A stretch of DNA of 64,000 nucleotides from Pseudofrankia saprophytica (GTDB lineage: Bacteria > Actinomycetota > Actinomycetes > Frankiales > Frankiaceae): the NCBI RefSeq assembly GCF_000235425.2, contig NZ_KI912267.1, positions 322,207 to 386,206 of the forward strand. Direction: 5' to 3'. A program made the position numbers and the translations under genes. Of the stretch, positions 1 to 64,000 are shown in pieces; position 1 is the first letter of the stretch, and every line of letters begins with the position of its first letter. The notes under the pieces were generated by a model, which was given only the letters and a program-made list of their open reading frames with translations, was not told the DNA's origin and made no database searches.

Positions 1-2
1 AA

Positions 3-845
3 AGCCCGCGGTCACGGTTCTCGCCGGGACCACCCACCACCGACCAGGGGCGGATCCACCGTGGCACGGTCGACCTGCGCCAGGGTGGGGCCGCGCTTGG
101 CGGCGGCTACCAGTACGAGGGCGAGCGGCTGGTCACCGGCTGGCACTCACACGACATGCACCAGATCGAGTACGGCGTCTCCGGCGTCGTCGAGGTGGAG
201 ACCGCCGCCGGCCACTACCTGCTGCCGCCGCAGCAGGCCGCCTGGATCCCGGCGGGCCTGGAGCACCAGGCGACGATGAACGCCGCGGTGCGCACGGTGT
301 CGGTGATGTTCGACCCGCGCATCGTGCCGTACCCCGGCGACCGGGCCCGCATCCTCGCGGTCTCCCCGTTGATCCGGGAGATGATGCTCTACGCCCTGCG
401 CTGGCCGATCTCGCGGCCCGAGTCCAACGAGGTCTCCGACGGGTTCTTCCGGACGCTCGCCCACCTGGTCGCCGAGTCGCTCGATCACGAGGAGCCGCTG
501 AGCCTGCCGACCTCGACCGACCCGGTGGTGGCGGCGGCGATGGTCTACACCCGCGAGCATCTCGACACGGTCACCGCGGCCGCGGTGAGCCATGCGATCG
601 GGGTGTCCGAGCGGACGCTGCGCCGCCAGTTCGCCGCCGAGCTGGGCATGCCCTGGCGCGGCTACCTGCTACAGGCCCGGCTGCTGCGGGCGATGGCGCT
701 GCTCGCCGAGCCGGGCCCTTCGGTGCTGGACGTGTCGCTGGCGGTCGGCTTCGAGAACGTCAGCGCCTTCGCCCGCGCGTTCGCCCAGCGCTGCGGCGAG
801 ACCCCGTCGGCCTACCGCCGCCGCGTGGCCGGCGCGCCAGGCTGA
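3..845 (+). CDS. AraC-family transcriptional regulator (5'-partial)
   Basis: This is an AraC/XylS-type activator or repressor, a cytoplasmic DNA-binding protein. The N-terminal half reads as a cupin-like sensor: the WHSHDMHQ stretch around base 141-164 is followed by a proline-rich turn and a PAGLEH motif. The C-terminal half is the double helix-turn-helix, with SERTLRRQF in the first recognition helix and FENVSAFARAF leading into the second. The frame is open from base 3 to the first in-frame ATG at 156 and contains no ATG, GTG or TTG before it. Starting at 156 would cut the cupin motif in half, so the real start lies upstream of the window. The ligand and target cannot be read from the sequence. 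The MFS carrier that follows on the opposite strand is convergent and only 16 bases away. Confidence 0.85.
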   Translation, partial: SPRSRFSPGPPTTDQGRIHRGTVDLRQGGAALGGGYQYEGERLVTGWHSHDMHQIEYGVSGVVEVETAAGHYLLPPQQAAWIPAGLEHQATMNAAVRTVSVMFDPRIVPYPGDRARILAVSPLIREMMLYALRWPISRPESNEVSDGFFRTLAHLVAESLDHEEPLSLPTSTDPVVAAAMVYTREHLDTVTAAAVSHAIGVSERTLRRQFAAELGMPWRGYLLQARLLRAMALLAEPGPSVLDVSLAVGFENVSAFARAFAQRCGETPSAYRRRVAGAPG

Positions 846-861
846 TCACGCGCCAGGCTGA

Positions 862-2328
862 TCACGGGCCCGGCAGGGTTATCTGGACCTCCGGGCTGGC
901 GGCGATCGACGGGGCGCTGGTGTCGGCGATCCGGCGCGCGACGCGCCACCACAGGGCCAGCTGGGCGAGTGCGAGCAGGATGGCGAACGGGAACAACGTC
1001 CACGCTCCCGCGACCTGCAGCAGCGTGCCGGCCAACCAGGGCAGCAGTGCGCCGCCCACCAGCCCGCCGGCGGTGAGCACCCCGATGGCGGTCGGCACGA
1101 GGCCCGCGGAGGTCAGGCGCGGCGTGACCGCCATGGCCGTCGGGAAGATCGGGCCGAGGAAGAAGCCGAGCAGCAGGAACGCGGCGCTCGCCAGGCCCGC
1201 CGTGCCCGGCGCCGCCCACGCGAGCACGCCCGCGACCGTCGTCCCGGCCATGCACGCGTACATCAGGCCGGTCTGGGTCAGCCGCAGCCGGGCGGTGACC
1301 GGGGTGGTGAGGAACCGGCCGGCGGTGAGGCCGAGCCAGTACCCGCTGGTCGTGTAGCCCGCCAGCAGGCCGGAAACGGACCGTTCCTCGACAAGGTAGG
1401 TATAACCCCAGTTTCCGACGGCGATCTCCAGGCCGACGTAGACGGCCAGCATGCCCGCGCCGAGCAGCACCGCCGGCTGGCGCAGCACCGCGGGAAGGCC
1501 AGCGGCCGGCCGCCCGCCGCCGCCCGCCGCTGACCCGGTCGACCCGTCCGGGGGTGCGGACGCGGTCAGCAGCGGGTCGGCGGCGGGTGCCGGGAAGGTG
1601 ACGGCGGCGGCCAGGAGTGTCGGCGCGGTGACGACCGCGAGCACCAGCATCACGGTCGGCCAGCCGGTGAACGTCAGCAGCCACGCCGCGAGCAGCGGGC
1701 CGATCAGCGCGCCGACGCCGAAGAAGGCGTGCAACCGGTTGAGCAACGCCGTCGACCCCGGCCGAGCGGTGAGGTAGACGTTCAGGACGCATTCCAGCAG
1801 GCCCGTCGCGAAGCCCATGAGCAGCGACAGCACGACGAACACGAGGAAGGGCGGCCGCGTCGAGGTGAAGAGCCACGCACACAGGAGCAGCGCGCCGAAG
1901 CCGAGCAGCATGCGCCGGGTACCGAGCCGGCCGACGATGGGTCCGGTCAGCGAGCTGGCGATGACGTAGCCGGCCGCGCTGGTGAAGAACGTCGCGCCGA
2001 TCGTCGCCTCGTCCACGCCGTAGTCGGCCATCTGCGCCGGCAGCAGCACGCCGCCGACGCCGGCGGAGATACCGAACACCACGAACAGCGCATAGGAGAC
2101 GGCCACCGACGCCAGCCGCGTCGCCGACCACTTCTCCGCGACGGTGGCACTCGCGGCGGTGGCCCCGGTCCCGCCCTCTGTCCCAGCCGCGGCTATGACG
2201 ACTCCCTCGCGCGTCCGCCGGCCGGGCCCGGCCGGCGACGCCGCCCGCGGAAACCGGCCTGTAACGAGTTCACCATCACGGCCGGGCCCCGTGGCGGATT
2301 CGAGTGCGAGCACCGCCTCGATGATCAC
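862..2328 (-). CDS. MFS transporter
   Basis: This is an inner-membrane carrier of the major facilitator superfamily with about twelve hydrophobic segments. The first segment is the VSYALFVVFG region, and there is a short basic loop with GRLGTRRM between segments 2 and 3. A glycine/proline-rich central loop (PAPAADPLL to GGGGRP) separates the two halves. The sequence style resembles fucose-permease-like or YbjJ-like MFS proteins; the substrate is unknown. The start is uncertain. The GTG at 2328 has an AGGGA ribosome site seven bases upstream. It gives 488 residues with a long hydrophilic N-tail. A GTG at 2106 would start just before the first membrane segment and give 414 residues. It is divergent from the GH3 lipoprotein across a gap of about 56 bases, so sugar or oligosaccharide transport is possible but only inferred. 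Confidence 0.8.
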   Translation of the reverse strand: MIIEAVLALESATGPGRDGELVTGRFPRAASPAGPGRRTREGVVIAAAGTEGGTGATAASATVAEKWSATRLASVAVSYALFVVFGISAGVGGVLLPAQMADYGVDEATIGATFFTSAAGYVIASSLTGPIVGRLGTRRMLLGFGALLLCAWLFTSTRPPFLVFVVLSLLMGFATGLLECVLNVYLTARPGSTALLNRLHAFFGVGALIGPLLAAWLLTFTGWPTVMLVLAVVTAPTLLAAAVTFPAPAADPLLTASAPPDGSTGSAAGGGGRPAAGLPAVLRQPAVLLGAGMLAVYVGLEIAVGNWGYTYLVEERSVSGLLAGYTTSGYWLGLTAGRFLTTPVTARLRLTQTGLMYACMAGTTVAGVLAWAAPGTAGLASAAFLLLGFFLGPIFPTAMAVTPRLTSAGLVPTAIGVLTAGGLVGGALLPWLAGTLLQVAGAWTLFPFAILLALAQLALWWRVARRIADTSAPSIAASPEVQITLPGP

Positions 2329-2384
2329 CAGATCGTCCCTGAGACCGTCTGTGAGCGCGCCCGGCCACCGGGTTAAATTCCACC

Positions 2385-4319
2385 GTGCCGTCAACGAGAC
2401 TGTCCAGAACGCTCTTGTCCCGGCTGTCGAACGGACACGCCCTGGTCGCGCTCGCGATTGCCGCGGTCGTTCTGCCCGTCGTGGCGGCCGGATGCGCAAA
2501 AGGGAAGGCACCCGCTTCTTTTCCCTATCTCGACCCGGCGGTGCCGGTCGACCAGCGGGTTTCCGACCTGCTCGGCCGGATGACGCTGGACGAGAAGGTC
2601 GGCCAGATGACGCAGGCCGACCGTGGCGCCGTCGCCAAGGACCCGTCCATGGTCACGTCACTCGGGCTCGGCTCGGTGCTGTCCGGTCCGGCCCTGGTGC
2701 CAGCCGACGACACCCCGTCCGCCTGGGCCAACCTGGTCGACGGCCTCCAGTCGCGCGCGCTCACCACCAGGCTGCGGATTCCGCTGCTGTACGGCACCGA
2801 CTCGGTGCACGGGGACAACAACCTCATCGGCGCCACGATCTTCCCGCACAACATCGCGATGGGCGCGACCCGCGACCCGGACCTCGTCCGCGAGGCGGCG
2901 CGGGTCACCGCCACCGAGACCAGGGCGACCGGCCCGCAGTGGGTCTTCGCGCCCTGCCTGTGCGTCTCCCGCGACCTGCGCTGGGGCCGCACCTACGAGA
3001 GCTTCGGCGAGGACCCGAACCTCGTCATCCAGATGGAGACGGTCCTGGAAGGTCTCCAGGGCAAGGGCACCGGGGATCTCGCCGACCCGACGCGCGTTCT
3101 CGCCACCGCCAAACACTTCGCGGGCGACGGCGACACCGCCTACGGGACGTCCACCAGTTTCGCGTACACCATCGACCAGGGCGTCACGGTCACCGACCGC
3201 GCCCACTTCGACCAGGTCGACCTCGCGCCCTACGTGACGGCCGTCGAGAAGTACCACGTCGGCAGCATCATGCCGTCGTACTCCAGCGTCGACTGGACGG
3301 AGGACGGCGTCGGCAACCCGGTGCGGATGAGCGCGAACAAGGAGCTGCTCACCGACGTCCTCAAGGAGAAGATCGGGTTCGACGGGTTCCTCGTCAGCGA
3401 CCTGATGGCGATCCAGCAGCTCCCCGGTGACTACGCCGCCCAGGTCCGTGCCGGCGTCAATGCCGGGATCGACATGTTCATGGAACCCAACAGCGCGCCG
3501 CGGTTCGCCCGGACGCTGCTGGACGAGGTACGGGCCGGGCGGGTCCCGATGTCGCGCATCGACGACGCGGTGGGCCGGATCCTCACGGCCAAGTTCGAGC
3601 TGGGCCTCTTCGAGCGTCCCTTCACCAACCGCGGGAACATCGGCACGGTCGGCTCGCCAGAGCACCGCGCCGTCGCCCGCCGGGCCGTCGCCGCGTCGCA
3701 GGTGCTCCTGAAGAACGACGGCGACACGCTGCCGCTGCGGTCCTCCCAGCGCGTCTACGTGGCCGGGGTGAACGCGAGCGACCTCGGCAACCAGGCGGGC
3801 GGCTGGACCGCCACCTGGCAGGGAGCCCCCGGGAACACCATCCCCGGGACCACGATCCTGCAGGGCGTTCAGCATTACGCAGCGAACGTGACCTACAGCG
3901 CCGACGCGTCCGCGCCGACCGCGGGCCACGACGTCGGCGTCGTCGTCATCGGCGAGACTCCGTACGCGGAGGGGTTGGGCGACGTCGGCAACGGCCACAC
4001 GCTGAACCTGTCCGGCACCGACCGCGCGAACATCGACCACGTGTGCGGCGCCATCAGCACCTGCGTCGTCCTGGACGTCGCCGGCCGCCCGCAGATCGTC
4101 ACCGACGAGCTCGCGAAGATGGACGCGTTCGTCATGTCGTGGCTGCCGGGCAGCGAGGGCGCCGGCGTCGCCGACACCCTGTTCGGCGACCGCCCCTACT
4201 CCGGTCGCCTCCCGGTCACCTGGCCGCGCGCCGAGTCCCAGGAACCCATCAACATCGGCGACAAGGACTACGACCCGCTCTTCCCCTACGACTACGGCCT
4301 GACCACCGCCCGTCGCTGA
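2385..4319 (+). CDS. Glycoside hydrolase family 3 beta-glucosidase lipoprotein
   Basis: This GH3 enzyme releases terminal beta-linked glucose from oligosaccharides outside the membrane. It starts at GTG 2385 with a short basic stretch, a hydrophobic core and a lipoprotein box ending AAGC at Cys37, so a lipid-anchored extracytoplasmic protein is likely. The (beta/alpha)8 domain covers about residues 55-400: the GTDSVHG loop, the conserved KH pair at 243-244, and the nucleophile Asp339 in the LVSDLMA context. The second alpha/beta sandwich domain runs to about residue 640. Length (644) is normal for cellodextrinase-like or exo-1,3/1,4-glucanase-like members. It is divergent from the MFS carrier. 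The exact sugar specificity cannot be read from the sequence. Confidence 0.92.
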   Translation: MPSTRLSRTLLSRLSNGHALVALAIAAVVLPVVAAGCAKGKAPASFPYLDPAVPVDQRVSDLLGRMTLDEKVGQMTQADRGAVAKDPSMVTSLGLGSVLSGPALVPADDTPSAWANLVDGLQSRALTTRLRIPLLYGTDSVHGDNNLIGATIFPHNIAMGATRDPDLVREAARVTATETRATGPQWVFAPCLCVSRDLRWGRTYESFGEDPNLVIQMETVLEGLQGKGTGDLADPTRVLATAKHFAGDGDTAYGTSTSFAYTIDQGVTVTDRAHFDQVDLAPYVTAVEKYHVGSIMPSYSSVDWTEDGVGNPVRMSANKELLTDVLKEKIGFDGFLVSDLMAIQQLPGDYAAQVRAGVNAGIDMFMEPNSAPRFARTLLDEVRAGRVPMSRIDDAVGRILTAKFELGLFERPFTNRGNIGTVGSPEHRAVARRAVAASQVLLKNDGDTLPLRSSQRVYVAGVNASDLGNQAGGWTATWQGAPGNTIPGTTILQGVQHYAANVTYSADASAPTAGHDVGVVVIGETPYAEGLGDVGNGHTLNLSGTDRANIDHVCGAISTCVVLDVAGRPQIVTDELAKMDAFVMSWLPGSEGAGVADTLFGDRPYSGRLPVTWPRAESQEPINIGDKDYDPLFPYDYGLTTARR

Positions 4320-4330
4320 CCGGGCGGCTG

Positions 4331-5086
4331 TCAGTTCGTCGTGGCGCCGCCGTTGAGGTTGATGGTCTGCCCGGTCAGCCAGGACGCCTCCGGGGAGGCG
4401 AGGAAGACGACCGCGGCGCCCACGTCCTCGGGGGTGCCGAGGCGCTTCGCCGGGACCGAGGCCGCCAGGTGGGCGGTGACCGACGCGTCGCCCCGGGCCG
4501 CGTTGTTCATCAGTCCGAGGGCCAGGCTGTTCGCCGTCACGCCCTGGGCCGCGACCTCCTGGGAGAGGTGCCGGATGAAGCCCTCGATGCCGCTCTTGCC
4601 GGTGCCATAGACCGCGACGCCGATGTTCAGGCCCGTGCGGCCGGCGCCGGAGGAGATCTGCACGATCCGTCCCCAGCCCGCCGTGCACATGTCCTCGAGC
4701 ACGGCGTGAATGCAGTGCAGCGAGCCGTAGATGTTCAGGTCGATCGGCCCACGCCACCGGGCCGGGTCGAGCTGGCGGAACGGGACGGCTCCCATGTCCG
4801 GGTGAATGCCGGCATTGTTCACCAGGATGTCGACGGGCCGGCCGACCTCGGCCCGGATCCGCGCCACCGCCGCCCGCACCGCGTCGGCGTCCAGGACATC
4901 GAACGCGATCGCGATCGCCGTCCCGCCGGCCGCCTCGATCTCCTTGCGCGTGGCCTCGGCCCGCTCGAGAGAAAGATCGTTCACGGCGACCATGGCCCCC
5001 TGGGCGGCTAACGCGCGCGCCGCGCCCGCGCCCATGTTCTGCCCAGCCCCGGTCACCAGCGCCACATGCCCCGCCAGTTCGAACAT
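4331..5086 (-). CDS. SDR-family oxidoreductase
   Basis: This is a classical short-chain dehydrogenase/reductase of 251 residues, probably an NAD(P)-dependent alcohol dehydrogenase or ketoreductase in the cytoplasm. The cofactor loop is TGAGQNMG (12-19), a variant of TGxxxGxG. It is followed by NNAG (90-93), the catalytic Ser in ISSGAG (145-146) and YGTGK (Tyr160, Lys164). ATG 5086 was chosen over upstream in-frame codons because it has a GAGAGG ribosome site and places the Rossmann strand near the N-terminus. It is divergent from the second SDR, whose start is 66 bases away, so the two probably share a control region. The substrate is unknown. Confidence 0.88.
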   Translation of the reverse strand: MFELAGHVALVTGAGQNMGAGAARALAAQGAMVAVNDLSLERAEATRKEIEAAGGTAIAIAFDVLDADAVRAAVARIRAEVGRPVDILVNNAGIHPDMGAVPFRQLDPARWRGPIDLNIYGSLHCIHAVLEDMCTAGWGRIVQISSGAGRTGLNIGVAVYGTGKSGIEGFIRHLSQEVAAQGVTANSLALGLMNNAARGDASVTAHLAASVPAKRLGTPEDVGAAVVFLASPEASWLTGQTINLNGGATTN

Positions 5087-5152
5087 CCCGCACCTCTCCC
5101 CTACTAGAACTCTGTTCTCGCCGCCCGCTTCGGAGAAGGGTACGGTGCCCCG

Positions 5153-6019
5153 ATGATTGGGCGCGAGGAACGGCGGGCCACGCAGGTGCCGTCGATAGAG
5201 AACTGGAACCGGCTTCTTGAAGGGCGGGTCGCCGTGGTCACCGGGGGTGGCGACGGGATCGGCGGCGCCATCGCTCGGCTGTTCGCCGAGCATGGCGCTC
5301 TCGTCGAGGTCGCCGAGATCGACCCGGAGCGGGCCGAACGGTTACGCGCCGAGGTGACGGGTGCGGGCGGGACGGTACGCGCGCACGTTGTCGACGTCAG
5401 GGCCGAGCAGGACGTGGCACGGCTGGCGGACACGGTGCTCTCCGAGCACGGGCGGGTCGACGTGCTGGTGAACAACGTCGGCGACTACCGGCCGCTGGCG
5501 CGGTTCCCCCAGTCGTCGACCGAGTCGTGGCGGCAGATGTACGAGACCAACCTGCTGCACGTCTTCGCCGTCACGCGCGCGTTCATCCCGTCGATGATGG
5601 AGCGGCGTAGCGGGAGCATCGTCAACATCCACTCGGTCGAGGGGATGCGCGGCTACCCGGGTGACCCGGTCTACGGCGCCATGAAGGCCGGCGCAGCCCA
5701 TTTCACGACCGGCCTGGCGGTGACCATGGGCCGCCACGGCATCCGGGTCAACGGAATCGGCCCCGACCTCACCCAGACGCCACAGGTCGACTACCTCACC
5801 GGCTACGAGGACCACGACGACCTCTGGGCCTCCTGGGCGCCCGTCGGTCGGCTCGGCTGGCCCGAGGACCAGGCCCGCGTCGCGCTCTTCCTCGCCAGCG
5901 ACCTCTCGTCGTTCGTCACCGGCCACAACATCCCCGTCGACGGCGGCACGAAGGCCGGCGCCGGCTGGTTCTACTCGCCGAAGGAAGGCCGCTTCGTCAA
6001 CCGCCCCAGACACCTGTGA
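5153..6019 (+). CDS. SDR-family oxidoreductase
   Basis: This is a second short-chain dehydrogenase (288 residues), divergent from the SDR at 4331-5086. It carries TGGGDGIG (30-37) for NAD(P) binding, NNVG (107-110), a catalytic Ser161 in NIHSVEG, and the YGAMK motif with Tyr174 and Lys178. The N-terminus has about 22 extra residues before the Rossmann fold, and the C-terminal tail is extended (WFYSPKEGRF). Such tails occur in SDRs acting on bulky lipid or steroid substrates, but that is inference. Ten bases separate its stop from a small hairpin in the convergent gap to folD. Confidence 0.88.
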   Translation: MIGREERRATQVPSIENWNRLLEGRVAVVTGGGDGIGGAIARLFAEHGALVEVAEIDPERAERLRAEVTGAGGTVRAHVVDVRAEQDVARLADTVLSEHGRVDVLVNNVGDYRPLARFPQSSTESWRQMYETNLLHVFAVTRAFIPSMMERRSGSIVNIHSVEGMRGYPGDPVYGAMKAGAAHFTTGLAVTMGRHGIRVNGIGPDLTQTPQVDYLTGYEDHDDLWASWAPVGRLGWPEDQARVALFLASDLSSFVTGHNIPVDGGTKAGAGWFYSPKEGRFVNRPRHL

Positions 6020-6022
6020 CCG

Positions 6023-6037
6023 GGCGGCACAGCCGCC
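6023..6037. terminator. Small GC hairpin between convergent genes
   Basis: A GGCGGC stem (6023-6028) pairs with GCCGCC (6032-6037) across a three-base loop, in the 36-base gap between the convergent SDR and folD genes. There is no T-run, so it would be at best a weak or factor-assisted terminator. Confidence 0.35.
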
Positions 6038-6055
6038 AGCACGGGGCAGGCCCGC

Positions 6056-6937
6056 CTAGTTCTCAGGGGTGCCGGCGGGGGTGAGGTCACCGGCGCGGGC
6101 GGACTCGCGTGCACGGGCGGCCTGCATGGTCTGGTCGATGAGGACGGCGATGGTCATCGGGCCGACGCCGCCGGGGACCGGGGTGATGTAGGCGGCGCGC
6201 TCCGCGGCCGGGGCGTATTCGACATCGCCCTGGTTGTCGGCGTAGCCGGCGTCGACGACCACGGCGCCGGGCTTGATCCAGTCACCCTTGATCAGGGCCG
6301 GACGACCGACGGCGGCGACGACGACATCGGCACGGGCGACGTGGTCGGCCAGGTCCGCGGTGCGGGAGTGGCAGTAGGTGACGGTGGCGTTGCGGGCCAG
6401 CAGCAGCATGCCGACCGGCTTGCCGAGGATGGGGCTGCGCCCGACGACGACGGCGTGCTTGCCGGCCAGCGGAATGTCGTAGGCGTCGATCAACGCCATG
6501 ATCCCGCCCGGCGTGGCCGACCGGAAGCCGCCCTCGTCGAACGCCATCATCGCGAACGACGTCCTCGTGACGCCGTCGACGTCCTTCGACGGGGCGATCG
6601 CCTCGAAGGCCGCCCGCTCGTCGATCTGGTCAGGCACCGGGTGCTGCAGCAGGATGCCGTCGACCTCCGGGTCGGCGGACAGCTCCCGGATCGCCTCGAT
6701 CAGGGTCTCCGTCGAGATCGACGCGTCCAGCTCCAGGCGGCGCGACTGCATGCCGACCTTGGCGCAGCGGTTCGCCTTCATCCGGACATAGGTGCGGGAG
6801 GCCGGATCGTCGCCGACGAGCACCGTCGCGAGCACCGGGACGCGGCCGTGGGCGGTGACGAACTCGGTCACCTCCCGCTCGACGCGATCAAGAATCGCCG
6901 TCGACTGGGCCCTGCCGTCAAGGATCTGCGCGGTCAT
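6056..6937 (-). CDS. folD: Bifunctional methylenetetrahydrofolate dehydrogenase/cyclohydrolase FolD
   Basis: FolD interconverts 5,10-methylene-, 5,10-methenyl- and 10-formyl-tetrahydrofolate with NADP, feeding one-carbon units to purine and methionine synthesis in the cytoplasm. The 293-residue protein shows the YxxxK catalytic pair (Tyr50, Lys54), the QHPVP loop, the PSKDVDG motif, the NADP-binding [14 protein letters not shown] stretch and the C-terminal [11 protein letters not shown] signature. ATG 6937 was chosen because the frame upstream is low-complexity sequence, this start matches the family N-terminus, and AGGAG lies 11 bases ahead. It is convergent with the SDR at 5153-6019. It appears monocistronic. 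Confidence 0.97.
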
Positions 6938-7050
6938 ACGGTCTCGGTCTCCTGGGAGTCGGTCCTGGCGCCGGGCGCGCCGCGATGCCAGGCTACGGCG
7001 CGGGCGAGCACCAGGCGTGCCACGCCAGCCCGGAACGGAGGGGATCAGGG

Positions 7051-8232
7051 GTGGGTGACGGGCTTCCGCGGCCGTTCGGTGACTACCAGGTGGAGATCTA
7101 CCTCCAGGGCCTGAGCGGTGTCCTGCCGACGCTGCCGATGGTCTTCGACGAGCTGGAGCGGCGGGCGGCGAGCGCGCTGTCACCGTCGGTCTGGTCGTAT
7201 GTGGCCGGTGGGGCGGGTGACGAGGCGACCCAGCGGGCCAACCACGCGGCCTTCGGCGGCTGGGGACTGGTACCGCGGATGCTGGTCGGCGCGACGGAAC
7301 GCGACCTGTCGGTGGAACTGTGGGGTCGGCGGTGGCCGGCACCGGTGTTCCTCGCGCCTATCGGCGTCATCGGGTTGTGCGCGCAGAGCGGGCACGGCGA
7401 CCTCGAGACCGCCCGGGCAGCGGCCAGGGCCGGCGTCCCGATGGTCGCCTCGACGCTGACCGTTGATCCGCTGGAGGAGGTCGCGGCCGAGCTCGGCGAG
7501 ACACCGGGTTTCTTCCAGCTGTACACGCCCAAGGACCGCGAACTCGCCGAAAGCCTGGTGAGCCGCGCCGAGCGGGCCGGTTTCGCTGGCATCGTCGTCA
7601 CCCTGGACACCTGGGTCACCGGGTGGCGGCCCCGCGACCTGGCCACGTCGAACTTCCCGCAGCTGCGCGGACACTGCCTGGCGAACTACTACACCGATCC
7701 CCGGTTCAGGGCGATGCTCGGCGCCGACCCCGCGTCCGACCCTCAGGCCGCCGTCCTGCAGTGGGTGATGACGTTCGGCCACGCGGTGACCTGGGACGAC
7801 CTGCGCTGGCTGCGCTCGCTCACCAGGCTCCCGCTGATCCTCAAGGGGATCCAGCACCCGGACGACGCCCGCCGCGCCGCCGACGCGGGCGTCGACGGCA
7901 TCTACTGCTCGAACCACGGCGGCCGGCAGGCCAACGGCGGCCTGCCCGCCCTCGACTGCCTGCCCGGCGTCGTCGCGGCGGCGGGCGGCCTGCCCGTCCT
8001 GTTCGACTCGGGCATCCGCTCCGGCGCCGACGTGGTCAAGGCGCTGGCCCTGGGCGCGTCCGCGGTCGGGATCGGTCGGCCATACGCGTACGGCCTCGCC
8101 CTCGGCGGCGTCGAAGGCGTCATCCACGTGCTCCGCTCCATCCTCGCCGAGGCCGACCTGATCATGGCCGTCGACGGCTATCGCGCCCTGGTCGACCTCA
8201 CTCCGGACGCTCTGCGCCGCGTCAGCGGCTAG
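7051..8232 (+). CDS. FMN-dependent alpha-hydroxy acid dehydrogenase/oxidase
   Basis: This 393-residue flavoprotein of the lactate/glycolate oxidase family oxidises 2-hydroxy acids to 2-oxo acids using FMN. The TIM barrel shows the LAPIG FMN-binding loop, the [13 protein letters not shown] region, the LKGI strand with its catalytic Lys, and the SNHGGRQ signature with catalytic His289 and Arg292. This is followed by the phosphate-binding [19 protein letters not shown] segment and [11 protein letters not shown]. The W-rich middle ([14 protein letters not shown]) resembles lactate 2-monooxygenases more than glycolate oxidases. GTG 7051 was chosen for the GGAGGGG ribosome site about ten bases ahead. 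It ends nine bases from the convergent hemerythrin gene. Confidence 0.9.
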
Positions 8233-8241
8233 GCGGCAGGG

Positions 8242-8745
8242 TCAGCTGTTGGTCTCGATGTAGTCCGCCGCGTCCTTGCTTTTCGTGTTCACCCCTGCGC
8301 CGGCCTGGTGGTCGGCGTAGAACTGCAGCCACCGCATTGCCAGCTGGTGACGCAGTTCCGGGCTGGTGCTCTTGATGAAATCCGGGATCGCCTCGCGTTC
8401 CTCCTCGTCCAGGTGTTTGCCGTTCTCGGTCCGGGCCTCACCCACCGCCTCGAACCAGACCTTGCTCCCGGCCCGGTGGGAGCGGGCCTCGGCGACCGCG
8501 TCGCGGATCTTGTTGTGGTCATCGATCGCGTCCTCGGTCTCGTCTTCCGGATCACCGGCTTCACCCTTCTTCAGCAGAGTCGGGTAGAACACCGTCTCCT
8601 CCGCGTCCGCGTGGGTGTCCAACCGGATCGCCAGCACCTCCCACACCGCCTTCAACTCGGCGTTGCTGGTGGCGTAGTCGAGGTAGAAGAACTGGCGCCG
8701 CAACCAATCGTGATCCGCGTAGACCAAATCGACAATGTCAGCCAT
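8242..8745 (-). CDS. Hemerythrin-like HHE cation-binding protein
   Basis: This is a 167-residue all-alpha protein with the HHE arrangement of hemerythrin-like oxygen- or metal-binding proteins. The ligand set is visible: His12 (DHDW), His45 and Glu49 (THADAEE), His77 (DDH), His111 and Glu115 (KHLDEEE). Such proteins bind a non-haem di-iron centre and act in oxygen, NO or redox sensing. ATG 8745 is preceded by AGGGAG at eight bases. The C-terminus (about 145-167) is a hydrophilic tail. It is transcribed away from the GlsB region, alone. Confidence 0.88.
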   Translation of the reverse strand: MADIVDLVYADHDWLRRQFFYLDYATSNAELKAVWEVLAIRLDTHADAEETVFYPTLLKKGEAGDPEDETEDAIDDHNKIRDAVAEARSHRAGSKVWFEAVGEARTENGKHLDEEEREAIPDFIKSTSPELRHQLAMRWLQFYADHQAGAGVNTKSKDAADYIETNS

Positions 8746-9141
8746 ACAAGATCTCCCTAATTTGTTGATCCACGGTCATCGTTACCACCGGCGATCACCG
8801 CCCAAACGCTTTGATGGCCGCCGCCCGATGCGCGGGCGGGCCTGCTGGTCGCCTGCCGGTGCGCATACGGCCGGAGGCCGGTCGAGGCTGGGTGGCCGGT
8901 CGAGGCTGGGTGGCGACGCGCTCGCCACCGTTCGTGGCGAACCGGCCCGCCGGGTCCATACCTACGCGCGCGGACGCCGCGCCCAGGCGACGCGCGCCCC
9001 GCCACCTCGGCCGGCCCCTGACTGGGGCGGCGGAAAATAGCGTTTCACGGCGCGAGATTTCAGCAATTGAGCGGGATTAGGCGGAGGTCCGCCGGGTAGA
9101 CCCCTCGGCAGCAGACATCATCAACAGGCGGGAAAGTGAAC
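8746..9141. other. Gene-free stretch with an 18-bp tandem repeat
   Basis: No open frame in this stretch shows a recognisable domain or a good start. It must hold the promoter of the minus-strand hemerythrin gene near 8750-8800 and that of the plus-strand GlsB gene near 9040-9130. The only clear structure is the tandem repeat listed at 8877-8912. Confidence 0.6.
8877..8912. repeat. Two perfect tandem copies of an 18-bp unit
   Basis: The unit GCCGGTCGAGGCTGGGTG occurs at 8877-8894 and again at 8895-8912 without mismatch, in non-coding DNA. Confidence 0.9.
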
Positions 9142-9411
9142 ATGGGTATTATCGCGTGGATCGCGCTCGGTCTGGTCGCCGGAATCATCGCCGAAAAGCT
9201 GACCGGTGAGCGGACGAGCTGGGTGGTCGCCGGGGTCGTCGGGATTGTCGGCGCCCTGCTGGGTGGCTGGCTCGCCAAGGTGATTTTCCATGTGCACTCG
9301 CTGAACACGTTCTTCAACATCTCCACCTGGATCACCGCGATCGTCGGCGCCGTGGTTCTCCTGCTCATCGTGCGCGCGGTGACCGGCGGCCGGCGTGGAG
9401 CCCGGATCTAG
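9142..9411 (+). CDS. GlsB/YeaQ/YmgE-family (transglycosylase-associated) membrane protein
   Basis: This small integral membrane protein of 89 residues has three hydrophobic helices: IIAWIALGLVAG, VVAGVVGIVGALLGGWLA, and WITAIVGAVVLLLIV. The G-rich helices and GERTSWVVAG loop are typical of the GlsB/YeaQ/YmgE family, which is linked to envelope or general stress. ATG 9142 is preferred over GTG 9136 because the GGGAAA ribosome site is then correctly spaced. A second family member lies at 29621-29890. The neighbours (anti-sigma-like ATPase, PP2C phosphatase) suggest a stress-response setting, which is inference. Confidence 0.85.
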   Translation: MGIIAWIALGLVAGIIAEKLTGERTSWVVAGVVGIVGALLGGWLAKVIFHVHSLNTFFNISTWITAIVGAVVLLLIVRAVTGGRRGARI

Positions 9412-9786
9412 CACCACAGGAAGATCGCCGATCCACCTCCGCGCGATGTTCCCGCGCCGTCTCCTCGGGCTCGTCGCCGATGGGGCGGAGATCGGCGGCC
9501 GACCCGACCTCGGGCCGGCCGCCGACTTCGCGTTGGTGGGTCGCGGCCCCGACAGGGCCCGACCGTTCCACGCCATCCGTGTGACTCTCGTCGAGAGCAA
9601 TGCCGCCGCAACGCGGCGGAGCATCCGCAGGGCACCGGTTTCGGCCCGCGGTGAGCAAGGGGAGGACGGAGTGACTCGGCACCGGCAACGTCCACCCGCC
9701 CATCCGCGTCCCGTCCTCACCGCCTCGCGGCCCGACAAGTCCGGCCTGAATCGGACGCCATCTCGGACGCGGCTGCGACTCCTCAC
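9412..9786. other. Gene-free stretch
   Basis: There is no convincing open frame: the open frames on both strands are arginine/proline-rich GC artefacts. It probably contains the promoter of the ATPase gene at 9787, but no clear -35/-10 pair was recognised. Confidence 0.55.
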
Positions 9787-10212
9787 ATGATGACCGAGCG
9801 GATCGAGGAGTTCAGGATCGGGCGTGATCCCATGGCCGTCCGGGACATGCGCCACGCCGTGCGCCGAATGTGCTGCAGCGCCGATCTACCCGCCGATACC
9901 TGCGATACCGCCATGCTGCTGACCAGTGAGACCGTCACCAACGCGATCGTGCACGCAGGCACGTCCGCGCGCCTGGTCATCCGGGCCTCATCGGGCTGTA
10001 TCCGCGTCGAGGTCACCGATGACAACAACCGCTCACCCACCACCGCCCCCACCAGGACCGACGCGACGCATGGCCGGGGCATCGGGCTGATAGACACCCT
10101 CGCGACCCGCTGGGGCATCCAGCGACACACCCATGGAAAAACCGTGTGGTTCGAGATCGTCCCGGAATCCTCGATCGCGCCGCACCACCTGGTCCTGCCG
10201 CCAACCGGCTGA
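9787..10212 (+). CDS. Histidine-kinase-like ATPase (RsbW-type anti-sigma/regulatory kinase)
   Basis: A stand-alone GHKL ATPase domain of 141 residues, of the kind that phosphorylates anti-anti-sigma factors or binds sigma factors in partner-switching systems. The N box is LTSETVTNAIVHA (Asn52), the G1 box is VEVTDDN (Asp78), and the ATP lid is HGRGIGLI (95-102). There is no sensor, membrane or dimerisation domain. No Shine-Dalgarno is obvious before the ATGATG at 9787, so translation may be leaderless. It is convergent with a PP2C phosphatase gene, the usual counter-acting enzyme, although no STAS-domain substrate gene is present here. Confidence 0.85.
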   Translation: MMTERIEEFRIGRDPMAVRDMRHAVRRMCCSADLPADTCDTAMLLTSETVTNAIVHAGTSARLVIRASSGCIRVEVTDDNNRSPTTAPTRTDATHGRGIGLIDTLATRWGIQRHTHGKTVWFEIVPESSIAPHHLVLPPTG

Positions 10213-10213
10213 C

Positions 10214-10261
10214 GCGCCGGCCTCGGTGGCGTTGGGCCGGCCAACCGGGGCGGGCCGGCGC
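10214..10261. terminator. GC-rich hairpin between convergent genes
   Basis: GCGCCGGCC (10214-10222) is exactly complementary to GGCCGGCGC (10253-10261). A smaller nested dyad, TTGG/CCAA, sits in the loop. It fills the gap between the convergent ATPase and phosphatase genes and can act on both strands. There is no T-run on either side. Confidence 0.5.
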
Positions 10262-10277
10262 GGGGCCGGACGGACGG

Positions 10278-11588
10278 TTATCCGGTGGGGACGTGCAGGA
10301 TGAGCAGAGCGGTGTCGTCGGTAGCGTGGCCCTCGGTGAATTCCAGAATGGCGGCTTCCAGGGCGTGCGCGAGGTGCGCGGCGCCCTGGCCGCCGTTGGC
10401 GTGCAGGACGTGGCGCAGCCGGGTGTCGCCGAAGAACTCCCGTGTATGTGGGTGGCGTGCCTCGGTCACGCCGTCGGTGTAAAGCAGGAGGCTGTCGCCG
10501 GGTCGCAGCGCGAAGCGGGTGTCGGTCAGGTCGGGATCGGGCACGATGCCGAGCGCGGTTCCCGGCTCACCCACGGCGCTGATCCCGCCGTCGGCACGGC
10601 GCAGCAGCGGTGGTTCGTGGCCGCCAAGCGCAAGACTCCCGTGGACCGAGCCGTCACCCCGCGGCGGGTGCAGCACCGCGTAGATCGCCGTAAGGAAGCG
10701 ATGATCGTCGACTCGTTGCGTCGCCAGAGCGTCGTTCAGGTGTGCCAGCACCTGGGCGGGTGACCGTTGCCGGGTCGCGGCGGCCCGGATCGTGTAACGC
10801 GCCAACGCCGTCACCTTCGCCGCGTCGAGCCCCTTGCCGCAGACATCGCCCAGCGCGACGCCCCACAACCGGTCGTGATGCGGGAACAGGTCATAGAAGT
10901 CGCCGACCACCTCGGTGCCGCTCGCCGTGGCCGGGAGGTACCGGGCAGCGATCTCGACGCCGGGCACGGCCGGCAGCATCGGCGGCAGGAGGCTGTCCTG
11001 CAAGGTGCGGGCCAACGCCACGGCCTGCGTCGCGCTGCGCTGGGCACGACTCGCGGTCTCTCGAAGCTCCACCTCGCTGGAGGCGGCCTTCGCCAGACCG
11101 GAGATCGTCAGAATGTCCCGGTCACTCCACTGCCGGCTGCGGCGGTCCACCGCGCACAGCGTGCCCAGGATCAACCCGTCGGGCGAGCGGACGGGAAACC
11201 CGATCCAGGCGCCGATGCCCATCGACGCCACCGACGGGTTGTCCCTGGTCCGAGGATCGACCGCCGCGTCCGTCACGATCAACTCGGCGCCCGAATCGAT
11301 GACGTACTGGCAGAAGCTCTCACTGACCGCGTTCTGCCGCTCGGCCGGGTCGGTCACATCGACACCGATACAACTCTTCCAGAACGAACGACGATCATCG
11401 ACGAGCGTGACGAACGCCCACGGCGTCCCCAGCAGCGCCGCCGCCAAGCCAGAAAGGTTGTCGAACGGCGCTTCCGCCGGCGTGTCCAGCAAGCCCGTGG
11501 CCCGCACCGCCGCAAGCCGGCGCGGGTCGAACACGGCACGTGGCAACGGAGCGCGGTTCTCCAGGGTCAGAACGTCAATGGCGGCCAT
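10278..11588 (-). CDS. GAF-domain PP2C-family (SpoIIE/RsbU-type) serine phosphatase
   Basis: A cytoplasmic PPM-type phosphatase of 436 residues, likely to dephosphorylate an anti-anti-sigma or similar protein. An N-terminal GAF sensor domain covers about 20-170 (ASLCQ-type SFCQYVIDSG, then GFPVRSPDGLILGTLCAVD). A short helical linker (ELRETASRAQRSATQAVALARTLQDSLLPP) is the usual RsbU connector. The SpoIIE domain follows from about 210, with the metal-binding motifs GTEVVGDFYD and ALGDVCGKG, then GDSLLLYTDGVTEAR, and ATDDTALL near the end. ATG 11588 is used because the longer frame (to 11657) adds only a basic tail; neither has a strong ribosome site. It is convergent with the GHKL ATPase. Confidence 0.9.
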   Translation of the reverse strand: MAAIDVLTLENRAPLPRAVFDPRRLAAVRATGLLDTPAEAPFDNLSGLAAALLGTPWAFVTLVDDRRSFWKSCIGVDVTDPAERQNAVSESFCQYVIDSGAELIVTDAAVDPRTRDNPSVASMGIGAWIGFPVRSPDGLILGTLCAVDRRSRQWSDRDILTISGLAKAASSEVELRETASRAQRSATQAVALARTLQDSLLPPMLPAVPGVEIAARYLPATASGTEVVGDFYDLFPHHDRLWGVALGDVCGKGLDAAKVTALARYTIRAAATRQRSPAQVLAHLNDALATQRVDDHRFLTAIYAVLHPPRGDGSVHGSLALGGHEPPLLRRADGGISAVGEPGTALGIVPDPDLTDTRFALRPGDSLLLYTDGVTEARHPHTREFFGDTRLRHVLHANGGQGAAHLAHALEAAILEFTEGHATDDTALLILHVPTG

Positions 11589-11723
11589 TTTAGGGCAGCG
11601 CCCGCTTCGCGCGGCGCGCAAAGCGGCCGAACTCCCCCGCGGCCGCTTACGGTCCACGGCGTCGGCGAGGTTCGCAGTCTGGACGGGACCGTCACCCGCC
11701 TCCGCCGGTCCTCGCCCTCCGCC

Positions 11724-13022
11724 TCACGCCGACCGGTCTGAGCCGGCCCGTCTCAGAGGCCACGTCGCTGCCCCCGCCGCGCTTCCGGCAAGGTCGTGCG
11801 CACCGTACGCCGGGCCGACACCCGCGCCGGCCGCTGCCCAATCGGGTTCGACCGGGCGCACGGCGAGATCGACCCGTTGATCGCGCGGGCCTCGGAACCT
11901 ACGCAGCAGGTACCGGTGGGCCGGCTTTTCCACGGTGTGGTGCAGGAACGCGCCAAGTGCGATGGAGAAGGAAAAACCCGCGAGTATGGCGAGAGCCGCC
12001 GCGGGCGCGCTGGCCGTGTCGAACCAGCCGAGTTCGGTGACGACCGCGAGTGCGCCGGGGTGGATGAGATAGAAGGCGTAGGAGACCACGCCGAAATAGA
12101 CGAGAGGGCGGGCACTCGCGATGGGTACTCGGCGGCCGTCCGCCTCCCGGGTGGCGACCAGGAAGATGATTGCCGCGAACGACGGCAGGGTGAGGGTGTC
12201 GATGAGCCCCGAGTGGTCACCATAGCGGTACCCGAGCATGATCGGGACCGCTAGCCAGGCGGTCGCGAGGACGGCGAGCGTCCGGCGCTGTCCCGCTGTG
12301 CCGCGCACGCCGTCCTGCGCCAGAAGGCCCAGCACGATACCGAGGACAAACTCGCCGACCCGCACCGCCGGGTTGGCGTAGAGGGCGAGGTCGAGGCGGG
12401 AATCCACCACGCCGGCCAGGCAGGCCACGGCCGCCGTCGGCAGGACGACGAGGAGGGCCGCGCGGATCCGGGCCGCGTTGGTCCGGGCCACGAGCCGCTG
12501 GTAGACGAGTGGGAAGACGAGGTAGAAGAACGCCTCACAGGACAGCGACCACAGCACTGCGCCGCCCCAGCCGAAGTAGATGGACTGGGTGGGAATCCAG
12601 GCCTGAACGAGCAAAAGACTCGGAAGAATGGCGGCGGGTTTCGATCCGAAATCGCCGATCATCCCAAACCGCCAGGCGACGACGAGCCACAACACGATCG
12701 CGACGAGGTACAGCGGGTAGATCCTGGCGAACCGACGCCAGTAGAACTGGGCACGTGTCCCCGGACGGGCAGACCAGGTGAGCACGAATCCCGAGAGCAT
12801 GAAGAAGAACATGACACCGACGTATCCGATGTTGCCGAGTGGCACCATGGGAATTGCTTCCTCGACATCCGCGTCGATGTGGCGGACAAACACGAGGGTG
12901 GCGGCGGCGCCTCGGAGACCGGTCAGCGACGGCAGGTCGCGGCGAGCCTGAGATCGCGGGGTAGCTCTGGGTCTGGACGCGGCCCGGTGGCGGCCGGACG
13001 ATGGCGACATCCTCTCGGTCAC
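11724..13022 (-). CDS. Acyltransferase-3 family membrane protein
   Basis: This 432-residue integral membrane protein of the OafA/acyltransferase-3 family transfers acyl groups to sugars, lipids or macrolides. It has about ten hydrophobic segments. The signature SLTGLRGAAATLVFVRH carries the conserved Arg37 and His48. It is followed by FFFMLSGFVLT, the RRFARIYPLYL segment and WSLSCEAFFYLVFP. The C-terminal 60 residues are hydrophilic. GTG 13022 has an AGAAGG ribosome site six bases ahead and was preferred to ATG 13010. The acceptor is unknown; a surface polysaccharide or lipid is the usual choice. Confidence 0.88.
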   Translation of the reverse strand: MTERMSPSSGRHRAASRPRATPRSQARRDLPSLTGLRGAAATLVFVRHIDADVEEAIPMVPLGNIGYVGVMFFFMLSGFVLTWSARPGTRAQFYWRRFARIYPLYLVAIVLWLVVAWRFGMIGDFGSKPAAILPSLLLVQAWIPTQSIYFGWGGAVLWSLSCEAFFYLVFPLVYQRLVARTNAARIRAALLVVLPTAAVACLAGVVDSRLDLALYANPAVRVGEFVLGIVLGLLAQDGVRGTAGQRRTLAVLATAWLAVPIMLGYRYGDHSGLIDTLTLPSFAAIIFLVATREADGRRVPIASARPLVYFGVVSYAFYLIHPGALAVVTELGWFDTASAPAAALAILAGFSFSIALGAFLHHTVEKPAHRYLLRRFRGPRDQRVDLAVRPVEPDWAAAGAGVGPAYGAHDLAGSAAGAATWPLRRAGSDRSA

Positions 13023-13570
13023 CGTGCCCTTCTCGATTGTCGGGAGACATGCAGGGGCGGTCGGCGCCGGTGCGGAGGAGGACCGTGCCAGTCACACGGG
13101 CGGGCTGGTGTCATGCGCGGCGCACAGCCGGATGCCACCGTGAACACCGAGGCAGACACCAGCCGCGGCGCCGGATCAGGTCGTGACGGCACAACCCGAC
13201 GCGACCGAGGCAGCGGACCACCAGGAGCTCGCGCCTCCGGCTCGCCCCAGTCCTGCCCTTCGATTCACGACCGCCCGGTCCGGGATCTTGCTGGCCGCCA
13301 TGGACCAACCCTACCCATACGTTAATGTCAGGTTCGCCTGGACTGGCGCAATGCTACTACAGCCGAGTAGATGATTACTCGGCGTGAGAGTCCTCGGTCA
13401 CAAGGGACACGCAGTAGCCGGACGCCGCATATGTCGGGCGGCCCGGGGTGTGACGTCAGCCCGCGGTCGGGAGGGCGGAAGGCAGCCCGCTCGGGGCGCC
13501 CATCCGCCGACGGGACCCTGTCGAGAGGGTGCCCGGGGTGCGCCTCCCCGAGTGCGCGGCGACCCATCTG
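13023..13570. other. Gene-free stretch
   Basis: Open frames exist on both strands but are short, arginine-rich and lack domain signatures or ribosome sites. An AT-rich patch near 13315-13380 (CCATACGTTAATGTC and GAGTAGATGATTACTC) is unusual for this DNA and could hold a promoter. No gene is called. Confidence 0.55.
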
Positions 13571-13600
13571 TTGACAAACCCGATCGGGTTGGTCGACTAT
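13571..13600 (+). promoter_or_regulatory. Promoter with embedded 14-bp operator palindrome
   Basis: A consensus -35 TTGACA (13571-13576) is followed after 17 bases by GACTAT (13594-13599) as a -10 element. The spacer begins with the perfect palindrome AACCCGATCGGGTT (13577-13590), directly behind the -35 box, where a bound repressor would block RNA polymerase. The predicted start of transcription falls at about 13606-13608, on the GTG of the leader ORF. The regulator is not known from the sequence. Confidence 0.7.
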
Positions 13601-13607
13601 CGGAATC

Positions 13608-13694
13608 GTGTCGACGACTGATTACAGCGGAGGGCTGACCTCGCGCCGTTGCGTCGACTTCAAGCGCATCTGTAGCGCTCTGTGTTCGAGCTGA
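13608..13694 (+). CDS. Cysteine-containing leader peptide (putative attenuation leader)
   Basis: This 28-codon ORF starts at GTG 13608, about eight bases after the -10 element, so it is probably translated leaderlessly. The middle reads SRRCVDFKRICSALC, with Cys at positions 15, 22 and 26. This matches the known actinobacterial short leader peptides of the form RR(H/C)VD(L/F)xRxxSAxC, which precede sulfur-assimilation and sulfonate-uptake genes and are thought to sense cysteine supply by ribosome stalling. Downstream lie a terminator-like hairpin (13875-13893) and a TauD-type dioxygenase gene, consistent with sulfur control. Recognition is from the motif and context. Confidence 0.75.
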   Translation: MSTTDYSGGLTSRRCVDFKRICSALCSS

Positions 13695-13776
13695 CGACCA
13701 GGCGCATCTCGACGCCCTGACCCCTGGGGCAGCTGGCCGCGTGCCACCCCGCCGCGTGCCCACTTCTCGCTGGCCG

Positions 13777-13806
13777 CCGTCTCACTGGCGCCGTCTCACT
13801 GGCGCC
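13777..13806. repeat. Two tandem copies of a 14-bp unit
   Basis: The unit CCGTCTCACTGGCG occurs at 13777-13790 and 13791-13804 and is followed by CC, inside the untranslated region before the TauD-type gene. Confidence 0.85.
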
Positions 13807-13874
13807 TTGTCGCGTGCCCACGCTGTGGCACATCCACGCCACCCAGTTTTCTTGTCGGCCTTCGGCTCCCGGCG

Positions 13875-13900
13875 GCCGCAGCCTGGCTGCGGCTTGTGTT
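13875..13900 (+). terminator. Candidate attenuator hairpin before the TauD-type gene
   Basis: GCCGCAG (13875-13881) pairs with CTGCGGC (13887-13893) across a CCTGG loop and is followed directly by TTGTGTT. It lies between the leader peptide and the dioxygenase, where an attenuator would be expected. An alternative anti-terminator pairing was not worked out. Confidence 0.5.
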
Positions 13901-14040
13901 CGCCGAGCAGATGAATGCCCACAGCGGGATCGGCTACCTCATGATCCATGCACCGACGTTCTTGCGGTCGGACGTGATCGTGCTCTGTCTCCCTGTACGG
14001 AGTCTCACACCCCCGCCCACCTCGCTAGGAGATCCGTCCA

Positions 14041-14966
14041 TGACCGTCACCACTGAGGCAGCGGCCGTCGCCGGCGCCATCCCGACCGTGTCCTCGCCGC
14101 CCGACGTGCCGTTCGAGGTCGTCCCGCTCTCGGGCAACCTTGGTGCCGAGATCCTCGGCCTCGACCTGCGCACCCTCGACGACGGCGTGACCGCGGCGGT
14201 CCGTGCCGCCTGGCTTCATTACAAGGTGGTCTTCTTCCCTGGCCAGAACCTGACGCCGCGGGAGCACCTCGCCTTCGCCCGTCGCTTCGGCGAGCCGACG
14301 GAGGGTCACCCGGTCATCCCCGGTCTGGCCGACCAGCCCGAGGTGTTCCAGATCGACTACACCCAGGTCAGGGAGCTGGCGGCGGTCTACGGCAATGTCA
14401 GCGACGTGTCACGCGGACTGGACTGGCATACCGACGTGACCTTCGTGAAGCGCCCACCGCTCGGCTCGATCCTCCGTGCGGTCGAGGTGCCCCGGGCCGG
14501 GGGCGACACGCTGTTCTCCAACCAGGAGGCCGCGTTCGACGATCTCAGCCCGGCGCTTCAGGGGTTTCTGAGCACGCTGACCGCCGTCCACGACGGCGAG
14601 GACCAGTTCAAGGCCGTCCTCGACCTGCTCGGCGAAGGCCGTTGGGAGGGCAAGACCTTCACCAAGCTCGAGGCGGTCGAGCACCCGGTCGTCCGCACGC
14701 ACCCGGAGACCGGAAAGCGGTCGCTGTTCGTGAACCCGGGCTTCACCTCCCACATCAAGGAGCTGCAGCGCGCCGAGAGCGACGCGCTGCTCGCGTTCCT
14801 CTACCAGCACTCGGTACGCCCCGAGTTCACGGTGCGCTACCACTGGCAGCCGGGGACCATCGGCTTCTGGGACAACCGCGCGACCCAGCACGCCGTCGTC
14901 GGCGACTTCGGTGACGCGCACCGCGTGATCCAGCGCGTCACCCTGCGAGGCGACGAACCCCGCTGA
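14041..14966 (+). CDS. TauD/TfdA-family 2-oxoglutarate-dependent dioxygenase
   Basis: This 308-residue Fe(II)/2-oxoglutarate dioxygenase belongs to the taurine dioxygenase family, which releases sulfite from sulfonates or sulfate esters (TauD, AtsK) or cleaves phenoxy acids (TfdA). The iron triad is His130 and Asp132 (DWHTDVTF) with His284 (ATQHAVVGD). Arg295 and Arg299 follow at the TauD spacings of 11 and 15 residues. FFPGQNL and the NR-ATQHA region are typical. ATG 14041 follows AGGAGA at eight bases. The Cys leader peptide and operator upstream favour a sulfur-scavenging role, which is inference. The last 29 bases overlap the end of the convergent 2OG oxygenase gene. Confidence 0.92.
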
Positions 14967-15999
14967 AGTTGCTGGTGGCGCCGGCGCTGGCGGCGGTGCT
15001 GGCGGCGGTGCTGGCGAGCTGGCGGCGGGCCCGGAGGTTGAGCCAATCGCCGGCGAGGATCGGGGCGAAGCGGGCCGGGTTGTCGGCGGTGACGCAGGTG
15101 GGGACGGGCTCGATCAGGGTGCCGGGGTAGGCGTCGACGAAGTAGGCGACGCTGCGGCGCGCGGCCGGTCCCGTGGCGTTCGCCGGCGGAGGCAGCACCC
15201 GGTGCAGGGTGGAGGTCCAGCGGTCGTTGGTCCACATCGCGAGCAGGTCACCGATGTTCGCCACCAGCTGCCCCGGTCCGGGGTTCACATCGCGCCATTC
15301 GTCGCCTTGCCGGATCTGGAGGCCGGGCACGCCGTCGGTCCACAGCAGGGTGAGCACGCCGAAGTCGGTGTGCTCACCGCGACGGAGCTGGCCGGGCAGC
15401 GGGTCCCCGGCGTCGGCGGGGCGGGTGTAGAAGTTGGCCCGGGTCGACAGCGGCGCGTCGAGGCACAGGTCGACGAGCCAGCGTTCGCCCATGCCGAGCG
15501 CGAGGCCCATCGCGCCGAGCACCGCGCCGGCGAGCCGCGCCATCGCGGTCTCGTAGGCGCGGTACGCCCACTCCCAGCCGGCCGGGCGGGGCGGCCACGC
15601 GTTCGCCGGGTACCAGGCTCGGTAGTGATCGAACGGCGCGCGGTCGGCGTCGGACCGGCTGAAGCTCATCGCCTCGAACAGGTCCGGCGGGGTCCGGTTG
15701 TCCTCGGCGTAGGCCGACGCCTCCTCGCCGAAGGCGGTGTAGCCGATGTTGTTGCCGTCGGGGACCTTGCGCGCGACGCAGGCGAGTTTCTCCGCCACGG
15801 GCAGCGCGAAGAACTCGTCGCAGCGCGTCACGAACGCGCCCATGATCGCGTCCGGCACGCCGTGGCCCTCCAGCAGCAGGAACCCGGTCTCGCGGCAGGC
15901 CCGGTCGACGGCCGCGGCGACCGCCTCGCGCCCGGCCGCCTCGCCGGACCACCATCCGCTCAGGTCCACCGGCGCGTCATGCACCGAGCTCTCAGACAT
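14938..15999 (-). CDS. Isopenicillin-N-synthase-like 2-oxoglutarate/Fe(II) oxygenase
   Basis: This is a 353-residue non-haem iron oxygenase of the IPNS/2OG-FeII family. The metal triad is His210 and Asp212 (EHTDFG) with His266 (LHRV), and the 2OG-binding RxS motif is Arg281/Ser283. The N-terminal DIOX_N-type segment is present (GFLLLEGHGVPD). The C-terminal 24 residues are Ala/Ser-rich, encoded by a short 12-bp tandem repeat, and overlap the convergent TauD-type gene by 29 bases. Its start overlaps the stop of the preceding paralogue in the sequence ATGTCTGA, which implies translational coupling. It is the last gene of the nine-gene minus-strand operon. Such enzymes hydroxylate or open N-heterocycles and modified amino acids; the substrate here is unknown. 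Confidence 0.9.
   Translation of the reverse strand: MSESSVHDAPVDLSGWWSGEAAGREAVAAAVDRACRETGFLLLEGHGVPDAIMGAFVTRCDEFFALPVAEKLACVARKVPDGNNIGYTAFGEEASAYAEDNRTPPDLFEAMSFSRSDADRAPFDHYRAWYPANAWPPRPAGWEWAYRAYETAMARLAGAVLGAMGLALGMGERWLVDLCLDAPLSTRANFYTRPADAGDPLPGQLRRGEHTDFGVLTLLWTDGVPGLQIRQGDEWRDVNPGPGQLVANIGDLLAMWTNDRWTSTLHRVLPPPANATGPAARRSVAYFVDAYPGTLIEPVPTCVTADNPARFAPILAGDWLNLRARRQLASTAASTAASAGATSNFSGVRRLAG
14986..15015. repeat. 12-bp tandem repeat in the 3' end of the oxygenase gene
   Basis: GCTGGCGGCGGT occurs at 14986-14997 and 14998-15009, followed by a partial third copy. It encodes the Ala/Ser-rich C-terminal tail of the 2OG oxygenase. Confidence 0.8.
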
Positions 16000-17065
16000 T
16001 CAGCGCGGCCGTGACGGTGTGGTAGCCGAGCTCCTTGCGGGAGATGTGCTCGCCCGCGACGACCGGGCTGTAGTCGGGCCTGCCCGCGGCGACGGGGAGG
16101 GCGGGGGCGACGAGGGCGTCGGGGTTGGGCTGCTGGAAGTAGGCGACCGAGTAGCGGCCGACGCTCGGGTCCTCGCCCTTGACGACGCGGTGCGGGGTGG
16201 CCGGCAACAGGCCGCCCGTCCAGCGCTCCAGCATGTCGCCGATGTTGATGACCAGCGATCCGGGGATGAACGGCACCTGCCACCAGCGGCTGTCGGCGAA
16301 CACCTCCAGCCCGCCCGGCTCGCTGGGCCGGTAGAGGAGGGTGAGCGCCCCGTGGTCGGTGTGCGGGCGGTTGCGCAGCATCGGGCTGTCGGCGAGGCCC
16401 CCGACGCGGGGCGGGTAGTGGTTGGCGGCGAGGTTGTTGAAGTGGCGGTCGAACTTGTCGGCGAACCAGTCGCGCGGCAGGCCGACGCCCAGGGCGACGA
16501 GCTCGAGGAGCCGGTCACCGAGCGCGGTCATCGCCCGGTAGTAGTCCTCCCACACCGGCCGCAGCGACGCGGGGCGCTCGGGCCACAGGTTCGGCCAGCG
16601 CCACAGCTTGGCCTGCGGGCTGCCCACCGGGTAGTCACCCACCGGCTCCAGTTGGTTGATCAGTAGCGACTCCATCAGGTTCGGCGCGCGCGCCGGTCCC
16701 GACTGGTCAGGTACCGGCTCGTAACCCCGGATCACCTCGGGCGCGGGGAAACCGACCCGCATCTTCTCGTCCAGCGGCAGCGCGAAGAAGTCCGCCGACT
16801 CAGCGCAGAACCGCTCGAACAGGCCGAGGTCGACCTCATGGCCGGTGATGACCGCGAAGCCGGTGTGCCGGAAGGATTCGACGAGGCCCTGGGCGCCCGC
16901 GGCCCCCCCCGCCGAGCCCGCCGGCGCGCCGATCGCGGCGCTGACGTCGACGACCGTCACCGTCGCGACGCCGGCGCTGGCGTCGCCGTCGGTCGAGCGA
17001 TCCTCGATGAAGATCGCCGACGGCGACGACGGCGACGGCAGGTCGGCGGCCTCGACATCGTTCAT
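15992..17065 (-). CDS. Isopenicillin-N-synthase-like 2-oxoglutarate/Fe(II) oxygenase (paralogue)
   Basis: This second IPNS-like oxygenase (357 residues) is directly upstream of the first in the operon. It has His235 and Asp237 (PHTDHG), His292 (TPHRVV) and the RYS motif (Arg304, Ser306). A longer N-terminal arm of about 60 residues precedes the GFAVITGHEV segment. ATG 17065 has AAGGAG seven bases ahead and was chosen over a longer frame. The two paralogues differ clearly through the middle, so they are likely to act on different steps or different substrates rather than being a recent duplication. Function in the catabolic operon is inferred from context. Confidence 0.9.
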   Translation of the reverse strand: MNDVEAADLPSPSSPSAIFIEDRSTDGDASAGVATVTVVDVSAAIGAPAGSAGGAAGAQGLVESFRHTGFAVITGHEVDLGLFERFCAESADFFALPLDEKMRVGFPAPEVIRGYEPVPDQSGPARAPNLMESLLINQLEPVGDYPVGSPQAKLWRWPNLWPERPASLRPVWEDYYRAMTALGDRLLELVALGVGLPRDWFADKFDRHFNNLAANHYPPRVGGLADSPMLRNRPHTDHGALTLLYRPSEPGGLEVFADSRWWQVPFIPGSLVINIGDMLERWTGGLLPATPHRVVKGEDPSVGRYSVAYFQQPNPDALVAPALPVAAGRPDYSPVVAGEHISRKELGYHTVTAALNV

Positions 17066-17165
17066 GTGCACGCTCCTTCGCGTCGTGGCCGCCCGACCGG
17101 GCCGCCGCCTGGCTCCGGCCCGCCTCCCGGGAGAGCGGGAGGCGGGCCGGGATCGAGAGATGGCG

Positions 17166-18770
17166 TCAGGACTTGGCGAGGCCGATCTTGCTGAAGTCGA
17201 CCTCGAAGGCGCCGATGTTGTGCGCCTCCGGAATCCCGGAGATCCACTTCTGGGCAAGGATCCAGTCGTTGTTGTTCGACAGGTGCAGATAGCAGCCGTT
17301 CTGGCTGTAGGTCTGCGCCGCCTGGACGTAGGTGTTGACGTCCCCGGTGGCGACCGCCTTGTCGAGCAGCTCGTTCACCTCGGGCAGCTCGCACTGCAGG
17401 AAGTCGATGCCGCCGGCGTTGTCCCAGAAGACGTGACCCCACATGTAGGGGTCACCGCCGTCGGGGCCGTTGGAGGCGTCGACGAAGCTGTCCGGGCCCT
17501 TGGTCGGGTCCTCGGACCAGGTGAACACCTGGTCGGTGGTGTAGCCCTGGACCTTCGCGTCCAGCCCGTCCGCCGTCAGCGCCGCGGCGATGATGTTGGC
17601 CATCTTCTGGCCGTTCGGCTGGTTGGTCTGGAAACCGACGACGAGGCTCTTGTCGGCGGCCGTCTTGGCGTAGGCCTGCATCACCGACGGGTCGTAGCTG
17701 ATGTTCTGCTTGTCGGCGCCGCCGGGAATCATGCCGCGGGCGTAGACCGTCGTCGCCGGCGAGGCGAACTTCTCGCCGAGCACCTGCGAGACCAGCTGCT
17801 CCCGGTTGATCGCCTGCAGGTAGGCCATGCGGGCGTCGCGGGTGGCGAAGAAGTCCTTGTTCGGGTTGGTGGTGATCTGCGCGGCCGCCAGCTGCGGCAG
17901 GAAGTAGTTGTCGACGTTCTTGTCCGCGTACCGCGGGATCGCCGACGACGGGAGCGCGTTCACGACCAGGTGGACGTCACCCTTGTCGAACGCCAGCTGC
18001 AGCGCCGAGGCGTCGGTGTAGACGGGCAGCCGGATCGTCTTGAACGGGGACGTCCCGCCCCAGTACTTCGCGTACTGCGTGAGCACGTACAGCTGACCCA
18101 CGTTCGCGGTGGTCAGCTCGTAGGGGCCTGCGCCCAGGTCGTGGGTCTTGAGGTAGGTCTGCGCCTGGTCGCTGCCCGCGTGCTCGGTCAGGCCCGTCGG
18201 CGAGAGCATCTTCGGGCCGAACGGCGAGGCCAGGTAGTTCAGGAAGGCCGCGTTCGGCTGCTTGAGGTGCACGACCGCGGTGAGGTCGTCCGGCGTGTCG
18301 ACCGACGACACGATCGCGGCGAGGTAGGCGGGGCCGCCCTCGAGCGACGCCTGCCGGGCGATCGACGGCATGACCGCGGCCGAGGTGAACGAGGTGCCGT
18401 CGTGGAACGTCACGCCGGAGCGCAGGTGGAACGTGTACGTCAGCTTGTCGTCGCTGACCTCCCACGACGTCGCCAGCTGCGGGGCGATCTTGACCTGGTC
18501 GGTGTTGTTCTCGTACGTGACCAGACCGTCGTAGACGTTCTTCATGATGGCGATGCCGTTGCCGGCGTAGAAGATCGCCGGGTCGGGCGGCATGCCGATG
18601 TCGCCGAGCAGGCCGACGGTCAGCGTGCCATCGGTCGGCGGCGCGCTGACCGCGTCGCCGTCCCCTCCCGAGCCGCCGCCTCCGCAGGCGGCGAGGGTGG
18701 CCGCGAGCACGGCCGCGGCGGCCCCCAGGGCGGCGGCTCTGGCCGAGCGCCGTCCGAATGTTCGAGTCAT
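17166..18770 (-). CDS. ABC-type peptide/nickel-family substrate-binding lipoprotein
   Basis: This extracytoplasmic solute-binding protein of family 5 (534 residues) captures the imported compound for the adjacent ABC permeases. The signal peptide has Arg-rich start, hydrophobic core and the lipobox LAAC with Cys29, followed by a Gly/Ser linker. Mature motifs include YDGLVTYE, PQLATSWEVSDDKLTYTFHLR, GVTFHDGTSFTSAAV and the C-terminal CYLHLSNNNDWILA. ATG 18770 was chosen as it starts a proper signal peptide. The family binds peptides, oligosaccharides, nickel chelates or opines, so the ligand is open. The gene lies between the permeases and the oxygenases. Confidence 0.92.
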   Translation of the reverse strand: MTRTFGRRSARAAALGAAAAVLAATLAACGGGGSGGDGDAVSAPPTDGTLTVGLLGDIGMPPDPAIFYAGNGIAIMKNVYDGLVTYENNTDQVKIAPQLATSWEVSDDKLTYTFHLRSGVTFHDGTSFTSAAVMPSIARQASLEGGPAYLAAIVSSVDTPDDLTAVVHLKQPNAAFLNYLASPFGPKMLSPTGLTEHAGSDQAQTYLKTHDLGAGPYELTTANVGQLYVLTQYAKYWGGTSPFKTIRLPVYTDASALQLAFDKGDVHLVVNALPSSAIPRYADKNVDNYFLPQLAAAQITTNPNKDFFATRDARMAYLQAINREQLVSQVLGEKFASPATTVYARGMIPGGADKQNISYDPSVMQAYAKTAADKSLVVGFQTNQPNGQKMANIIAAALTADGLDAKVQGYTTDQVFTWSEDPTKGPDSFVDASNGPDGGDPYMWGHVFWDNAGGIDFLQCELPEVNELLDKAVATGDVNTYVQAAQTYSQNGCYLHLSNNNDWILAQKWISGIPEAHNIGAFEVDFSKIGLAKS

Positions 18771-18908
18771 GCGTCCAGTCCAATCAACGAGCGGGCGAAA
18801 GCGACGTGTGGGTGACGTGCGGGCAATGCGGCGGGTCACGGTCCGCGGGTCACAGGACGAGAGGTCACAGAACGAGGGGGCAGGACATGGGGTCACGAGG
18901 CGGGACGG

Positions 18909-19895
18909 TCACAGCGCGAGGCGCGGGTCGGCGACGGTCTGCAGGACGTCGACCAGCGCGTTCGCGACGATGTAGATGGCGCCGAGCAGCAACGTCACGC
19001 CGGCGATCGCCGGGAAGTCGGCGCTCGCGATGCTGTCGGACAGGTACGAGCCGATCCCGGGCCAGCTGAAGATCTTCTCGACGACGACGACGCCGGCGAA
19101 CATCGCGCCGAGCTGCAGGCCGGACATCGACAGCGCCGGGCCGAGCGCGTTGCGGACCACGTGCCGGCCGAGAACTCCGGCCTCGGTGACGCCCTTGGCA
19201 CGGGCGGTGCGGACGTGGTCGGCGCGCAGCGTCGTCTCGATGCTGGACCGCAGGATCCGGCCGATGGCGATCGCCGGCGCGATCGCCAGGGTCAGCGCCG
19301 GCAGCAGCAGATGGCGCAGCGCAGCGCCGAACTGGCCGGGGTCGGCGTGCAGCAGGCTGTCGAGCAGCATGAAGCCGGTCGGCGTCGACGTGTCCGCGCC
19401 CCGGCCGGCCGCGGGCAGCCAGCCGAGCTCGGAGTAGAACAGCACGATCCCGAGCAGGCCGACCAGGAACGCCGGCGCGGACGCGAACACCAGCAGCACT
19501 CCGCGCAGCGGGCCCGTGCCGCGGACGCGCAGCGCGCCGGAGAACGCGTACCCGGCACCGAGCAGCGCCGCCAGCACGAAGGCGGCGAACACCAGCTCCA
19601 GCGTCGCTGGGAAGAAATGCCAGAGATCGCCCGCCACGCCGCGGCGGGTGCGCAGCGACGTGCCCAGGTCGCCCTGGACGGCGTGGCCGACGTAGCGGAA
19701 GTACTGCTCGAGCAGCGGCCGGTCCAGGCCCAGCCGGTGGCGGACCTGCGCGATCTGGTCCGGTGAGGCCTTCGCGCCCAGGTAGGCGGCCGCCGGATCG
19801 GAGTCCGACAGGTGCGACAGCACGAACAGCACCAGCAGCAGGATCAGCAGCAGCCCGACGGCGACGCCGCCGCGGCGCAGCGCGAACTTGGTCAT
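18909..19895 (-). CDS. ABC transporter permease (DppB-type)
   Basis: This 328-residue inner-membrane permease has a DppB-like topology: an N-terminal membrane segment, a long extracytoplasmic loop (GAKASPDQIAQVRHRLGLDRP) and five further helices. The cytoplasmic EAA-type loop is visible as RADHVRTARAKGVTEAGVLGRHVVRNAL. ATG 19895 shares ATGA with the stop of the second permease gene. It pairs with the permease at 19892-20767 to form the translocation channel. Confidence 0.94.
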   Translation of the reverse strand: MTKFALRRGGVAVGLLLILLLVLFVLSHLSDSDPAAAYLGAKASPDQIAQVRHRLGLDRPLLEQYFRYVGHAVQGDLGTSLRTRRGVAGDLWHFFPATLELVFAAFVLAALLGAGYAFSGALRVRGTGPLRGVLLVFASAPAFLVGLLGIVLFYSELGWLPAAGRGADTSTPTGFMLLDSLLHADPGQFGAALRHLLLPALTLAIAPAIAIGRILRSSIETTLRADHVRTARAKGVTEAGVLGRHVVRNALGPALSMSGLQLGAMFAGVVVVEKIFSWPGIGSYLSDSIASADFPAIAGVTLLLGAIYIVANALVDVLQTVADPRLAL

Positions 19896-20767
19896 GACCG
19901 GCCTCCGAGCAGCCGGCGCAGCGCGTCGCCGCTGAGGTTGGCGATCAGCGTCAGGGCCAGCACCGCCAGCCCGGGGATGATCGGCACCCATCTCTGGCCG
20001 AGCAGCTGGTCGAGGTTGCCGGCCGTGTCGGCGCCGAGCTCGGCCGCCGGCTGCTGCTGGCCGAGGCCGACGAACGACAGGCCGGCGAGCAGCAGGATGA
20101 CGTTGCCGATGTCCAGGCTCGCGCTCACCACGGCGCTCGGCACGACGCCGGGCAGCAGGTGGCGCAGCAGCAGCCGCAGCGGGCCGACCCCGGCGAGCCG
20201 CGCCGCCTCGACGTGCGGCCGCGCCGCCAGCGCCCGCGTCTCGCCGCGCACGATCCGGGCGTAGTACGGCCACCAGACGATCGAGATCCCGACCAGCGTG
20301 TGGGCCAGGCTCGGCCCGAGCGCGGACACGATCGCGATCGCGACCAGCGTGCCCGGCATGGCCAGGAACAGGTCGGTGCCGCGCATCAGCACGCTGTCGA
20401 CCCAGCCGCCGAACGCGCCGGCGACCAGCCCCACCGTCCCGCCGACGGCCAGGCCGACGAGGACGACGAGGAGCGCGGACAGCCAGCTCGCCCTGATCCC
20501 GAACAGCACCCGGCTCTCCAGGTCGCGGCCGATCGAGTCGGTGCCGAGCAGGTGGTGCGGCGACAGCGGCCCGAGCGCCAGGTCGCCGACGGGGGCGATC
20601 GGGTCGTAGGGCGCGAGGACGGGGGCGAGCAGCGCGACCAGGGTGACCAGGCCGAGCAGCCCGACCAGCCCCCAGTCGGCCCAGCGGGACCGAGACTGCC
20701 ACAGCCGGCCGGCGCCGAGACCGAACCGGCCGCCGAACCGGGCGGGGACGGCGGCGACCGTGCTCAT
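19892..20767 (-). CDS. ABC transporter permease (DppC-type)
   Basis: This 291-residue partner permease carries the DppC signature: the N-terminal PYDPIAPVGD loop, HHLLGTDSIGRDLESRVLFGIRASW, and the EAA loop EAARLAGVGPLRLLLRHLLP. Six membrane helices are apparent. Its start overlaps the stop of the ATPase gene by ATGA (20764-20767), and its stop overlaps the DppB-type start by ATGA (19892-19895), so the transporter genes are translationally coupled. Confidence 0.94.
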   Translation of the reverse strand: MSTVAAVPARFGGRFGLGAGRLWQSRSRWADWGLVGLLGLVTLVALLAPVLAPYDPIAPVGDLALGPLSPHHLLGTDSIGRDLESRVLFGIRASWLSALLVVLVGLAVGGTVGLVAGAFGGWVDSVLMRGTDLFLAMPGTLVAIAIVSALGPSLAHTLVGISIVWWPYYARIVRGETRALAARPHVEAARLAGVGPLRLLLRHLLPGVVPSAVVSASLDIGNVILLLAGLSFVGLGQQQPAAELGADTAGNLDQLLGQRWVPIIPGLAVLALTLIANLSGDALRRLLGGRS

Positions 20768-22701
20768 GCGCGCTCCCCGGCGTCGAGACGGAAACGGGCG
20801 CTCTCACCCGACGGCGCGCCCGCCGGGGTGAGGCGTGGGACCGCGGCGAGCAGCGCCCGGGTGCGCTCGTGCGACGGAGTGGTGAGCACGGTGTCGGTGT
20901 CACCGATCTCGACGATCTCGCCGCCCGCGACGACGGCGATCCGCTCCCCCATCAGCCGGGCGACCGCCAGGTCGTGGGTGACGAACACGACCGCCATCCC
21001 GAACCGGGCGCGCAGGCCGCGGATGAGGTCGAGCACGCTGGCCGCGAGCGACGCGTCGAGCGCGCTCGTCGGCTCGTCGCACAGCAGGACGGCGGGCGGG
21101 ACGAGCACCGCGCGGGCCAGGCAGATCCGCTGGCGCTGGCCGCCCGACAGCTCGGCCGGCCTCGCCCCCAGCACCGCCGGCGGCAGGCCGAGCAGGTCCA
21201 TCGTCTCGGCGATCCGGGCAGCCGTCCCCGCCCGGCCGAGTCGCAGCGGCCGCAGCCGCTCGCGCAGCAGGCTGCCGACGGTGAGCCAGGGCGTCAGCGA
21301 CGAGCCGGCATCCTGGAAGACCATCTGCGCCTCGCCGCGCAGCACGGCGCGCCCGTCGCTCGGCTGGGTGAGCCCGGCGATGACCCGCAGCAGCGTCGAC
21401 TTGCCGGACCCGCTCTCCCCCACGATCGCCAGCGCCTCGCCCGCGGCGACGTCGAGGTCGACGCCGCGCACCGCGTGCACCACGTGCTTCGGCCCGCGGC
21501 CGCCGCGCGTGGTGAACCGGCAGTGCAGGCCGCGGATCTCGACGACCGGCGGCCCAGCGGGCGCCGACACCGCCGTCGTCGGCCCCGCCGCCACGGCGAC
21601 GGCTGGGACGGCCGGGACGGCCTCGGCCCGCGGGGCCGGAACGGTGGTGGCCGGGGCCGGGGCCGCCGCGACGTCGGACGCGGGGCGCCAGCAGGCCCGC
21701 CAGTGGCCGGGACGGTGCTCCTGCGCCGGCGGCTGCTCGACGGCGCAGCGATCGACGGCCAGCGGGCAGCGGGTGTGGTACGCGCAGCCGACGAGCCGCG
21801 CGGCGACGTCACCCGGCTCCGGTGGCAGGGTTCGCAGCGCGCCGGAGCGCGGGGTGTCCAGGTCGAGGCGGGAGCCGAGCAGGCCCGCGGTGTACGGATG
21901 GACGGCGTCGGCGAGCACGTCGCGGGTCGGCCCCGCCTCGGCGACGCGGCCCTGGTAGAGCACCACGATCCGGTCGGTGATCTGGGCCGCGACCGCGAGG
22001 TCGTGCGTGATGAACAGGACGGCGCAGCCGAACTCGTCGCGCAGTTCGGCGAGAAGCGCGAGCAGCTGCGCCTGGACGGTCACGTCCAGCGCCGTGGTCG
22101 GCTCGTCGGCGATGACGAGCGCCGGCCGCCCGGTGAGCGCGATCGCGGCCATCACCCGCTGGCGCAGCCCGCCCGACAGCTCGTGCGGGAACGCCCGCAG
22201 TCGCCTCACCGGCTCGGGGACGCCGACCGCGGTGAGCAGCCGGACGGCCTCGCCGGCGTCGCCGGTGACCTCGGTGATCTGCCGGCCGACCCGCATCGTC
22301 GGGTTCAGCGACGTCATCGGGTCCTGGAAGATCACACCGAGGTGCTCGCGGCGCAGCCGGCGCCGCTGCGCGGGCGTGCCACGCACCGGGTCGGTGCCGG
22401 CGACCTCGACCTCGCCGCCGACGCGCGGCCGGGCCGCGGCCGGCAGCAGGCCCATCAGGGTCAGCGCCAGCACGCTCTTGCCCGAGCCGGACTCGCCGAC
22501 CAGCCCGACGATCTCCCCGGGTGCGATGTCGAGGTCGACGCCGCGCAGCACCGGGGACGTCACCCCGCCCCGGGTGAGCGCGACCGTCAGCCCGCGCCCC
22601 CGCGCCACCGGCCGACCCGCCGAGGGCTCCGTCGAGGGCTCCGTCGCCGACGCCGCCGCGACCTTCGTCGGGGCCGCCCGCCTGGCCGTCACCTCAGCCA
22701 T
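20764..22701 (-). CDS. Fused double ATPase of a peptide-type ABC importer (DppD-DppF fusion)
   Basis: Two ABC ATPase domains are joined in one 645-residue chain, so one gene replaces the usual DppD and DppF pair. Domain 1 has Walker A GESGSGKS (69-76), signature LSGG (175-178) and Walker B with IADEPTTALD (about 197-206). It ends with the oligopeptide-transporter Cys motif (Cys306, Cys312, Cys319). An Ala/Pro linker of about 50 residues follows. Domain 2 has a second GESGSGKS (428-435), LSGGQRQR and LLCDEPTSALD. ATG 22701 overlaps the stop of the deacetylase gene in ATGGCTGA. Both domains keep all catalytic motifs, so both should hydrolyse ATP. Confidence 0.94.
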   Translation of the reverse strand: MAEVTARRAAPTKVAAASATEPSTEPSAGRPVARGRGLTVALTRGGVTSPVLRGVDLDIAPGEIVGLVGESGSGKSVLALTLMGLLPAAARPRVGGEVEVAGTDPVRGTPAQRRRLRREHLGVIFQDPMTSLNPTMRVGRQITEVTGDAGEAVRLLTAVGVPEPVRRLRAFPHELSGGLRQRVMAAIALTGRPALVIADEPTTALDVTVQAQLLALLAELRDEFGCAVLFITHDLAVAAQITDRIVVLYQGRVAEAGPTRDVLADAVHPYTAGLLGSRLDLDTPRSGALRTLPPEPGDVAARLVGCAYHTRCPLAVDRCAVEQPPAQEHRPGHWRACWRPASDVAAAPAPATTVPAPRAEAVPAVPAVAVAAGPTTAVSAPAGPPVVEIRGLHCRFTTRGGRGPKHVVHAVRGVDLDVAAGEALAIVGESGSGKSTLLRVIAGLTQPSDGRAVLRGEAQMVFQDAGSSLTPWLTVGSLLRERLRPLRLGRAGTAARIAETMDLLGLPPAVLGARPAELSGGQRQRICLARAVLVPPAVLLCDEPTSALDASLAASVLDLIRGLRARFGMAVVFVTHDLAVARLMGERIAVVAGGEIVEIGDTDTVLTTPSHERTRALLAAVPRLTPAGAPSGESARFRLDAGERA

Positions 22702-23686
22702 CGCCGCCACCCAGATCGTCGATGCCGCCGAGGCCGCCGAGGCCGTCACCGAGACCGAGGCCGAGGTTGAGGCCGCCGACGGTGGTGGGCCCCGCCGGCG
22801 GGGGCGCCAGGGCGGCGAACGCGTCGTGGATCTCGCCGGGCCGCGCGAACCAGGCCCGGTCACGCCGGGACGCCAGGTGCTCGAGCGCCCGGGTGACCTG
22901 GCGCAGCCGGAACGGCGCGCCGGAGACGAACGAGTGCAGGACGACGCTCATCACCAGCGGCTGGCCCTCGGACGCGGCCAGCAGTTCGTCGAACTCGTCG
23001 ACGATCATGTCGGCGAACGTGGCCGCGTCGACCTGACGGCCGATCATGGTGGTGCTGTCGTTGAGCTCCAGCGCGTACGGGATCGCGAGCAGCGGCCCGG
23101 CGGCCGCGCGCAGCCAGACCGGGCGGTCGTCGGCCCGCAGGTCCAGCAGGTACCGGTACCCGGTGGCGGCGAGCAGGTCGACGGTGTCCGCGGTGTGGGT
23201 GAGCCACGGGCTCGACCAGCCGCCGGGGCGGACGCCCTCCTCCTTCTCGATGCGGCTCGCGACCGCCTCGAGGTAGTCGCGTTCCTGGCCGGGCGGCAGG
23301 TCGGCGAGCGAGTCGGAGTTCGACACCCCGTGCCCCACCAGCTCGGCGCCGGCCGCGCGGGCCGCGTCGGTCACGGCCGGGGCGGCGTCGTAGACGCCGG
23401 TGTTGAGCAGCAGGGTCGGCGGGATGCCGTGCGCGCGCAGCCGGTCGAGCAGGCGGAACACACCGACCCGGTTGCCGTAGTCGCGCCAGGCCTCGTTGAC
23501 CAGGTCGGGCTGGGGCACGCCGGGCAGCAGGTCCTCGACGTGGCCGTCGCCCGGCCGGTAGTCCTCGACGCCGACCGCGACGTAGACGGCGAGGCCGTGC
23601 CCGCCGGGCCAGCGACCGGGCGACGGCGAGGTGATCGGGTCGTAGGGGTAGCGGCGCGCCCCGCGAGGTCCAGGGTGTCCGGTCAC
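22694..23686 (-). CDS. Polysaccharide-deacetylase-fold hydrolase (PuuE/allantoinase-like)
   Basis: This is a 330-residue NodB-fold protein of the subgroup that includes PuuE allantoinase and other C-N hydrolases. The VYVAVGVEDYRPG segment takes the place of the TFDDG motif of true chitin deacetylases. The second motif is GHGVSNSDSL, and the GGWSSPWLTHT and VLHSFVSGAPFR segments follow family order. The C-terminus is a Gly/Leu-rich tail. GTG 23686 was chosen because it overlaps the stop of the amidohydrolase gene by four bases (GTGA). Its place between an amidohydrolase and an importer suggests cleavage of an amide or ureide bond, which is inference. Confidence 0.82.
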   Translation of the reverse strand: MTGHPGPRGARRYPYDPITSPSPGRWPGGHGLAVYVAVGVEDYRPGDGHVEDLLPGVPQPDLVNEAWRDYGNRVGVFRLLDRLRAHGIPPTLLLNTGVYDAAPAVTDAARAAGAELVGHGVSNSDSLADLPPGQERDYLEAVASRIEKEEGVRPGGWSSPWLTHTADTVDLLAATGYRYLLDLRADDRPVWLRAAAGPLLAIPYALELNDSTTMIGRQVDAATFADMIVDEFDELLAASEGQPLVMSVVLHSFVSGAPFRLRQVTRALEHLASRRDRAWFARPGEIHDAFAALAPPPAGPTTVGGLNLGLGLGDGLGGLGGIDDLGGGDG

Positions 23687-25218
23687 AGGCCGCCTGCCCA
23701 TCTCGTCATGCCGACGTCGACGCCGGCCGCCTGGCGGACCATCCGCTGGTAGGTGGGGTAGAGCCGGCCCGCGCCCGCCCGGTGGGCGAGCAGGGCGGGG
23801 CGCTGCGCGGCGAACAGCTCCCTGGCCTCGGCCAGCAGCGCGGCCTCGTCGACGCTGGTCACCGTCCCGTGCTCGGCGACGACGACGCCGTCGACCATGG
23901 TCAGCGCGACGCCGCCGCCGGACTCGCAGTAGACGAGCTGGCCGGCGAGGTCGCCCAGCGGGGTGAACGCCGGCGAGTGCAGGTCGAGCAGCGTGAGGTC
24001 GGCGAGGCAGCCGGGCGCGACGCGGCCGAGCTCGCCGGAGCGCAGCATCGCCGCCGCGCCGCCGGCCCACAGCGCGTCGAGCACCTCGGCGGGCCGCGGC
24101 CAGCGCTCGCTGTCCAGGCCGGTGATGTTGTGGATCAGGCCGGTGGTCTTGACGACGTTCCACATGTCGGCCGCGTCGTTGCAGATCGCCTCGTCGACGC
24201 CGAGGGCGACCGGGATGGCGCGGTCGAGCATCGCCCGCAGCGGCATCACGCCGCTGCCCAGGCGCAGGTTGCTCACCGGGTTGTGGACGACGACCGCGCC
24301 GGCGGCGGCGATGGCGTCGAGATCGGCGTCGTCGGTCCACACGGCGTGGATGACGTTGGTCCGCTCGGTCAGCAGGCCGAGGCCGGCGGTGTACTGGACG
24401 AGCGAGCGGCCGGCGAAGCGCGGCTGGGCGGCGGCGAGCACCCGCTGCGCCTTGGTCTCCAGCATGTGGGCGTACAGCGGGACGTGGTGGCGGGCGCTCA
24501 GCTCGTCGAGCGCCTCGAAGTACTCGACGCTCACCCGCTGCGGCGCGGAGATCGACACGGCCGCCGTCAGCCGGCCGTCGGCGGCGCCGTGCCAGGTGTC
24601 GAACAGGTAGGCGTAGAGCTCCAGCAGCTCGTCGCGCGAGCGGGGGCCGGGGGCCAGGACGTCGTCGCGCAGGCCGGCGGGCGCGAGGTCGGCGAGGAAC
24701 GGGAGCTTGTCGGCCTCGGGCAGCTCCGGCTGGTCGAGGGCGACGGCGGCGCGGATGCCGCAGTCGGCGTAGGCCGAGGCGACCGCGTCGATGATCTCCG
24801 GGTCGGGCCAGGGCATGAAGAACGCGTCGTCCTGGACGGACGTGGTGCCGGTGCGCAGCATCTCCAGCGCGGCCAGCATGGTGCGCAGGTAGGCAGCGCG
24901 GGGGCTGGGGCGGGGCGCGTCGGCCGGCGTCTCGAAGAGCATGAACAGCTCGAGCGGCATGCTCGGCAGGTCGCCCTTGAGGTGGTTGGCCGGCGAGTGG
25001 AAGTGCGCGTTGACCAGGCCGGGGACCAGCAGGTGATGCCCGCGCCCTTCGACGACCCGGTCGGCGCCGTGGGGACCCTCGGTGTCGGCGGCGGTGCCGA
25101 CGGCCGTGCCGACGGCGGTGATCCGGTTGCCGATGACGTGGACGTCAGTCGGGCCTACGGCGTGCCCGGGGGCGCCGGCCTGATAGACGAGGACGTCGCG
25201 AAACAGGGTGGAGGTCAC
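23683..25218 (-). CDS. Amidohydrolase (TrzA/8-oxoguanine-deaminase/SAH-deaminase-like)
   Basis: This 511-residue metal-dependent TIM-barrel hydrolase belongs to the cytosine-deaminase/AtzF-like branch. The metal ligands are visible as NAHFH (His72, His74), AHML, HAVWTDD and GVDEAICNDAADMW, a pattern typical of deaminases acting on N-heterocycles (guanine, 5'-deoxyadenosine analogues, s-triazines). Terminal beta-sandwich strands appear at both ends (FRDVLVY, ADLTLLDLHSP). Its start shares ATGA with the stop of the racemase gene, its stop overlaps the deacetylase start. It is the second gene of the operon and probably deaminates or dechlorinates the imported compound. Confidence 0.88.
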   Translation of the reverse strand: MTSTLFRDVLVYQAGAPGHAVGPTDVHVIGNRITAVGTAVGTAADTEGPHGADRVVEGRGHHLLVPGLVNAHFHSPANHLKGDLPSMPLELFMLFETPADAPRPSPRAAYLRTMLAALEMLRTGTTSVQDDAFFMPWPDPEIIDAVASAYADCGIRAAVALDQPELPEADKLPFLADLAPAGLRDDVLAPGPRSRDELLELYAYLFDTWHGAADGRLTAAVSISAPQRVSVEYFEALDELSARHHVPLYAHMLETKAQRVLAAAQPRFAGRSLVQYTAGLGLLTERTNVIHAVWTDDADLDAIAAAGAVVVHNPVSNLRLGSGVMPLRAMLDRAIPVALGVDEAICNDAADMWNVVKTTGLIHNITGLDSERWPRPAEVLDALWAGGAAAMLRSGELGRVAPGCLADLTLLDLHSPAFTPLGDLAGQLVYCESGGGVALTMVDGVVVAEHGTVTSVDEAALLAEARELFAAQRPALLAHRAGAGRLYPTYQRMVRQAAGVDVGMTRWAGGL

Positions 25219-25937
25219 GCGGGCACCGGCCCGAGCCGCGACGGCGGCGCGTAGGTGGCGGCCCGCGAGGTCGACAGGTTCTGGGCGAGCAGGCCCTCGG
25301 CCATCGTCACGGCCGCGGCCACCCCCTCGACCACCGGGACGTTCAGCAGCTCCGTCAGCGGCCCGACCAGGTCCGCGAGCCCCGCGCAGCCGAGCACGAT
25401 CGCCTCGGCCGCGTCCGCGTCGAGCGCCGCCCTGGCCTCGGCGGCGACCGCGCCCAGCAGGTGCAGGGAGCCGTCGTGGACCTCGGCCACCGGTTCCTCG
25501 ATGGCCCGCACCGTCGCCCGGTGGGCGAGGCCGGTGTCGCGCAGCACCCGGTGGGACTGCTCCCGGGTGCGCGGCGGCAGCGTGACGACGCTGAAGCGGG
25601 CCGCGATCAGGGCGGCGGTGAACAGCGCCGCCTCGGTCATGCCGACGACCGGGCCGCGGGCCGTCTCCTTCGCGGCGGCGAGCCCGGTGTCACCGAAGCA
25701 GGCGACCACGTAGCCGTCGACGCCGGCGGCCTCCCCCGCGCGCACCTGGTCGAGAACGGCGAGCGCGCCGTAGACCTCGTCGGTGTTGCTCTCGACCGAG
25801 TCGACACCGTGGGCCGCCGTCGAACCGACCAGCCGGGTAGCCGGGGCGGCGGCCGATCGGGCGCCCGCCAGCACGGCACGCGTCATCGACGCGGTCGTGT
25901 TCGGGTTGACGATCATGATCGTCCGGGGAGCCGTCAC
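25215..25937 (-). CDS. Asp/Glu/hydantoin racemase-family protein
   Basis: This 240-residue protein of the Asp/Glu racemase superfamily fits best with hydantoin or allantoin racemases. The NPNTT phosphate-like loop is at 11-15. Both catalytic Cys residues are present: Cys80 in ACFGDTG and Cys184 in LGCAGLADL. First gene of the minus-strand operon; GTG 25937 is assumed although it lacks a ribosome site, and an in-frame ATG at 25916 is an alternative. It is divergent from the GntR regulator across a 244-base region that includes a GTATAC operator candidate only eleven bases upstream. The pairing with amidohydrolase and PuuE-like genes points to a ureide or hydantoin-like substrate. Confidence 0.88.
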   Translation of the reverse strand: MTAPRTIMIVNPNTTASMTRAVLAGARSAAAPATRLVGSTAAHGVDSVESNTDEVYGALAVLDQVRAGEAAGVDGYVVACFGDTGLAAAKETARGPVVGMTEAALFTAALIAARFSVVTLPPRTREQSHRVLRDTGLAHRATVRAIEEPVAEVHDGSLHLLGAVAAEARAALDADAAEAIVLGCAGLADLVGPLTELLNVPVVEGVAAAVTMAEGLLAQNLSTSRAATYAPPSRLGPVPA

Positions 25938-25943
25938 GCCACA

Positions 25944-25957
25944 AACGGTATACAGCT
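25944..25957. promoter_or_regulatory. GTATAC dyad, candidate GntR operator
   Basis: The palindrome GTATAC (25948-25953) lies in AACGGTATACAGCT, close upstream of the racemase start. FCD-type GntR regulators often bind TTGTATACAA-like sites, and the divergent gene encodes such a regulator. Autogenous and operon control from this site is plausible. Only the six-base core is perfect. Confidence 0.4.
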
Positions 25958-26181
25958 TGCCGTTTCGGCCAGGAAAAATGTGCGCTAAGTTCCCGTACTA
26001 CCAGCATCAACTCCCAAAAGATCATAAAAACGGTATTCAATCTGGCCTGACACGGCCGATCCGGCGCGCCAGTCAGCAGCGGCCGGCCGCGAGGTCGCGA
26101 AGCGGACGACGACCGGCGCGCCGGAAATGGGACGATGAAGCCACCGGGCTGTCGGGACGGCCGGGAGGGACTGGAGGGTCG

Positions 26182-26907
26182 ATGGCCACGCCGATCGCGT
26201 CAACGCGGGACCCGAAGGTCTTCGCGGAGTCGCTGTCCCGGCGGATCTACGACGAGCTGCGCGAGGGCATCATCCGCGGCCGCTACCCCCAGGGCAGCCG
26301 GCTCGCCGAGCAGCGGCTGGCCGAGGAGCTGCGCGTCTCCCGGGTGCCGCTACGCGAGGCGGTGCCGCTGCTCGCCGTCGACGGCTTCGTGCGGACGCTC
26401 CCGCGCCGCGGCGCGGTCGTCACGACGTGGACGCTCGACATGGCCCACGAGCTGTTCGACCTGCGGCTGTGCATGGAGGTCGGCGCCGCCCGGTTCGCCG
26501 CGCGCCAGGTCGCGCTCGGCCAGTCCGTCGAACCGCTGCGGGCCGCGCTCGAACGCTGCCGGGACGGGGTCCGCACCGGCGACCCCTACCGGATCTCGGG
26601 CGACAGCACCGAGTTCCACGAGGTGGTCGTCGCCCTCACCGGCAACTCGCTGATGCGCTCGGTGATGCGCTCGGTCACCGGCCGGATGATGTGGCTGTTC
26701 TACCTGACCTCCGAGCTCAACCCTGATGACGCGCTGGACGGCCACGAGGAGCTGCTGCGCGCGGTCGAGTCGGGCAACGAGCGGGTCGCGGAGAGCATCG
26801 CCTACGCACACATCGAGCGCGACCGCGACGAGTCCATGCGCGTCCTCGTGGAACAACGCGGCGTCCCCGTCGAGCAGGGCGACGTTCCCGACCTCCGCGC
26901 CCCTTAG
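26182..26907 (+). CDS. GntR-family (FadR/FCD subgroup) transcriptional regulator
   Basis: This 241-residue regulator has an N-terminal winged helix (about 20-85: IYDELREGIIRGRYPQGSRLAEQRLAEELRVSR-type sequence), followed by an all-alpha FCD ligand domain. The ligand domain shows LFDLRLCMEVGAARFAA, FHEVVVALTGN and the HEELLRAVESGN motif, with Asp and His residues in the metal-binding pattern of FCD proteins. ATG 26182 lies just behind a GGAGG stretch. It is divergent from the nine-gene catabolic operon and is its probable regulator, with an organic acid or the imported compound as ligand. It ends with a four-base convergent overlap with pabB. Confidence 0.9.
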   Translation: MATPIASTRDPKVFAESLSRRIYDELREGIIRGRYPQGSRLAEQRLAEELRVSRVPLREAVPLLAVDGFVRTLPRRGAVVTTWTLDMAHELFDLRLCMEVGAARFAARQVALGQSVEPLRAALERCRDGVRTGDPYRISGDSTEFHEVVVALTGNSLMRSVMRSVTGRMMWLFYLTSELNPDDALDGHEELLRAVESGNERVAESIAYAHIERDRDESMRVLVEQRGVPVEQGDVPDLRAP

Positions 26908-28061
26908 CGGCGGACCGCCGGGCGGGCGAGGCGGGTGAGGATCTCGGCCTTGGCGCGCAGCTCGGCGTACTCGGCGGCCGGCACCGAGCTCCAGGTGATG
27001 CCACCGCCGGCACCGTAGGTCGCGAGGCCGGCGGCCCGGTCGACGAGCGCGGTGCGGATGGGGACACTGAAGCGAGCCTCGAAGGAGGCGGCGCCCGGTG
27101 GCGCGACCATGCCGATCGCCCCGCAGTAGACCCCCCGGGGGCCGTCCTCCAGCTCGCGGATCAGTTCCATCGTCCGCGCCTTGGGCGCACCGGTGACCGA
27201 GCCGCAGGGGAACAGCGCCCGGAACACGTCGACGAGCCCGGCCTCGGGGCGCAGCGCCGCGGCGACGCCCGAGGTCAGCTGGTGCACGGTCTCGTAGCGC
27301 TCCGCGCGGCACAGCGACGTCACCCGGACGCTCCCGGTGGTCGCGACCCGGGCGAGGTCGTTGCGCACCAGGTCGACGATCATGATGTTCTCGGCTCGTT
27401 CCTTCTCGCTGGCGCGTAACGCGGCCACGATCGCGGCGTCCTGGGCGGGAGTCTCCCCGCGGCGCGCGGTGCCCTTCATCGGCCGCATCCGCACGGCGCG
27501 CCCGCTGGTCTCGAAGAACAGCTCCGGGCTCGCGCTCGCGACGGCGAAGCGGCCAAGGTCGAGGTAGGCGTTGTAGGAGCCGCGCTGGCCAAGCGCCAGG
27601 TCGGCGTACAGGGACCGCTCGTCGCCCTCGGTCTCGGCGGTCAGCCGGGTGGTCAGGTTGCACTGGTAGGTCTCGCCGGCGGCGATCTCGCGACGCACGG
27701 CCTCGACCCGCGCGGTGTGCTCGTCCTCGTCCCAGGCCGCGGCCCATTCGCCCACCCGGTAGGCGCCGAGATCGCTCGCGCGCACCGGCGGAACGAGCCT
27801 GGGCGGCGGGGAGACCCCGAACCAGGCCAGCGGCAGGCCAGGCACAGGCGCGTCGACCGCGAGCGCCGGGTCGAGCCCCGCCGCCGCCTCGTAGGCGACG
27901 AAGCCGTAGGCCCACCAGCCGTCGGCGGCGGCGGCCTCGACGTCGGCCAGCAGTCCGGTGACGTCGCCGGGCCTCGCCGCCTCCAGGGTGAAGGCCGTCC
28001 GCGGGAACTCCCAGGCCACCCCGGCACTCAGATCGTCGAACCTCGCGTAAACGGGCGCCAT
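26904..28061 (-). CDS. pabB: Aminodeoxychorismate synthase component I (PabB-like)
   Basis: This chorismate-utilising enzyme of 385 residues makes 4-amino-4-deoxychorismate for p-aminobenzoate and folate. The diagnostic MKGTARRG stretch carries the Lys of PabB proteins (PIKGT), whereas anthranilate synthases have Ala there. Other family motifs are IAAGETYQCNLTTR, SPELFF, KERAENIMIVDLVRNDL, LFPCGSVTGAPK and YCGAIG. It lacks the glutaminase domain and the N-terminal Trp-binding region of TrpE. ATG 28061 follows AGGGAGGAG; an ATG 21 bases upstream is less likely. It ends in a four-base overlap with the convergent GntR gene. No pabA or pabC is adjacent. Confidence 0.92.
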   Translation of the reverse strand: MAPVYARFDDLSAGVAWEFPRTAFTLEAARPGDVTGLLADVEAAAADGWWAYGFVAYEAAAGLDPALAVDAPVPGLPLAWFGVSPPPRLVPPVRASDLGAYRVGEWAAAWDEDEHTARVEAVRREIAAGETYQCNLTTRLTAETEGDERSLYADLALGQRGSYNAYLDLGRFAVASASPELFFETSGRAVRMRPMKGTARRGETPAQDAAIVAALRASEKERAENIMIVDLVRNDLARVATTGSVRVTSLCRAERYETVHQLTSGVAAALRPEAGLVDVFRALFPCGSVTGAPKARTMELIRELEDGPRGVYCGAIGMVAPPGAASFEARFSVPIRTALVDRAAGLATYGAGGGITWSSVPAAEYAELRAKAEILTRLARPAVRR

Positions 28062-28133
28062 CGTCTCCTCCCTGTCCAGCATCCCCCCATGGCGACGGGA
28101 CGTGGCCCGTCCACCGACGAGGCTGCCGACGGA

Positions 28134-28168
28134 CGGCGGCGGCGGACCCCATGGGCCGACCGCCGCCG
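28134..28168 (-). terminator. Hairpin downstream of the DoxX-like gene
   Basis: A CGGCGGCGG-type arm (28134-28145) faces CCGCCGCCG (28160-28168) across a loop, beginning eight bases after the DoxX-like stop on the minus strand. A second dyad, GACGGG/CCCGTC, lies at 28094-28111. Neither has a T-run. Confidence 0.4.
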
Positions 28169-28175
28169 AGACGGT

Positions 28176-28571
28176 CTACGAGGCCCGGCGGGCGGACAGC
28201 GCGGCGCGCAGCATCGGGATCTGCAGCGGCATCCGGGCCCAGGCCAGCGCGGCCAACGCGACGGCCCGCGGCTGGCCGTCGTCCTCGCGGGCCCGGCTGG
28301 TGGCGTCCAGCGCCATCTGCAGGTTGCCCGGCCACACGCCCAGGAGCACCGCGGCACTCGCCGGGCCCGCCCAGGACGCCTTCGTCAGCAGCCCCACCGC
28401 GCAGACCAGCTCGGCGACGCCGCTGACGTAGACGATCTCACGAGGGCGCGGCAGCGCCCGCGGTATCAGAGGCTCGAAGAAGGAGGGGCGCACCAGGTGC
28501 ACCGCTCCACTGACCAGGAACGCCCCGGCCACCAACGAGGGGCTCGGCCGGGTGAACCGCTCGGCATTCAT
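28176..28571 (-). CDS. DoxX-like small membrane protein
   Basis: This 131-residue integral membrane protein has four hydrophobic stretches (VAGAFLVSGAVHLVRP, IVYVSGVAELVCAVGLL, ASAAVLLGVWPGN, and AVALAALAWARMPLQIPML). The VRPSFFEPLIPRALP loop after helix 1 and the GVAELVCAVGLL helix are characteristic of the DoxX/DoxD-like family. The role of these proteins is unclear; some act in redox or thiol stress. It lies 57 bases downstream of a SnoaL-like gene on the same strand and may be co-transcribed. Confidence 0.78.
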   Translation of the reverse strand: MNAERFTRPSPSLVAGAFLVSGAVHLVRPSFFEPLIPRALPRPREIVYVSGVAELVCAVGLLTKASWAGPASAAVLLGVWPGNLQMALDATSRAREDDGQPRAVALAALAWARMPLQIPMLRAALSARRAS

Positions 28572-28628
28572 GCGGATATCGAACCACCGCGAGCCGCCAC
28601 ACGCGCTCGGCCGGTGAGCCGCGACCTT

Positions 28629-29000
28629 CTAGGCCGCGGGTGCGGGGACGCGGTCGAGGAAGCCGATCACGGAGCGGATGCGGCCGTCGGGGTCGAGGGT
28701 GAGCACGTCGAAGCCGGCGACCGGCGCGGAGCCGTCGGCGCCGACCAGCTCCCAGCCGAAGCGGGCGACGTCGTGGTGGCCGTCGACGGTGCCGGACAAC
28801 CGGAACCGGTGTCCCGGGAACTGCGCCTGGACGGCGCCGATGAGGCCGAAGATCTCCCGGTGGCCGGTGACGCTAGCCAGCGGGTCGGTGTAAGCGCCGT
28901 CGTCAGCCCACGCCACGGCGACAGCCGCCGCGGTTCCCGACGGCTCGGTCGCGTTCCAGGCGGCGAGGTATCGCTCGACGGCTGTCTCGTGCGCACTCAT
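28629..29000 (-). CDS. SnoaL-like/NTF2-fold protein
   Basis: This 123-residue cone-shaped alpha+beta protein of the SnoaL/NTF2 superfamily includes ERYLAAWNATEP at the N-terminus and WADDGAYTDPLASVTGHREI in the core, followed by a strand-rich C-terminal half. Members are polyketide cyclases, ketosteroid isomerases or non-catalytic binding proteins; no function can be assigned here. ATG 29000 has GGGGAGA six bases ahead. It heads a small minus-strand unit with the DoxX-like gene. Two related folds flank the P450 at 30014-32417. Confidence 0.82.
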   Translation of the reverse strand: MSAHETAVERYLAAWNATEPSGTAAAVAVAWADDGAYTDPLASVTGHREIFGLIGAVQAQFPGHRFRLSGTVDGHHDVARFGWELVGADGSAPVAGFDVLTLDPDGRIRSVIGFLDRVPAPAA

Positions 29001-29620
29001 GGCGGTCTCCCCACTGCTTCCAGGAAATGCCACCGGAAATCTCCCGGGTTCCTGGCCGGACGTTCCGGCACGGCAACCATCTCCCGGTTCGGGAAACGGG
29101 TCGATTACCACCCGGGTAATGGCCAGGGCCGGGGCAGGACGCGTGGCGGCCGGGTGGGCTCGCCGCCGAATCACCCGGCTCGGCGGACATCCGGGATGGG
29201 GTCGCCGGGCGTCGTCACGCGCAGGGCGGGCGTGGCCGCCGGGCGCCCTCGCCGGGCGTCGTCGCCGCGCGTGGCCGCCGGGCGTCGTCGCCGCGCGTCG
29301 TCGCCGCGCGTCGTCGCCGGCGCGGGCGGTTGGCCGCGATCGGATCGCGTGTGACCTCGCCGACCGCGGATGGTTGCCCACCAGGATCGCGCGCACACGG
29401 AGCATCACCACCGGGCTGGCGCGCCGTCACCCGCCGAGAACATGCGGCGATATTGGACGGTTCCCCGTCTCCCGAAGGTGCCGTCAGACCTGCATAAAGC
29501 CCGGTTGGTCGCCAGATTGATACCGATGCCTCCCGGTGCGCCGGGAGAAGGCGGTACTCTGCCGCTTCACACCTTGCCTTCCGAGGTGTTCGGGGCTACG
29601 CACGAAACGAGGGCACCACC
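29001..29620. other. Gene-free stretch with 13-bp tandem repeats
   Basis: No open frame has a domain or a convincing start. The region carries five copies of a 13-bp unit (29256-29320) and the upstream sequences for both the SnoaL-like gene (minus) and the GlsB-like gene (plus). The bases around 29440-29560 are less GC-rich and may hold the plus-strand promoter. Confidence 0.6.
29256..29320. repeat. Five tandem copies of a 13-bp unit
   Basis: The unit GCGTCGTCGCCGC occupies 29256-29268, 29282-29294, 29295-29307 and (last base changed) 29308-29320; the second unit, 29269-29281, is diverged (GCGTGGCCGCCGG). It is non-coding. Confidence 0.85.
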
Positions 29621-29890
29621 GTGTTCCAAATCATCTGGATCGTGATCGCCGGTCTGGTCATCGGCGTTCTGGCGCGCGCGGTGCTGCGCGGGCGGCAGCA
29701 CCTGCCGGTGTGGCTGACCATCGTCGCCGGCATCATCGGCGCGCTGATCGGCAACGTCATCGCCAGCGCGATCAACGTCCGGGACACCGGCGGCGTCGAC
29801 TGGGTCCGTCACATTCTCCAGATCGCCGTGGCCGCCGTCGCGATCGTCATCCTGCAGCCCATCTGGAGGTCCCGCTCCAGCCGCAGGTAG
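29621..29890 (+). CDS. GlsB/YeaQ/YmgE-family membrane protein (second copy)
   Basis: This 89-residue, three-helix membrane protein is of the same family as the one at 9142-9411: FQIIWIVIAGLVIGVLARAVL, LTIVAGIIGALIGNVIASAI, and ILQIAVAAVAIVILQPIW. The RQHLPVWLTIVAG loop replaces the ERTSWVVAG loop of the first copy, so they are diverged paralogues. GTG 29621 follows GAGGG at seven bases. It is a single-gene unit closed by a strong intrinsic terminator. Confidence 0.85.
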   Translation: MFQIIWIVIAGLVIGVLARAVLRGRQHLPVWLTIVAGIIGALIGNVIASAINVRDTGGVDWVRHILQIAVAAVAIVILQPIWRSRSSRR

Positions 29891-29912
29891 CCGCGAACCG
29901 TTGACCGCCATG

Positions 29913-29944
29913 GCGGCGTCCTCCCCAGGGGAGGACGCCGCTTT
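29913..29944 (+). terminator. Strong intrinsic terminator
   Basis: A 14-bp perfect stem (GCGGCGTCCTCCCC at 29913-29926 against its complement at 29928-29941) is followed by TTT. It lies 23 bases after the GlsB-like stop. The other strand would also terminate transcripts from the opposing SnoaL-like gene. Confidence 0.9.
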
Positions 29945-30013
29945 CGCGTCTACGGCCGCGGACGGGCGCCGCCCATGTCCGCGGAGGCCGGCGGAGGCCG
30001 CCAGCGGCCGGGC

Positions 30014-30481
30014 CTACGCGTCCGCCCAGTCGGGGCTGTCGATGCCGTGGACGGGCGACTCGAGGCCGCGGTCGGGCCAGGCGACGATCCCGTCGCCGGT
30101 GACGAACCGGCAGACGCAGCCCGCTATCCGCCAACCGTCGGCGGTCCGGACCAGCTCGTCGCGGTAGAAGGTATGGCGCAGCGCGCCGCTGTGCCGGTTG
30201 ACGAACAAGGCGTTGCGGACGGTGCGTATCCGGTCTGGCCCGTCGGCCTCGATGACCGGCGGCCCGGCCATGTGCAGGCCGCGCTGGGTCCCCTTGAACA
30301 GCCGGCGCAGGTCGTCGTGGCCACGGTACGTACGCCCGTCCACGTCGTAGACGGCGTCCGGGGTGAACAGAGCCACCCAGCCCTCGACGTCGACGATGTC
30401 GAGCAGCACGCAGTAGCGCGCGAGCAGGCCGGTGATGGCCAGTTGGTCCGCCGCTAACGGCTCCTCAGGAGAGTCGGCCAC
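30014..30481 (-). CDS. SnoaL-like/NTF2-fold protein
   Basis: This 155-residue NTF2-fold protein of the SnoaL-like subgroup shows ITGLLARYCVLLDIVDVEGWVALFTPDAVYDVDGRTYRGHDDLR-type order, with an Asp/His-rich pocket and a C-terminal GWRIAGCVCRFVTGDG sheet. Similar proteins act as dehydratases, isomerases or accessory subunits in steroid and aromatic metabolism. GTG 30481 is used because GGGAG lies six bases ahead. It is 193 bases downstream of the P450 gene on the same strand. Its function is not identifiable. Confidence 0.82.
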   Translation of the reverse strand: MADSPEEPLAADQLAITGLLARYCVLLDIVDVEGWVALFTPDAVYDVDGRTYRGHDDLRRLFKGTQRGLHMAGPPVIEADGPDRIRTVRNALFVNRHSGALRHTFYRDELVRTADGWRIAGCVCRFVTGDGIVAWPDRGLESPVHGIDSPDWADA

Positions 30482-30674
30482 ATTCGCTCCCGTCCACGAG
30501 GTGTGGCCGGCGCACCGACACTCCACCCGACACCCGAACCGACACCCGACCCGCCCGGCACTCGACCAACTTGTGAGCTGCGTCACGTCAGTGTAGACCG
30601 TCTGGCGCACCCCCGCCCCGCCTTTCCACGCCGAAGTCTCAGGCGGGTGGCCGACCTGGGCCGTCGCGGCCGAC

Positions 30675-31895
30675 CTACCGCCGGCCGCCGAGCGGGGCGG
30701 CGGGGGTGAAGCGGACGGGCATGGACTCGATGCCGGAGACGAAGTTGGCGGCACGGCGAGGCAGCGGGGCGGGTGCGGCGAGCTCCAGATCGGGCAGCCG
30801 GGCCAGCAGGCGGGTGAACATGGTCGTCAGCTCGTGGCGGGCCAGCTGGTTGCCGAGACAGAAGTGCGTGCCGAAACCGAACGCCAGATGGTCGTTGGAC
30901 GCGCGGGTGACGTCGAAGCGCTCGGGATCCTCGAAGATCCTCTCGTCGAAGTTGGCCGACTCGTAGAGCAGCAGCATCTGCTGGCCGGCCTTGAGCTCGG
31001 CGCCGTACCAGGCCTCGTCGGCGACGACGGTGCGGCACATGTTCTTCACCGGCGAGACCCAGCGCAGCATCTCCTCGACCGCGGCCGGGATCCGCTCGGG
31101 TTCGGCGGCGAGCAGGTCCCGCTGGTCGGGATGCAGCAGCAGGGCCTCCATCCCGCCGGACAGCACGTGACGGGTGGTCTCGTCACCGCCAATGAGGATC
31201 AGCAGCGACTCGCCGTACACCTCCTGGTCGGCGAGCCGGTCGCCGTCGATCTCGGCGTGCACGAGGACGCTGACGAGGTCGTCCGTCGGCTCGGCCTTAC
31301 GCTGCTCGACGACGCGGGTGATGTGCTCGGTCCAGCCGGCGAACGCCTCTCCCGAGCGGGCGAGCTGCTCGGCGGACACGTGGGCGTCGAGCGCGCTCAG
31401 CATGTCGTCGGACCAGCGCAGCAGCGTCGCCCGGTCCTCGGGGGCGACGCCGAGCATGTCGCCGATCACGATCATCGGCAGCGGGGCGGCGAGGTCACGG
31501 ACGAAGTCGCACTCCCCCGCCTCGCAGACCTGGTCGATCAGCAGGTCGCAGACTCCGGTGAGGTACTCGTGCCGCGAGCCGACCCGGCGCGGGGTGAAGC
31601 CCTTGTTCCCCAGCTTGCGGCGCTTGGTGTGCTCCGGGTCGTCCATGTCGATCATGTGGGGGATGGCGCCGGTGCGCGGCCGGGAGCCGCCGGCGCTGGA
31701 GAAACGGCGCGGGTTCCGCTCGGCCTCCAGCACGGCCGCGTAGCTGGCCACGCCCCACAGGCCGCTGTGCTCGTCGAAGAAGACCGGCTCGTTGGCCCGC
31801 AGCCAGGCGTATACGGCATGCGGGTCGCCGTGGTCGCCGGCGTAGAAATGGCCGTCGAGCAGGTTGAGGTCGGGCCGCACGGCCGGAGCTGTCAT
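30675..31895 (-). CDS. Cytochrome P450
   Basis: This 406-residue soluble bacterial P450 is probably a monooxygenase of a lipid, steroid or terpenoid. The I-helix oxygen-activation motif is GGDETT (236-241), the ExxR pair is Glu275/Arg278, and the haem loop FGFGTHFCLGNQLAR supplies thiolate Cys346. The style (DMDDPEHTKRRKLGNKGF, SPVKNMCRTV) recalls CYP125/142-like and other actinobacterial class I P450s. No ferredoxin gene is next to it. It lies between two SnoaL-like genes on the same strand and 66 bases after the upstream one, so probably in one transcript. The upstream control region carries a 15-bp AT-rich dyad. Confidence 0.95.
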   Translation of the reverse strand: MTAPAVRPDLNLLDGHFYAGDHGDPHAVYAWLRANEPVFFDEHSGLWGVASYAAVLEAERNPRRFSSAGGSRPRTGAIPHMIDMDDPEHTKRRKLGNKGFTPRRVGSRHEYLTGVCDLLIDQVCEAGECDFVRDLAAPLPMIVIGDMLGVAPEDRATLLRWSDDMLSALDAHVSAEQLARSGEAFAGWTEHITRVVEQRKAEPTDDLVSVLVHAEIDGDRLADQEVYGESLLILIGGDETTRHVLSGGMEALLLHPDQRDLLAAEPERIPAAVEEMLRWVSPVKNMCRTVVADEAWYGAELKAGQQMLLLYESANFDERIFEDPERFDVTRASNDHLAFGFGTHFCLGNQLARHELTTMFTRLLARLPDLELAAPAPLPRRAANFVSGIESMPVRFTPAAPLGGRR

Positions 31896-31961
31896 CGGGC
31901 GCCCTTCGGGTTCGGGCCGAGTCGGGCGCCGCGCGCCCGACAGCCAGGCGGGTGGGAGCGG

Positions 31962-32417
31962 TCAGGCCAGGCCGGTGGCGTCGAAGACCCAGGACAGGTC
32001 GCCGGCGGCCATGCTCTCCTGCCAGCCGGGCGGGGCCGCCGCCATCAACGTGTTCATGTCCCAGTAGTCGCGCCAGAGGACGATCACACCGTCGACGACG
32101 CGCTGGATGGACACGAACGGGAGAGTGACCTTCTCCCCCGTCGGCCAGCCCCAGTGCTCCTCGTGCTCGGTGACGACGAGGTCTCCCTCGGCCACGAACC
32201 GCGAGTCGCCGTGGCTGTACTCGGACAGCCCGGCCAGTCCCATCCTGAGCCGGGCCTCGATGCTCTCCGGCCCGCGGGCCGCCGCCGCGGCCGTCGTCGG
32301 CACGTCGTAGTAGATCGACTCCGGCCCGAAGAAGCCTCGGATGCGCGGCCAGTCCCGCGCGTACAACGCCTCCCAGAACGCGGCCGCGACCTCCCGAGGA
32401 GCCGCCGAGTCACCCAT
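31962..32417 (-). CDS. SnoaL-like/limonene-epoxide-hydrolase-fold protein
   Basis: This 151-residue NTF2-fold protein includes AAAFWEALYARDWPRIRGFFGPESIYYDVPTTAA-type sequence, EGDLVVTEHEEHWGWPTGEKVTLPF and RDYWDMNTLM. The Tyr/Asp/Arg pattern resembles limonene-1,2-epoxide hydrolases and SnoaL2-like hydroxylases, but the catalytic set cannot be confirmed by eye. ATG 32417 has AGGAGG six bases ahead and was preferred to ATG 32447. It is the first gene of the unit that includes the P450, and lies about 100 bases downstream of the AT-rich dyad at 32516-32530. Confidence 0.82.
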   Translation of the reverse strand: MGDSAAPREVAAAFWEALYARDWPRIRGFFGPESIYYDVPTTAAAAARGPESIEARLRMGLAGLSEYSHGDSRFVAEGDLVVTEHEEHWGWPTGEKVTLPFVSIQRVVDGVIVLWRDYWDMNTLMAAAPPGWQESMAAGDLSWVFDATGLA

Positions 32418-32515
32418 CCCGTCCTCCTGTGACCTCATGAGGCGCATACGGTCACGGCCACGAGCACGCGGAGCGCGCCGGCGAACCGGTGACCGGCGTC
32501 ACAAGCCGCCCACTT

Positions 32516-32530
32516 TGTTTACTTTATACA
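32516..32530 (-). promoter_or_regulatory. 15-bp AT-rich dyad upstream of the P450 unit
   Basis: Read on the minus strand this is TGTATA-AAG-TAAACA, an imperfect palindrome with one mismatch, followed by AAAG. It is conspicuous in DNA otherwise rich in GC. It could be a TetR/GntR-type operator or an extended -10 region. A closely similar element lies at 58826-58840 before the acyl-CoA ligase. Confidence 0.55.
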
Positions 32531-32650
32531 TAGCCCAGCCGGCGATCAACACGCTTCGACATCTCCGGCGGCGTCGAGGGATCGCCGACCGGGATGGGTG
32601 CTGACCTCCGCCTGGCCGAGGAAGCGACCAGGCGAAGGCGCCGGGCGTTC

Positions 32651-33310
32651 CTACGCCATCTGGTCGGAGATCGGCTCGTCGGCGACGGGCTCGCCCGAGG
32701 CGGGCTCGGCCGTGGCGGCCGCGCGGCGGCGCTTGACGTGGCGGGCGGCGAGGATGATCAGGGCGACCGCGACGACCGCGGCGATGATGTAGGACGGACC
32801 ATGGAAGGCGTTGGCGATCTTCTCCCAGTGATCACCGACGGCATAGCCGGCGATGCCGAGGGCGGCGGTCCACGGGATGCAGCCGAGGGTCGTGTAGACG
32901 CCGAAGCGCAGTGGGGGCATCGCCGCGATGCCGGCAGGCAGGGAGATGAAGGTGCGGATGACCGGCAGCAGCCGGCCGACGAGCACCGACGCCGCGCCGC
33001 GCCGCTCGAACCACCGCTCAGCCTTCTCCAGGTCGTGTTCGCGCAGGAAGACGTAGCGACCGAAGCGGCGGATCACGGCCGGTCCGCCGAAACGGCCGAC
33101 CGCCCAGGCGACGTAACTGCCGACGACGTTGCCGACGACACCGGCGATGATGACCAGCACCAGGCTGGGATGCGCGTCCTCGATCGCCCCGGCCGCCAGC
33201 GCACCGCCGATCAGCATGATCACCTCAGAGGGGATCGGGACGCAGGCGGACTCGAGGGCCATCAGCAGGAAGACCGCGAGGACCCCGTGGTTGGCGATGA
33301 AGTGCTGCAC
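32651..33310 (-). CDS. DedA-family membrane protein
   Basis: This 219-residue DedA/SNARE-associated family protein is an inner-membrane protein with about five membrane segments and two re-entrant loops. The family motif ESACVPIPSEVIMLIGG is near the N-terminus, and FGRYVFLREHDLEKAERWFERRGAASVLVGRLLPVIRTFISLPAGIA contains the conserved Arg and Pro residues. DedA proteins act as phospholipid carriers and support envelope integrity. The C-terminal tail is hydrophilic and Ala/Glu-rich. It is divergent from the aldo/keto reductase. Confidence 0.9.
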   Translation of the reverse strand: MQHFIANHGVLAVFLLMALESACVPIPSEVIMLIGGALAAGAIEDAHPSLVLVIIAGVVGNVVGSYVAWAVGRFGGPAVIRRFGRYVFLREHDLEKAERWFERRGAASVLVGRLLPVIRTFISLPAGIAAMPPLRFGVYTTLGCIPWTAALGIAGYAVGDHWEKIANAFHGPSYIIAAVVAVALIILAARHVKRRRAAATAEPASGEPVADEPISDQMA

Positions 33311-33643
33311 GGGTGCGTTCGCCTCTCCTGAGAGCAGTGGATCGAGAACTCGTGTCGTCGCCCGCCCGCCCGAGGGCGACGCGCGCGGCGCGGGTCGCGC
33401 CGACGGGCAGGCGGCGGACCGCGAACTGGGTCAGCGTACGGGTCTCGGAACAGCGAACGAGAAAGCGGGTCGGCACATCCCCGCGGGCTCGGCCGGGACG
33501 CCGTCGGTGCCGGGCGCCGGCCGGTCGACGCCAGCCGGGTCCGCCTCGGCCGGGCCCGCTGCCAGCACGGTCTACGCCAACAGGGTCTACGCCAGCAGGT
33601 CTGCGCCTCGAGGCCGGCACCGGCGGCTCCTAGGATCGCCGGC

Positions 33644-34618
33644 ATGGAGCGACGAGTTCTGGGGCGGACGGGGCGGCCGGTGTCGGTCGTCGGGCTGGGC
33701 ACCTGGCAACTGGGAGCCGACTGGGGGAACGTCGACGAGGACGGCGCGCTCGACGTGCTGGCGGCGGCCACCGAGGCGGGTGTCACGCTGTTCGACACCG
33801 CCGACGTCTACGGCGACGGGCGCAGCGAGCAGCTCATCGGCCGGTTCCTGCGGGAGCATCCCGGGTCGGGCGTGGTGGTGGCCACGAAGATGGGCCGCCG
33901 GCTCGCGCAGGTGCCGGAGAACTACGTACTCGCCAACTTCCGCGAGTGGAACGACCGGTCCCGGCGCAACCTCGGGGTCGACCGGCTCGATCTCGTCCAG
34001 CTGCACTGCCCCCCGACCTCGGTCATCACGGGCGGCGAGGTGTACGACGCGCTCGACACGATGGTCGAGGAGGGACGGATCGCGAGCTACGGGGTGAGCG
34101 TGGAGACCGTCGCGGAGGGGCTCGCCGCCGTCAGCCGGCCAAACGTCGCCAGTGTCCAGATCATCCTCAATGCCTTCCGGCAGAAGCCGCTGGAGGAGTT
34201 CCTGCCCGCGGCGCTCGCCGCCGGGGTCGGCGTGCTCGCCCGCGTCCCGCTCGCCTCCGGCCTGCTGTCCGGGCGCTACGACGAGAACACCGTCTTCGAC
34301 CCGTCCGACCACCGCGCCTTCAACCGGCACGGCGAGGCGTTCGACGTCGGCGAGACGTTCGCCGGGGTGGACTACCAGGTCGGGGTCGAGGCGGCACGTG
34401 AGTTCGCGGCGCTGTCCGGCCACCCGGCCCGACTGGCGCTGCGCTGGGTGATCGACCAGCCGGGCGTCACCACCGTCATCCCCGGGGCCCGCAACCGGGC
34501 GCAGGTCGCCGACAACGTCGCGGCCGCGGCCGCCCCGCCACTCGACGCCGCGACGGCCGCCGCCGTCCGCGACCTTTACGACCGCCGCATCCGCGGCCTC
34601 GTCCACCACCGCTGGTAG
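33644..34618 (+). CDS. Aldo/keto reductase
   Basis: This 324-residue NADP-dependent TIM-barrel oxidoreductase carries the full catalytic tetrad: Asp51, Tyr56 (FDTADVYG), Lys82 (ATKMG) and His121 (LHCPP). Cofactor-binding residues follow in the VIPGARNRAQVADNV segment. It is of the class that reduces aldehydes, ketones or sugars; the substrate cannot be told. It stands alone and is convergent with the alpha/beta hydrolase across a 144-base gap with a hairpin. Confidence 0.93.
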   Translation: MERRVLGRTGRPVSVVGLGTWQLGADWGNVDEDGALDVLAAATEAGVTLFDTADVYGDGRSEQLIGRFLREHPGSGVVVATKMGRRLAQVPENYVLANFREWNDRSRRNLGVDRLDLVQLHCPPTSVITGGEVYDALDTMVEEGRIASYGVSVETVAEGLAAVSRPNVASVQIILNAFRQKPLEEFLPAALAAGVGVLARVPLASGLLSGRYDENTVFDPSDHRAFNRHGEAFDVGETFAGVDYQVGVEAAREFAALSGHPARLALRWVIDQPGVTTVIPGARNRAQVADNVAAAAAPPLDAATAAAVRDLYDRRIRGLVHHRW

Positions 34619-34679
34619 CCGACGCCCCGGGAGACCGGGTGGGCCGGACCTCCACGTGTGACGGCCGGCCCCGCGGCCG

Positions 34680-34707
34680 GGTGCCCGGCGCGCCAGCATC
34701 GGGCACC
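34680..34707. terminator. Hairpin between convergent genes
   Basis: GGTGCCCG (34680-34687) pairs with CGGGCACC (34700-34707) over a twelve-base loop, in the gap between the convergent reductase and hydrolase genes. There is no T-run. Confidence 0.35.
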
Positions 34708-34762
34708 GGGCCACCGTTACTCGGCCGGAGTCGCCCGGCCGCGGCCGGTTGACCGGAGCCGG

Positions 34763-35602
34763 TCAACCGCCGACCGGCGCCGTAGCCTCACCCTTTGCGT
34801 GCGCGACCGCCCAGGTCAGGGCGAAGTCGGCGATCTCCTCCCACCCTTCCTGAGCGGGCAGCAGGTGCGCGTAGCCCGGGTACTCCTTCACCTCGGTGAC
34901 AGTGGCGGTCGACTTGTAGTGCTTGGCGTTCGACCGCTGGACCGCCGGCGGCATGATGTGGTCCTCACCGCCTGAGATGAACAGCAGCGGGGCGCGGTCG
35001 TCGTTCTTGTAGTCGACCCAGGCGTCGTGGTGGCCGGGCTCGAAGTTCGCCAGGACGCCGTTCCACACGATCCCGCCAGGAGCCGGGATGGCGTAGCGCT
35101 CGTACATCCGCAGCGACTCCTCCTCGGTGAACGTGTTGGTGAACGCGTACCGGAACTGCTCGTGGGTGAACCCGACCGCCTTGTGCCGGTTCGCCGGGTT
35201 CTTCAGCACCGGCAGGGTCGAGCGCAGCTGGGACAGCGGCGCGACGAGCACGCCCTCGGTCGGCGCCGAGTTGAGGGCGACCCCGGCGGCCCCGTAGCCG
35301 CGGTCGAGAAGGATCTGGGTGAGGGCACCGCCCGCCGAGTGCCCGATCAGGATCGGCGGCGTCGGGAGCGCGCCGATGACGGCAGAGAGATGGTCGACGA
35401 CCTGGCGCAGCGTCAGGTCGTCCATGATGCTCGGGTCCGCGTTGATCGCCTCGACCTCGATCTCGAAGCCGGGGTACGCCGGCGCGACCACCGTGTACCC
35501 CTGGCTCTCGTACCGCTCGACCCAGTGCTCCCAGCTACGGGGTGTGACCCACAGGCCGTGGATGAGAACAATCGTGTCGGGCTTTCCCGTGTCAGCGCTC
35601 AT
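34763..35602 (-). CDS. Alpha/beta hydrolase
   Basis: This 279-residue alpha/beta-hydrolase-fold esterase or related enzyme has an oxyanion region HGLWVTPRSW, nucleophile Ser89 in GHSAGG, an Asp in FISGGEDHIMP and the terminal His in GYAHLLPAQEGW. The LWVTPRSWEHW N-terminal motif and Pro-rich cap are common in actinobacterial hydrolases of unknown substrate. ATG 35602 is chosen because it starts right before the fold; in-frame GTGs a few codons upstream are possible and no candidate has a strong ribosome site. Confidence 0.88.
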   Translation of the reverse strand: MSADTGKPDTIVLIHGLWVTPRSWEHWVERYESQGYTVVAPAYPGFEIEVEAINADPSIMDDLTLRQVVDHLSAVIGALPTPPILIGHSAGGALTQILLDRGYGAAGVALNSAPTEGVLVAPLSQLRSTLPVLKNPANRHKAVGFTHEQFRYAFTNTFTEEESLRMYERYAIPAPGGIVWNGVLANFEPGHHDAWVDYKNDDRAPLLFISGGEDHIMPPAVQRSNAKHYKSTATVTEVKEYPGYAHLLPAQEGWEEIADFALTWAVAHAKGEATAPVGG

Positions 35603-35926
35603 GGATGTCACGGTAGGAACCACGTCGTCGGGCTCGCTTCCGTCGGATGACTACAGCGCGGTAGAGGAAGTTCGGCGGTTACCCGGGCACGCGCGACCGG
35701 GCGTCAGTCAGATGACACAAGTCGCGGAGCCTCGGCTCTGGCGCTCTGACGCCCTGACGCCCTGGCGCCCAGGGGCGCGGCCGGCGCGGCACGCGACCCG
35801 GGGGCGAGGGTCGCCGCCGCCCGGCCGCCGCCGCCCGGCCACCGAGGGCGACGGCGGCACTGTCGCGGCCGAGCACTGGACTTTTGGGCGGAAGTGTCGG
35901 GGCGCGGTGCGGCATTATGCAGTGCC

Positions 35927-36532
35927 ATGAGCGCCGAGACCCTCGAGCACCGTCCGAACGGATGGGAGCTACGGCGCGAGCGCGTCGCCCGACAGCTGGA
36001 ACGCACGGCGCTGACGCTGTTCGCGAGCGAGGCGCCGCAGGACGTGACGGTCGAGCGGATCGCCGCGGCCGCCGGGATCTCGATGCGCACGTTCTTCCGC
36101 TACTTCGCGAGCCGCGACGAGGTGCTCGCCTCGCTCCCGCGCAGCCTGATCGAGCTGCTGTGCGCCCGGGTCCGCGCCCGTCCGCCGCACGAGTCGCTGG
36201 TCGAGGCGTTCTCGGCCGCCGTCCGGGAGACGAACCACGAGCGTGAGGGCGACCGTGAGTTGCTGCTCACCTGGGGCCTCGCGGTGCACCGCTCGCCGGA
36301 GACCGTCATGCTGGCGCTGGCCCGCGGCACCGTCAGCACCTCCGCGGCCTTCCAGGCCGCGGTCACCGCCCGCCTGGGCGTCGGCCCCGACGACCCGCGT
36401 GCCGGCGCCTACGCCGCCGCCCTGTCCGGCGTGGTCAGCTACGGCTTCGAGCGCTGGGTCGCCCACGGCGGCACCGACTCCCTGTCCGCGACCCTCCTCG
36501 ACGCCCTCGCCACCCTCCCCGACCTGCACTGA
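35927..36532 (+). CDS. TetR-family transcriptional regulator
   Basis: This 201-residue TetR regulator has the DNA-binding domain at about 15-65: ALTLFASEAPQDVTVERIAAAAGISMRTFFRYFASRDEVL, with the TFFRYF recognition helix. The C-terminal ligand domain (about 80-200) is all-alpha. ATG 35927 lacks a ribosome site; CATTAT at about 35913-35918 could be a -10 element placing transcription near the ATG, so a leaderless transcript is possible. It is divergent from the alpha/beta hydrolase (325 bases apart) and may control it. It ends just before a large inverted repeat. Confidence 0.88.
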   Translation: MSAETLEHRPNGWELRRERVARQLERTALTLFASEAPQDVTVERIAAAAGISMRTFFRYFASRDEVLASLPRSLIELLCARVRARPPHESLVEAFSAAVRETNHEREGDRELLLTWGLAVHRSPETVMLALARGTVSTSAAFQAAVTARLGVGPDDPRAGAYAAALSGVVSYGFERWVAHGGTDSLSATLLDALATLPDLH

Positions 36533-36544
36533 CCGCGCCCGCGC

Positions 36545-36663
36545 GGCGAACCGTGGCCGATGGTCGACCGCGCGTACACGACCATCGACCACAGTTGGTG
36601 ATCAGGACTGGGATCGCGGTCGACCATGGTGTCCCTGGAGTCGATGATCGGCCACGGTTCGCC
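36545..36663. repeat. Interrupted long inverted repeat between convergent genes
   Basis: The left arm 36545-36572 is complementary in two blocks to the right side: GGCGAACCGTGGCCGAT (36545-36561) to 36647-36663, and ATGGTCGACCGCG (36560-36572) to 36615-36627. The right arm has an extra 19 or so bases between its blocks. It fills the gap between the convergent TetR and MBL genes and could act as a bidirectional terminator. Confidence 0.8.
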
Positions 36664-36668
36664 GGTCG

Positions 36669-37481
36669 TCAGACCATCGCGTCGACGGGCTCGCCGAACG
36701 GCAGCCAGCGGACGCGGTCACGCAGGTCCACCGGGGCGCTGGCAAGGGTCCGCTCGACGTCCGCGCGGCCCTGCTTGAAGTGCCGCCAGCCCTCGTAGTG
36801 GACCGGGAAGGCGACGGCCGGCTCGGTGAGGCGCAGCAGCGTGACCGCCTCCCGGGCGGTCATGCTGTAGTGCACCGGGCCGGTCAGCGAGAAGCGCACG
36901 CAGCCCAGGTGAAGAAGCATCGCGCCGATCCGGAAGCGCTCGGCGACCTGGCGCACGCCCTTGAAGAGCACGGTGTCCCCGGTCACCCACAGCACGCCAT
37001 CCCGCTGGCCCTCCCAACGCAGCGCGAACCCGATCACATGGCCGGCGACCGGGCGGGACAGCGGCGGGCCGTGGCGCGCCGGCGTGGCAGTGATCTCGAT
37101 CGTGGTCCGGCCGGGTGCCTCCAGCCGCGTGACCTCCCACGGGGCCAGGCCCCGTGCGGTGACCGCGCCGCCGCTGCCGGCCGCGAGGCGGCGGGCGCCG
37201 GGCACCGTCGTGACGACGGTGCCGACGGACGGGAGCAGCGCGCGCCCGGCGTCGTCGAGGTTGTCGCCGTGGTGGTCGTGGCTGAGCAGGACGGCGTCGA
37301 CGGGGCCGAGGTCGGCGGCGGACAGGGCCGGGCCGGCGAGCTTGCGTGACGACGTGCCCAGGCCGAATGGGTAGACGCGGCCGGGCGGGTCGAACGTCGG
37401 GTCCACGAGCAGCCGCCAGCCGGCCGCCTCGATCAGCACCGTCGGTCCGCCGATATGGGTGATACGGATCTTGTCGCTCAT
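36669..37481 (-). CDS. MBL-fold metallo-hydrolase (UlaG-like)
   Basis: This 270-residue metallo-beta-lactamase-fold hydrolase belongs to the UlaG/L-ascorbate-6-phosphate lactonase-like branch. Metal ligands are visible: the SHDHHGDN motif (His68, Asp69, His70, His71, Asp73), then TPARHGPP, VTGDTV and FPVHYEGW. The substrate is unknown; members act on lactones, phosphodiesters or N-acyl-phosphatidylethanolamine. The N-terminal MSDKIRITHIGGPTVLIEAAG is typical of the branch. It is transcribed from the same strand as the large LuxR gene 200 bases downstream, but not obviously linked to it. Confidence 0.88.
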   Translation of the reverse strand: MSDKIRITHIGGPTVLIEAAGWRLLVDPTFDPPGRVYPFGLGTSSRKLAGPALSAADLGPVDAVLLSHDHHGDNLDDAGRALLPSVGTVVTTVPGARRLAAGSGGAVTARGLAPWEVTRLEAPGRTTIEITATPARHGPPLSRPVAGHVIGFALRWEGQRDGVLWVTGDTVLFKGVRQVAERFRIGAMLLHLGCVRFSLTGPVHYSMTAREAVTLLRLTEPAVAFPVHYEGWRHFKQGRADVERTLASAPVDLRDRVRWLPFGEPVDAMV

Positions 37482-37682
37482 GCGGGTCCTCGCCTTCCGG
37501 GCTACGGCGGCGTGTCGGTGCCGGCGTCGCGCACCCGTCCCGCCGGTCGGCGCGCACGGCCAGGCCTGGACGCCGATGCCGCGTCAGCGTCGCAGGTAGG
37601 AGCCGTTCCGCTCATCTGTCATCTGACTCGGCCGATCACCCAGCGGCCCACGGAGTCGCCGACCGCCGACCCCAGGCCTCGC

Positions 37683-40600
37683 CTACTCGGCGTCCACGGC
37701 GTGGGCGGCGAGCGCGTCGCGCAGGGCCGCTCTGGAGGTGATGCCCAGCTTCGGGAAGATCCGGTAGAGGTGGGCACTGACGCCGCGGTGCCCGACGCCG
37801 AGCCGCTCGCCGATCTGCCGGTTGGTCAGCCCGGTCGCCGCGAGGTGGGCGATCTGGAGCTCATGGGGAGTCAGCGACTCCGGCCGACCCGTGTGAGGCC
37901 GGTGGTCGGCGACACCACCGCCCGCGGGCACGGCGTGACGCGGCGATGGGACCGTCACCCCGGCGGCCCGCAGCTCGCCTCGGGCGCGCGCCGCCCAGGG
38001 CAGGGCACCGAGCCGGTCGAACGTCTCGAGCGCGGCGTGCAGCGGACGGCGCGCCCGTGTGACCTCCCGCTCTCGCCGCAGCCATTCGCCATAGCCGAGC
38101 AGCAACCGTGCGTGATCGAACGGCCATTGGTCGGCCCGCGGCGCGGCGAGCGCGGACTCGTAGCAGGTCCGCGCCGCCGCGGAGCGCTCGGCCGCGGCCA
38201 CCTGGGCGCGCGCCCCGGCGACCAGCAGGGCGAGCCGCGGCGAGATGGCCGGCAGGTCCGCGGCGGTGGCCACGGCGACATGCGCCCGCGCCTCCTGGAG
38301 CCGCCCGGTGCGCACCGCTGCCTCGACCAGGTCGCCGACGGTCCACAGCGCCTGCGGGACATAGGAGGCCAGCACCCCCGGCGGACTGATCCGGGCGGCG
38401 TGAGCGTACGCCTCCTCGTAGTCGCCCTGGCCGATCGAGACCAGAGCGCGGATGTGCGAGCCGAGTGTCAGGTGCGCCAGCAGCCGGCGCGGCTGCGCCC
38501 AGGCGGTGATCGCGTCGCTCCTCGCCACCGCCGCGGTGACGTCGCCGCGGGCCGCGGCGACCGCGGCGAGCACATAGCGGAAGCGGGACGAGAACAGCTG
38601 GTAGCCATGCGCGTCGGCCAGTGCCAGGCCCTCGCCCGCGTCGGCCACCGCCTCGTCCCACCGACCGCGCAGGTAGTGGTCGAAACAGAGGAAGGTCAGC
38701 CCGCCCACCACGTGGACAACCGCGCCGCCGTCGCGTTCCCGCTCGACCATCCGCCGGCACAGGTCGGCGTACTCGCCAAGCGCGTCGACATACTGCGCCG
38801 CGAGGCAGAGCCGCAGGACCAGCCTGGGTACCGGGTCGAAGGGCAGTGCCGCCGCGAGCTCCCGCAGCCGCTCCCGGGCGCCGTGCGCGGTGTTGGCGGG
38901 ATCTCCGAGCGCGTCGTGACAGACCAGGGTGAGCCCTCCGAGCACTCCGGGGAGGCGGCGCCGGGCGGCGGCGAAGGTCTCCCACAGCTCGGCCCGGCCG
39001 CCGTGAGCGCACACGACGAGCAGCATGCTGGCGGTCTCGTCGGCCCAGTCGTCGGCGGCGGCGGTGGCGGTGGCCGTGGCAGCGGTGCCGTCGGCGGTGG
39101 CAGTGGCGGCGGACACGGTCGCGGCGTCGAGCGCGGCGCCCAACAGCCGATGGGCGGTGTCGACGTCACCGAGGCGGAAGGCGAGCAGGCCGGCCTCGGT
39201 AGCCGCGCCGTGGGTTGACCGGGAGGCAGCGCCTGCCCGATCAGCCGGCCAGAGCGGGCCGTAACCGGGCTGGCCGGCGGCCCCGACGACGGCCTGCGGG
39301 CGCTGCGTGTCCGTCGGTCCGGCCGGCCCCGGCGAGTCGGGCGGGACGAACGGGCCCAAGGCCGCGCCGGCGTCGTCGGCGGCGACGACGCCCGCGGCGG
39401 CGGGATGCAGCCGGCGAGCGTCGGCGAGCAGCTCGTCGGCCATGTCGAGCCGCCCGCAGTTGCTGGCGTGGTAGGCCGCCTCGGCGAGGCGGCGGGCGCG
39501 GTCGACTGGCGTGGGGGTGAGACCGACGGACCGCAGCAGGATGCGAATGGCCTCCGCCGCGTTGCCGCGGCGCGCGGTCCGCCGCGCGGACTCCTCCAGC
39601 GCGGCCGCGATCCGCTCGTCCTGCCCGACGGCGGCCTCCGCGAGGTGCCAGGGCCGCCGGTCCGAGTCGACGGGAAGCTCCCGGGCCAGTCGGCGATGCG
39701 CGTCGCGGCGCTCCGGGACGGACGACATCTGTACGACCGCCGACCGGATCAGCGGGTGCAGGAAGGCTACCCGCCCGGTGCTGGGGTCGGGGCGGACCAG
39801 GCCCGCACGCTCCGCCGGCGCCAGGTCGTCGACCGTCGCGGCGACCGCGGGTCGACCGGGCCCGGCGGCCTCGGCACCATCGACACCAGCGCCATCAACA
39901 CCAATGCCATCAGCACCAGCGCCATCAGCACCAGCGCCGCGTGCGCAGGGTTCGCCCCTCACGACGGCGAGCAGAGTGCCCAGCTCGGCGACGGGCTCGA
40001 GCGCGGCGCCCAGGAGCAGCGCGCGGGTGACGGCCGGCAGGCCCCGCAGCCGGACGGCGAACGCGGCCTGGAGCCGGGCACTCATCGGCAGCTGCGGCGG
40101 CATCAGGTCACGGCCAGCGCGCTGCGCCGGGGTGAGCAGGGTCGGCAGCTCACGCAGCGCCAGCGGGTTGCCAGCCGCGTCGGTCAGCAGTCGTTCGCGG
40201 GCGGCCGGCGCGAGCCCCGGATGGTGGGAGTCGAGCAGCACCCCCGCCGCCTCGTCGGGCAGTGGCGTGACCGGCAGCTCGGGCAGGCCGATCTGGTCGA
40301 AGACGGTCCCACCGGACGGGCGCGCCGCCGTCAGGAAGAGGACCGGATGCCCGGTGATCCGACGGGCGACGAAGCCGAGCACGGTCGCGCTGGCACCGTC
40401 GATCCAGGAGACATCGTCCACCAGCAGGAGCAACGGCTGGAGGCGCGTCGCGGTGACGAGCAGCGCGAGCGCCCCGGCCGCCACCACCAGCGGGTCCAGG
40501 TACGGCCCGTCGGCCTGGCCCAGCACCTGGTCGATCGCGGTGCGCTGCCGCTCCGGCAGGCCGCCCACCAGGTGCCGCAGCGGGAACAGGAGCTGGTGCA

Positions 40601-40955
40601 GCGCGGACAGCCCGATCTCGGCCTCGAACTCGACGCCCGAGACGCGCAGCACGCATACCCCGGCCGCCGCGGCCCGTGCGGCGGCCTTGTCCAGCAGCGC
40701 GGTCTTGCCGATTCCCGGCTCCCCACGCAGCATCCAGGCGGCGCCGGACGTGCCCAGGCCGGCGAGCAGCATGTCGACCAGTTCGAGCGCCTCGGCCCGG
40801 CCGAGCAGCTCGCCGTCCGCTGCCCGCCGCGGACTCGAGTCAGGCGGCGGGCCGACTGGTGCTGGCGAGTCACCGCCGGCGGGGACCTCCGGCCAGTGCG
40901 CGCCGGGCGAGCCGCTGTCAGGGCCGGCGAGGTCAGACCCAGCCACGGTGACCAC
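37683..40955 (-). CDS. Large AAA-ATPase LuxR-family (LAL) transcriptional regulator
   Basis: This 1090-residue LAL/MalT-type regulator has an N-terminal P-loop ATPase domain with Walker A GEPGIGKT (about 78-85) and Walker B LLLLVDDVSW. A long helical TPR-like middle section follows, and the C-terminus is a LuxR helix-turn-helix (SLTPHELQIAHLAATGLTNRQIGERLGVGHRGVSAHLYRIFPKLGI). A Gly/Ala/Asp pentapeptide repeat from a 15-bp DNA repeat lies near residue 340. GTG 40955 was chosen for its GGAACGGGG context; the frame is open to an ATG at 41051, but those residues resemble out-of-frame sequence. Such proteins often activate secondary metabolism, and the polyketide cluster begins 1.5 kb away. Direct control is inference. 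Confidence 0.88.
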   Translation of the reverse strand: MVTVAGSDLAGPDSGSPGAHWPEVPAGGDSPAPVGPPPDSSPRRAADGELLGRAEALELVDMLLAGLGTSGAAWMLRGEPGIGKTALLDKAAARAAAAGVCVLRVSGVEFEAEIGLSALHQLLFPLRHLVGGLPERQRTAIDQVLGQADGPYLDPLVVAAGALALLVTATRLQPLLLLVDDVSWIDGASATVLGFVARRITGHPVLFLTAARPSGGTVFDQIGLPELPVTPLPDEAAGVLLDSHHPGLAPAARERLLTDAAGNPLALRELPTLLTPAQRAGRDLMPPQLPMSARLQAAFAVRLRGLPAVTRALLLGAALEPVAELGTLLAVVRGEPCARGAGADGAGADGIGVDGAGVDGAEAAGPGRPAVAATVDDLAPAERAGLVRPDPSTGRVAFLHPLIRSAVVQMSSVPERRDAHRRLARELPVDSDRRPWHLAEAAVGQDERIAAALEESARRTARRGNAAEAIRILLRSVGLTPTPVDRARRLAEAAYHASNCGRLDMADELLADARRLHPAAAGVVAADDAGAALGPFVPPDSPGPAGPTDTQRPQAVVGAAGQPGYGPLWPADRAGAASRSTHGAATEAGLLAFRLGDVDTAHRLLGAALDAATVSAATATADGTAATATATAAADDWADETASMLLVVCAHGGRAELWETFAAARRRLPGVLGGLTLVCHDALGDPANTAHGARERLRELAAALPFDPVPRLVLRLCLAAQYVDALGEYADLCRRMVERERDGGAVVHVVGGLTFLCFDHYLRGRWDEAVADAGEGLALADAHGYQLFSSRFRYVLAAVAAARGDVTAAVARSDAITAWAQPRRLLAHLTLGSHIRALVSIGQGDYEEAYAHAARISPPGVLASYVPQALWTVGDLVEAAVRTGRLQEARAHVAVATAADLPAISPRLALLVAGARAQVAAAERSAAARTCYESALAAPRADQWPFDHARLLLGYGEWLRREREVTRARRPLHAALETFDRLGALPWAARARGELRAAGVTVPSPRHAVPAGGGVADHRPHTGRPESLTPHELQIAHLAATGLTNRQIGERLGVGHRGVSAHLYRIFPKLGITSRAALRDALAAHAVDAE
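39877..39936. repeat. Four 15-bp in-frame repeats in the LAL regulator gene
   Basis: Units of the form CCATCAGCACCAGCG occur at 39877, 39892, 39907 and 39922; the last two are identical. On the coding strand they specify GADGA-like and GVDGA-like pentapeptides, a probable flexible linker. Confidence 0.85.
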
Positions 40956-41139
40956 CCCCCGTTCCGCGGTGTCGGTCCTGGCCCGGCATCTACCAACGGG
41001 CCGCCGCGCGTTCGGGCACACCGCCCGAAACGCCACCATGATCGTAGGCACGGGCCCGCCGCGGCCACAACGCGACGGCTACGACGGCGCGGACGTCACA
41101 AGTCGGCGGACGCACTCCTTCAAGGAAGACGGACAGAGC

Positions 41140-42153
41140 CTAGGAGCCGACCATCGCGGCGGAGACGTCCCAGAGACGGGCGGCGCTCTGCGGGTCGAGA
41201 GCGTGGGGGGCGACGCCGAAGCGGTCGCCAGGACCGGCGACCGTGGCCTCGCCGCAGTCCTCGAAGTACCGGCCGCCGACGCCCTCGAGCAGCGGGGAGA
41301 CCGCGACCAGGACGGAGGTCGCCGCGCCCTGCGCGACGCTCTTGGGAGCGCCCGGCTTGCGCGCCGCGTACCCGGTGCCGCCTGCGGGCTCGCCACCCGC
41401 GGAGCCAGCGGCCTCCTTGGCGGCCACGGCGGCGGCGGAGCCGATGCTGATCCGCTTCAGCTCCTCGCGGGAGAGGTAGCGGCCGAGGTTGGTCGCGATG
41501 GTACCGGGGTGCACGGCGTTGGCGGTGATGCCGTCGTCGGCCCAGCGGCGGGTCGCCTCGACGGCGAACAGCACGTTCGCCGTCTTCGACTGGCCGTAGG
41601 CGACCCACGGGTTGTACTCGCTGGTCGTGAAGTGGATGTCGTCGAAGAGCACCGGCGAGCGCAGGTGCGCGGCGGAGCTCACGGCCACGACCCGGGCGCC
41701 GCCGGCCGCCGCGAGCGCGCCGCGCAGGCCGGTGGCGAGCGTGAAGTGGCCCAGGTGGTTGGTGGCGAACTGGCGCTCCCAGCCCTCGGCGGTGCGGACG
41801 AGCGGCGAGGCCATGATCCCGGCGTTGTTGACCAGGAGGTGCAGCGGGCCGGCCCAGGCGGCGACGAACGCGCGCACGGAGGCCTGCTCGGTGAGGTCGA
41901 GCGGGGCGACGGTGACGTCGCTGTTCCCGGTGGCCGCGACGAGGTCGGCGGCGGTGCGCTCCCCCGCGGCGACGTCGCGGACCGCCAGGGTGACGGCGGC
42001 ACCCGCGCCGGCGAGCGCCCGCGCGGTCTCCGTGCCGATGCCGGAGGACGCGCCGGTGACGACGGCGCGCCGGCCGCCGAGGTCCACCCCGGCCACGACC
42101 TCGGCCGCGGTCGACGCCGCGCCGAAGGGGGTCACAATCCTCGTTGGCGTCAT
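41140..42153 (-). CDS. SDR-family oxidoreductase (retinol-dehydrogenase-like)
   Basis: This 337-residue SDR is of the RDH/WW-oxidoreductase-like type. It has TGASSGIG (NADP loop), LVNNAGIM, the catalytic Ser in VVAVSSAAHLRSPV, and YGQSK (Tyr and Lys). The acidic region after the first strand and the VAYGQSKTANVLF run are typical. ATG 42153 follows GGGACGGGCG. It lies upstream of the large LuxR gene on the same strand and downstream of the polyketide operon terminator, so it may not be part of that operon. It is ordinary for actinobacteria. Confidence 0.88.
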   Translation of the reverse strand: MTPTRIVTPFGAASTAAEVVAGVDLGGRRAVVTGASSGIGTETARALAGAGAAVTLAVRDVAAGERTAADLVAATGNSDVTVAPLDLTEQASVRAFVAAWAGPLHLLVNNAGIMASPLVRTAEGWERQFATNHLGHFTLATGLRGALAAAGGARVVAVSSAAHLRSPVLFDDIHFTTSEYNPWVAYGQSKTANVLFAVEATRRWADDGITANAVHPGTIATNLGRYLSREELKRISIGSAAAVAAKEAAGSAGGEPAGGTGYAARKPGAPKSVAQGAATSVLVAVSPLLEGVGGRYFEDCGEATVAGPGDRFGVAPHALDPQSAARLWDVSAAMVGS

Positions 42154-42307
42154 CGCCCGTCCCGTCCGTCTCGTCCGCGCGCTCCGACGGGCCCGGCCAG
42201 TCATGCGACAGGCCCGCGGCGAGATCCCCCGCCCGGGCGACGACCCTAGACGCGCCCGCCGTCCCAGCGCAACTCGTTCTCGCTGGTCAGCAGGCGCTAT
42301 TCAGTTG

Positions 42308-42326
42308 GCGAGAGCACCACTCTCGC
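42308..42326 (-). terminator. Hairpin downstream of the polyketide operon
   Basis: GCGAGAG (42308-42314) pairs with CTCTCGC (42320-42326) across a five-base loop, 40 bases after the larger hairpin at 42351-42374. Confidence 0.45.
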
Positions 42327-42350
42327 GGAGGTGTGTCGGGCGGAGCGGTC

Positions 42351-42374
42351 GCCCGGGGCGTCGCCGCCCCGGGC
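42351..42374 (-). terminator. Strong GC hairpin downstream of the glycosyltransferase gene
   Basis: GCCCGGGGC (42351-42359) pairs exactly with GCCCCGGGC (42366-42374) with a six-base loop. It starts about 60 bases after the glycosyltransferase stop on the minus strand and is the likely end of the polyketide operon transcript. It has no T-run. Confidence 0.55.
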
Positions 42375-42434
42375 CGGAACCAGCATGGAATCAACCAGGT
42401 CACGCCAAGCGGAACCAGCGTGGCAGCGGCCAGG

Positions 42435-43583
42435 TCAGCCGGTGGTGAGCTCGGCCAGGGTCGAGGCGACCTGCGCGGGCGAGGGCATGTCGGCGATCTG
42501 CGCGGCCACGCCCTTCGCCTTCTCGGCGTAGCCGGGATCGTCGAGCAGCTCCCGGGCCTCGACGAGCACCGCCTCGGCATTCAGCCGGTCGGGCATCAGC
42601 AGCCGGCCCGCGCCGATCCCGGCGAGGGTGAACGAGTTGACGAACTGGTCGGAGCTCTGCGGCAGCGCCAGCTGCGGCACGCCATGGGCCAGCGCGGTCA
42701 GCAGCGAGCCCGACCCGCCGTGGTGGACGAGCAGGTCGCAGGCGGGCAGCACCAGCGACAGCGGCTGCCAGCCGACGTCGAGCACCCCGTCCGGCAGCTC
42801 GCCGAGGCGCTCGGCGAAGGCCGGCTCCACCCCGACGACGACCTCCGCGCCGAGCGCGGGCAGGCCGGCGGCGAGCTCGCCGAGCACGGCGACGAAGTCG
42901 CGGAACCGCATGTGCGGCACCAGGCTGCCGAAGGTCAGCAGGATGCGCGGCCCGCTCCGCTTCGCCAGCGCCCAGTCGGGCAGGACGCCCGGGCCGTTGT
43001 AGGGCACGTACCGCGACGGCAGGCCGTCGGGGTCCTCGTCGCCGGCGATGCTCGCCGGGGCGACCTTCACCACCGCGTCCGGCTCCGGCAGGCCGTCGAG
43101 GCCGAGCTCGGCGAGTTCGCCGGCCAGCTCCTGGGCGGTGAACGGCAGGCTGCGCGGCAGCGAGGTGATGCCCCAGTTGTGGCGCACCCAGGGGATGCCG
43201 CGCAGGGCGGCGACCAGCGGGCCGGCGATCTCGCTCGGCTCGGCGACGACCAGGTCGGGGCGCCAGCCATCGATGATCGCCTCGGTCGCCGGCAGGGTGC
43301 GGGCCGCGAGCCGGCCCCACGCCTTGCCGCCGGAGACCATCAGCTCGTCCGGGGTCGCCGGCGGCGGCACCGGCCGGCCCTCGCGGTCCACCATCATGAT
43401 CTCGGTGAGGCCGAGCGGCGGCCCGGTGACGGCGACCGGGAGACCGGCGGAGGTGACCGCGTCGACCAGGCTCGCCGGCGTGGCGACCAGGACCTCGTGA
43501 CCCGCGGAGCGGAAGGCGTGCGCGAGCGGGACCATCGGGTAGAAGTGGCCGTGCATCGGAACGGTGGTGAACAGCACCCTCAT
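42435..43583 (-). CDS. GT1-family antibiotic-type glycosyltransferase
   Basis: This 382-residue glycosyltransferase has the GT-B fold of macrolide and aromatic-polyketide glycosyltransferases. The N-terminal acceptor domain starts MRVLFTTVPMHGHFYPMVPLA with the catalytic-type His. The C-terminal nucleotide-sugar site is VHHGGSGSLLTALAHGVPQLALPQSSDQFVN, a classic TDP/UDP-sugar motif. LTFGSLVPHMR marks the interdomain linker. ATG 43583 has AAGGGGG eight bases ahead. It lies 138 bases downstream of the ABM gene on the same strand and before the operon terminator, so it probably belongs to the cluster. No deoxysugar biosynthesis genes are in the window, so the sugar would come from elsewhere. Confidence 0.9.
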   Translation of the reverse strand: MRVLFTTVPMHGHFYPMVPLAHAFRSAGHEVLVATPASLVDAVTSAGLPVAVTGPPLGLTEIMMVDREGRPVPPPATPDELMVSGGKAWGRLAARTLPATEAIIDGWRPDLVVAEPSEIAGPLVAALRGIPWVRHNWGITSLPRSLPFTAQELAGELAELGLDGLPEPDAVVKVAPASIAGDEDPDGLPSRYVPYNGPGVLPDWALAKRSGPRILLTFGSLVPHMRFRDFVAVLGELAAGLPALGAEVVVGVEPAFAERLGELPDGVLDVGWQPLSLVLPACDLLVHHGGSGSLLTALAHGVPQLALPQSSDQFVNSFTLAGIGAGRLLMPDRLNAEAVLVEARELLDDPGYAEKAKGVAAQIADMPSPAQVASTLAELTTG

Positions 43584-43721
43584 TGGGTTCCCCCTTGTAG
43601 ATCGGTGGTGGTCAGCTCCCCGCGCGGGCGGGGCGGGCGCGCCGCGGCACGGGGACGAGCGCGCGGCGTCGTGATGGATGGCCAGGCTGGTGAACCGGCG
43701 GGATGCCGGCCAGCGGGCGGG

Positions 43722-44051
43722 TCAGATGGTGACGTCCGTGAGCCGGCCGGTAGCACCGTAGGCGGCGACCTCCTCGTAGATCACCGGCCGGCGGTCGGGG
43801 TCGTGCAGGGAGCGCAGCGGTGACGTGGTGGGCTTGTGCCTGGCGTCCTGCTCCCAGGCGACGAAGTCGGCCATGTTGGTCCACTCGCTGACGACGACGA
43901 ACCGGCTGGGGTCGTGGATCGAGCGCATCAGGTGGTTGCCGAGCAGGCCAGGGGTGCCGACCAGCTCCGCACTGATCTGGTGGTAGACCTCCTCGACGGC
44001 CTCCGGCCTGTCCTCCGGCGCGGCGGCCCAGATCATGACTCGGACCTTCAT
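43722..44051 (-). CDS. ABM-family monooxygenase-like protein
   Basis: This 109-residue dimeric alpha+beta-barrel protein is of the antibiotic-biosynthesis monooxygenase (ABM) family, the fold of ActVA-Orf6 and TcmH. TcmH-type members oxidise anthrones to quinones without cofactors. The sequence has MKVRVMIWAAAPEDRPEAVEEVYHQI at the N-terminus and GNHLMRSIHDPSRFVVVSEWTNMADFVAW in the core. Its start overlaps the stop of the second ABM gene by ATGA (44048-44051). Tailoring of the polyketide ring, or help in folding, is inferred from context. Confidence 0.82.
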   Translation of the reverse strand: MKVRVMIWAAAPEDRPEAVEEVYHQISAELVGTPGLLGNHLMRSIHDPSRFVVVSEWTNMADFVAWEQDARHKPTTSPLRSLHDPDRRPVIYEEVAAYGATGRLTDVTI

Positions 44052-44515
44052 GCGGCACCCACCGGCGTGCGCAGCGACTCCACGGCGGGGGTCTCGGCCT
44101 CGGTCGCCGTCGGGGCGGTGGCCGGGGCCGGGGCCGGGGCCGCGCCCGCGGCGCCGGGCAGGTAGGCCAGCAGGGCACCGCTGACCATGGAGCCGCGGGC
44201 CCGCAGCGGGTGCAGGATCTTCCGGTGCTCCAGGTGGCCAGGGGTGGCCTCGAACTCGCGGAACAGCCGCTCGTTCACCCAGTCGCTCACGATGTAGTAG
44301 GTGCTCGGCTCGTCGGCCGAGCGGACGAGCCACTGCCCGAGGTTCGCCGGGTGGCCGGTGACGCCGTCACCGATGCGCAGCCAGGTCCGCTCGAACTCCT
44401 CCTCGCGCCCCGGGTGGATGTGCATGGTCAGCATCACCCGGAACGGCAGGTCCGCGGCGGGTGGCCCCGCGCCGGGGCCCTCCGTCATCTCGGCGTCGTA
44501 GTCGCTTCTGGCCAT
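44048..44515 (-). CDS. ABM-family monooxygenase-like protein
   Basis: This 155-residue protein has an ABM domain (VMLTMHIHPGREEEFERTWLRIGDG, then GQWLVRSADEPSTYYIVSDWVNERLFREFEA) followed by a low-complexity Ala/Pro/Thr-rich tail of about 45 residues. Its ATG shares one base with the stop of the ketoreductase gene (TGATG), and its stop overlaps the start of the next ABM gene, so all three are coupled. Paired ABM proteins are common in spore-pigment-like clusters. Oxygenation of the nascent aromatic polyketide is the likely role. Confidence 0.82.
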   Translation of the reverse strand: MARSDYDAEMTEGPGAGPPAADLPFRVMLTMHIHPGREEEFERTWLRIGDGVTGHPANLGQWLVRSADEPSTYYIVSDWVNERLFREFEATPGHLEHRKILHPLRARGSMVSGALLAYLPGAAGAAPAPAPATAPTATEAETPAVESLRTPVGAA

Positions 44516-45249
44516 CAGATACCTCCATCGACTGAGTAGTTGGCGCCGTTGACGTAGCTGGAGACGTCGCTGGCGAGGAACAGCACGACCGCCGCGACCT
44601 CCTCGGACGTGCCGAGGCGGCCAAGCGGGATCCGGCTGACGTAGCCCTGGCGGACCGCGTCGGGCATCCCGTTCGCGTGGTCGGTCTCGGTGATGCCGGG
44701 AGTGACCAGGTTGACCCGGATCCCCCGGGCGCCGAGCTCCTTGGCCAGGGACCGGGTCAGGCCGATCAGTCCCGCCTTCGCCGCCGTGTAGTGCGCGCGC
44801 AGCGGCACCCCGACGACGCTGCCGGAGCCGACGTTGACGACCGCGCCGGAGTCGCCCAGCAAGGGCAGCGCCCCCTGGGTGACCAGGTGGGTGACGGTCA
44901 GGTTGGTGGTGAGGACGGCGTTCCACTCGTCGAGCGGAAGCCGGTCGTAGGGGACATGGCTGATCGTGCCGACGTTGTTGACGACGATGTCGAGGCCGCC
45001 GAGGTGCGCGCCGGTCGCGTCGAGCAGCGCGGTGATCGCGGCCGGGTCGGCCGCCTCGGCGATCATGACCAGGTGGTTGCCCCCGGTCTCCTTCAGCTCG
45101 CGGCGCAGGCTCTCGGCCGCTTCACTCTCCTGTTGGTGACTGACGACGACGTGGGCGCCGGCACGTGCCAGGCCGAGGGCGACCGCGCGGCCGATGCCAC
45201 GGGTCCCGCCGGTCACCAGCGCGCGCTTGCCAGCCAGGTCGGCGAACAT
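44515..45249 (-). CDS. SDR-family ketoreductase of the polyketide cluster
   Basis: This 244-residue classical SDR of the FabG/ActIII-like type has TGGTRGIG at the NADP site, NNVG, a Ser in NVGSGSVVG and YTAAK (catalytic Tyr and Lys), and ends in the SSYVNGANYSVDGG segment of FabG-type enzymes. In a type II system it would reduce one keto group of the poly-beta-ketone, or act later as a tailoring reductase. Spore-pigment clusters usually lack a ketoreductase, so the product should be more reduced. It lies 141 bases downstream of the KS-beta gene, separated by tandem repeats. Confidence 0.86.
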   Translation of the reverse strand: MFADLAGKRALVTGGTRGIGRAVALGLARAGAHVVVSHQQESEAAESLRRELKETGGNHLVMIAEAADPAAITALLDATGAHLGGLDIVVNNVGTISHVPYDRLPLDEWNAVLTTNLTVTHLVTQGALPLLGDSGAVVNVGSGSVVGVPLRAHYTAAKAGLIGLTRSLAKELGARGIRVNLVTPGITETDHANGMPDAVRQGYVSRIPLGRLGTSEEVAAVVLFLASDVSSYVNGANYSVDGGI

Positions 45250-45311
45250 TGGGCTCCTTGTCTCGGGGTCTGCGTCTGAGGCTGTGGAGAGTGCTCAGCC
45301 AGTCGTTGTCG

Positions 45312-45380
45312 GTCGGGCCGGTCGGGCCGGTCGGGCCGGGTGGTGCGAGGTTGTCGTGCGGGGTGGGTCGTGCGGGGTGG
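45312..45380. repeat. Two arrays of short tandem repeats between KS-beta and ketoreductase
   Basis: Three copies of GTCGGGCCG (45312-45338) are followed by two copies of GTCGTGCGGGGTGG (45353-45366 and 45367-45380) in the 141-base intergenic gap of the polyketide cluster. Confidence 0.85.
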
Positions 45381-45390
45381 GTCGTGATCT

Positions 45391-46791
45391 TCAGGCGGGG
45401 CGGCGCAGGATGAGGACGCTGTTGAAGCCGCCGAAGCCTCGGGCGACGACCATCGCCACCCTGGCGGCGCAGGGCCGCGGCTCGCGGACCAGGTCCAGCC
45501 CGTAGGCGGGGTCCGGCTCGTCCAGGTTGCCGACGGCTGGCAGCACCCCGTCGCGCAGCGCGAGCAGCGCCGCCGCCGCCGCGAGCGCCGAGCCACCGGC
45601 GCACAGCCGGCCGAACAGGCCCTGCGGCGCGGTCACCGCCACCGAGCCCGCGCCGAACACGTCCCGCAGCGCCGCCGCCTCCAGCGCGTCGAGGTCGCGC
45701 GAGCCGGCGCCGTCGGCGAAGACGACGTCGACCTCGCCCGGCGCGACGCCCGCGTCCGCGAGGGCCCGGCGCATCGCGGCGGCGAGCCAGGCGGGGCTGG
45801 CGGCCGGGCGGCTGTGGTGGTGGGCGTCGTGCGTGGCGGCGTAGCCGGCGATCTCGCCGTAGACCTTCTGCGCGCCCCGCTCGGCGGCAGCGGCCGGGTG
45901 CTCGACGAGCAGCGTCGCGCCGCCCTCGCCGGGCAGGTAGCCGCCCGCGCGCACGTCGAACGGCTTGTACGCCAACCGTGGGTCGGCGGCGGTGCTGACC
46001 CGGCCGCTGGAGAGGTGGCAGGTCAGCGCGTACGGCGTCAGGCCCGACTCGGCGGCGCCGGCGAGCACGCTCGCCGTGCCCCGGCGGATCGTGCGCCTGG
46101 CCTGCGCGAGGCTGTCGATCCCGCCGGTGCCGTCGGCGACCACGACCCCGCTCGGACCCTTCAGGCCGTGGCGGATCGAGGTCTGGCCGGTGGTCGCCGC
46201 GTAGAACCAGGCGATCGACTGGTAGACCGACACCGCTGTGCGGCCCCGGGTGTGCAGGCGGGACAGCTCCTTCTGGCCGAAGTCGTTGCCCCCCGAGCCG
46301 GCCCCGAAGATCACCGAGGTCTCGTAGGGGTCCCGCGTCGCCGGGTCGTAGCCGGCGTCGGCGAGCGCGAGCCTGGTCGCCGCCATGCCGAACCACGTCC
46401 AGCGGTCGGTCTGCACGATGAACCGGTTGTCCAGGTGGTCGACCGGGTCGAAGTCAGGGACCTGGCCGGCGAGCCGGGCGGCGTAGGGGGACGCGTCGAA
46501 CCGGGTGATCGGGGTGATCGCCAGCTCGCCGCGCAGCGTCGCCGCCCAGAACTCCTCGACGCCGACGCCACCCGGGGCGACCACGCCGAGGCCGGTGATG
46601 ACCGGCCGGGCCAGCGGCGACTCCTCCCCCGCCGCCGGCCCCGTGCCTGGCGCCAGAACGGTGCCCGGGGTTCCCGCAAGATCGTCGAACGGGGTCCCTG
46701 CCGGATCGGCGAAGCCCGGGGTCCCTGCCGGATTGGCGAAGCCAATCTGGGAGGTCTGCTGGGAGGTCGTGATCTGGGAGGTCGGGGTCAT
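45391..46791 (-). CDS. Type II PKS ketosynthase beta / chain-length factor
   Basis: This 466-residue KS-beta (CLF) pairs with KS-alpha in a heterodimer that sets polyketide length. Aligning [15 protein letters not shown] with the KS-alpha segment [15 protein letters not shown] base for base places Gly221 at the active-site Cys position. Most CLFs have Gln there. The C-terminal [26 protein letters not shown] and FGGFNS motifs are typical. The first 60 residues are an extra, repeat-containing low-complexity tail (NPAGTPG, DPAGTP, DLAGTPG). ATG 46791 overlaps the KS-alpha stop by ATGA. Confidence 0.93.
46667..46743. repeat. 27-bp repeats in the N-terminal tail of KS-beta
   Basis: Two near-identical units of 27 bases (46691-46717 and 46718-46743) are preceded by a degenerate shorter copy (46667-46690). 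They encode the AGTPG-type repeats. Confidence 0.8.
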
Positions 46792-48080
46792 GCCGCCCAC
46801 CCCGGGGCGGTGAGCACGATCGCGGACTGGAAGCCGCCGAAACCGCTGCCGACCGAGAGCGCCACGTCCACCCTGTGGTCGCGGGCGATGTTGGGCACGT
46901 AGTCGAGGTCGCACTCCGGGTCGCGAGTGGTCCAGTTCGCGGTCGGCGGGACGACATCGTGCTCGATCGCCAGGGCGCACGCGGCGAGCTCGATCGAGCC
47001 GATCGCGCCGAGCGAGTGCCCGACCATCGACTTCAGCGAGCTGACCGGCACCTGGTAGGCGTGTGCCCCGAGCGACCGTTTGAAGGCGGCCGTCTCGTGC
47101 CGGTCGTTCTGCTTGGTGCCCGACCCGTGCGCGTTGACGTAGTCGACGGCGCTCGGGTCGACCCGGGCCTCGTCGAGGGCGAGCCGGATGGCCTCGGCCA
47201 TCTCCCGGCCGTCCGGACGCAGGCCCGTCATGTGGAAGGCGTTCGAGCGGGACGCGTAGCCGCCGACCTCGGCGTAGATGTGCGCGCCACGGGCGACGGC
47301 CCGCTCGTACTCCTCCAGCACCAGGACGGCGCTGCCCTCACCCATGACGAACCCGTCCCGGCTCGCGTCGAACGGCCGGGAGGCGTGCTCCGGGTCGTCG
47401 TTGCGCGCCGAGGTCGCCCGGATCGCGTCGAAGCAGGCGATCGAGATCGGCGACAGCGGGGCGTCGGAGGCACCGGCGATCATGATGTCCGCCTCGCCGT
47501 CGACGATCAGCTGATGGGCGTAGCCGACCGCGTCGATGCCGGAGGTACAGCCGGTCGACACGACGAACGCCGGGCCGTGCGCCCCGAACCTCGTCGCGAC
47601 CTCGGTGGCCAGACAGCTGGGAACCAGCGCGTGGTAGAGGAACTGGCTGCCGTAGCGCGGGTCGACCTCCCAGTAGCGGCCGCCGTCGCTGACCGCGACG
47701 TACTCGTTCTCCAGCCGGGTGGTCGCCCCGACGGCGCTGCCGAGGCTCACCCCGACGACCGGGCCGGCGCCCGGTACGGCGCCGTCCACGTCCTGGCTGG
47801 AGAACTCCAGGCCGGAGTCCGCGACCGCCTCGGCGGCGGCGACCAGCGCGAACTGGACGAACCGGTCGTTGCGAGCCACCTCGCGGGGACTCAGGCCCGC
47901 GACGAGCGGGTCGAAGTCGCACTCGGCCGCGACCTGGGAGCGAAACGGCGTCGGGTCGAAGAGCGACAGCCGCCGCGTCGCCGTGCGACCGTCGGTGATC
48001 ATCGCCCAGAACTCCTTACGGGTGGTACCGCCCGGTGCCACCACACCGACGCCGGTGATGGCCGTGCGTCTGCGTGTCAT
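46788..48080 (-). CDS. Type II PKS ketosynthase alpha
   Basis: KS-alpha (430 residues) condenses malonyl units on the ACP. The active site is complete: Cys178 in STGCTSG, His318 in NAHGSGT and His355 in [10 protein letters not shown], with the Lys351 region SLKSMV between. The protein resembles spore-pigment (whiE) KS-alphas more than actinorhodin-type ones in its general style, which is a judgement by eye. It is flanked by ATGA overlaps with the cupin gene (48077-48080) and KS-beta gene (46788-46791), so cupin, KS-alpha and KS-beta are coupled. Confidence 0.96.
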
Positions 48081-48523
48081 GCGGTGCCCACGTGAGGATG
48101 CGGTGCCGCCGCCTGGGCGGCGGACAGTACCTCGGTGTCGACGTGCCCGAGGTCGGGCCGGGGCGCGAGCGGGCCGGAGCAGAAGACGAAGAACGCCTCC
48201 TCGGCGCCGTTGTTGACCAGCCGGTGCCGGGTCCCGACGGGGAGGTGGACACCGCTCTCGGCGGGCAGCAGGTACTCCTGCCCGTCAAGCTGGATCGTCA
48301 CCTCGCCGCGCACGCAGAAGAGGAACTCCTCCGAGTACGGGTGCCAGTGCTCGGTGACGATCTCGCCGGGTGCGAGCGTCAGCGTGCCCATGAAGCCGGC
48401 CTTCGAGCCGACGGTGGCCGGCGACAAAATCGTGCGGATGTCACCGCCTCGGCGACGGTTGGCGGGGACGTCATGGATCGACTTGATCTTCGGAGCCGCG
48501 ACCGTGGCGGTGGGCGGGGTCAC
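48077..48523 (-). CDS. Cupin-domain protein of the polyketide cluster (WhiE-ORFII/CurC-like)
   Basis: This 148-residue single-cupin protein has both metal-binding cupin motifs: [19 protein letters not shown] (motif 1 with His and Glu) and [24 protein letters not shown] (motif 2). It resembles the cupins of spore-pigment clusters (whiE ORFII, curC), whose role is cyclase-like or oxidative. GTG 48523 overlaps the stop of the aromatase gene by GTGA. Position directly before KS-alpha is as in those clusters. Confidence 0.88.
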
Positions 48524-49014
48524 CGGACGCTCCCGGCGGTGGCAGTGGCGGCGGCGGCGGACGCCTGGCGCGCGGCGTTCTCCACCTTCTCCTTGATGGC
48601 CGCCTGCTCCCGCGGGGTGTTGGTGTTGATGCGCACCACCATTCCGGCGGTGTCGACGGGCGCGGCCGGCTTCATGCGGAAGTCCTGAACCCAGCGCATC
48701 CGGGTGCCGGTGCCCTCCGGGAAGTACGTCCACTCGATGTGCATGAACTCGAACGGGCCGGTCTCGACGCGGTAGGCACGCACCCGGTGGCTGTCCGGGT
48801 CGAGGGTCCGCTCGGAGACCCAGCTCCACACCTGGCCGTTCTCGTCGGGATGCATCGTCAGCCGGAATTTGAAGGTGTTGTCCCTGGACTCGAGAATCTC
48901 AACAGACGCGTACTCGGTGAACAGACGGGGCCAGTTCTCCAGGTCGTTGGTGAGAGTCCAGACGGTTTCGATGTCCGCGTCGATCCAGATCGAGTTGTCG
49001 GTGTGCCCGTTCAC
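48520..49014 (-). CDS. Polyketide aromatase/cyclase (SRPBCC, WhiE-ORFVI/TcmN-like)
   Basis: This 164-residue START/Bet v1-fold aromatase/cyclase closes and dehydrates the first ring of the ACP-bound polyketide. Family features include NSIWIDADIETVWTLTNDLENWPRLF at the N-terminus, VEILESRDNTFKFRLTM, and the MHIEWTYFPEGTGTRMRWVQDF sheet. GTG 49014 was chosen over the longer ATG start (49074) because GAGGAG lies six bases ahead, whereas the upstream ATG has none. Single-domain form like WhiE-ORFVI, not didomain like those of actinorhodin. It lies 223 bases downstream of the ACP gene. Confidence 0.93.
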   Translation of the reverse strand: MNGHTDNSIWIDADIETVWTLTNDLENWPRLFTEYASVEILESRDNTFKFRLTMHPDENGQVWSWVSERTLDPDSHRVRAYRVETGPFEFMHIEWTYFPEGTGTRMRWVQDFRMKPAAPVDTAGMVVRINTNTPREQAAIKEKVENAARQASAAAATATAGSVR

Positions 49015-49150
49015 GGGGGTCTCCTCGGGAGTAGGTACTGCCTCAAGGACGGTTGGGCTGGTTTCGCGGGGCATGGGCGCCGGGCCGGCCGGCCGCGCGC
49101 CTGAGCCGGCGCCGACGAGCGGGCAAGGGCCTGGTAGCGTCGATTCTTGG

Positions 49151-49188
49151 CTGGTGACTCTGGGGACCGCTGGTGACTCTGGGGACCA
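49151..49188. repeat. Two 19-bp tandem repeats between ACP and aromatase genes
   Basis: CTGGTGACTCTGGGGACC plus one base occurs at 49151-49169 and 49170-49188, in the 223-base gap between the ACP and aromatase genes. Confidence 0.85.
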
Positions 49189-49237
49189 GGGCCGCCGGGT
49201 GCGCGAAGGAGGAGCATTTCGCGCACCCTTTGGGCCT

Positions 49238-49486
49238 CTAGCCGGCGGCGAGCGCGAGGTTCACGGCATCAAGGATGTCGGCCAGGGTGTAGCCGGGCGG
49301 CGGGTCGGCGGGCAGTTCCACCCCGCACGAGCCGAACACCTCCGACTGCAGTTGCAGGTAGGCCAGCGAGTCCAGGCCGATGTCCTCGAACGTGACATCG
49401 AGCGTCGCCGGCAGGTCGGACTCGGGAAGGCCGGCCTGGGTGACCAGGAAATCGAGCAGAGCGGCGGAGTCCCACTGCTGGGGCAC
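49238..49486 (-). CDS. Acyl carrier protein of the type II PKS
   Basis: This 82-residue ACP carries the phosphopantetheine arm on Ser40 of the DSL motif (EDIGLDSLAYLQLQSEVF). GTG 49486 has GAGGAGGG about eight bases ahead. It is expected to carry the growing chain between KS-alpha/beta and the cyclases. In most type II clusters the ACP gene follows the KS-beta gene. Here it comes first, upstream of the aromatase and cupin genes. The 647 bases upstream of it contain no gene, so the main promoter of the operon is probably there. Confidence 0.95.
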   Translation of the reverse strand: MPQQWDSAALLDFLVTQAGLPESDLPATLDVTFEDIGLDSLAYLQLQSEVFGSCGVELPADPPPGYTLADILDAVNLALAAG

Positions 49487-50133
49487 AGTTATCCCTCCTC
49501 TGGAGCGTACCTATCCAAGGATTACCACTGACTATGGCCCGTGAGTACCCGAACCAGCGAACAATGTCGCCGCCGTCACTTTCCTGCCAACTCGCCGGGT
49601 GCTTGACCGAGAGTAGCGGCAGGTGGGGCCAATAAAGGGCGCGCAAAGACGCCCCGCGGCCACCGACCGGAAAGCAGGCAGCTTGATGCCAGGCACCAGG
49701 CGAATGCCGAATTGAAGGAGCAGCCGGCGGGAAGCCGTCGCGACCGATCCGCGCGCGTCTTCTCTCACCTTTGGCGAGAAGACACCCGCGGCATTCGGCG
49801 CCGGCCGGGCGGGGTGCGTGGGCCGGCGACCCGGCTACGAGCCCCGGTTGGTCCGGCCAGGGCTGGGAATGGTGACCCGGTCGGTGCTGAACGCACGCGG
49901 GTGGCGGGAGTGCTCCCACGGGCGCGAATGGTCAGGCGGCACCTGGGGTCACGAGGCCTCGGCGCGGGAGGTGGGCACCGCCGTCGCCGCGAGGCGTGGC
50001 GCGCACGGCGCTGGCGCCGCGCAGGGTGACGCGGCGCCAGCCGGGCTGGCACCGGACGGATCCGGCGCGGGTCAGCTGCCACCACGCGGCGGTGGCGGGC
50101 CGGCGGCCGGCGGCGGACCGCCACCGGGCACCG
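49487..50133. other. Gene-free stretch upstream of the ACP gene
   Basis: Open frames on both strands are low-complexity and lack ribosome sites. AT-richer DNA near 49500-49540 (minus-strand TTGGATAGGTACGCT) is a possible promoter for the ACP-led operon, but no clean -35/-10 pair could be fixed. It separates the TcmI-type cyclase gene from the ACP gene. Confidence 0.55.
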
Positions 50134-50469
50134 TCAACGGGCGGAGTCCGCCCTCCAGGTGTAGAAGCTCCTGGCCATCGCGTCCCGCGGGCCGCGCCAC
50201 GTCGCCGGGTCGTACGCGGTGATGTACTTCGCCAGCTTGGTGTTGACGTCGACGAACAGCGGATGGTCCCGCACGTCGGCGAGCGGCGCCTGAATGCTCT
50301 CTTCCGCCTCGATGAGGTGGAAGTACAGCCCATGGAAGGCGAACAGCTCCCGGCGCGACACCCCGACGAGGTGGGGCAGCTCCCCGCCGTCGGACTCGGC
50401 AAAGACCTCCGCCACGGATTGCTCATCCGACGGGTTCATCCGAGCGACGATCAGCGTGCGGTGGCTCAC
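50134..50469 (-). CDS. TcmI-family polyketide cyclase (WhiE-ORFVII-like)
   Basis: This 111-residue protein of the TcmI polyketide-cyclase family (ferredoxin-like fold) closes later rings of aromatic polyketides. Signature elements are LIVARMNPSD at the N-terminus, LPHLVGVSRRELFAFHGLYFHL, and FVDVNTKLAKYITAYDPATWRGPRDAMARSFYTW. GTG 50469 has GGAGG seven bases ahead. Together with the aromatase, cupin, ACP and KS pair it completes the spore-pigment gene set. It lies at the upstream end of the cluster on the same strand, 647 bases before the ACP gene. Confidence 0.92.
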   Translation of the reverse strand: MSHRTLIVARMNPSDEQSVAEVFAESDGGELPHLVGVSRRELFAFHGLYFHLIEAEESIQAPLADVRDHPLFVDVNTKLAKYITAYDPATWRGPRDAMARSFYTWRADSAR

Positions 50470-50882
50470 CGCGCACCTCCCGCTGGGCACTGCGCGGGGG
50501 TACGCGGTTGGGTTGTCGACACTTTCTCTCCTCACAGCACTATCTATCGGTCGAGCAGGCCGAGCCGCGAGAACCGCTCCGATGGCCGGCGGCGCGGGGG
50601 CCGAGGCGGCCGTTGCGACGCTGACGAGGCCGATGTGCTGTTTGGGCCTGGCGCCGCGTCCGGTCCCGGATGCGGTGTCTCGCAGGAAGTCTGTGCCCAG
50701 CCGACCCGCTTCGTCCGGCGTTCCCGGACGCCCCCCCTTGGCAACTAGTTGCGCTGGCACACTGTTGCCACAACTAGTGCCCTTTACCCGGCGGTGTTAC
50801 AACCGTCCTTACCCGGCCTGGCATCCACCGGGTCCTGCCCGCGCCACCCGCGCCAGCGGCGCCGCCACAACCAACCCCTGCG
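50470..50882. other. Gene-free stretch with ACTAGT elements
   Basis: This stretch lies between the TcmI-type cyclase start and the 3' end of the HTH regulator. It includes a perfect 12-bp palindrome and a second ACTAGT element (50741-50778) and must hold the cyclase promoter. No gene was found. Confidence 0.6.
50740..50778. promoter_or_regulatory. Repeated CAACTAGT elements, candidate operator
   Basis: GCAACTAGTTGC is a perfect 12-bp palindrome at 50741-50752. CAACTAGT occurs again at 50771-50778, 29 bases further on. GGCAAC (50740-50745) and GTTGCC (50764-50769) form an additional inverted pair. The sites are about 270 bases upstream of the TcmI-type cyclase start. The bound regulator is unknown; the HTH protein at 50883-52178 is one candidate. 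Confidence 0.5.
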
Positions 50883-52178
50883 TTACAGCCAGCCCCGGCG
50901 CTTCGCCAGGATGCCGGCCTGGAAGCGGCTGCGGGCCTCCAGGCGGCGCATCAGGTCGGCGACCATCCGGCGGACCGTGCGCACGGAGACGCCGAGCGAA
51001 CGGGCCGCCGACTCGTCCTTCGCTCCGTCGGCGAGCAACTGCAGCAGGAGCAGCTCCGCCGGCGACGGCGGTGCGTCGGCATCCGCGTCGCCCGACCGGT
51101 CGCCCAACCTGCCGTCGGGCTCCTCACCCGGCTCGTCCGACCAGTCGGAGTCGTCCTGGCCGCCGTGCCCGGCCTGCCCCGGCACGCCTCGCGGGTCGCC
51201 GAGCTGGCCGGACATCACGCCCGCGGCGGGCCGGGCGCCGGCCAGCGCGAGCTCGCCGCTCTCCTGGCCGAGGCCGAGGCCGCCCGCGCCGCCGGGACCG
51301 GAGGTCCTGGTAGCACCAGGGGTACCGGCCGGGCCGGCCGGGGCGCCGAACCGGTCGGCGTTCTCCCACAGCTGCTCGAACAGCGCGGTCGCCAGGCCGG
51401 CGAGATCCGTACCACGGACGACCATGGCGGCGAGGTCGGCACCGGGCGCCGCGCCGGCCGGCCCGGGGCCGCCCGGACCGGCCGCACCCGCGCCGCCCGT
51501 ACCGCCGATGAGCCGCACGACGCCGACCCGGTCGTCGACGATCGTCAGGTCGACCGCCGGGTCGTCGGCGAGCCGGATCTCGGCGCCGGCGGCCACCACC
51601 TCGGCGAGATGCTCGACGGCGGTCGACCAGGCCAGCCCGGCCCGCGGCCGGGCGATGACGGCACGTATCCGCACGCCTCGGCGTAGGGCGGCGAGCTCCA
51701 GCGGCAGCAGGTCGGCGGCGAGCTCGGCGAGTGTCGCCCTGGTCCGCACCGAGACCACCTCGCGCTGCGCGGCGCCGACCATCCCGACGAGCTCCGTGCG
51801 CACCGCGGCGGAGCTCGCGACCCGGTCGAGCCCACCTCCGCCCGGCGTCTCCTGGCGGCTCGCGCGGAACTCCGAGACGAGCGCCGACACCTGTGCCTGC
51901 GCTCGGACGAGATGCTCGTGCCTGCGGATCAGCTGCTCGTGCTGGGACTGGATGAGCTGTGCCAGCGGGCCCTCGGGGTGGGCCGCCACCAGGCGGCCCG
52001 GCCGGTTCGGCAGCGCGACCAGCAGCGACAGCGCGACAAGCCGGTCACGCGACCGGGTGACCACCGCCACCGGCTGGCGCAGCGCGGCCGCGGCGCCCTC
52101 GACGCTGAGGCTCTCATCGCGCAGCCACAGGCGGTAGAGCGCCGCTGTGATGTCATCGAGCCCGAGAAGATCCAACAA
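50883..52178 (-). CDS. HTH transcriptional regulator (TrmB-like N-domain, LuxR-type C-domain)
   Basis: This 431-residue regulator has an N-terminal winged-helix TrmB-like region (LDLLGLDDITAALYRLWLRDESLSVEGAAAALRQP), a helical middle, a phospholipase-D-like/TrmB effector-like section, and a Gly/Ala/Pro-rich linker. The C-terminus is a LuxR-type HTH (ELLLLQLLADGAKDESAARSLGVSVRTVRRMVADL). The start is TTG 52178, where GGAGGGGG lies five to six bases upstream; the longer frame to 52343 has no such site. It lies between the conservon and the polyketide cluster on the same strand, so it may regulate the cluster. This arrangement is inference. Confidence 0.85.
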   Translation of the reverse strand: MLDLLGLDDITAALYRLWLRDESLSVEGAAAALRQPVAVVTRSRDRLVALSLLVALPNRPGRLVAAHPEGPLAQLIQSQHEQLIRRHEHLVRAQAQVSALVSEFRASRQETPGGGGLDRVASSAAVRTELVGMVGAAQREVVSVRTRATLAELAADLLPLELAALRRGVRIRAVIARPRAGLAWSTAVEHLAEVVAAGAEIRLADDPAVDLTIVDDRVGVVRLIGGTGGAGAAGPGGPGPAGAAPGADLAAMVVRGTDLAGLATALFEQLWENADRFGAPAGPAGTPGATRTSGPGGAGGLGLGQESGELALAGARPAAGVMSGQLGDPRGVPGQAGHGGQDDSDWSDEPGEEPDGRLGDRSGDADADAPPSPAELLLLQLLADGAKDESAARSLGVSVRTVRRMVADLMRRLEARSRFQAGILAKRRGWL

Positions 52179-52349
52179 TGCCCCCTCCCCCCGCCACTCC
52201 GCGCCGCCCCCGGCGTATCCCTGCGCGCCGCGCCCCTCGCGCTCCCGGCGCCGGCCGGCAGCGACCGGGTGGACGGCCTGGCCGCGCGGGCCGGGCGACG
52301 GGTCGGCAGCCCCGCCGTCCGGCTGTGGCACCGGGCCGTCCACGGCCGG

Positions 52350-52976
52350 TCAGGTTCCGGCGAGGTCGCGCTCGCGGTTCTCCGCCGAGACCACGTCCAG
52401 CGCGTGCCGGACGAGGGACACCAGGGTCTGGCGGACCGACTCGCGCCGCCGGGCGTCGCACAGCACGACCGGCCGGTTCGGCTCGATGTCCAGCGCCTTG
52501 CGGACGTCCGCGATCTCGTACCGCTTGGCGCCGTCGAAATGGTTCAGCGCGACCAGGAACGGGATGTCCCGTTCCTCGAAGTAGTCGATCGCCGGGAACG
52601 AGTCGGCCAGCCGACGGGTGTCGACCAGCACCACCGCGCCGATCGCGCCCAGCACCAGCTCGTCCCACATGAACCAGAACCGGTCCTGGCCCGGGGTGCC
52701 GAACAGATACAGGATCACGCTGTCCAGCAGGCTGATCCGGCCGAAGTCCATGGCCACGGTCGTCGTCGTCTTGCCGCCGATGGCCGACGTGTCGTCGATG
52801 CCGATGCTGGCGGCGGTCATCGCGGCCTCCGTCGTCAGCGGGGTTATCTCGCTGACGGAGCCCACGAAGGTCGTCTTGCCCACGCCGAACCCGCCCGCGA
52901 TGATGATCTTAACTGGACTCGGGGCGGGTGCGGCGTCGGTTCTGGGCGGCCTCGCACTAGAGGGCCTGTAGTCCAC
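52350..52976 (-). CDS. Conservon GTPase (CvnD-like small G-protein)
   Basis: This 208-residue P-loop GTP/ATP-binding protein is of the type encoded by the last gene of actinobacterial conservons. Walker A is GGFGVGKT (28-35), then the switch II-like FGTPGQDRFWFMW and a VLVDTRRLADSF segment, and the NHFD base-specificity motif replaces NKxD. These proteins assemble on the membrane with the sensor and roadblock partners in a G-protein-like complex. GTG 52976 overlaps the end of the DUF742 gene by 20 bases. Confidence 0.93.
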   Translation of the reverse strand: MDYRPSSARPPRTDAAPAPSPVKIIIAGGFGVGKTTFVGSVSEITPLTTEAAMTAASIGIDDTSAIGGKTTTTVAMDFGRISLLDSVILYLFGTPGQDRFWFMWDELVLGAIGAVVLVDTRRLADSFPAIDYFEERDIPFLVALNHFDGAKRYEIADVRKALDIEPNRPVVLCDARRRESVRQTLVSLVRHALDVVSAENRERDLAGT

Positions 52977-53328
52977 TGAGCACCTTCTCGATCAGGGCCT
53001 GGTCAGGTCGGTTCGTGGGACGGGCCGGCCGGTGCACCGTGACGAGGCCCGCGTCGAGCATGTCGCCCACGAGAACCCTGATCACTCCGACCGGAATGTT
53101 CAACCGGGCAGAGATCTCCACGATGGACTGCAGCCGCAGGCAGAGCGCCGCGATGGCGCGCTGCTCCTGGTCGAGCGACGCGGCCGCCGCCCGTCCATGC
53201 GACGTGGTGGTGACCAGCGCAACCAGTTCGAGCGAGCCCTTGCTCGGTCTGGTGCGTCCCCCGGTGACCGCATAGGGACGCACGACCGGACCGGCCTCGT
53301 CGTCGAACCACTCCTCTTCTCGCGACAC
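52957..53328 (-). CDS. Conservon DUF742 protein (CvnC-like)
   Basis: This 123-residue DUF742 protein has the family features VRPYAVTGGRTRP, LELVALV, the winged-helix-like SIVEISARLNIPVGVIRVLVGDMLDAGLV and DQALIEKVLSGLQAL at the end. It is likely a DNA-binding or adaptor component of the conservon. It overlaps the GTPase gene by 20 bases. Two copies of GGATGTCCGTGCT (53343-53355, 53364-53376) lie just upstream. Confidence 0.92.
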   Translation of the reverse strand: MSREEEWFDDEAGPVVRPYAVTGGRTRPSKGSLELVALVTTTSHGRAAAASLDQEQRAIAALCLRLQSIVEISARLNIPVGVIRVLVGDMLDAGLVTVHRPARPTNRPDQALIEKVLSGLQAL

Positions 53329-53458
53329 TCCGACTCTCCTCGGGATGTCCGTGCTGATCTTCAGGATGTCCGTGCTAACTGATACTTTTCCGCCGTCACC
53401 CGGGCGCCGTGGTGGCTATCTCAGTTCCCAGGTGAGAGGGAAGAGGTTCACTCGCGAT

Positions 53459-53878
53459 TCAGATGGGTAGCGCCGCCTGCATCTCGGCGCGCAGCTCCGG
53501 AGTGAGGAACTCGCCCACCCGGGCAACCAGGAGGGCCATTTCGTAGGCGATCAGGCCAATGTCCGCCCCGGGGCTGGACAGGATCGCCAGACACGCACCG
53601 TCACCGACGGCCGTGACGAACAGGAAACCCTGCTCCATCTCCACGATGGTCTGCCGGACGCTCCCCCCACCGAAGAACCGCCCCGCGCCCCGGGCCAGGC
53701 TGTTGAAGCCCGACGCGACAGCGGCAAGCTGGTCCGCCGTCGCCCGGTCCATTCCCGCCGACGTGGCGAGCAGCAGACCGTCCGAGGAAAGCGCGATCGC
53801 GTAGGTGACCTCAGGCACCTTCTTCACGAGGTTGTTGAGCAGCCAGCTCATGTTCTCGGACGGCCCAAGCGGGCTCAT
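53459..53878 (-). CDS. Conservon roadblock/LC7 protein (CvnB-like)
   Basis: This 139-residue roadblock/LC7-domain protein has NMSWLLNNLVKKVPEVTYAIALSSDGLLLATSAGMDR, then GRFFGGGSVRQTIVEMEQGFLFVTAVGDGACLAIL and IGLIAYEMALLVARVGEFLTPELRAEM. It is expected to regulate the GTPase as an activator-like partner. Its ATG shares one base with the sensor-kinase stop (TGATG). A 130-base gap follows before DUF742. Confidence 0.93.
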   Translation of the reverse strand: MSPLGPSENMSWLLNNLVKKVPEVTYAIALSSDGLLLATSAGMDRATADQLAAVASGFNSLARGAGRFFGGGSVRQTIVEMEQGFLFVTAVGDGACLAILSSPGADIGLIAYEMALLVARVGEFLTPELRAEMQAALPI

Positions 53879-56862
53879 CAGGTCACCTTCCTCTGATCGT
53901 CACCGTCACTGGAACCCTGCGCGTCCGCCAGTCCTCGGCCGAAGTTGGACTGGAAGGACGACATCATCGACCGGATTTCCTCCGGCGAGCGTGGCCCGGC
54001 CACCAGCGGCGGCGGGCTGGACTGCGCCGGACTGTCCCGACGCAGCTCGGGCGCCAGGTTCGCTCGGCGCGTCCGGCGCGGCAGCCCGACCTCGGTGGTC
54101 GGCTGCGGCGCGGCCTGGCCGGCCCGAGGCCCGCGGGTCCGGCCAGCTCCGCCCATCCCACCAGCGGGGGTGGCCGGGCCGAGCGAGTCCGCCGGAGCAG
54201 GCGGCGCCGGGAACAGCGGGCCACCGGGCTGGAGGTGGCGCGGCGAGGTCCGGTTCGGCAGGGCACCGAAGCGCGGGTCCGGCGCGCCGTCGGCGGGGTG
54301 CTGCGTCGGGGTCATGGGCGCCGAGTAGGCGGTGGGGAACGCCGGGCGCACGGTCGGGCCCGTCTCGGGCGCGGTCGGCGCGCCCAGCAGCGGCTCGCCC
54401 AGCAGCGGCTCGCCGAGCAGCGGGTCGTCCGGCGGCGGCACGACGGTGGTGACGGTGCGCCGCGGCCGGTCGGCGATGAACCAGCTGGACCGCACGGTGG
54501 CGAACACGGGCAGGTCGTCGAGCAGCGGCTCGTCGTCGCCCCGGGCAACCGGCCCGCCGAACATCGCCCGCGGGCCGGACTCGTCGCCCGGCAGCTCCGG
54601 CGGCACCGGTGGCATGGGGGTGGTCAGCGGCGGCGGGGCGGGAAGCTCCCCCGGGTCGAGCGTGCCCGCGGGCGCCGGCAGCGCGAGCGCCCCGGACGAC
54701 ACGCCCGCCGGCATGGCCAGCTCCGTGGTCATCGATCCCGGCTCGTCGGCCGCCAGCCCACGGTCGCCCGCCCGGCCGCCCGAGGTGGGACCGGCGTCCG
54801 CCGGCGGCAGGGCGAACATCCCGGCGCCGCGCCCGTTGGCGGTGCCGAGCTCCAGCGGCTCGTTGTCGCCCGCGAGCTCGCGGCCGCCCGCGCCGACGGC
54901 CGCGAGCTCGCGGCCGTCGACCAGGCCGCCGCCGGCGCCGACGGGAGTGAGGTCGTCCGGGACGGCGTCGTTCGGCCGCAGCAGCGTCCCCGGGATCAGG
55001 ACGATCGCCATCGTGCCGCCGTAGGGCGAGGTGCGCAGCCGGACCTTGATGCTGTGCCGCTCGGCCAGCCGGCCGACGACGAACAGGCCCAGGCGCTCGG
55101 AGGTCGTCAGGTCGAACGGCGGCGGGTTCTCCAGCCGGTCGTTGAGGGACTTGAACTCGACTGGGCTCATGCCCAGGCCACGGTCCTCGATCTCGATGGC
55201 GAAGCCGTTGGAGACCTCGTGGCCGGTGACCTGTACCGGGGTGTGCGGCGGCGAGAACGAGGTGGCGTTCTCGATCAGCTCGGCGAGCATGTGGATGACG
55301 TCACCGACCGCGTGGCCGCTGATCGCGCCGCTGCCGACCGGCAGGACCTTGACCCGGGTGTAGTCCTCGACCTCGGCGACGGCACCGCGGATGACGTCCT
55401 TGATCGGGACCGGCCGGCGCCAGCCACGGGCGGGCTTGGAGCCGGAGAGGACGATGAGGTCCTCGGCGTGGCGGCGCATACGGGTCGCCAGGTGGTCGAG
55501 GCGGAACAGCTCCTCGAGCTCGTCCGGGTCGGTCTCCTTGCGCTCCAGCGCGTCGATGATCTTCAGCTGGCGGTGGATCAGCGCCTGGCTGCGGCGGGCG
55601 AGGTTGAGGAACGTGTCCCCGATGCTCTTGCGCATCGCGGCCTGCTCGACCGCGGTGCGCACGGCGACCTCGTGCACGGTGCCGAACGCCTCGGCCATCT
55701 GCCCGATCTCGTCGCGGGTGGTCGCCGGGACGGGGAACACCTCGTCCGCGAGGTCGACGGGCTCGCCGCGGTGCAGCCGTTCGACGACGTCGGGCAGGCT
55801 GTGGTCGGCGACCTCGAGCGCGCCCTCCCGCAGGCGGCGCAGCTGGCGGATCATCGGGCTCGCGACGAGCAGCGCGATGAGCACCGACAGCGCGAGGACG
55901 AGCGCGACAGCCAGCGAGTTGATCGCGGCCTGGCGGGTCGCCTGCGTCGAGATCCGGTCGGCGGTGGCGCCGAGGTCCGTGGCGATCCGGCGCTCGACGT
56001 CCTCCATCTTGGAGATCTTCTGCGCCGAGACGGTCAGCCAGGTCTCACGCTCGGTCGTCTGCCGCTGGCCGGTCATCAGCGCCTTGAGTACCGAGTCCCG
56101 CATGGTCGCGACGTTCCTGGCAAGCGGGGTGACCGTCGTCTCGTAGGCCTGGCGCTCGTCGGGCGTCGCCGTGACCATGAGCTGCGACAGCCAGCCGTCC
56201 TCGGTGCCGGCCTGGCCCTGGATCTGCAGGATCAGGTCCGGGTCGGACTGCTGCAGGAAGAAGATCCGGGCGATGTTGCCGCGCACCTGGGCGGCGGCCT
56301 CCTTCGCCCGCGAGATCGCCGTCAGCGTGGCTGCGCCCGAGATCAGGTCGGCGTTGCGGCTACCGGACGCGACCCGCGCGTCCAGCTCCAGCAGGTCGGT
56401 GATCAGGCCGTCGTAGTAGACGATGTCCTGCTGGAGATTGGCCTGCCTGCGATCCACCGTCTGGCGGTAGGCCGGCAGTTTGGAAAGCCGGTCGTCGATG
56501 CTCGCCAGCGTGCCACCCAGGCTGTTGCGCGCGCTCCCCGGCAGCTGCCGCGCGGCGGTGTTGTAGTCGCCGGCTGCTCGGTCGACGAGCGGACGGACAT
56601 CGGTGAGAATCTGCTTGACGACGGCTGGCGGCGCCCCGTAGCCCGTACCGATGACGGTGTGCGAGCCATTTCGCTCGGTCTGCAGGGCGGCGATCAGGGC
56701 GTTCGCCTTGACGGCGAAGCCGGCGAGCGCCTTGGTTCGGTTCGCGGACGCGACGCTCTCGACGTTGCCGCGCACCTGTATAGCGCTGAGCACGGCCAAG
56801 GCCACCAAGGGGACGATGAGAATTACCACCAGCTTCGAGCGGATGGGCCAGTTCTGGAGCAT
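53878..56862 (-). CDS. Conservon sensor histidine kinase (CvnA-like, NIT domain)
   Basis: This 994-residue membrane sensor has a short cytoplasmic start, one helix (about 10-30), a nitrate/nitrite-sensing-like NIT extracytoplasmic domain (about 40-310) and a second helix (about 312-335). A HAMP-like linker follows, then a GHKL ATPase domain (N box ELIENATSFSPP, G1 DRGLGMS, then GLFVVGRLAERHSIKV). A canonical His box is not evident, as is usual for CvnA. The final 330 residues are a proline-rich low-complexity tail, with a 15-bp repeat (54382-54426) encoding LLGEP repeats. It is the first gene of the conservon. Confidence 0.93.
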   Translation of the reverse strand: MLQNWPIRSKLVVILIVPLVALAVLSAIQVRGNVESVASANRTKALAGFAVKANALIAALQTERNGSHTVIGTGYGAPPAVVKQILTDVRPLVDRAAGDYNTAARQLPGSARNSLGGTLASIDDRLSKLPAYRQTVDRRQANLQQDIVYYDGLITDLLELDARVASGSRNADLISGAATLTAISRAKEAAAQVRGNIARIFFLQQSDPDLILQIQGQAGTEDGWLSQLMVTATPDERQAYETTVTPLARNVATMRDSVLKALMTGQRQTTERETWLTVSAQKISKMEDVERRIATDLGATADRISTQATRQAAINSLAVALVLALSVLIALLVASPMIRQLRRLREGALEVADHSLPDVVERLHRGEPVDLADEVFPVPATTRDEIGQMAEAFGTVHEVAVRTAVEQAAMRKSIGDTFLNLARRSQALIHRQLKIIDALERKETDPDELEELFRLDHLATRMRRHAEDLIVLSGSKPARGWRRPVPIKDVIRGAVAEVEDYTRVKVLPVGSGAISGHAVGDVIHMLAELIENATSFSPPHTPVQVTGHEVSNGFAIEIEDRGLGMSPVEFKSLNDRLENPPPFDLTTSERLGLFVVGRLAERHSIKVRLRTSPYGGTMAIVLIPGTLLRPNDAVPDDLTPVGAGGGLVDGRELAAVGAGGRELAGDNEPLELGTANGRGAGMFALPPADAGPTSGGRAGDRGLAADEPGSMTTELAMPAGVSSGALALPAPAGTLDPGELPAPPPLTTPMPPVPPELPGDESGPRAMFGGPVARGDDEPLLDDLPVFATVRSSWFIADRPRRTVTTVVPPPDDPLLGEPLLGEPLLGAPTAPETGPTVRPAFPTAYSAPMTPTQHPADGAPDPRFGALPNRTSPRHLQPGGPLFPAPPAPADSLGPATPAGGMGGAGRTRGPRAGQAAPQPTTEVGLPRRTRRANLAPELRRDSPAQSSPPPLVAGPRSPEEIRSMMSSFQSNFGRGLADAQGSSDGDDQRKVT
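54382..54426. repeat. Three 15-bp in-frame repeats in the sensor-kinase tail
   Basis: Copies of GCCCAGCAGCGGCTC lie at 54382, 54397 and (diverged) 54412, coding LLGEP repeats on the minus strand. Confidence 0.85.
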
Positions 56863-57861
56863 CCGGTCCTCTCGTCCGACGCCCGACCTGCAGGGCGCCT
56901 TGGGTGCGGGCCACGTGTGGGGCGACTATGGGGGTGAACGGCGGGCCGCGCCGTCCGCGTAACTGTCGACTGGCCTCACCGGACGACGCGAGCGCACAGG
57001 TCGACCACGGTTTCGCGGTGGCCTCCCGGCCGCGTCGCATTGCCTGGAAGGTACGGGCAACTGTACTGACCCCCTGCATCCGCGAGATGACGGGGCATCG
57101 GCGAACGGCAACCGCGCGCACTGGAACGATCCAAATCGCATCGCTAGAACAACGGGGCACGGACACCGTTTTGCCAGTGGTGACCTGTCGTCACACACGG
57201 TAGTCCCCTTCGCCGGTCAACCATCTCACCCCCGACTCCGGCAGGACCGCCCAGGCGGCCACGAGAACGAACAAACCCGCAGGTCGAACAACGGAGTGGA
57301 ATGGCGCGCCGTGGGTTCACGCCCCGCTCGGCCACCGTCTTCCCGATCGTCGCCGATCCGTACACGGGCTAATGAGCTTGGCCGCCCGCGCCTCCGTGAC
57401 GGCGCTGGCCGTGATGGTGGTCACCTTCCCGACCCGGGGCTTCCGCCTCGCGCCGGAGGCGGATAAGGCGGACCGGTCGTGACGTGCACCTCCGCCATAG
57501 ACCGCGTTGGCAGGACCTGAACACACCTCGCCGCGACCCCGGCGGTGCGGCGGACGCCGCTGCCCGGCTCACCGCCGCGAAACGGCCGTGAGCCGTCTCG
57601 TCCGATGTTGCGGACCACCCGTCGGTTCGTTGTGGACCAACAGCGAGAACGAAATCATTCCGGTAACGGCCACCCGGTCGCCGCTGGCGCCGAAGGGCTG
57701 GCTGGACGTCGGGCGGATCCTGGGCCGACGGCCGACGGCGGGCAGGGAGGCCCGGTGCCGTGGTCAGGTGCCTCGGTCAGGTGCCTCGATCCGGTGGCGG
57801 GCGCGCGGGCGCGCTCGGCCTGGCCGAGGCCGCCGGTCGCGTCGGGTGCGACACTGGGGAC
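56863..57861. other. Gene-free stretch between conservon and TetR gene
   Basis: About 1 kb. Open frames on both strands are short, arginine-rich and lack domains. It holds the conservon promoter (near 56880-56950, not resolved) and that of the TetR gene. A GTGAC-N5-GTCAC dyad (57180-57194) is the only structure noticed. Confidence 0.55.
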
Positions 57862-58713
57862 ATGGCCGCCACGTCGCCGGGGAGGACGTCCCGTCCCACC
57901 TCGGCCATCCCCACCGAGGGCAGCCCGGCCGCCACCCGCGTCGCCGGTGCCCGTGCCCGCGGCGCGGACGCGGGCACCGGCCCGGCCCGGGACGAACCCA
58001 GCGCGGCCGGGAACGGCGCGCGCGAGGCCGAAAACAGCGCGGACAAGGCCGAAAACGGCGCGGGCGGACCCGCCGCCCTCAGCCCGCGCGAGCTACGTCG
58101 TCAGGAACGGCTGCGCGTCGGCAGGGAGCAGATTCTGGACGCGGCCGAAGAGCTGTTCGGCCGGCAGGGCTACCGCGGCACCAGCCTGCAGCAGGTCGCG
58201 AAACGGTGCGAGTTCTCCATCGGCGCTCTGTACCTGTTCATCGACAGCAAGGAGGAGCTGCTGCGCGCGGTACTCACCCGGCGCACGGCCGAGCTGATGG
58301 AGCTGATGGCCGGCTTCCTGACGGCCGAGGGCACCGGTGCAGAGCTACTGGCGCGGCTCGCCCGCACCCAGGTCGATTTCCACCGTCGTTACCCGGAGTT
58401 CGGTCGACTCTCGATCCAGATCATGTCCGCGCCCGGCGTGCCCGGAACACCCGGTTTTCGCGAGGGTTTCGCCCGCGGCTATGACGCGGCAATCGAGCTG
58501 GAGGCCGAGCTGTTCGTCAGGGGCCAGCGTGACGGCACCTTGCGACCCGGCGACCCCGGCTGCCTCGCCCGGCTGTTCTCGGCCATGGTCACCGCGTATC
58601 ACGCAATGGACCCCGAGGTCTCCACGGATGGCGTAGCGCTTCCCGACGACATCTTCCTGTCCACCATCGCCGCCGCCTTCGCGCCGCCGCCGGACGGCCC
58701 GTCGACGCGTTAA
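57862..58713 (+). CDS. TetR-family transcriptional regulator
   Basis: This 283-residue TetR regulator has a long Ala/Gly-rich N-terminal arm of about 75 residues before the DNA-binding domain (ILDAAEELFGRQGYRGTSLQQVAKRCEFSIGALYLFIDSKEELL). The C-terminal ligand domain is all-alpha. ATG 57862 has GGGGA just ahead. Such arms are unusual and not functional in DNA contact. It lies upstream of the fatty-acyl-CoA ligase gene on the same strand; the AT-rich element at 58826-58840 between them is a possible target. Confidence 0.88.
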   Translation: MAATSPGRTSRPTSAIPTEGSPAATRVAGARARGADAGTGPARDEPSAAGNGAREAENSADKAENGAGGPAALSPRELRRQERLRVGREQILDAAEELFGRQGYRGTSLQQVAKRCEFSIGALYLFIDSKEELLRAVLTRRTAELMELMAGFLTAEGTGAELLARLARTQVDFHRRYPEFGRLSIQIMSAPGVPGTPGFREGFARGYDAAIELEAELFVRGQRDGTLRPGDPGCLARLFSAMVTAYHAMDPEVSTDGVALPDDIFLSTIAAAFAPPPDGPSTR

Positions 58714-59096
58714 CCGGTCCGACGTTTTCTGTCCTCGCCGCCGGGATGCGGGACCCGGTCCACGCACGTGGCCGGCGATCTCCGCCCGGTGCCTCGACAG
58801 TCCTCGGATGACCATAGACCTAATATGTATAAGATAGACAAATCCGGGCACGGAGCGTTGCCGCGTTACCACGGTGAGCGCCAGCCGACGCCTCCCGGCC
58901 GCCCGCCAAACGATTGGCCTGCGGTCGCGGAGCGCATATCGTCATGTGCCGCGCGCGGGAGTCCAGGCACGGGGGCCCACGCCAGCCTCCTCTGGTCATC
59001 ACCGTGGCAGCCAGCAACGGCCCGCGAGCGGGCGCCCCGGCAGAGCGGCCCCGCGCCCGCCAGCGAGCCATCGAGCCACCAGGAGTGGAGCGTCGG
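58714..59096. other. Intergenic region with AT-rich element before the acyl-CoA ligase gene
   Basis: The stretch carries the 15-bp element at 58826-58840 and a 5' leader of about 250 bases up to the ligase start. No ORF is called in it. Confidence 0.6.
58826..58840 (+). promoter_or_regulatory. 15-bp AT-rich element before the acyl-CoA ligase gene
   Basis: TGTATA-AGA-TAGACA, followed by AAA. It is nearly the same as the element at 32516-32530 on the minus strand (TGTATA-AAG-TAAACA-AA). It lies in an A/T-rich patch and could be the -10 region or an operator for the TetR protein. TATAAG within it would place transcription start about 58845. Confidence 0.55.
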
Positions 59097-60776
59097 ATGA
59101 CCACCGCTGAGAGCGTCGACGACTTAGGCCAGAACCCAAGCGACAAGGACGAGACCCGCGCGGGCGGCGCCGCGGGGGCGCCCGGCGCCGGGGACGGTCC
59201 GCCGGCCACGATCCCGGCCGTGTTGGAGCGGGCCGCCCGGCTGTGGCCGGGTGACGAGGCGGTCGTCGACGGCGACGTCCGGCTGACGTTCTCCGAGCTC
59301 GCGGCCGCCGCCGACGAGGTGGCCCGGGCGCTGGTCGGCAGCGGTGTCGCGGCCGGCGACAGGGTCTCGATCTGGGCGCCGAACGGCTACCGCTGGATGG
59401 TCACCGCGCTCGGGATCTACCGGGCCGGCGCCGTCCTCGTCCCGGTGAACAGCCGGTTCAAGGGAGGCGAGGCGGCGGGGCTCCTGCGCGCGACCCGGGC
59501 GAGGATCCTGTTCACCGTCACCGACTTCCTCGAGACGGACTACGCGGCCGCGATCCTCGCCGAGCCGGACCTGCCGGACCTCGCCGAGGTCGTCGTGCTC
59601 GATGGACCGGCGAGCCCCCGCACCACCCGCTGGGACGACTTCGCCGCCCGCGCCGCCGCCGTTCCCGCCGAGGCCACCGCCGCCCGCGCGGCCGCGCTCA
59701 CCGGCGACAGCCTCAGCGACATCATCTTCACCTCTGGCACCACCGGGAAGCCGAAGGGCGCGATGCTCGCCCACGGGCCGTCGACCCGGCTCTATACGGC
59801 CTGGGCGGACGTCATCGGTCTCGGCCACGGTGACCGCTACCTGCTCGTCTACCCGTTCTTCCACACCGCCGGCCTCAAGGCGGGCCTGCTCGCGACCATC
59901 CTGGTCGGCACGACGCTCGTCCCGTACCCGGTCTTCGACGTGCCCGCCGTGATGCGGCTGGTCGGCGAGGAGAGGATCACCATGCTGCCCGGCCCGCCGG
60001 CCGTGTACGAGACGATCCTCAACAGCGACCTGACCGGTTACGACCTGTCGAGCTGGCGGCTCGCCGTCACCGGTGCCGCCCCGGTGTCGGTCGAGCTGGT
60101 CCGCCGGCTGCGCGCCGACCTGGGCCTGCGCACCGTCGTCACCGGCTATGGCCTGACCGAGACCACGGGAACTGTCGCCATGTGCAGGCACACCGATGAC
60201 CCGGAACTGGTCGCGCGCACCTCCGGCCGTGCGCTCGAGGGCGTGGAGATCCGCGTCGTCGACGACGCCGGCAAGGAGGTGCCGCGGGGCGAGCCCGGCG
60301 AGATCCTGGCCCGCGGGTTCAACATCATGAAGGGTTACCTCGACAACCCCGGGACGACCGCCGAGACCATCGACGCCGACGGCTGGCTGCGGACCGGTGA
60401 CATCGGGGTGATGGACGACGGTGGCAACATCGCCATCACCGACCGGAAGAAGGACATGTTCATCGTCGGCGGCTTCAACGCCTACCCGGCGGAGATCGAG
60501 GGCATGTTGGCGGAGCACCCGGCGATCGCCCAGGTCGCCGTCGTCGGCGTCCCCGACGAGCGGCTCGGCGAGGTCGGCATGGCCTACGTCGTCTCACGGG
60601 CCGGCGAGCCGGTGCCGGAGCCCGCGGAGATCATCTCCTGGGCCCGGCGGAAGATGGCCAACTACAAGGCGCCGCGCTACGTCGAGATCGTCGACGCGCT
60701 CCCGCTCAACGCCACCGGGAAGGTCGTCCGCTACGAGCTGCGCGCCCGCGCCGCCACCACCGTCCGCCGCTCCTGA
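59097..60776 (+). CDS. Acyl-CoA synthetase (FadD-type AMP-dependent ligase)
   Basis: This 559-residue ANL-superfamily ligase activates a carboxylic acid to its acyl-adenylate and then the CoA thioester. The P-loop is TSGTTGKPKG (212-221), the A5 motif YGLTETTG starts at 351, and the hinge and C-terminal domain carry GWLRTGDIGVMDDGG, DRKKDMFIVGGFNAYPAEIE and the catalytic Lys542 in NATGKV. An N-terminal tail of about 45 residues precedes the first domain. ATG 59097 has GGAG seven bases ahead. The substrate may be a fatty acid, an aromatic acid or a steroid side-chain acid. Confidence 0.94.
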   Translation: MTTAESVDDLGQNPSDKDETRAGGAAGAPGAGDGPPATIPAVLERAARLWPGDEAVVDGDVRLTFSELAAAADEVARALVGSGVAAGDRVSIWAPNGYRWMVTALGIYRAGAVLVPVNSRFKGGEAAGLLRATRARILFTVTDFLETDYAAAILAEPDLPDLAEVVVLDGPASPRTTRWDDFAARAAAVPAEATAARAAALTGDSLSDIIFTSGTTGKPKGAMLAHGPSTRLYTAWADVIGLGHGDRYLLVYPFFHTAGLKAGLLATILVGTTLVPYPVFDVPAVMRLVGEERITMLPGPPAVYETILNSDLTGYDLSSWRLAVTGAAPVSVELVRRLRADLGLRTVVTGYGLTETTGTVAMCRHTDDPELVARTSGRALEGVEIRVVDDAGKEVPRGEPGEILARGFNIMKGYLDNPGTTAETIDADGWLRTGDIGVMDDGGNIAITDRKKDMFIVGGFNAYPAEIEGMLAEHPAIAQVAVVGVPDERLGEVGMAYVVSRAGEPVPEPAEIISWARRKMANYKAPRYVEIVDALPLNATGKVVRYELRARAATTVRRS

Positions 60777-60800
60777 GCGCTCCTTCTGAGCACCCGGCCC

Positions 60801-60865
60801 ACCCGTCCGGAACACCCGTCCCGAACTCCCGTCCGGAATTCCCGTCCCGAACACCCGTCGTGAGC
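60801..60865. repeat. Five tandem copies of a 13-bp unit
   Basis: Units of (A/T)CCCGTCC(G/C)GAA(C/T) begin at 60801, 60814, 60827, 60840 and, diverged, 60853. They lie 24 bases after the acyl-CoA ligase stop, before the methyltransferase gene. Confidence 0.85.
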
Positions 60866-60938
60866 CGGCCGCCCTCCAGGTGGCGGGCCGCCGGCTCCCG
60901 CGCGCACGATGGGATGCGAGGGTCCGGGGGGTGACCAC

Positions 60939-62762
60939 ATGGCGGACCAGGCTCACCACGACGGCAACGCCGGCGGCGCGCGACCCAGCGACACCCGGTC
61001 CGACGACAGGCGGTCCAACGACTGGCTGTCCGACGACCGGAGGGCCGACGACACGCGCCGCCCTGGTCTGACCGAGCCCGGCCAGGCCCCGGTGTCCTCG
61101 GTCTGTCCGCCGGCCGCCGAGCACCGACCGGACCCCCTGACCGACCCGCTCCCCGAACTCCCCACACCTGGCGACGATGGCGACCCCGGAGCCTGGCCGT
61201 GTCCGGACGAGTCCCCGCCCGGACACGGCCAGAGCGCCGGTGACCGGGCCGCGCACCATACCGGCGCCGCGGGGCAGACCGGCGAGGGCTGGCGGCTCGC
61301 CGGTACTGGCACCGCGGCCACCCGGCTCGCCTGGCCCGCGGCCGGTCCGGGGCCATACGGCTCCGGCCTGTCCAGCCCATACGGTCGCGACCCCTACGCC
61401 CAGTTCGGCGCCCGGCACTGGGACGAGCCTTCCCGCGGGGACAGCGGCATCGCCGACCAGGACGCCGATGACCACGACGCCCACGACGCCGACGCCCACG
61501 ACGCCGCGGCCGGCGTGCACGCGGAGCATCCGCACCTGGCCGAATGGGCGGAACGGGCCGACCGCGCGGCCGAACGCGCCTGGTCCTGGTTCGGCAGGCT
61601 CGCCGACCAGGCCGCGGCCAGGCTGCCCGCCCACTCGCCGGAGACGACCGGCCCGCGGGAGATGCCGGCGCCGGCACCCGGGATACCGGCGGGCAGCCCG
61701 CAGGAGTCCCCGGCCACCGCGCGGTCCGGCGCCACCCCTTTGCCCGGCGCCACCCCACCCGGCGCACCCTCTGGCCGCCCCGCGAGCCAACACGTCGGTC
61801 CGGACCAGCCCGGCGACCAGGCCGGCGAGATCACCGTCGACCGTTTCGCGCCGCCTGCGCCATCGGTGCTCCCGCCCAGCGAGGTCCCGCCCAGCGAGGC
61901 GACCGTCGGCGCCCGGACCGTGCGACCGACGGTCGGCTACGCGCTGCACGGTGGCGAGGCGGACGCGCATCGGCTGGCCACGCAGTCCCGGGCGCTGGAG
62001 CCGGGCACGGAGGCGTTCCTGACCGGGCTGGGCCTGGGGCCGGGCTGGCGCTGCCTGGACGTGGGGTGCGGGCATGGCCAGGTCAGCGTGCTGCTGGCGG
62101 GCCGGGTCCGGCCCGGCGGGCGGATCGTGGGCGTCGACGGTGACCCGGCGTCGCTGCGGGTCGCCCGCCACAACGCGGCCCAGGTGGGTGCACGGGTCGC
62201 GTTCCTGAACGCGGACGCCGGCGGGCTGCCGGCCGCGCGCGGCCGATTCGACCTGGCCTACTGCCGGCTGCTGCTGGGGCACCTCGCGGACCCGATGGAG
62301 ACGCTGCGCGCCATGGCCACGGCTGTCCGTCCCGGTGGTGTGGTCGCCGTCGAGGACGTCTACTTCACCGTCCCGACGACGCCGCCGCCCGACGACGCGC
62401 CGCCGGAGGTCCTGACCGAGCTCATCGAGCTTCTGACCATGACGATCCGCGCCCAGGGCGGCGACCCACAGATCGGCCCGCGGCTGCCCGCCCTCTTCAG
62501 CGCCGTCGGCCTGACCGACATCTCGGCCGGCCTCAGCGCCGCTCCGTTGCCGTTGGACTCGCCACTCCTGCTGGCCGAGGCTCTGGACGCGACCCGGGAC
62601 GCGACCCTCGACGCGGGCCTCGCCTCCGCCGCCCATCTGGACGACCTGCGCGCCGCGCTGCTAGCCCTCCCCCGGCCGGTCCTCACCGCCACGGCCGGGA
62701 CCGCCCGCCTCTACCAGGTCTCCGGCCGCCGCCCGCCCCGCACCTCGGCCCGGGCCGCCTGA
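60939..62762 (+). CDS. Class I SAM-dependent methyltransferase with long disordered N-terminus
   Basis: A 607-residue protein. The first 330 or so residues are Asp/Gly/Pro/Ala-rich with DD-, HDA- and ADQ-type repeats and no fold. The C-terminal half is a class I methyltransferase: motif I LDVGCGHGQ (373-381), VGVDGDPASLRVARHNA, LNADAGGLPAARGRFDLAYCR, and post-motif regions LGHLADPMETLRAMATAVRPGG. This resembles ubiquinone/menaquinone-type or secondary-metabolism methyltransferases. ATG 60939 has GGGGGG nearby. The substrate is unknown. The N-terminal extension is unusual for this family. Confidence 0.82.
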   Translation: MADQAHHDGNAGGARPSDTRSDDRRSNDWLSDDRRADDTRRPGLTEPGQAPVSSVCPPAAEHRPDPLTDPLPELPTPGDDGDPGAWPCPDESPPGHGQSAGDRAAHHTGAAGQTGEGWRLAGTGTAATRLAWPAAGPGPYGSGLSSPYGRDPYAQFGARHWDEPSRGDSGIADQDADDHDAHDADAHDAAAGVHAEHPHLAEWAERADRAAERAWSWFGRLADQAAARLPAHSPETTGPREMPAPAPGIPAGSPQESPATARSGATPLPGATPPGAPSGRPASQHVGPDQPGDQAGEITVDRFAPPAPSVLPPSEVPPSEATVGARTVRPTVGYALHGGEADAHRLATQSRALEPGTEAFLTGLGLGPGWRCLDVGCGHGQVSVLLAGRVRPGGRIVGVDGDPASLRVARHNAAQVGARVAFLNADAGGLPAARGRFDLAYCRLLLGHLADPMETLRAMATAVRPGGVVAVEDVYFTVPTTPPPDDAPPEVLTELIELLTMTIRAQGGDPQIGPRLPALFSAVGLTDISAGLSAAPLPLDSPLLLAEALDATRDATLDAGLASAAHLDDLRAALLALPRPVLTATAGTARLYQVSGRRPPRTSARAA

Positions 62763-62804
62763 CACCTGTCCTCACGGCTACTCCTTCGAACGCTCCTCAG
62801 ATAG

Positions 62805-62833
62805 TTGCCATGGACATTATTGCCATGTACTTT
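62805..62833 (+). promoter_or_regulatory. Promoter with two TTGCCATG elements
   Basis: TTGCCA (62805-62810) and TACTTT (62828-62833) are separated by 17 bases. TTGCCATG occurs at 62805-62812 and 62820-62827, so the repeat overlaps the -35 and abuts the -10. The transcript start would be near 62840, at a GTG, so a leaderless MarR message is likely. The MarR protein may autoregulate here. Confidence 0.6.
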
Positions 62834-62839
62834 TTTTGT

Positions 62840-63805
62840 GTGAGCATGATCGAGCGGGCGACGACCGGCTTCCTGCTGTGGCGGGTGACGATGAAGTTCC
62901 GCGCCGGGGTGGACCGGGTGCTCGCCGACCTCGGCCTGACCCACGCGCAGTACTCGCTGCTCGCGTCACTCCGTGGCATGACCGGGGACTCGGGCGCGCG
63001 GCCCAGCCAGCGGGAGCTGGCGGATCACACCGGTCTCGAGCCGATCTTCGTGTCCAAGCTCGCCCGGGCGCTGGAGCAGGCCGGCCTGCTCACCCGCGCC
63101 ACCAGCGACCGCGACTCCCGGGCCGTCGAGCTCGCGCTGACCCCCCAGGGCGTCGAGACCGCCACCGCCGCGGTCGAGCGGGTCCAGGGGCTGCACCGAG
63201 AGCTGCTGGCGCCCATCGGCGGCCCGGGAGGCGCCACCGATCACCAGCTCGCGGACACCCTGCGGACGCTCCTGGGCGCGCCGCCGCCCGCCGCCCGCAC
63301 CGATCCCGAACGAGAACCATCACGACAGGTAGGGAGCAGGAACATGACCACACCAGCGGGGCCGCCGCCCCTGACCGGCCAGGACCTCGGCGAGGCCGAG
63401 GGCGCGGTGCACGGCCTTCTGGAAACGATCGTCGCCGGCACCGAGGTCAGCGCCGAGGAGTACGTCGTGCTGCGTGTCGTCACACTGCGCCCGCCGATGA
63501 CGTTCCCCGAGCTGCGGGCGTTCCTGACGAGCCAGCGCCAGCTGCGCCGCGACGAGGACCAGGTCGACGCGCTGCTGCGCCGCCTCGATGGCGCGGGCCT
63601 GCTCACCGGACTCGACGGCGCCGGCCCGGTGAGCGTGACCGCGCGCGGGGCGAACCTGCACGCGGCCGTGTTCGCCTCGGTGCAACGGGTCGGCGGGCAG
63701 GTCTTCGGCGGTTTCGACCCCGCCGAGCTGGCGGTCACCAAGCGTGTCCTCGCCGAGGTCACCCGGCGGGCGCTGCGGCTGCGGACCGAGCTCGCGGCGG
63801 CCTGA
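62840..63805 (+). CDS. Tandem-domain MarR-family regulator
   Basis: One open frame encodes two MarR-like winged-helix regions. The first, at about 15-145, has LADLGLTHAQYSLLASLRG, SQRELADHTGLEPIFVSKLARALEQAGLLTR and SDRDSRAVELALTPQG. The second (from about 180) has SAEEYVVLRVVTLRPPMTF, then a weaker HTH and LRRLDGAGLLTG. GTG 62840 coincides with the predicted transcription start, so leaderless translation is favoured; ATG 62846 is close behind. An internal ATG at 63344 is preceded by AGGGAGCAGG, so a second product starting there is possible. The protein is about twice the normal MarR length. Confidence 0.82.
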   Translation: MSMIERATTGFLLWRVTMKFRAGVDRVLADLGLTHAQYSLLASLRGMTGDSGARPSQRELADHTGLEPIFVSKLARALEQAGLLTRATSDRDSRAVELALTPQGVETATAAVERVQGLHRELLAPIGGPGGATDHQLADTLRTLLGAPPPAARTDPEREPSRQVGSRNMTTPAGPPPLTGQDLGEAEGAVHGLLETIVAGTEVSAEEYVVLRVVTLRPPMTFPELRAFLTSQRQLRRDEDQVDALLRRLDGAGLLTGLDGAGPVSVTARGANLHAAVFASVQRVGGQVFGGFDPAELAVTKRVLAEVTRRALRLRTELAAA

Positions 63806-64000
63806 GGCCCGCGGGGCGCGGGGCGCGGGACGCCGCCACCAGACCGGCCCGGGCCTCACACGCCGGCGTCAGAAACCTAGGGGGCCGGATAGGGGATCCA
63901 CCCGACGCCTGACGGGCGCGGTCGGCGAGACAGTCACGGTGGCACACGGCGGACGTTCCGGGAGGGGGGGCGCCGCGAGCCAGCCGCGGGCACGAGACCC

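Follow-up and report, generated by a model that had tools for sequence, protein, structure and literature searches.

The window analyzed here, a stretch of 64,000 nucleotides of Pseudofrankia saprophytica DNA, contains a short open reading frame (ORF) directly behind a promoter and ahead of a gene for a TauD-type dioxygenase, raising the question of whether this frame encodes a leader peptide through which sulfur supply controls the gene. A sequence-only reading had proposed such a cysteine leader, accompanied by an operator palindrome and an attenuator-like hairpin. With a probability of roughly 60%, the frame belongs to the Cys-leader type of actinobacteria, responds to sulfur supply and derives from an ancestral operon of the order leader-ssuA-ssuC-ssuB-tauD; ribosomes would pause on it at a UGU codon. 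Features described below are located on the plus strand unless otherwise indicated.

Promoter, leader peptide and dioxygenase gene

The -35 box TTGACA (13571–13576), the perfect 14-bp palindrome AACCCGATCGGGTT (13577–13590, seven of seven pairs) within the promoter spacer and the -10 box GACTAT (13595–13600), read from the sequence at 18 nt from the -35 box, are present as proposed. Since GACTAT is a weak -10 match, a consensus scan over the region listed no promoter here. In order to search relatives, a 30-bp site pattern spanning -35 to -10 was built on five of the nine genomes harboring a tauD ortholog, allowing up to three mismatches. Among 58 related genomes, the pattern matched exactly once in each of these nine, upstream of tauD, and in none of the other 49, while the reversed-pattern control yielded no match in the 58 genomes. 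The four genomes left out of pattern building matched with 1, 2, 3 and 3 mismatches, and the -35 box reads TTGAC(A/T) in all nine. Judged by this conservation, the promoter spacer is clearly constrained. When relatives were screened for both leader and palindrome, the leader (seven of nine genomes) and the promoter (nine of 58) were recovered, but the perfect palindrome was not: eight relatives retain only four to six of the seven pairs, and perfect symmetry is confined to the window genome. Moreover, a perfect 14-bp palindrome arose in 69 of 3000 shuffles of positions 13500–13700, and the whole window contains 19 of them versus 16 in one shuffle. Promoter and leader together are beyond chance; the palindrome alone is not. 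The palindrome therefore counts as no more than a candidate operator, as symmetry is not kept in orthologs and shuffles reproduce the palindrome.

The spacer could still serve as the main site of control, with an unspecified regulator acting on it and the leader merely tuning expression. The -35/-10 spacer is kept in all nine genomes, also in the two (G008 and G023) that possess no leader, which is in favor of this explanation. However, the dyad symmetry is not conserved, and five one-mismatch copies of the palindrome elsewhere in the genome are each located within a long open frame. Furthermore, neither candidate regulator tracks the distribution of the site: 97–98% copies of the Rrf2 protein adjoining tauD in two genomes occur only in G008 and G023, and the ROK protein encoded behind another leader has no match at 1e-60 in G001, G003, G031 and G032. 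Control residing mainly in the spacer is accordingly rated as somewhat unlikely.

Directly behind the -10 box, a 28-codon ORF with a GTG start (13608–13694) encodes the peptide VSTTDYSGGLTSRRCVDFKRICSALCSS, in agreement with the sequence-only reading. In all seven leaders known from the tauD-ortholog genomes, the start codon follows 7 nt past the -10 box, with GTG or ATG at the eighth base after the site. The leader start sits where the transcript should begin, and the transcript is probably leaderless. Conservation in relatives, on which the sequence-only reading had staked its proposal, was observed in seven of the nine genomes carrying the promoter site, with identical promoter spacing and 28 codons each. 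The two remaining genomes, G008 and G023, have tauD directly behind this promoter with no leader in between, an arrangement that weighs against the sulfur-supply leader explanation. The seven orthologous leaders share the core LT.RR(C/P)VD(F/L)(K/E)R(I/V)(C/S)SALC, and alignment of the window leader with 13 other Frankiaceae leaders revealed R13, D17, R20, S23 and C26 as invariant. For codons 10–26, pN/pS amounted to 0.29 in the leader frame versus 0.63 and 2.27 in the other frames; for codons 2–9, the leader frame (0.67) was not distinguished from the others (2.00 and, for +2, 0.64), which weighs against the leader reading. By these substitution patterns, the leader peptide is under coding constraint in relatives.

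The proposed kinship to a known actinobacterial leader family of sulfur genes was borne out in part. Close to its stop, the peptide shows the family core R..(V/I)D..R.....C, and it matched NCBIfam model NF042936 (leader_Ms4527A) with an E-value of 1.9e-5, albeit at 24.1 bits and thus under the cut-off of 45. In searches at E-values up to 10, the 14 Frankiaceae leaders matched NF042936 in 14 cases, NF042934 (cis_reg_atten) in 10 and NF042933 (leader_Ms5788A) in six; the window peptide matched NF042936 only. It features three separate Cys codons and no poly-Cys run, and its last Cys alone is invariant in the seven orthologs, which weighs against the Cys-leader explanation, as do the score under the NF042936 cut-off and the missing NF042934 match. 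A shared RNA fold of the seven leaders was weak, with hardly any covariation and no consistent structure, and an Rfam search of the leader region returned no family.

The downstream gene (14040–14966) encodes a TauD-family 2-oxoglutarate dioxygenase, as had been proposed (PF02668, 8.4e-64). The closest solved chain is 5keu (5.1e-62), a taurine dioxygenase whose WHTD motif and distal His align with the window enzyme. The enzyme belongs to the Pfam TauD family but scores 265 bits, below the taurine dioxygenase equivalog cut-off of 313 bits, so that taurine is no more than a candidate substrate. Close orthologs were found in nine of the 58 related genomes at 82–100% identity, the next-best proteins being at 50%; named carriers include Frankia nepalensis CN7 (91%), Frankia sp. 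AiPa1, AgB1.9, EI5c and R82 as well as Parafrankia sp. EUN1f. Scanning of 16 more distant TauD relatives (L096–L111, some with little upstream DNA) revealed neither site nor leader. Considering the sulfur-type neighborhood, namely an ABC transporter plus tauD in four relatives and tauD in the window, all with presumed substrates, the sequence data indicate that a real leader peptide of the sulfur-gene type precedes a sulfonate-type gene.

Several further observations concern tauD-like genes. A look-alike promoter was noticed by eye upstream of L100. The leader-free tauD promoters of G008 and G023 (L075 and L076) are accompanied by a divergent Rrf2-type gene and ABC-transporter-like genes (labels assigned by eye). 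The window genome, 9.98 Mb in size, contains additional TauD relatives at G000:C1:4223893-4224804, C1:1250406-1251242 and C2:653740-654588, about 6 kb or less from leader matches among the matches listed. Convergent to tauD, two 2-oxoglutarate oxygenases and a family-5 solute-binding protein are encoded on the minus strand at 14938–18896.

Beyond this locus, seven further leaders of the same type were counted in the window genome. The underlying NF042936 search gave 16 weak matches (E up to 10), eight of which were kept as leaders by motif and short frame; such a search is not evidence alone, because nine of 14 control genomes match too. Genes following six of the seven other leaders encode a ROK regulator, a NIR_SIR reductase (sulfite/nitrite reductase-type), an ABC permease, a PLP enzyme, a winged-helix regulator and a family-5 solute-binding protein. 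Upstream of the leaders before the NIR_SIR and PLP-enzyme genes (L010 and L013), a TCANATCTGTGNAAC-like stretch, unlike the window promoter, was seen by eye. Class-wide, at least 167 of 296 genomes showed a cis_reg_atten match at an E-value of 1e-5, compared to none of 14 control genomes. A first motif pattern with 24 matches was abandoned, many of these being one repeat that reads as reverse-strand Walker A codons of ABC transporters; one Walker A-type match falls on an ABC gene of the window. A search of plasmid records revealed nothing similar.

Deletion of ssuABC and the hairpin at 13872

In four relatives (G001, G003, G031 and G032), the leader is followed by genes for a solute-binding protein, a permease, an ATPase and TauD. 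This order was obtained with a simple ORF caller and by reading; the names ssuA, ssuC and ssuB were given by analogy, the solute-binding-protein and permease genes were checked by Pfam in G031, and the ATPase was identified by eye. Since the leader precedes the solute-binding-protein gene in these relatives, the leader-tauD neighborhood of the window is the product of gene loss. The 345 nt separating the leader end from the tauD start can be resolved into parts. An untranslated stretch (13695–13836) represents the rest of the old leader-ssuA spacer: positions 13570–13775 align to F. nepalensis (G004, 85%) and positions 13730–13840 to the leader-ssuA spacer of G001 (69%, 2.8e-10). It is followed by a 155-nt remnant of the ssuC permease gene (13837–13991), 87.7% identical to ssuC of G001, G003 and G031 and 82.6% to that of G032, one frame of which reads as SsuC (SFLVGLRLPAAAAWLRLVFAEQMNAHSGIGYLM). 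Finally, positions 14006–14060 align to the front of tauD. From the spacer, ssuC and tauD-front alignments it follows that the window no longer contains ssuA, the bulk of ssuC, or ssuB. F. nepalensis is likewise devoid of ssuABC except that the front of ssuA is kept instead (tblastn E-values of 7e-7 and 0.004 for the queries from G001 and G031, respectively), and in G026 leader and tauD are also close together. The losses may be recent, given that the remnant of ssuC retains 87.7% identity to intact copies. Just ahead of the deletion scar, two head-to-tail copies of CGCCGTCTCACTGG were noticed (13775–13802). Moreover, tauD continues the reading frame of the ssuC remnant (13896–14966), so that an ORF caller would begin the gene at 13896 and report a 356-aa fusion.

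This history bears on the hairpin that the sequence-only reading had considered attenuator-like. A hairpin with the T-rich tail GGCTTGTGTT does exist at 13872–13890, and the pattern scan returned two terminator-like sites versus a shuffle mean of 0.2, which would favor classical attenuation through this structure. However, it is part of the ssuC remnant. At the same place, intact ssuC of four relatives reads CTGGTGTTCGCC and folds as well (-15.6 to -20.3 kcal/mol versus -23.1 in the window); the T-rich tail is therefore Leu-Val-Phe coding sequence. Located inside the coding remnant of a deleted gene, the hairpin was rejected as an attenuator, and attenuation by this route is highly improbable. 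The second terminator-like site (13825–13842) comprises only five pairs and the tail CCAGTTTTCT; it overlaps the boundary at which the ssuC remnant begins, and it may act. In seven genomes, no hairpin plus T-tract surpassing the shuffled controls turned up in the roughly 130 nt behind the leader, a result that weighs against the leader reading.

Codon choice at the conserved cysteine

The codon of Cys26 (13683–13685) is TGT, and the same codon specifies the conserved Cys in all 14 Frankiaceae leaders. In order to evaluate this in the wider family, leaders were detected by protein models, codons being no part of the detection. A total of 160 loci was reduced to 138 unique leaders after three were missed by the pattern and 19 duplicates were removed; the loci span about 120 genomes, 28 families and 57 genera (labels transferred by hand), and 60 of them were hand-picked from the matches listed to spread over families, not drawn at random. 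As the pattern demands Cys at this position and restricts other core residues, the count measures codon choice, not presence of Cys. TGT was found in 136 of the 138 leaders and TGC in two (L250 and L272, the latter with TGT as the next codon), in genomes that otherwise prefer TGC. The three pattern-missed loci also read TGT. With a narrower pattern, 25 of 30 loci were recovered and every one had TGT; another pattern recovered 54 of 60 loci (52 TGT, 2 TGC).

Other Cys codons of these peptides and of the downstream genes behave differently. The Cys of VDL[C]R in the same peptides is encoded by TGC in 76 cases and TGT in four, the remaining Cys codons of 123 non-poly-Cys leaders comprise 132 TGC and 16 TGT, and 137 downstream ORFs contain 305 TGC and 58 TGT codons (16% TGT). 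Relative to this downstream baseline, the TGT bias corresponds to a Fisher p of 1.6e-72, a value that treats related leaders as independent and is uncorrected for phylogeny. Where poly-Cys leaders are concerned, both TGT and TGC occur at the other positions of the run. Third positions of the 13 codons before the conserved Cys are A or T in 1–27%, compared to 99% at the Cys itself. The Arg and Asp of the core are conserved as amino acids; the first core Arg, for instance, is spelled CGN in 133 leaders and AGG in five and is therefore conserved at the amino acid level. The conserved Cys is most often located two to four codons before the stop (106 of 138). As far as codon counts can tell, one Cys of these leaders is constrained in its codon, and the near-invariant TGT hints at sensing during translation.

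An RNA element may instead lie behind the TGT pattern, which weighs against a reading based on decoding of the leader. TGT would then be part of an RNA or protein-binding signal of the form (G/C)UGU plus pyrimidine that overlaps the Cys codon by chance. Consistent with such a signal, TGT is preceded by G or C in 99% of leaders and followed by G in only 1%; moreover, in permutation tests for a complementary partner of TGT, five of 14 gave p < 0.05, the lowest being 0 of 2000. However, these tests draw on few leaders (18 of 138 at the most), relatedness among leaders inflates the numbers, no single partner stretch stands out clearly, and all other third positions up to the Cys follow GC-rich usage. 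A binding signal is hence regarded as unlikely.

Literature searching, part of which targeted the codon itself, retrieved no report of an invariant UGU in such leaders, although Canestrari et al. 2020 may note it; as far as this searching shows, the invariant TGT codon is new. It turns cysteine sensing via one conserved Cys codon into a one-base question and provides a sharp annotation check for true leaders.

Predicted mode of action and comparison with known leaders

A single tRNA-Cys reads UGC and, by wobble, UGU. When charged Cys-tRNA becomes scarce, a ribosome on the leaderless ORF would pause close to the stop, its A site occupied by the UGU that encodes residue 26. The R..(V/I)D..R core, with residues then located in the exit tunnel, could strengthen the pause, which in turn would alter downstream RNA structure or Rho access and allow expression of the operon. 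From the codon pattern and the conservation of Arg and Asp as amino acids, we infer a peptide-primed pause at one UGU rather than a plain poly-Cys attenuator. Extending this to the whole family, with the nascent chain preparing the ribosome for a pause at a single obligatory UGU, is a tentative proposal that we would sooner doubt than assert. If true, one synonymous codon would determine how a very large number of operons in actinobacteria respond to sulfur.

Whether the window leader would still act on tauD depends on the downstream step. With the start of ssuA lost, tauD, 345 nt away, would remain within reach of a transcriptional mechanism only; had the step targeted the ribosome-binding site of ssuA, the leader would now be an orphan. 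It is quite conceivable, though not the expected outcome, that the leader is such a relic, having acted on the ssuA start region, and that tauD has been driven by the promoter alone since the deletion. The absence of ssuA and its start region from the window speaks for this, as do G008 and G023, where the promoter drives tauD without any leader. Sequestration of the ribosome-binding site is, moreover, said to be the mechanism of the mycobacterial poly-cysteine leaderless short ORFs before sulfur genes, reportedly described by Canestrari et al. 2020. Against it, the leader core is identical at the DNA level between the window genome and F. nepalensis, both without ssuABC, although the losses are possibly recent. 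The leader has outlived its first target genes, and intact, deleted and leader-free versions of the operon are available in sister genomes.

With the mycobacterial poly-Cys leaders (NF042933, NF042936), the window leader shares a short, probably leaderless ORF ahead of sulfur genes, the R..VD..R..C core and Cys codons near the stop; it differs in having no Cys run and one invariant Cys, and in scoring under the curated NF042936 cut-off. The NF042934 (cis_reg_atten) family exhibits the same core, and many window-genome leaders are among its matches listed, whereas the window peptide, whose core reads RRCVDFKRICSALC, is unmatched. By these sequence relations, the window leader is best described as a further case of a known leader kind, in a locus reshaped by deletion.

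Published accounts of related systems, here in the form of article excerpts, allow further comparison. The Canestrari et al. 2020 study is cited in the accessible part of PMC13236596. Cys-rich upstream ORFs of mycobacteria were proposed as attenuators (excerpt of PMC4633059) and treated as regulatory (excerpt of PMC9094748), and Streptomyces leaders of other types are covered in the accessible part of PMC8079986. According to the excerpt of PMC1262725, cys leaders of acnes and B. longum resemble the present one in that Cys codons lie close to the stop while a clear terminator is missing, and Rho was suggested for such leaders without terminators; in contrast to the ssu-tauD context of the window, those leaders carry Cys-codon runs and precede cys operons. 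The Rhodobacterales cysS leader uORFC-8-2, as presented in the available portion of PMC8632094, likewise places Cys codons in a short ORF for which ribosome stalling was proposed, but it features two tandem Cys codons, a dominance of UGC and an intrinsic terminator.
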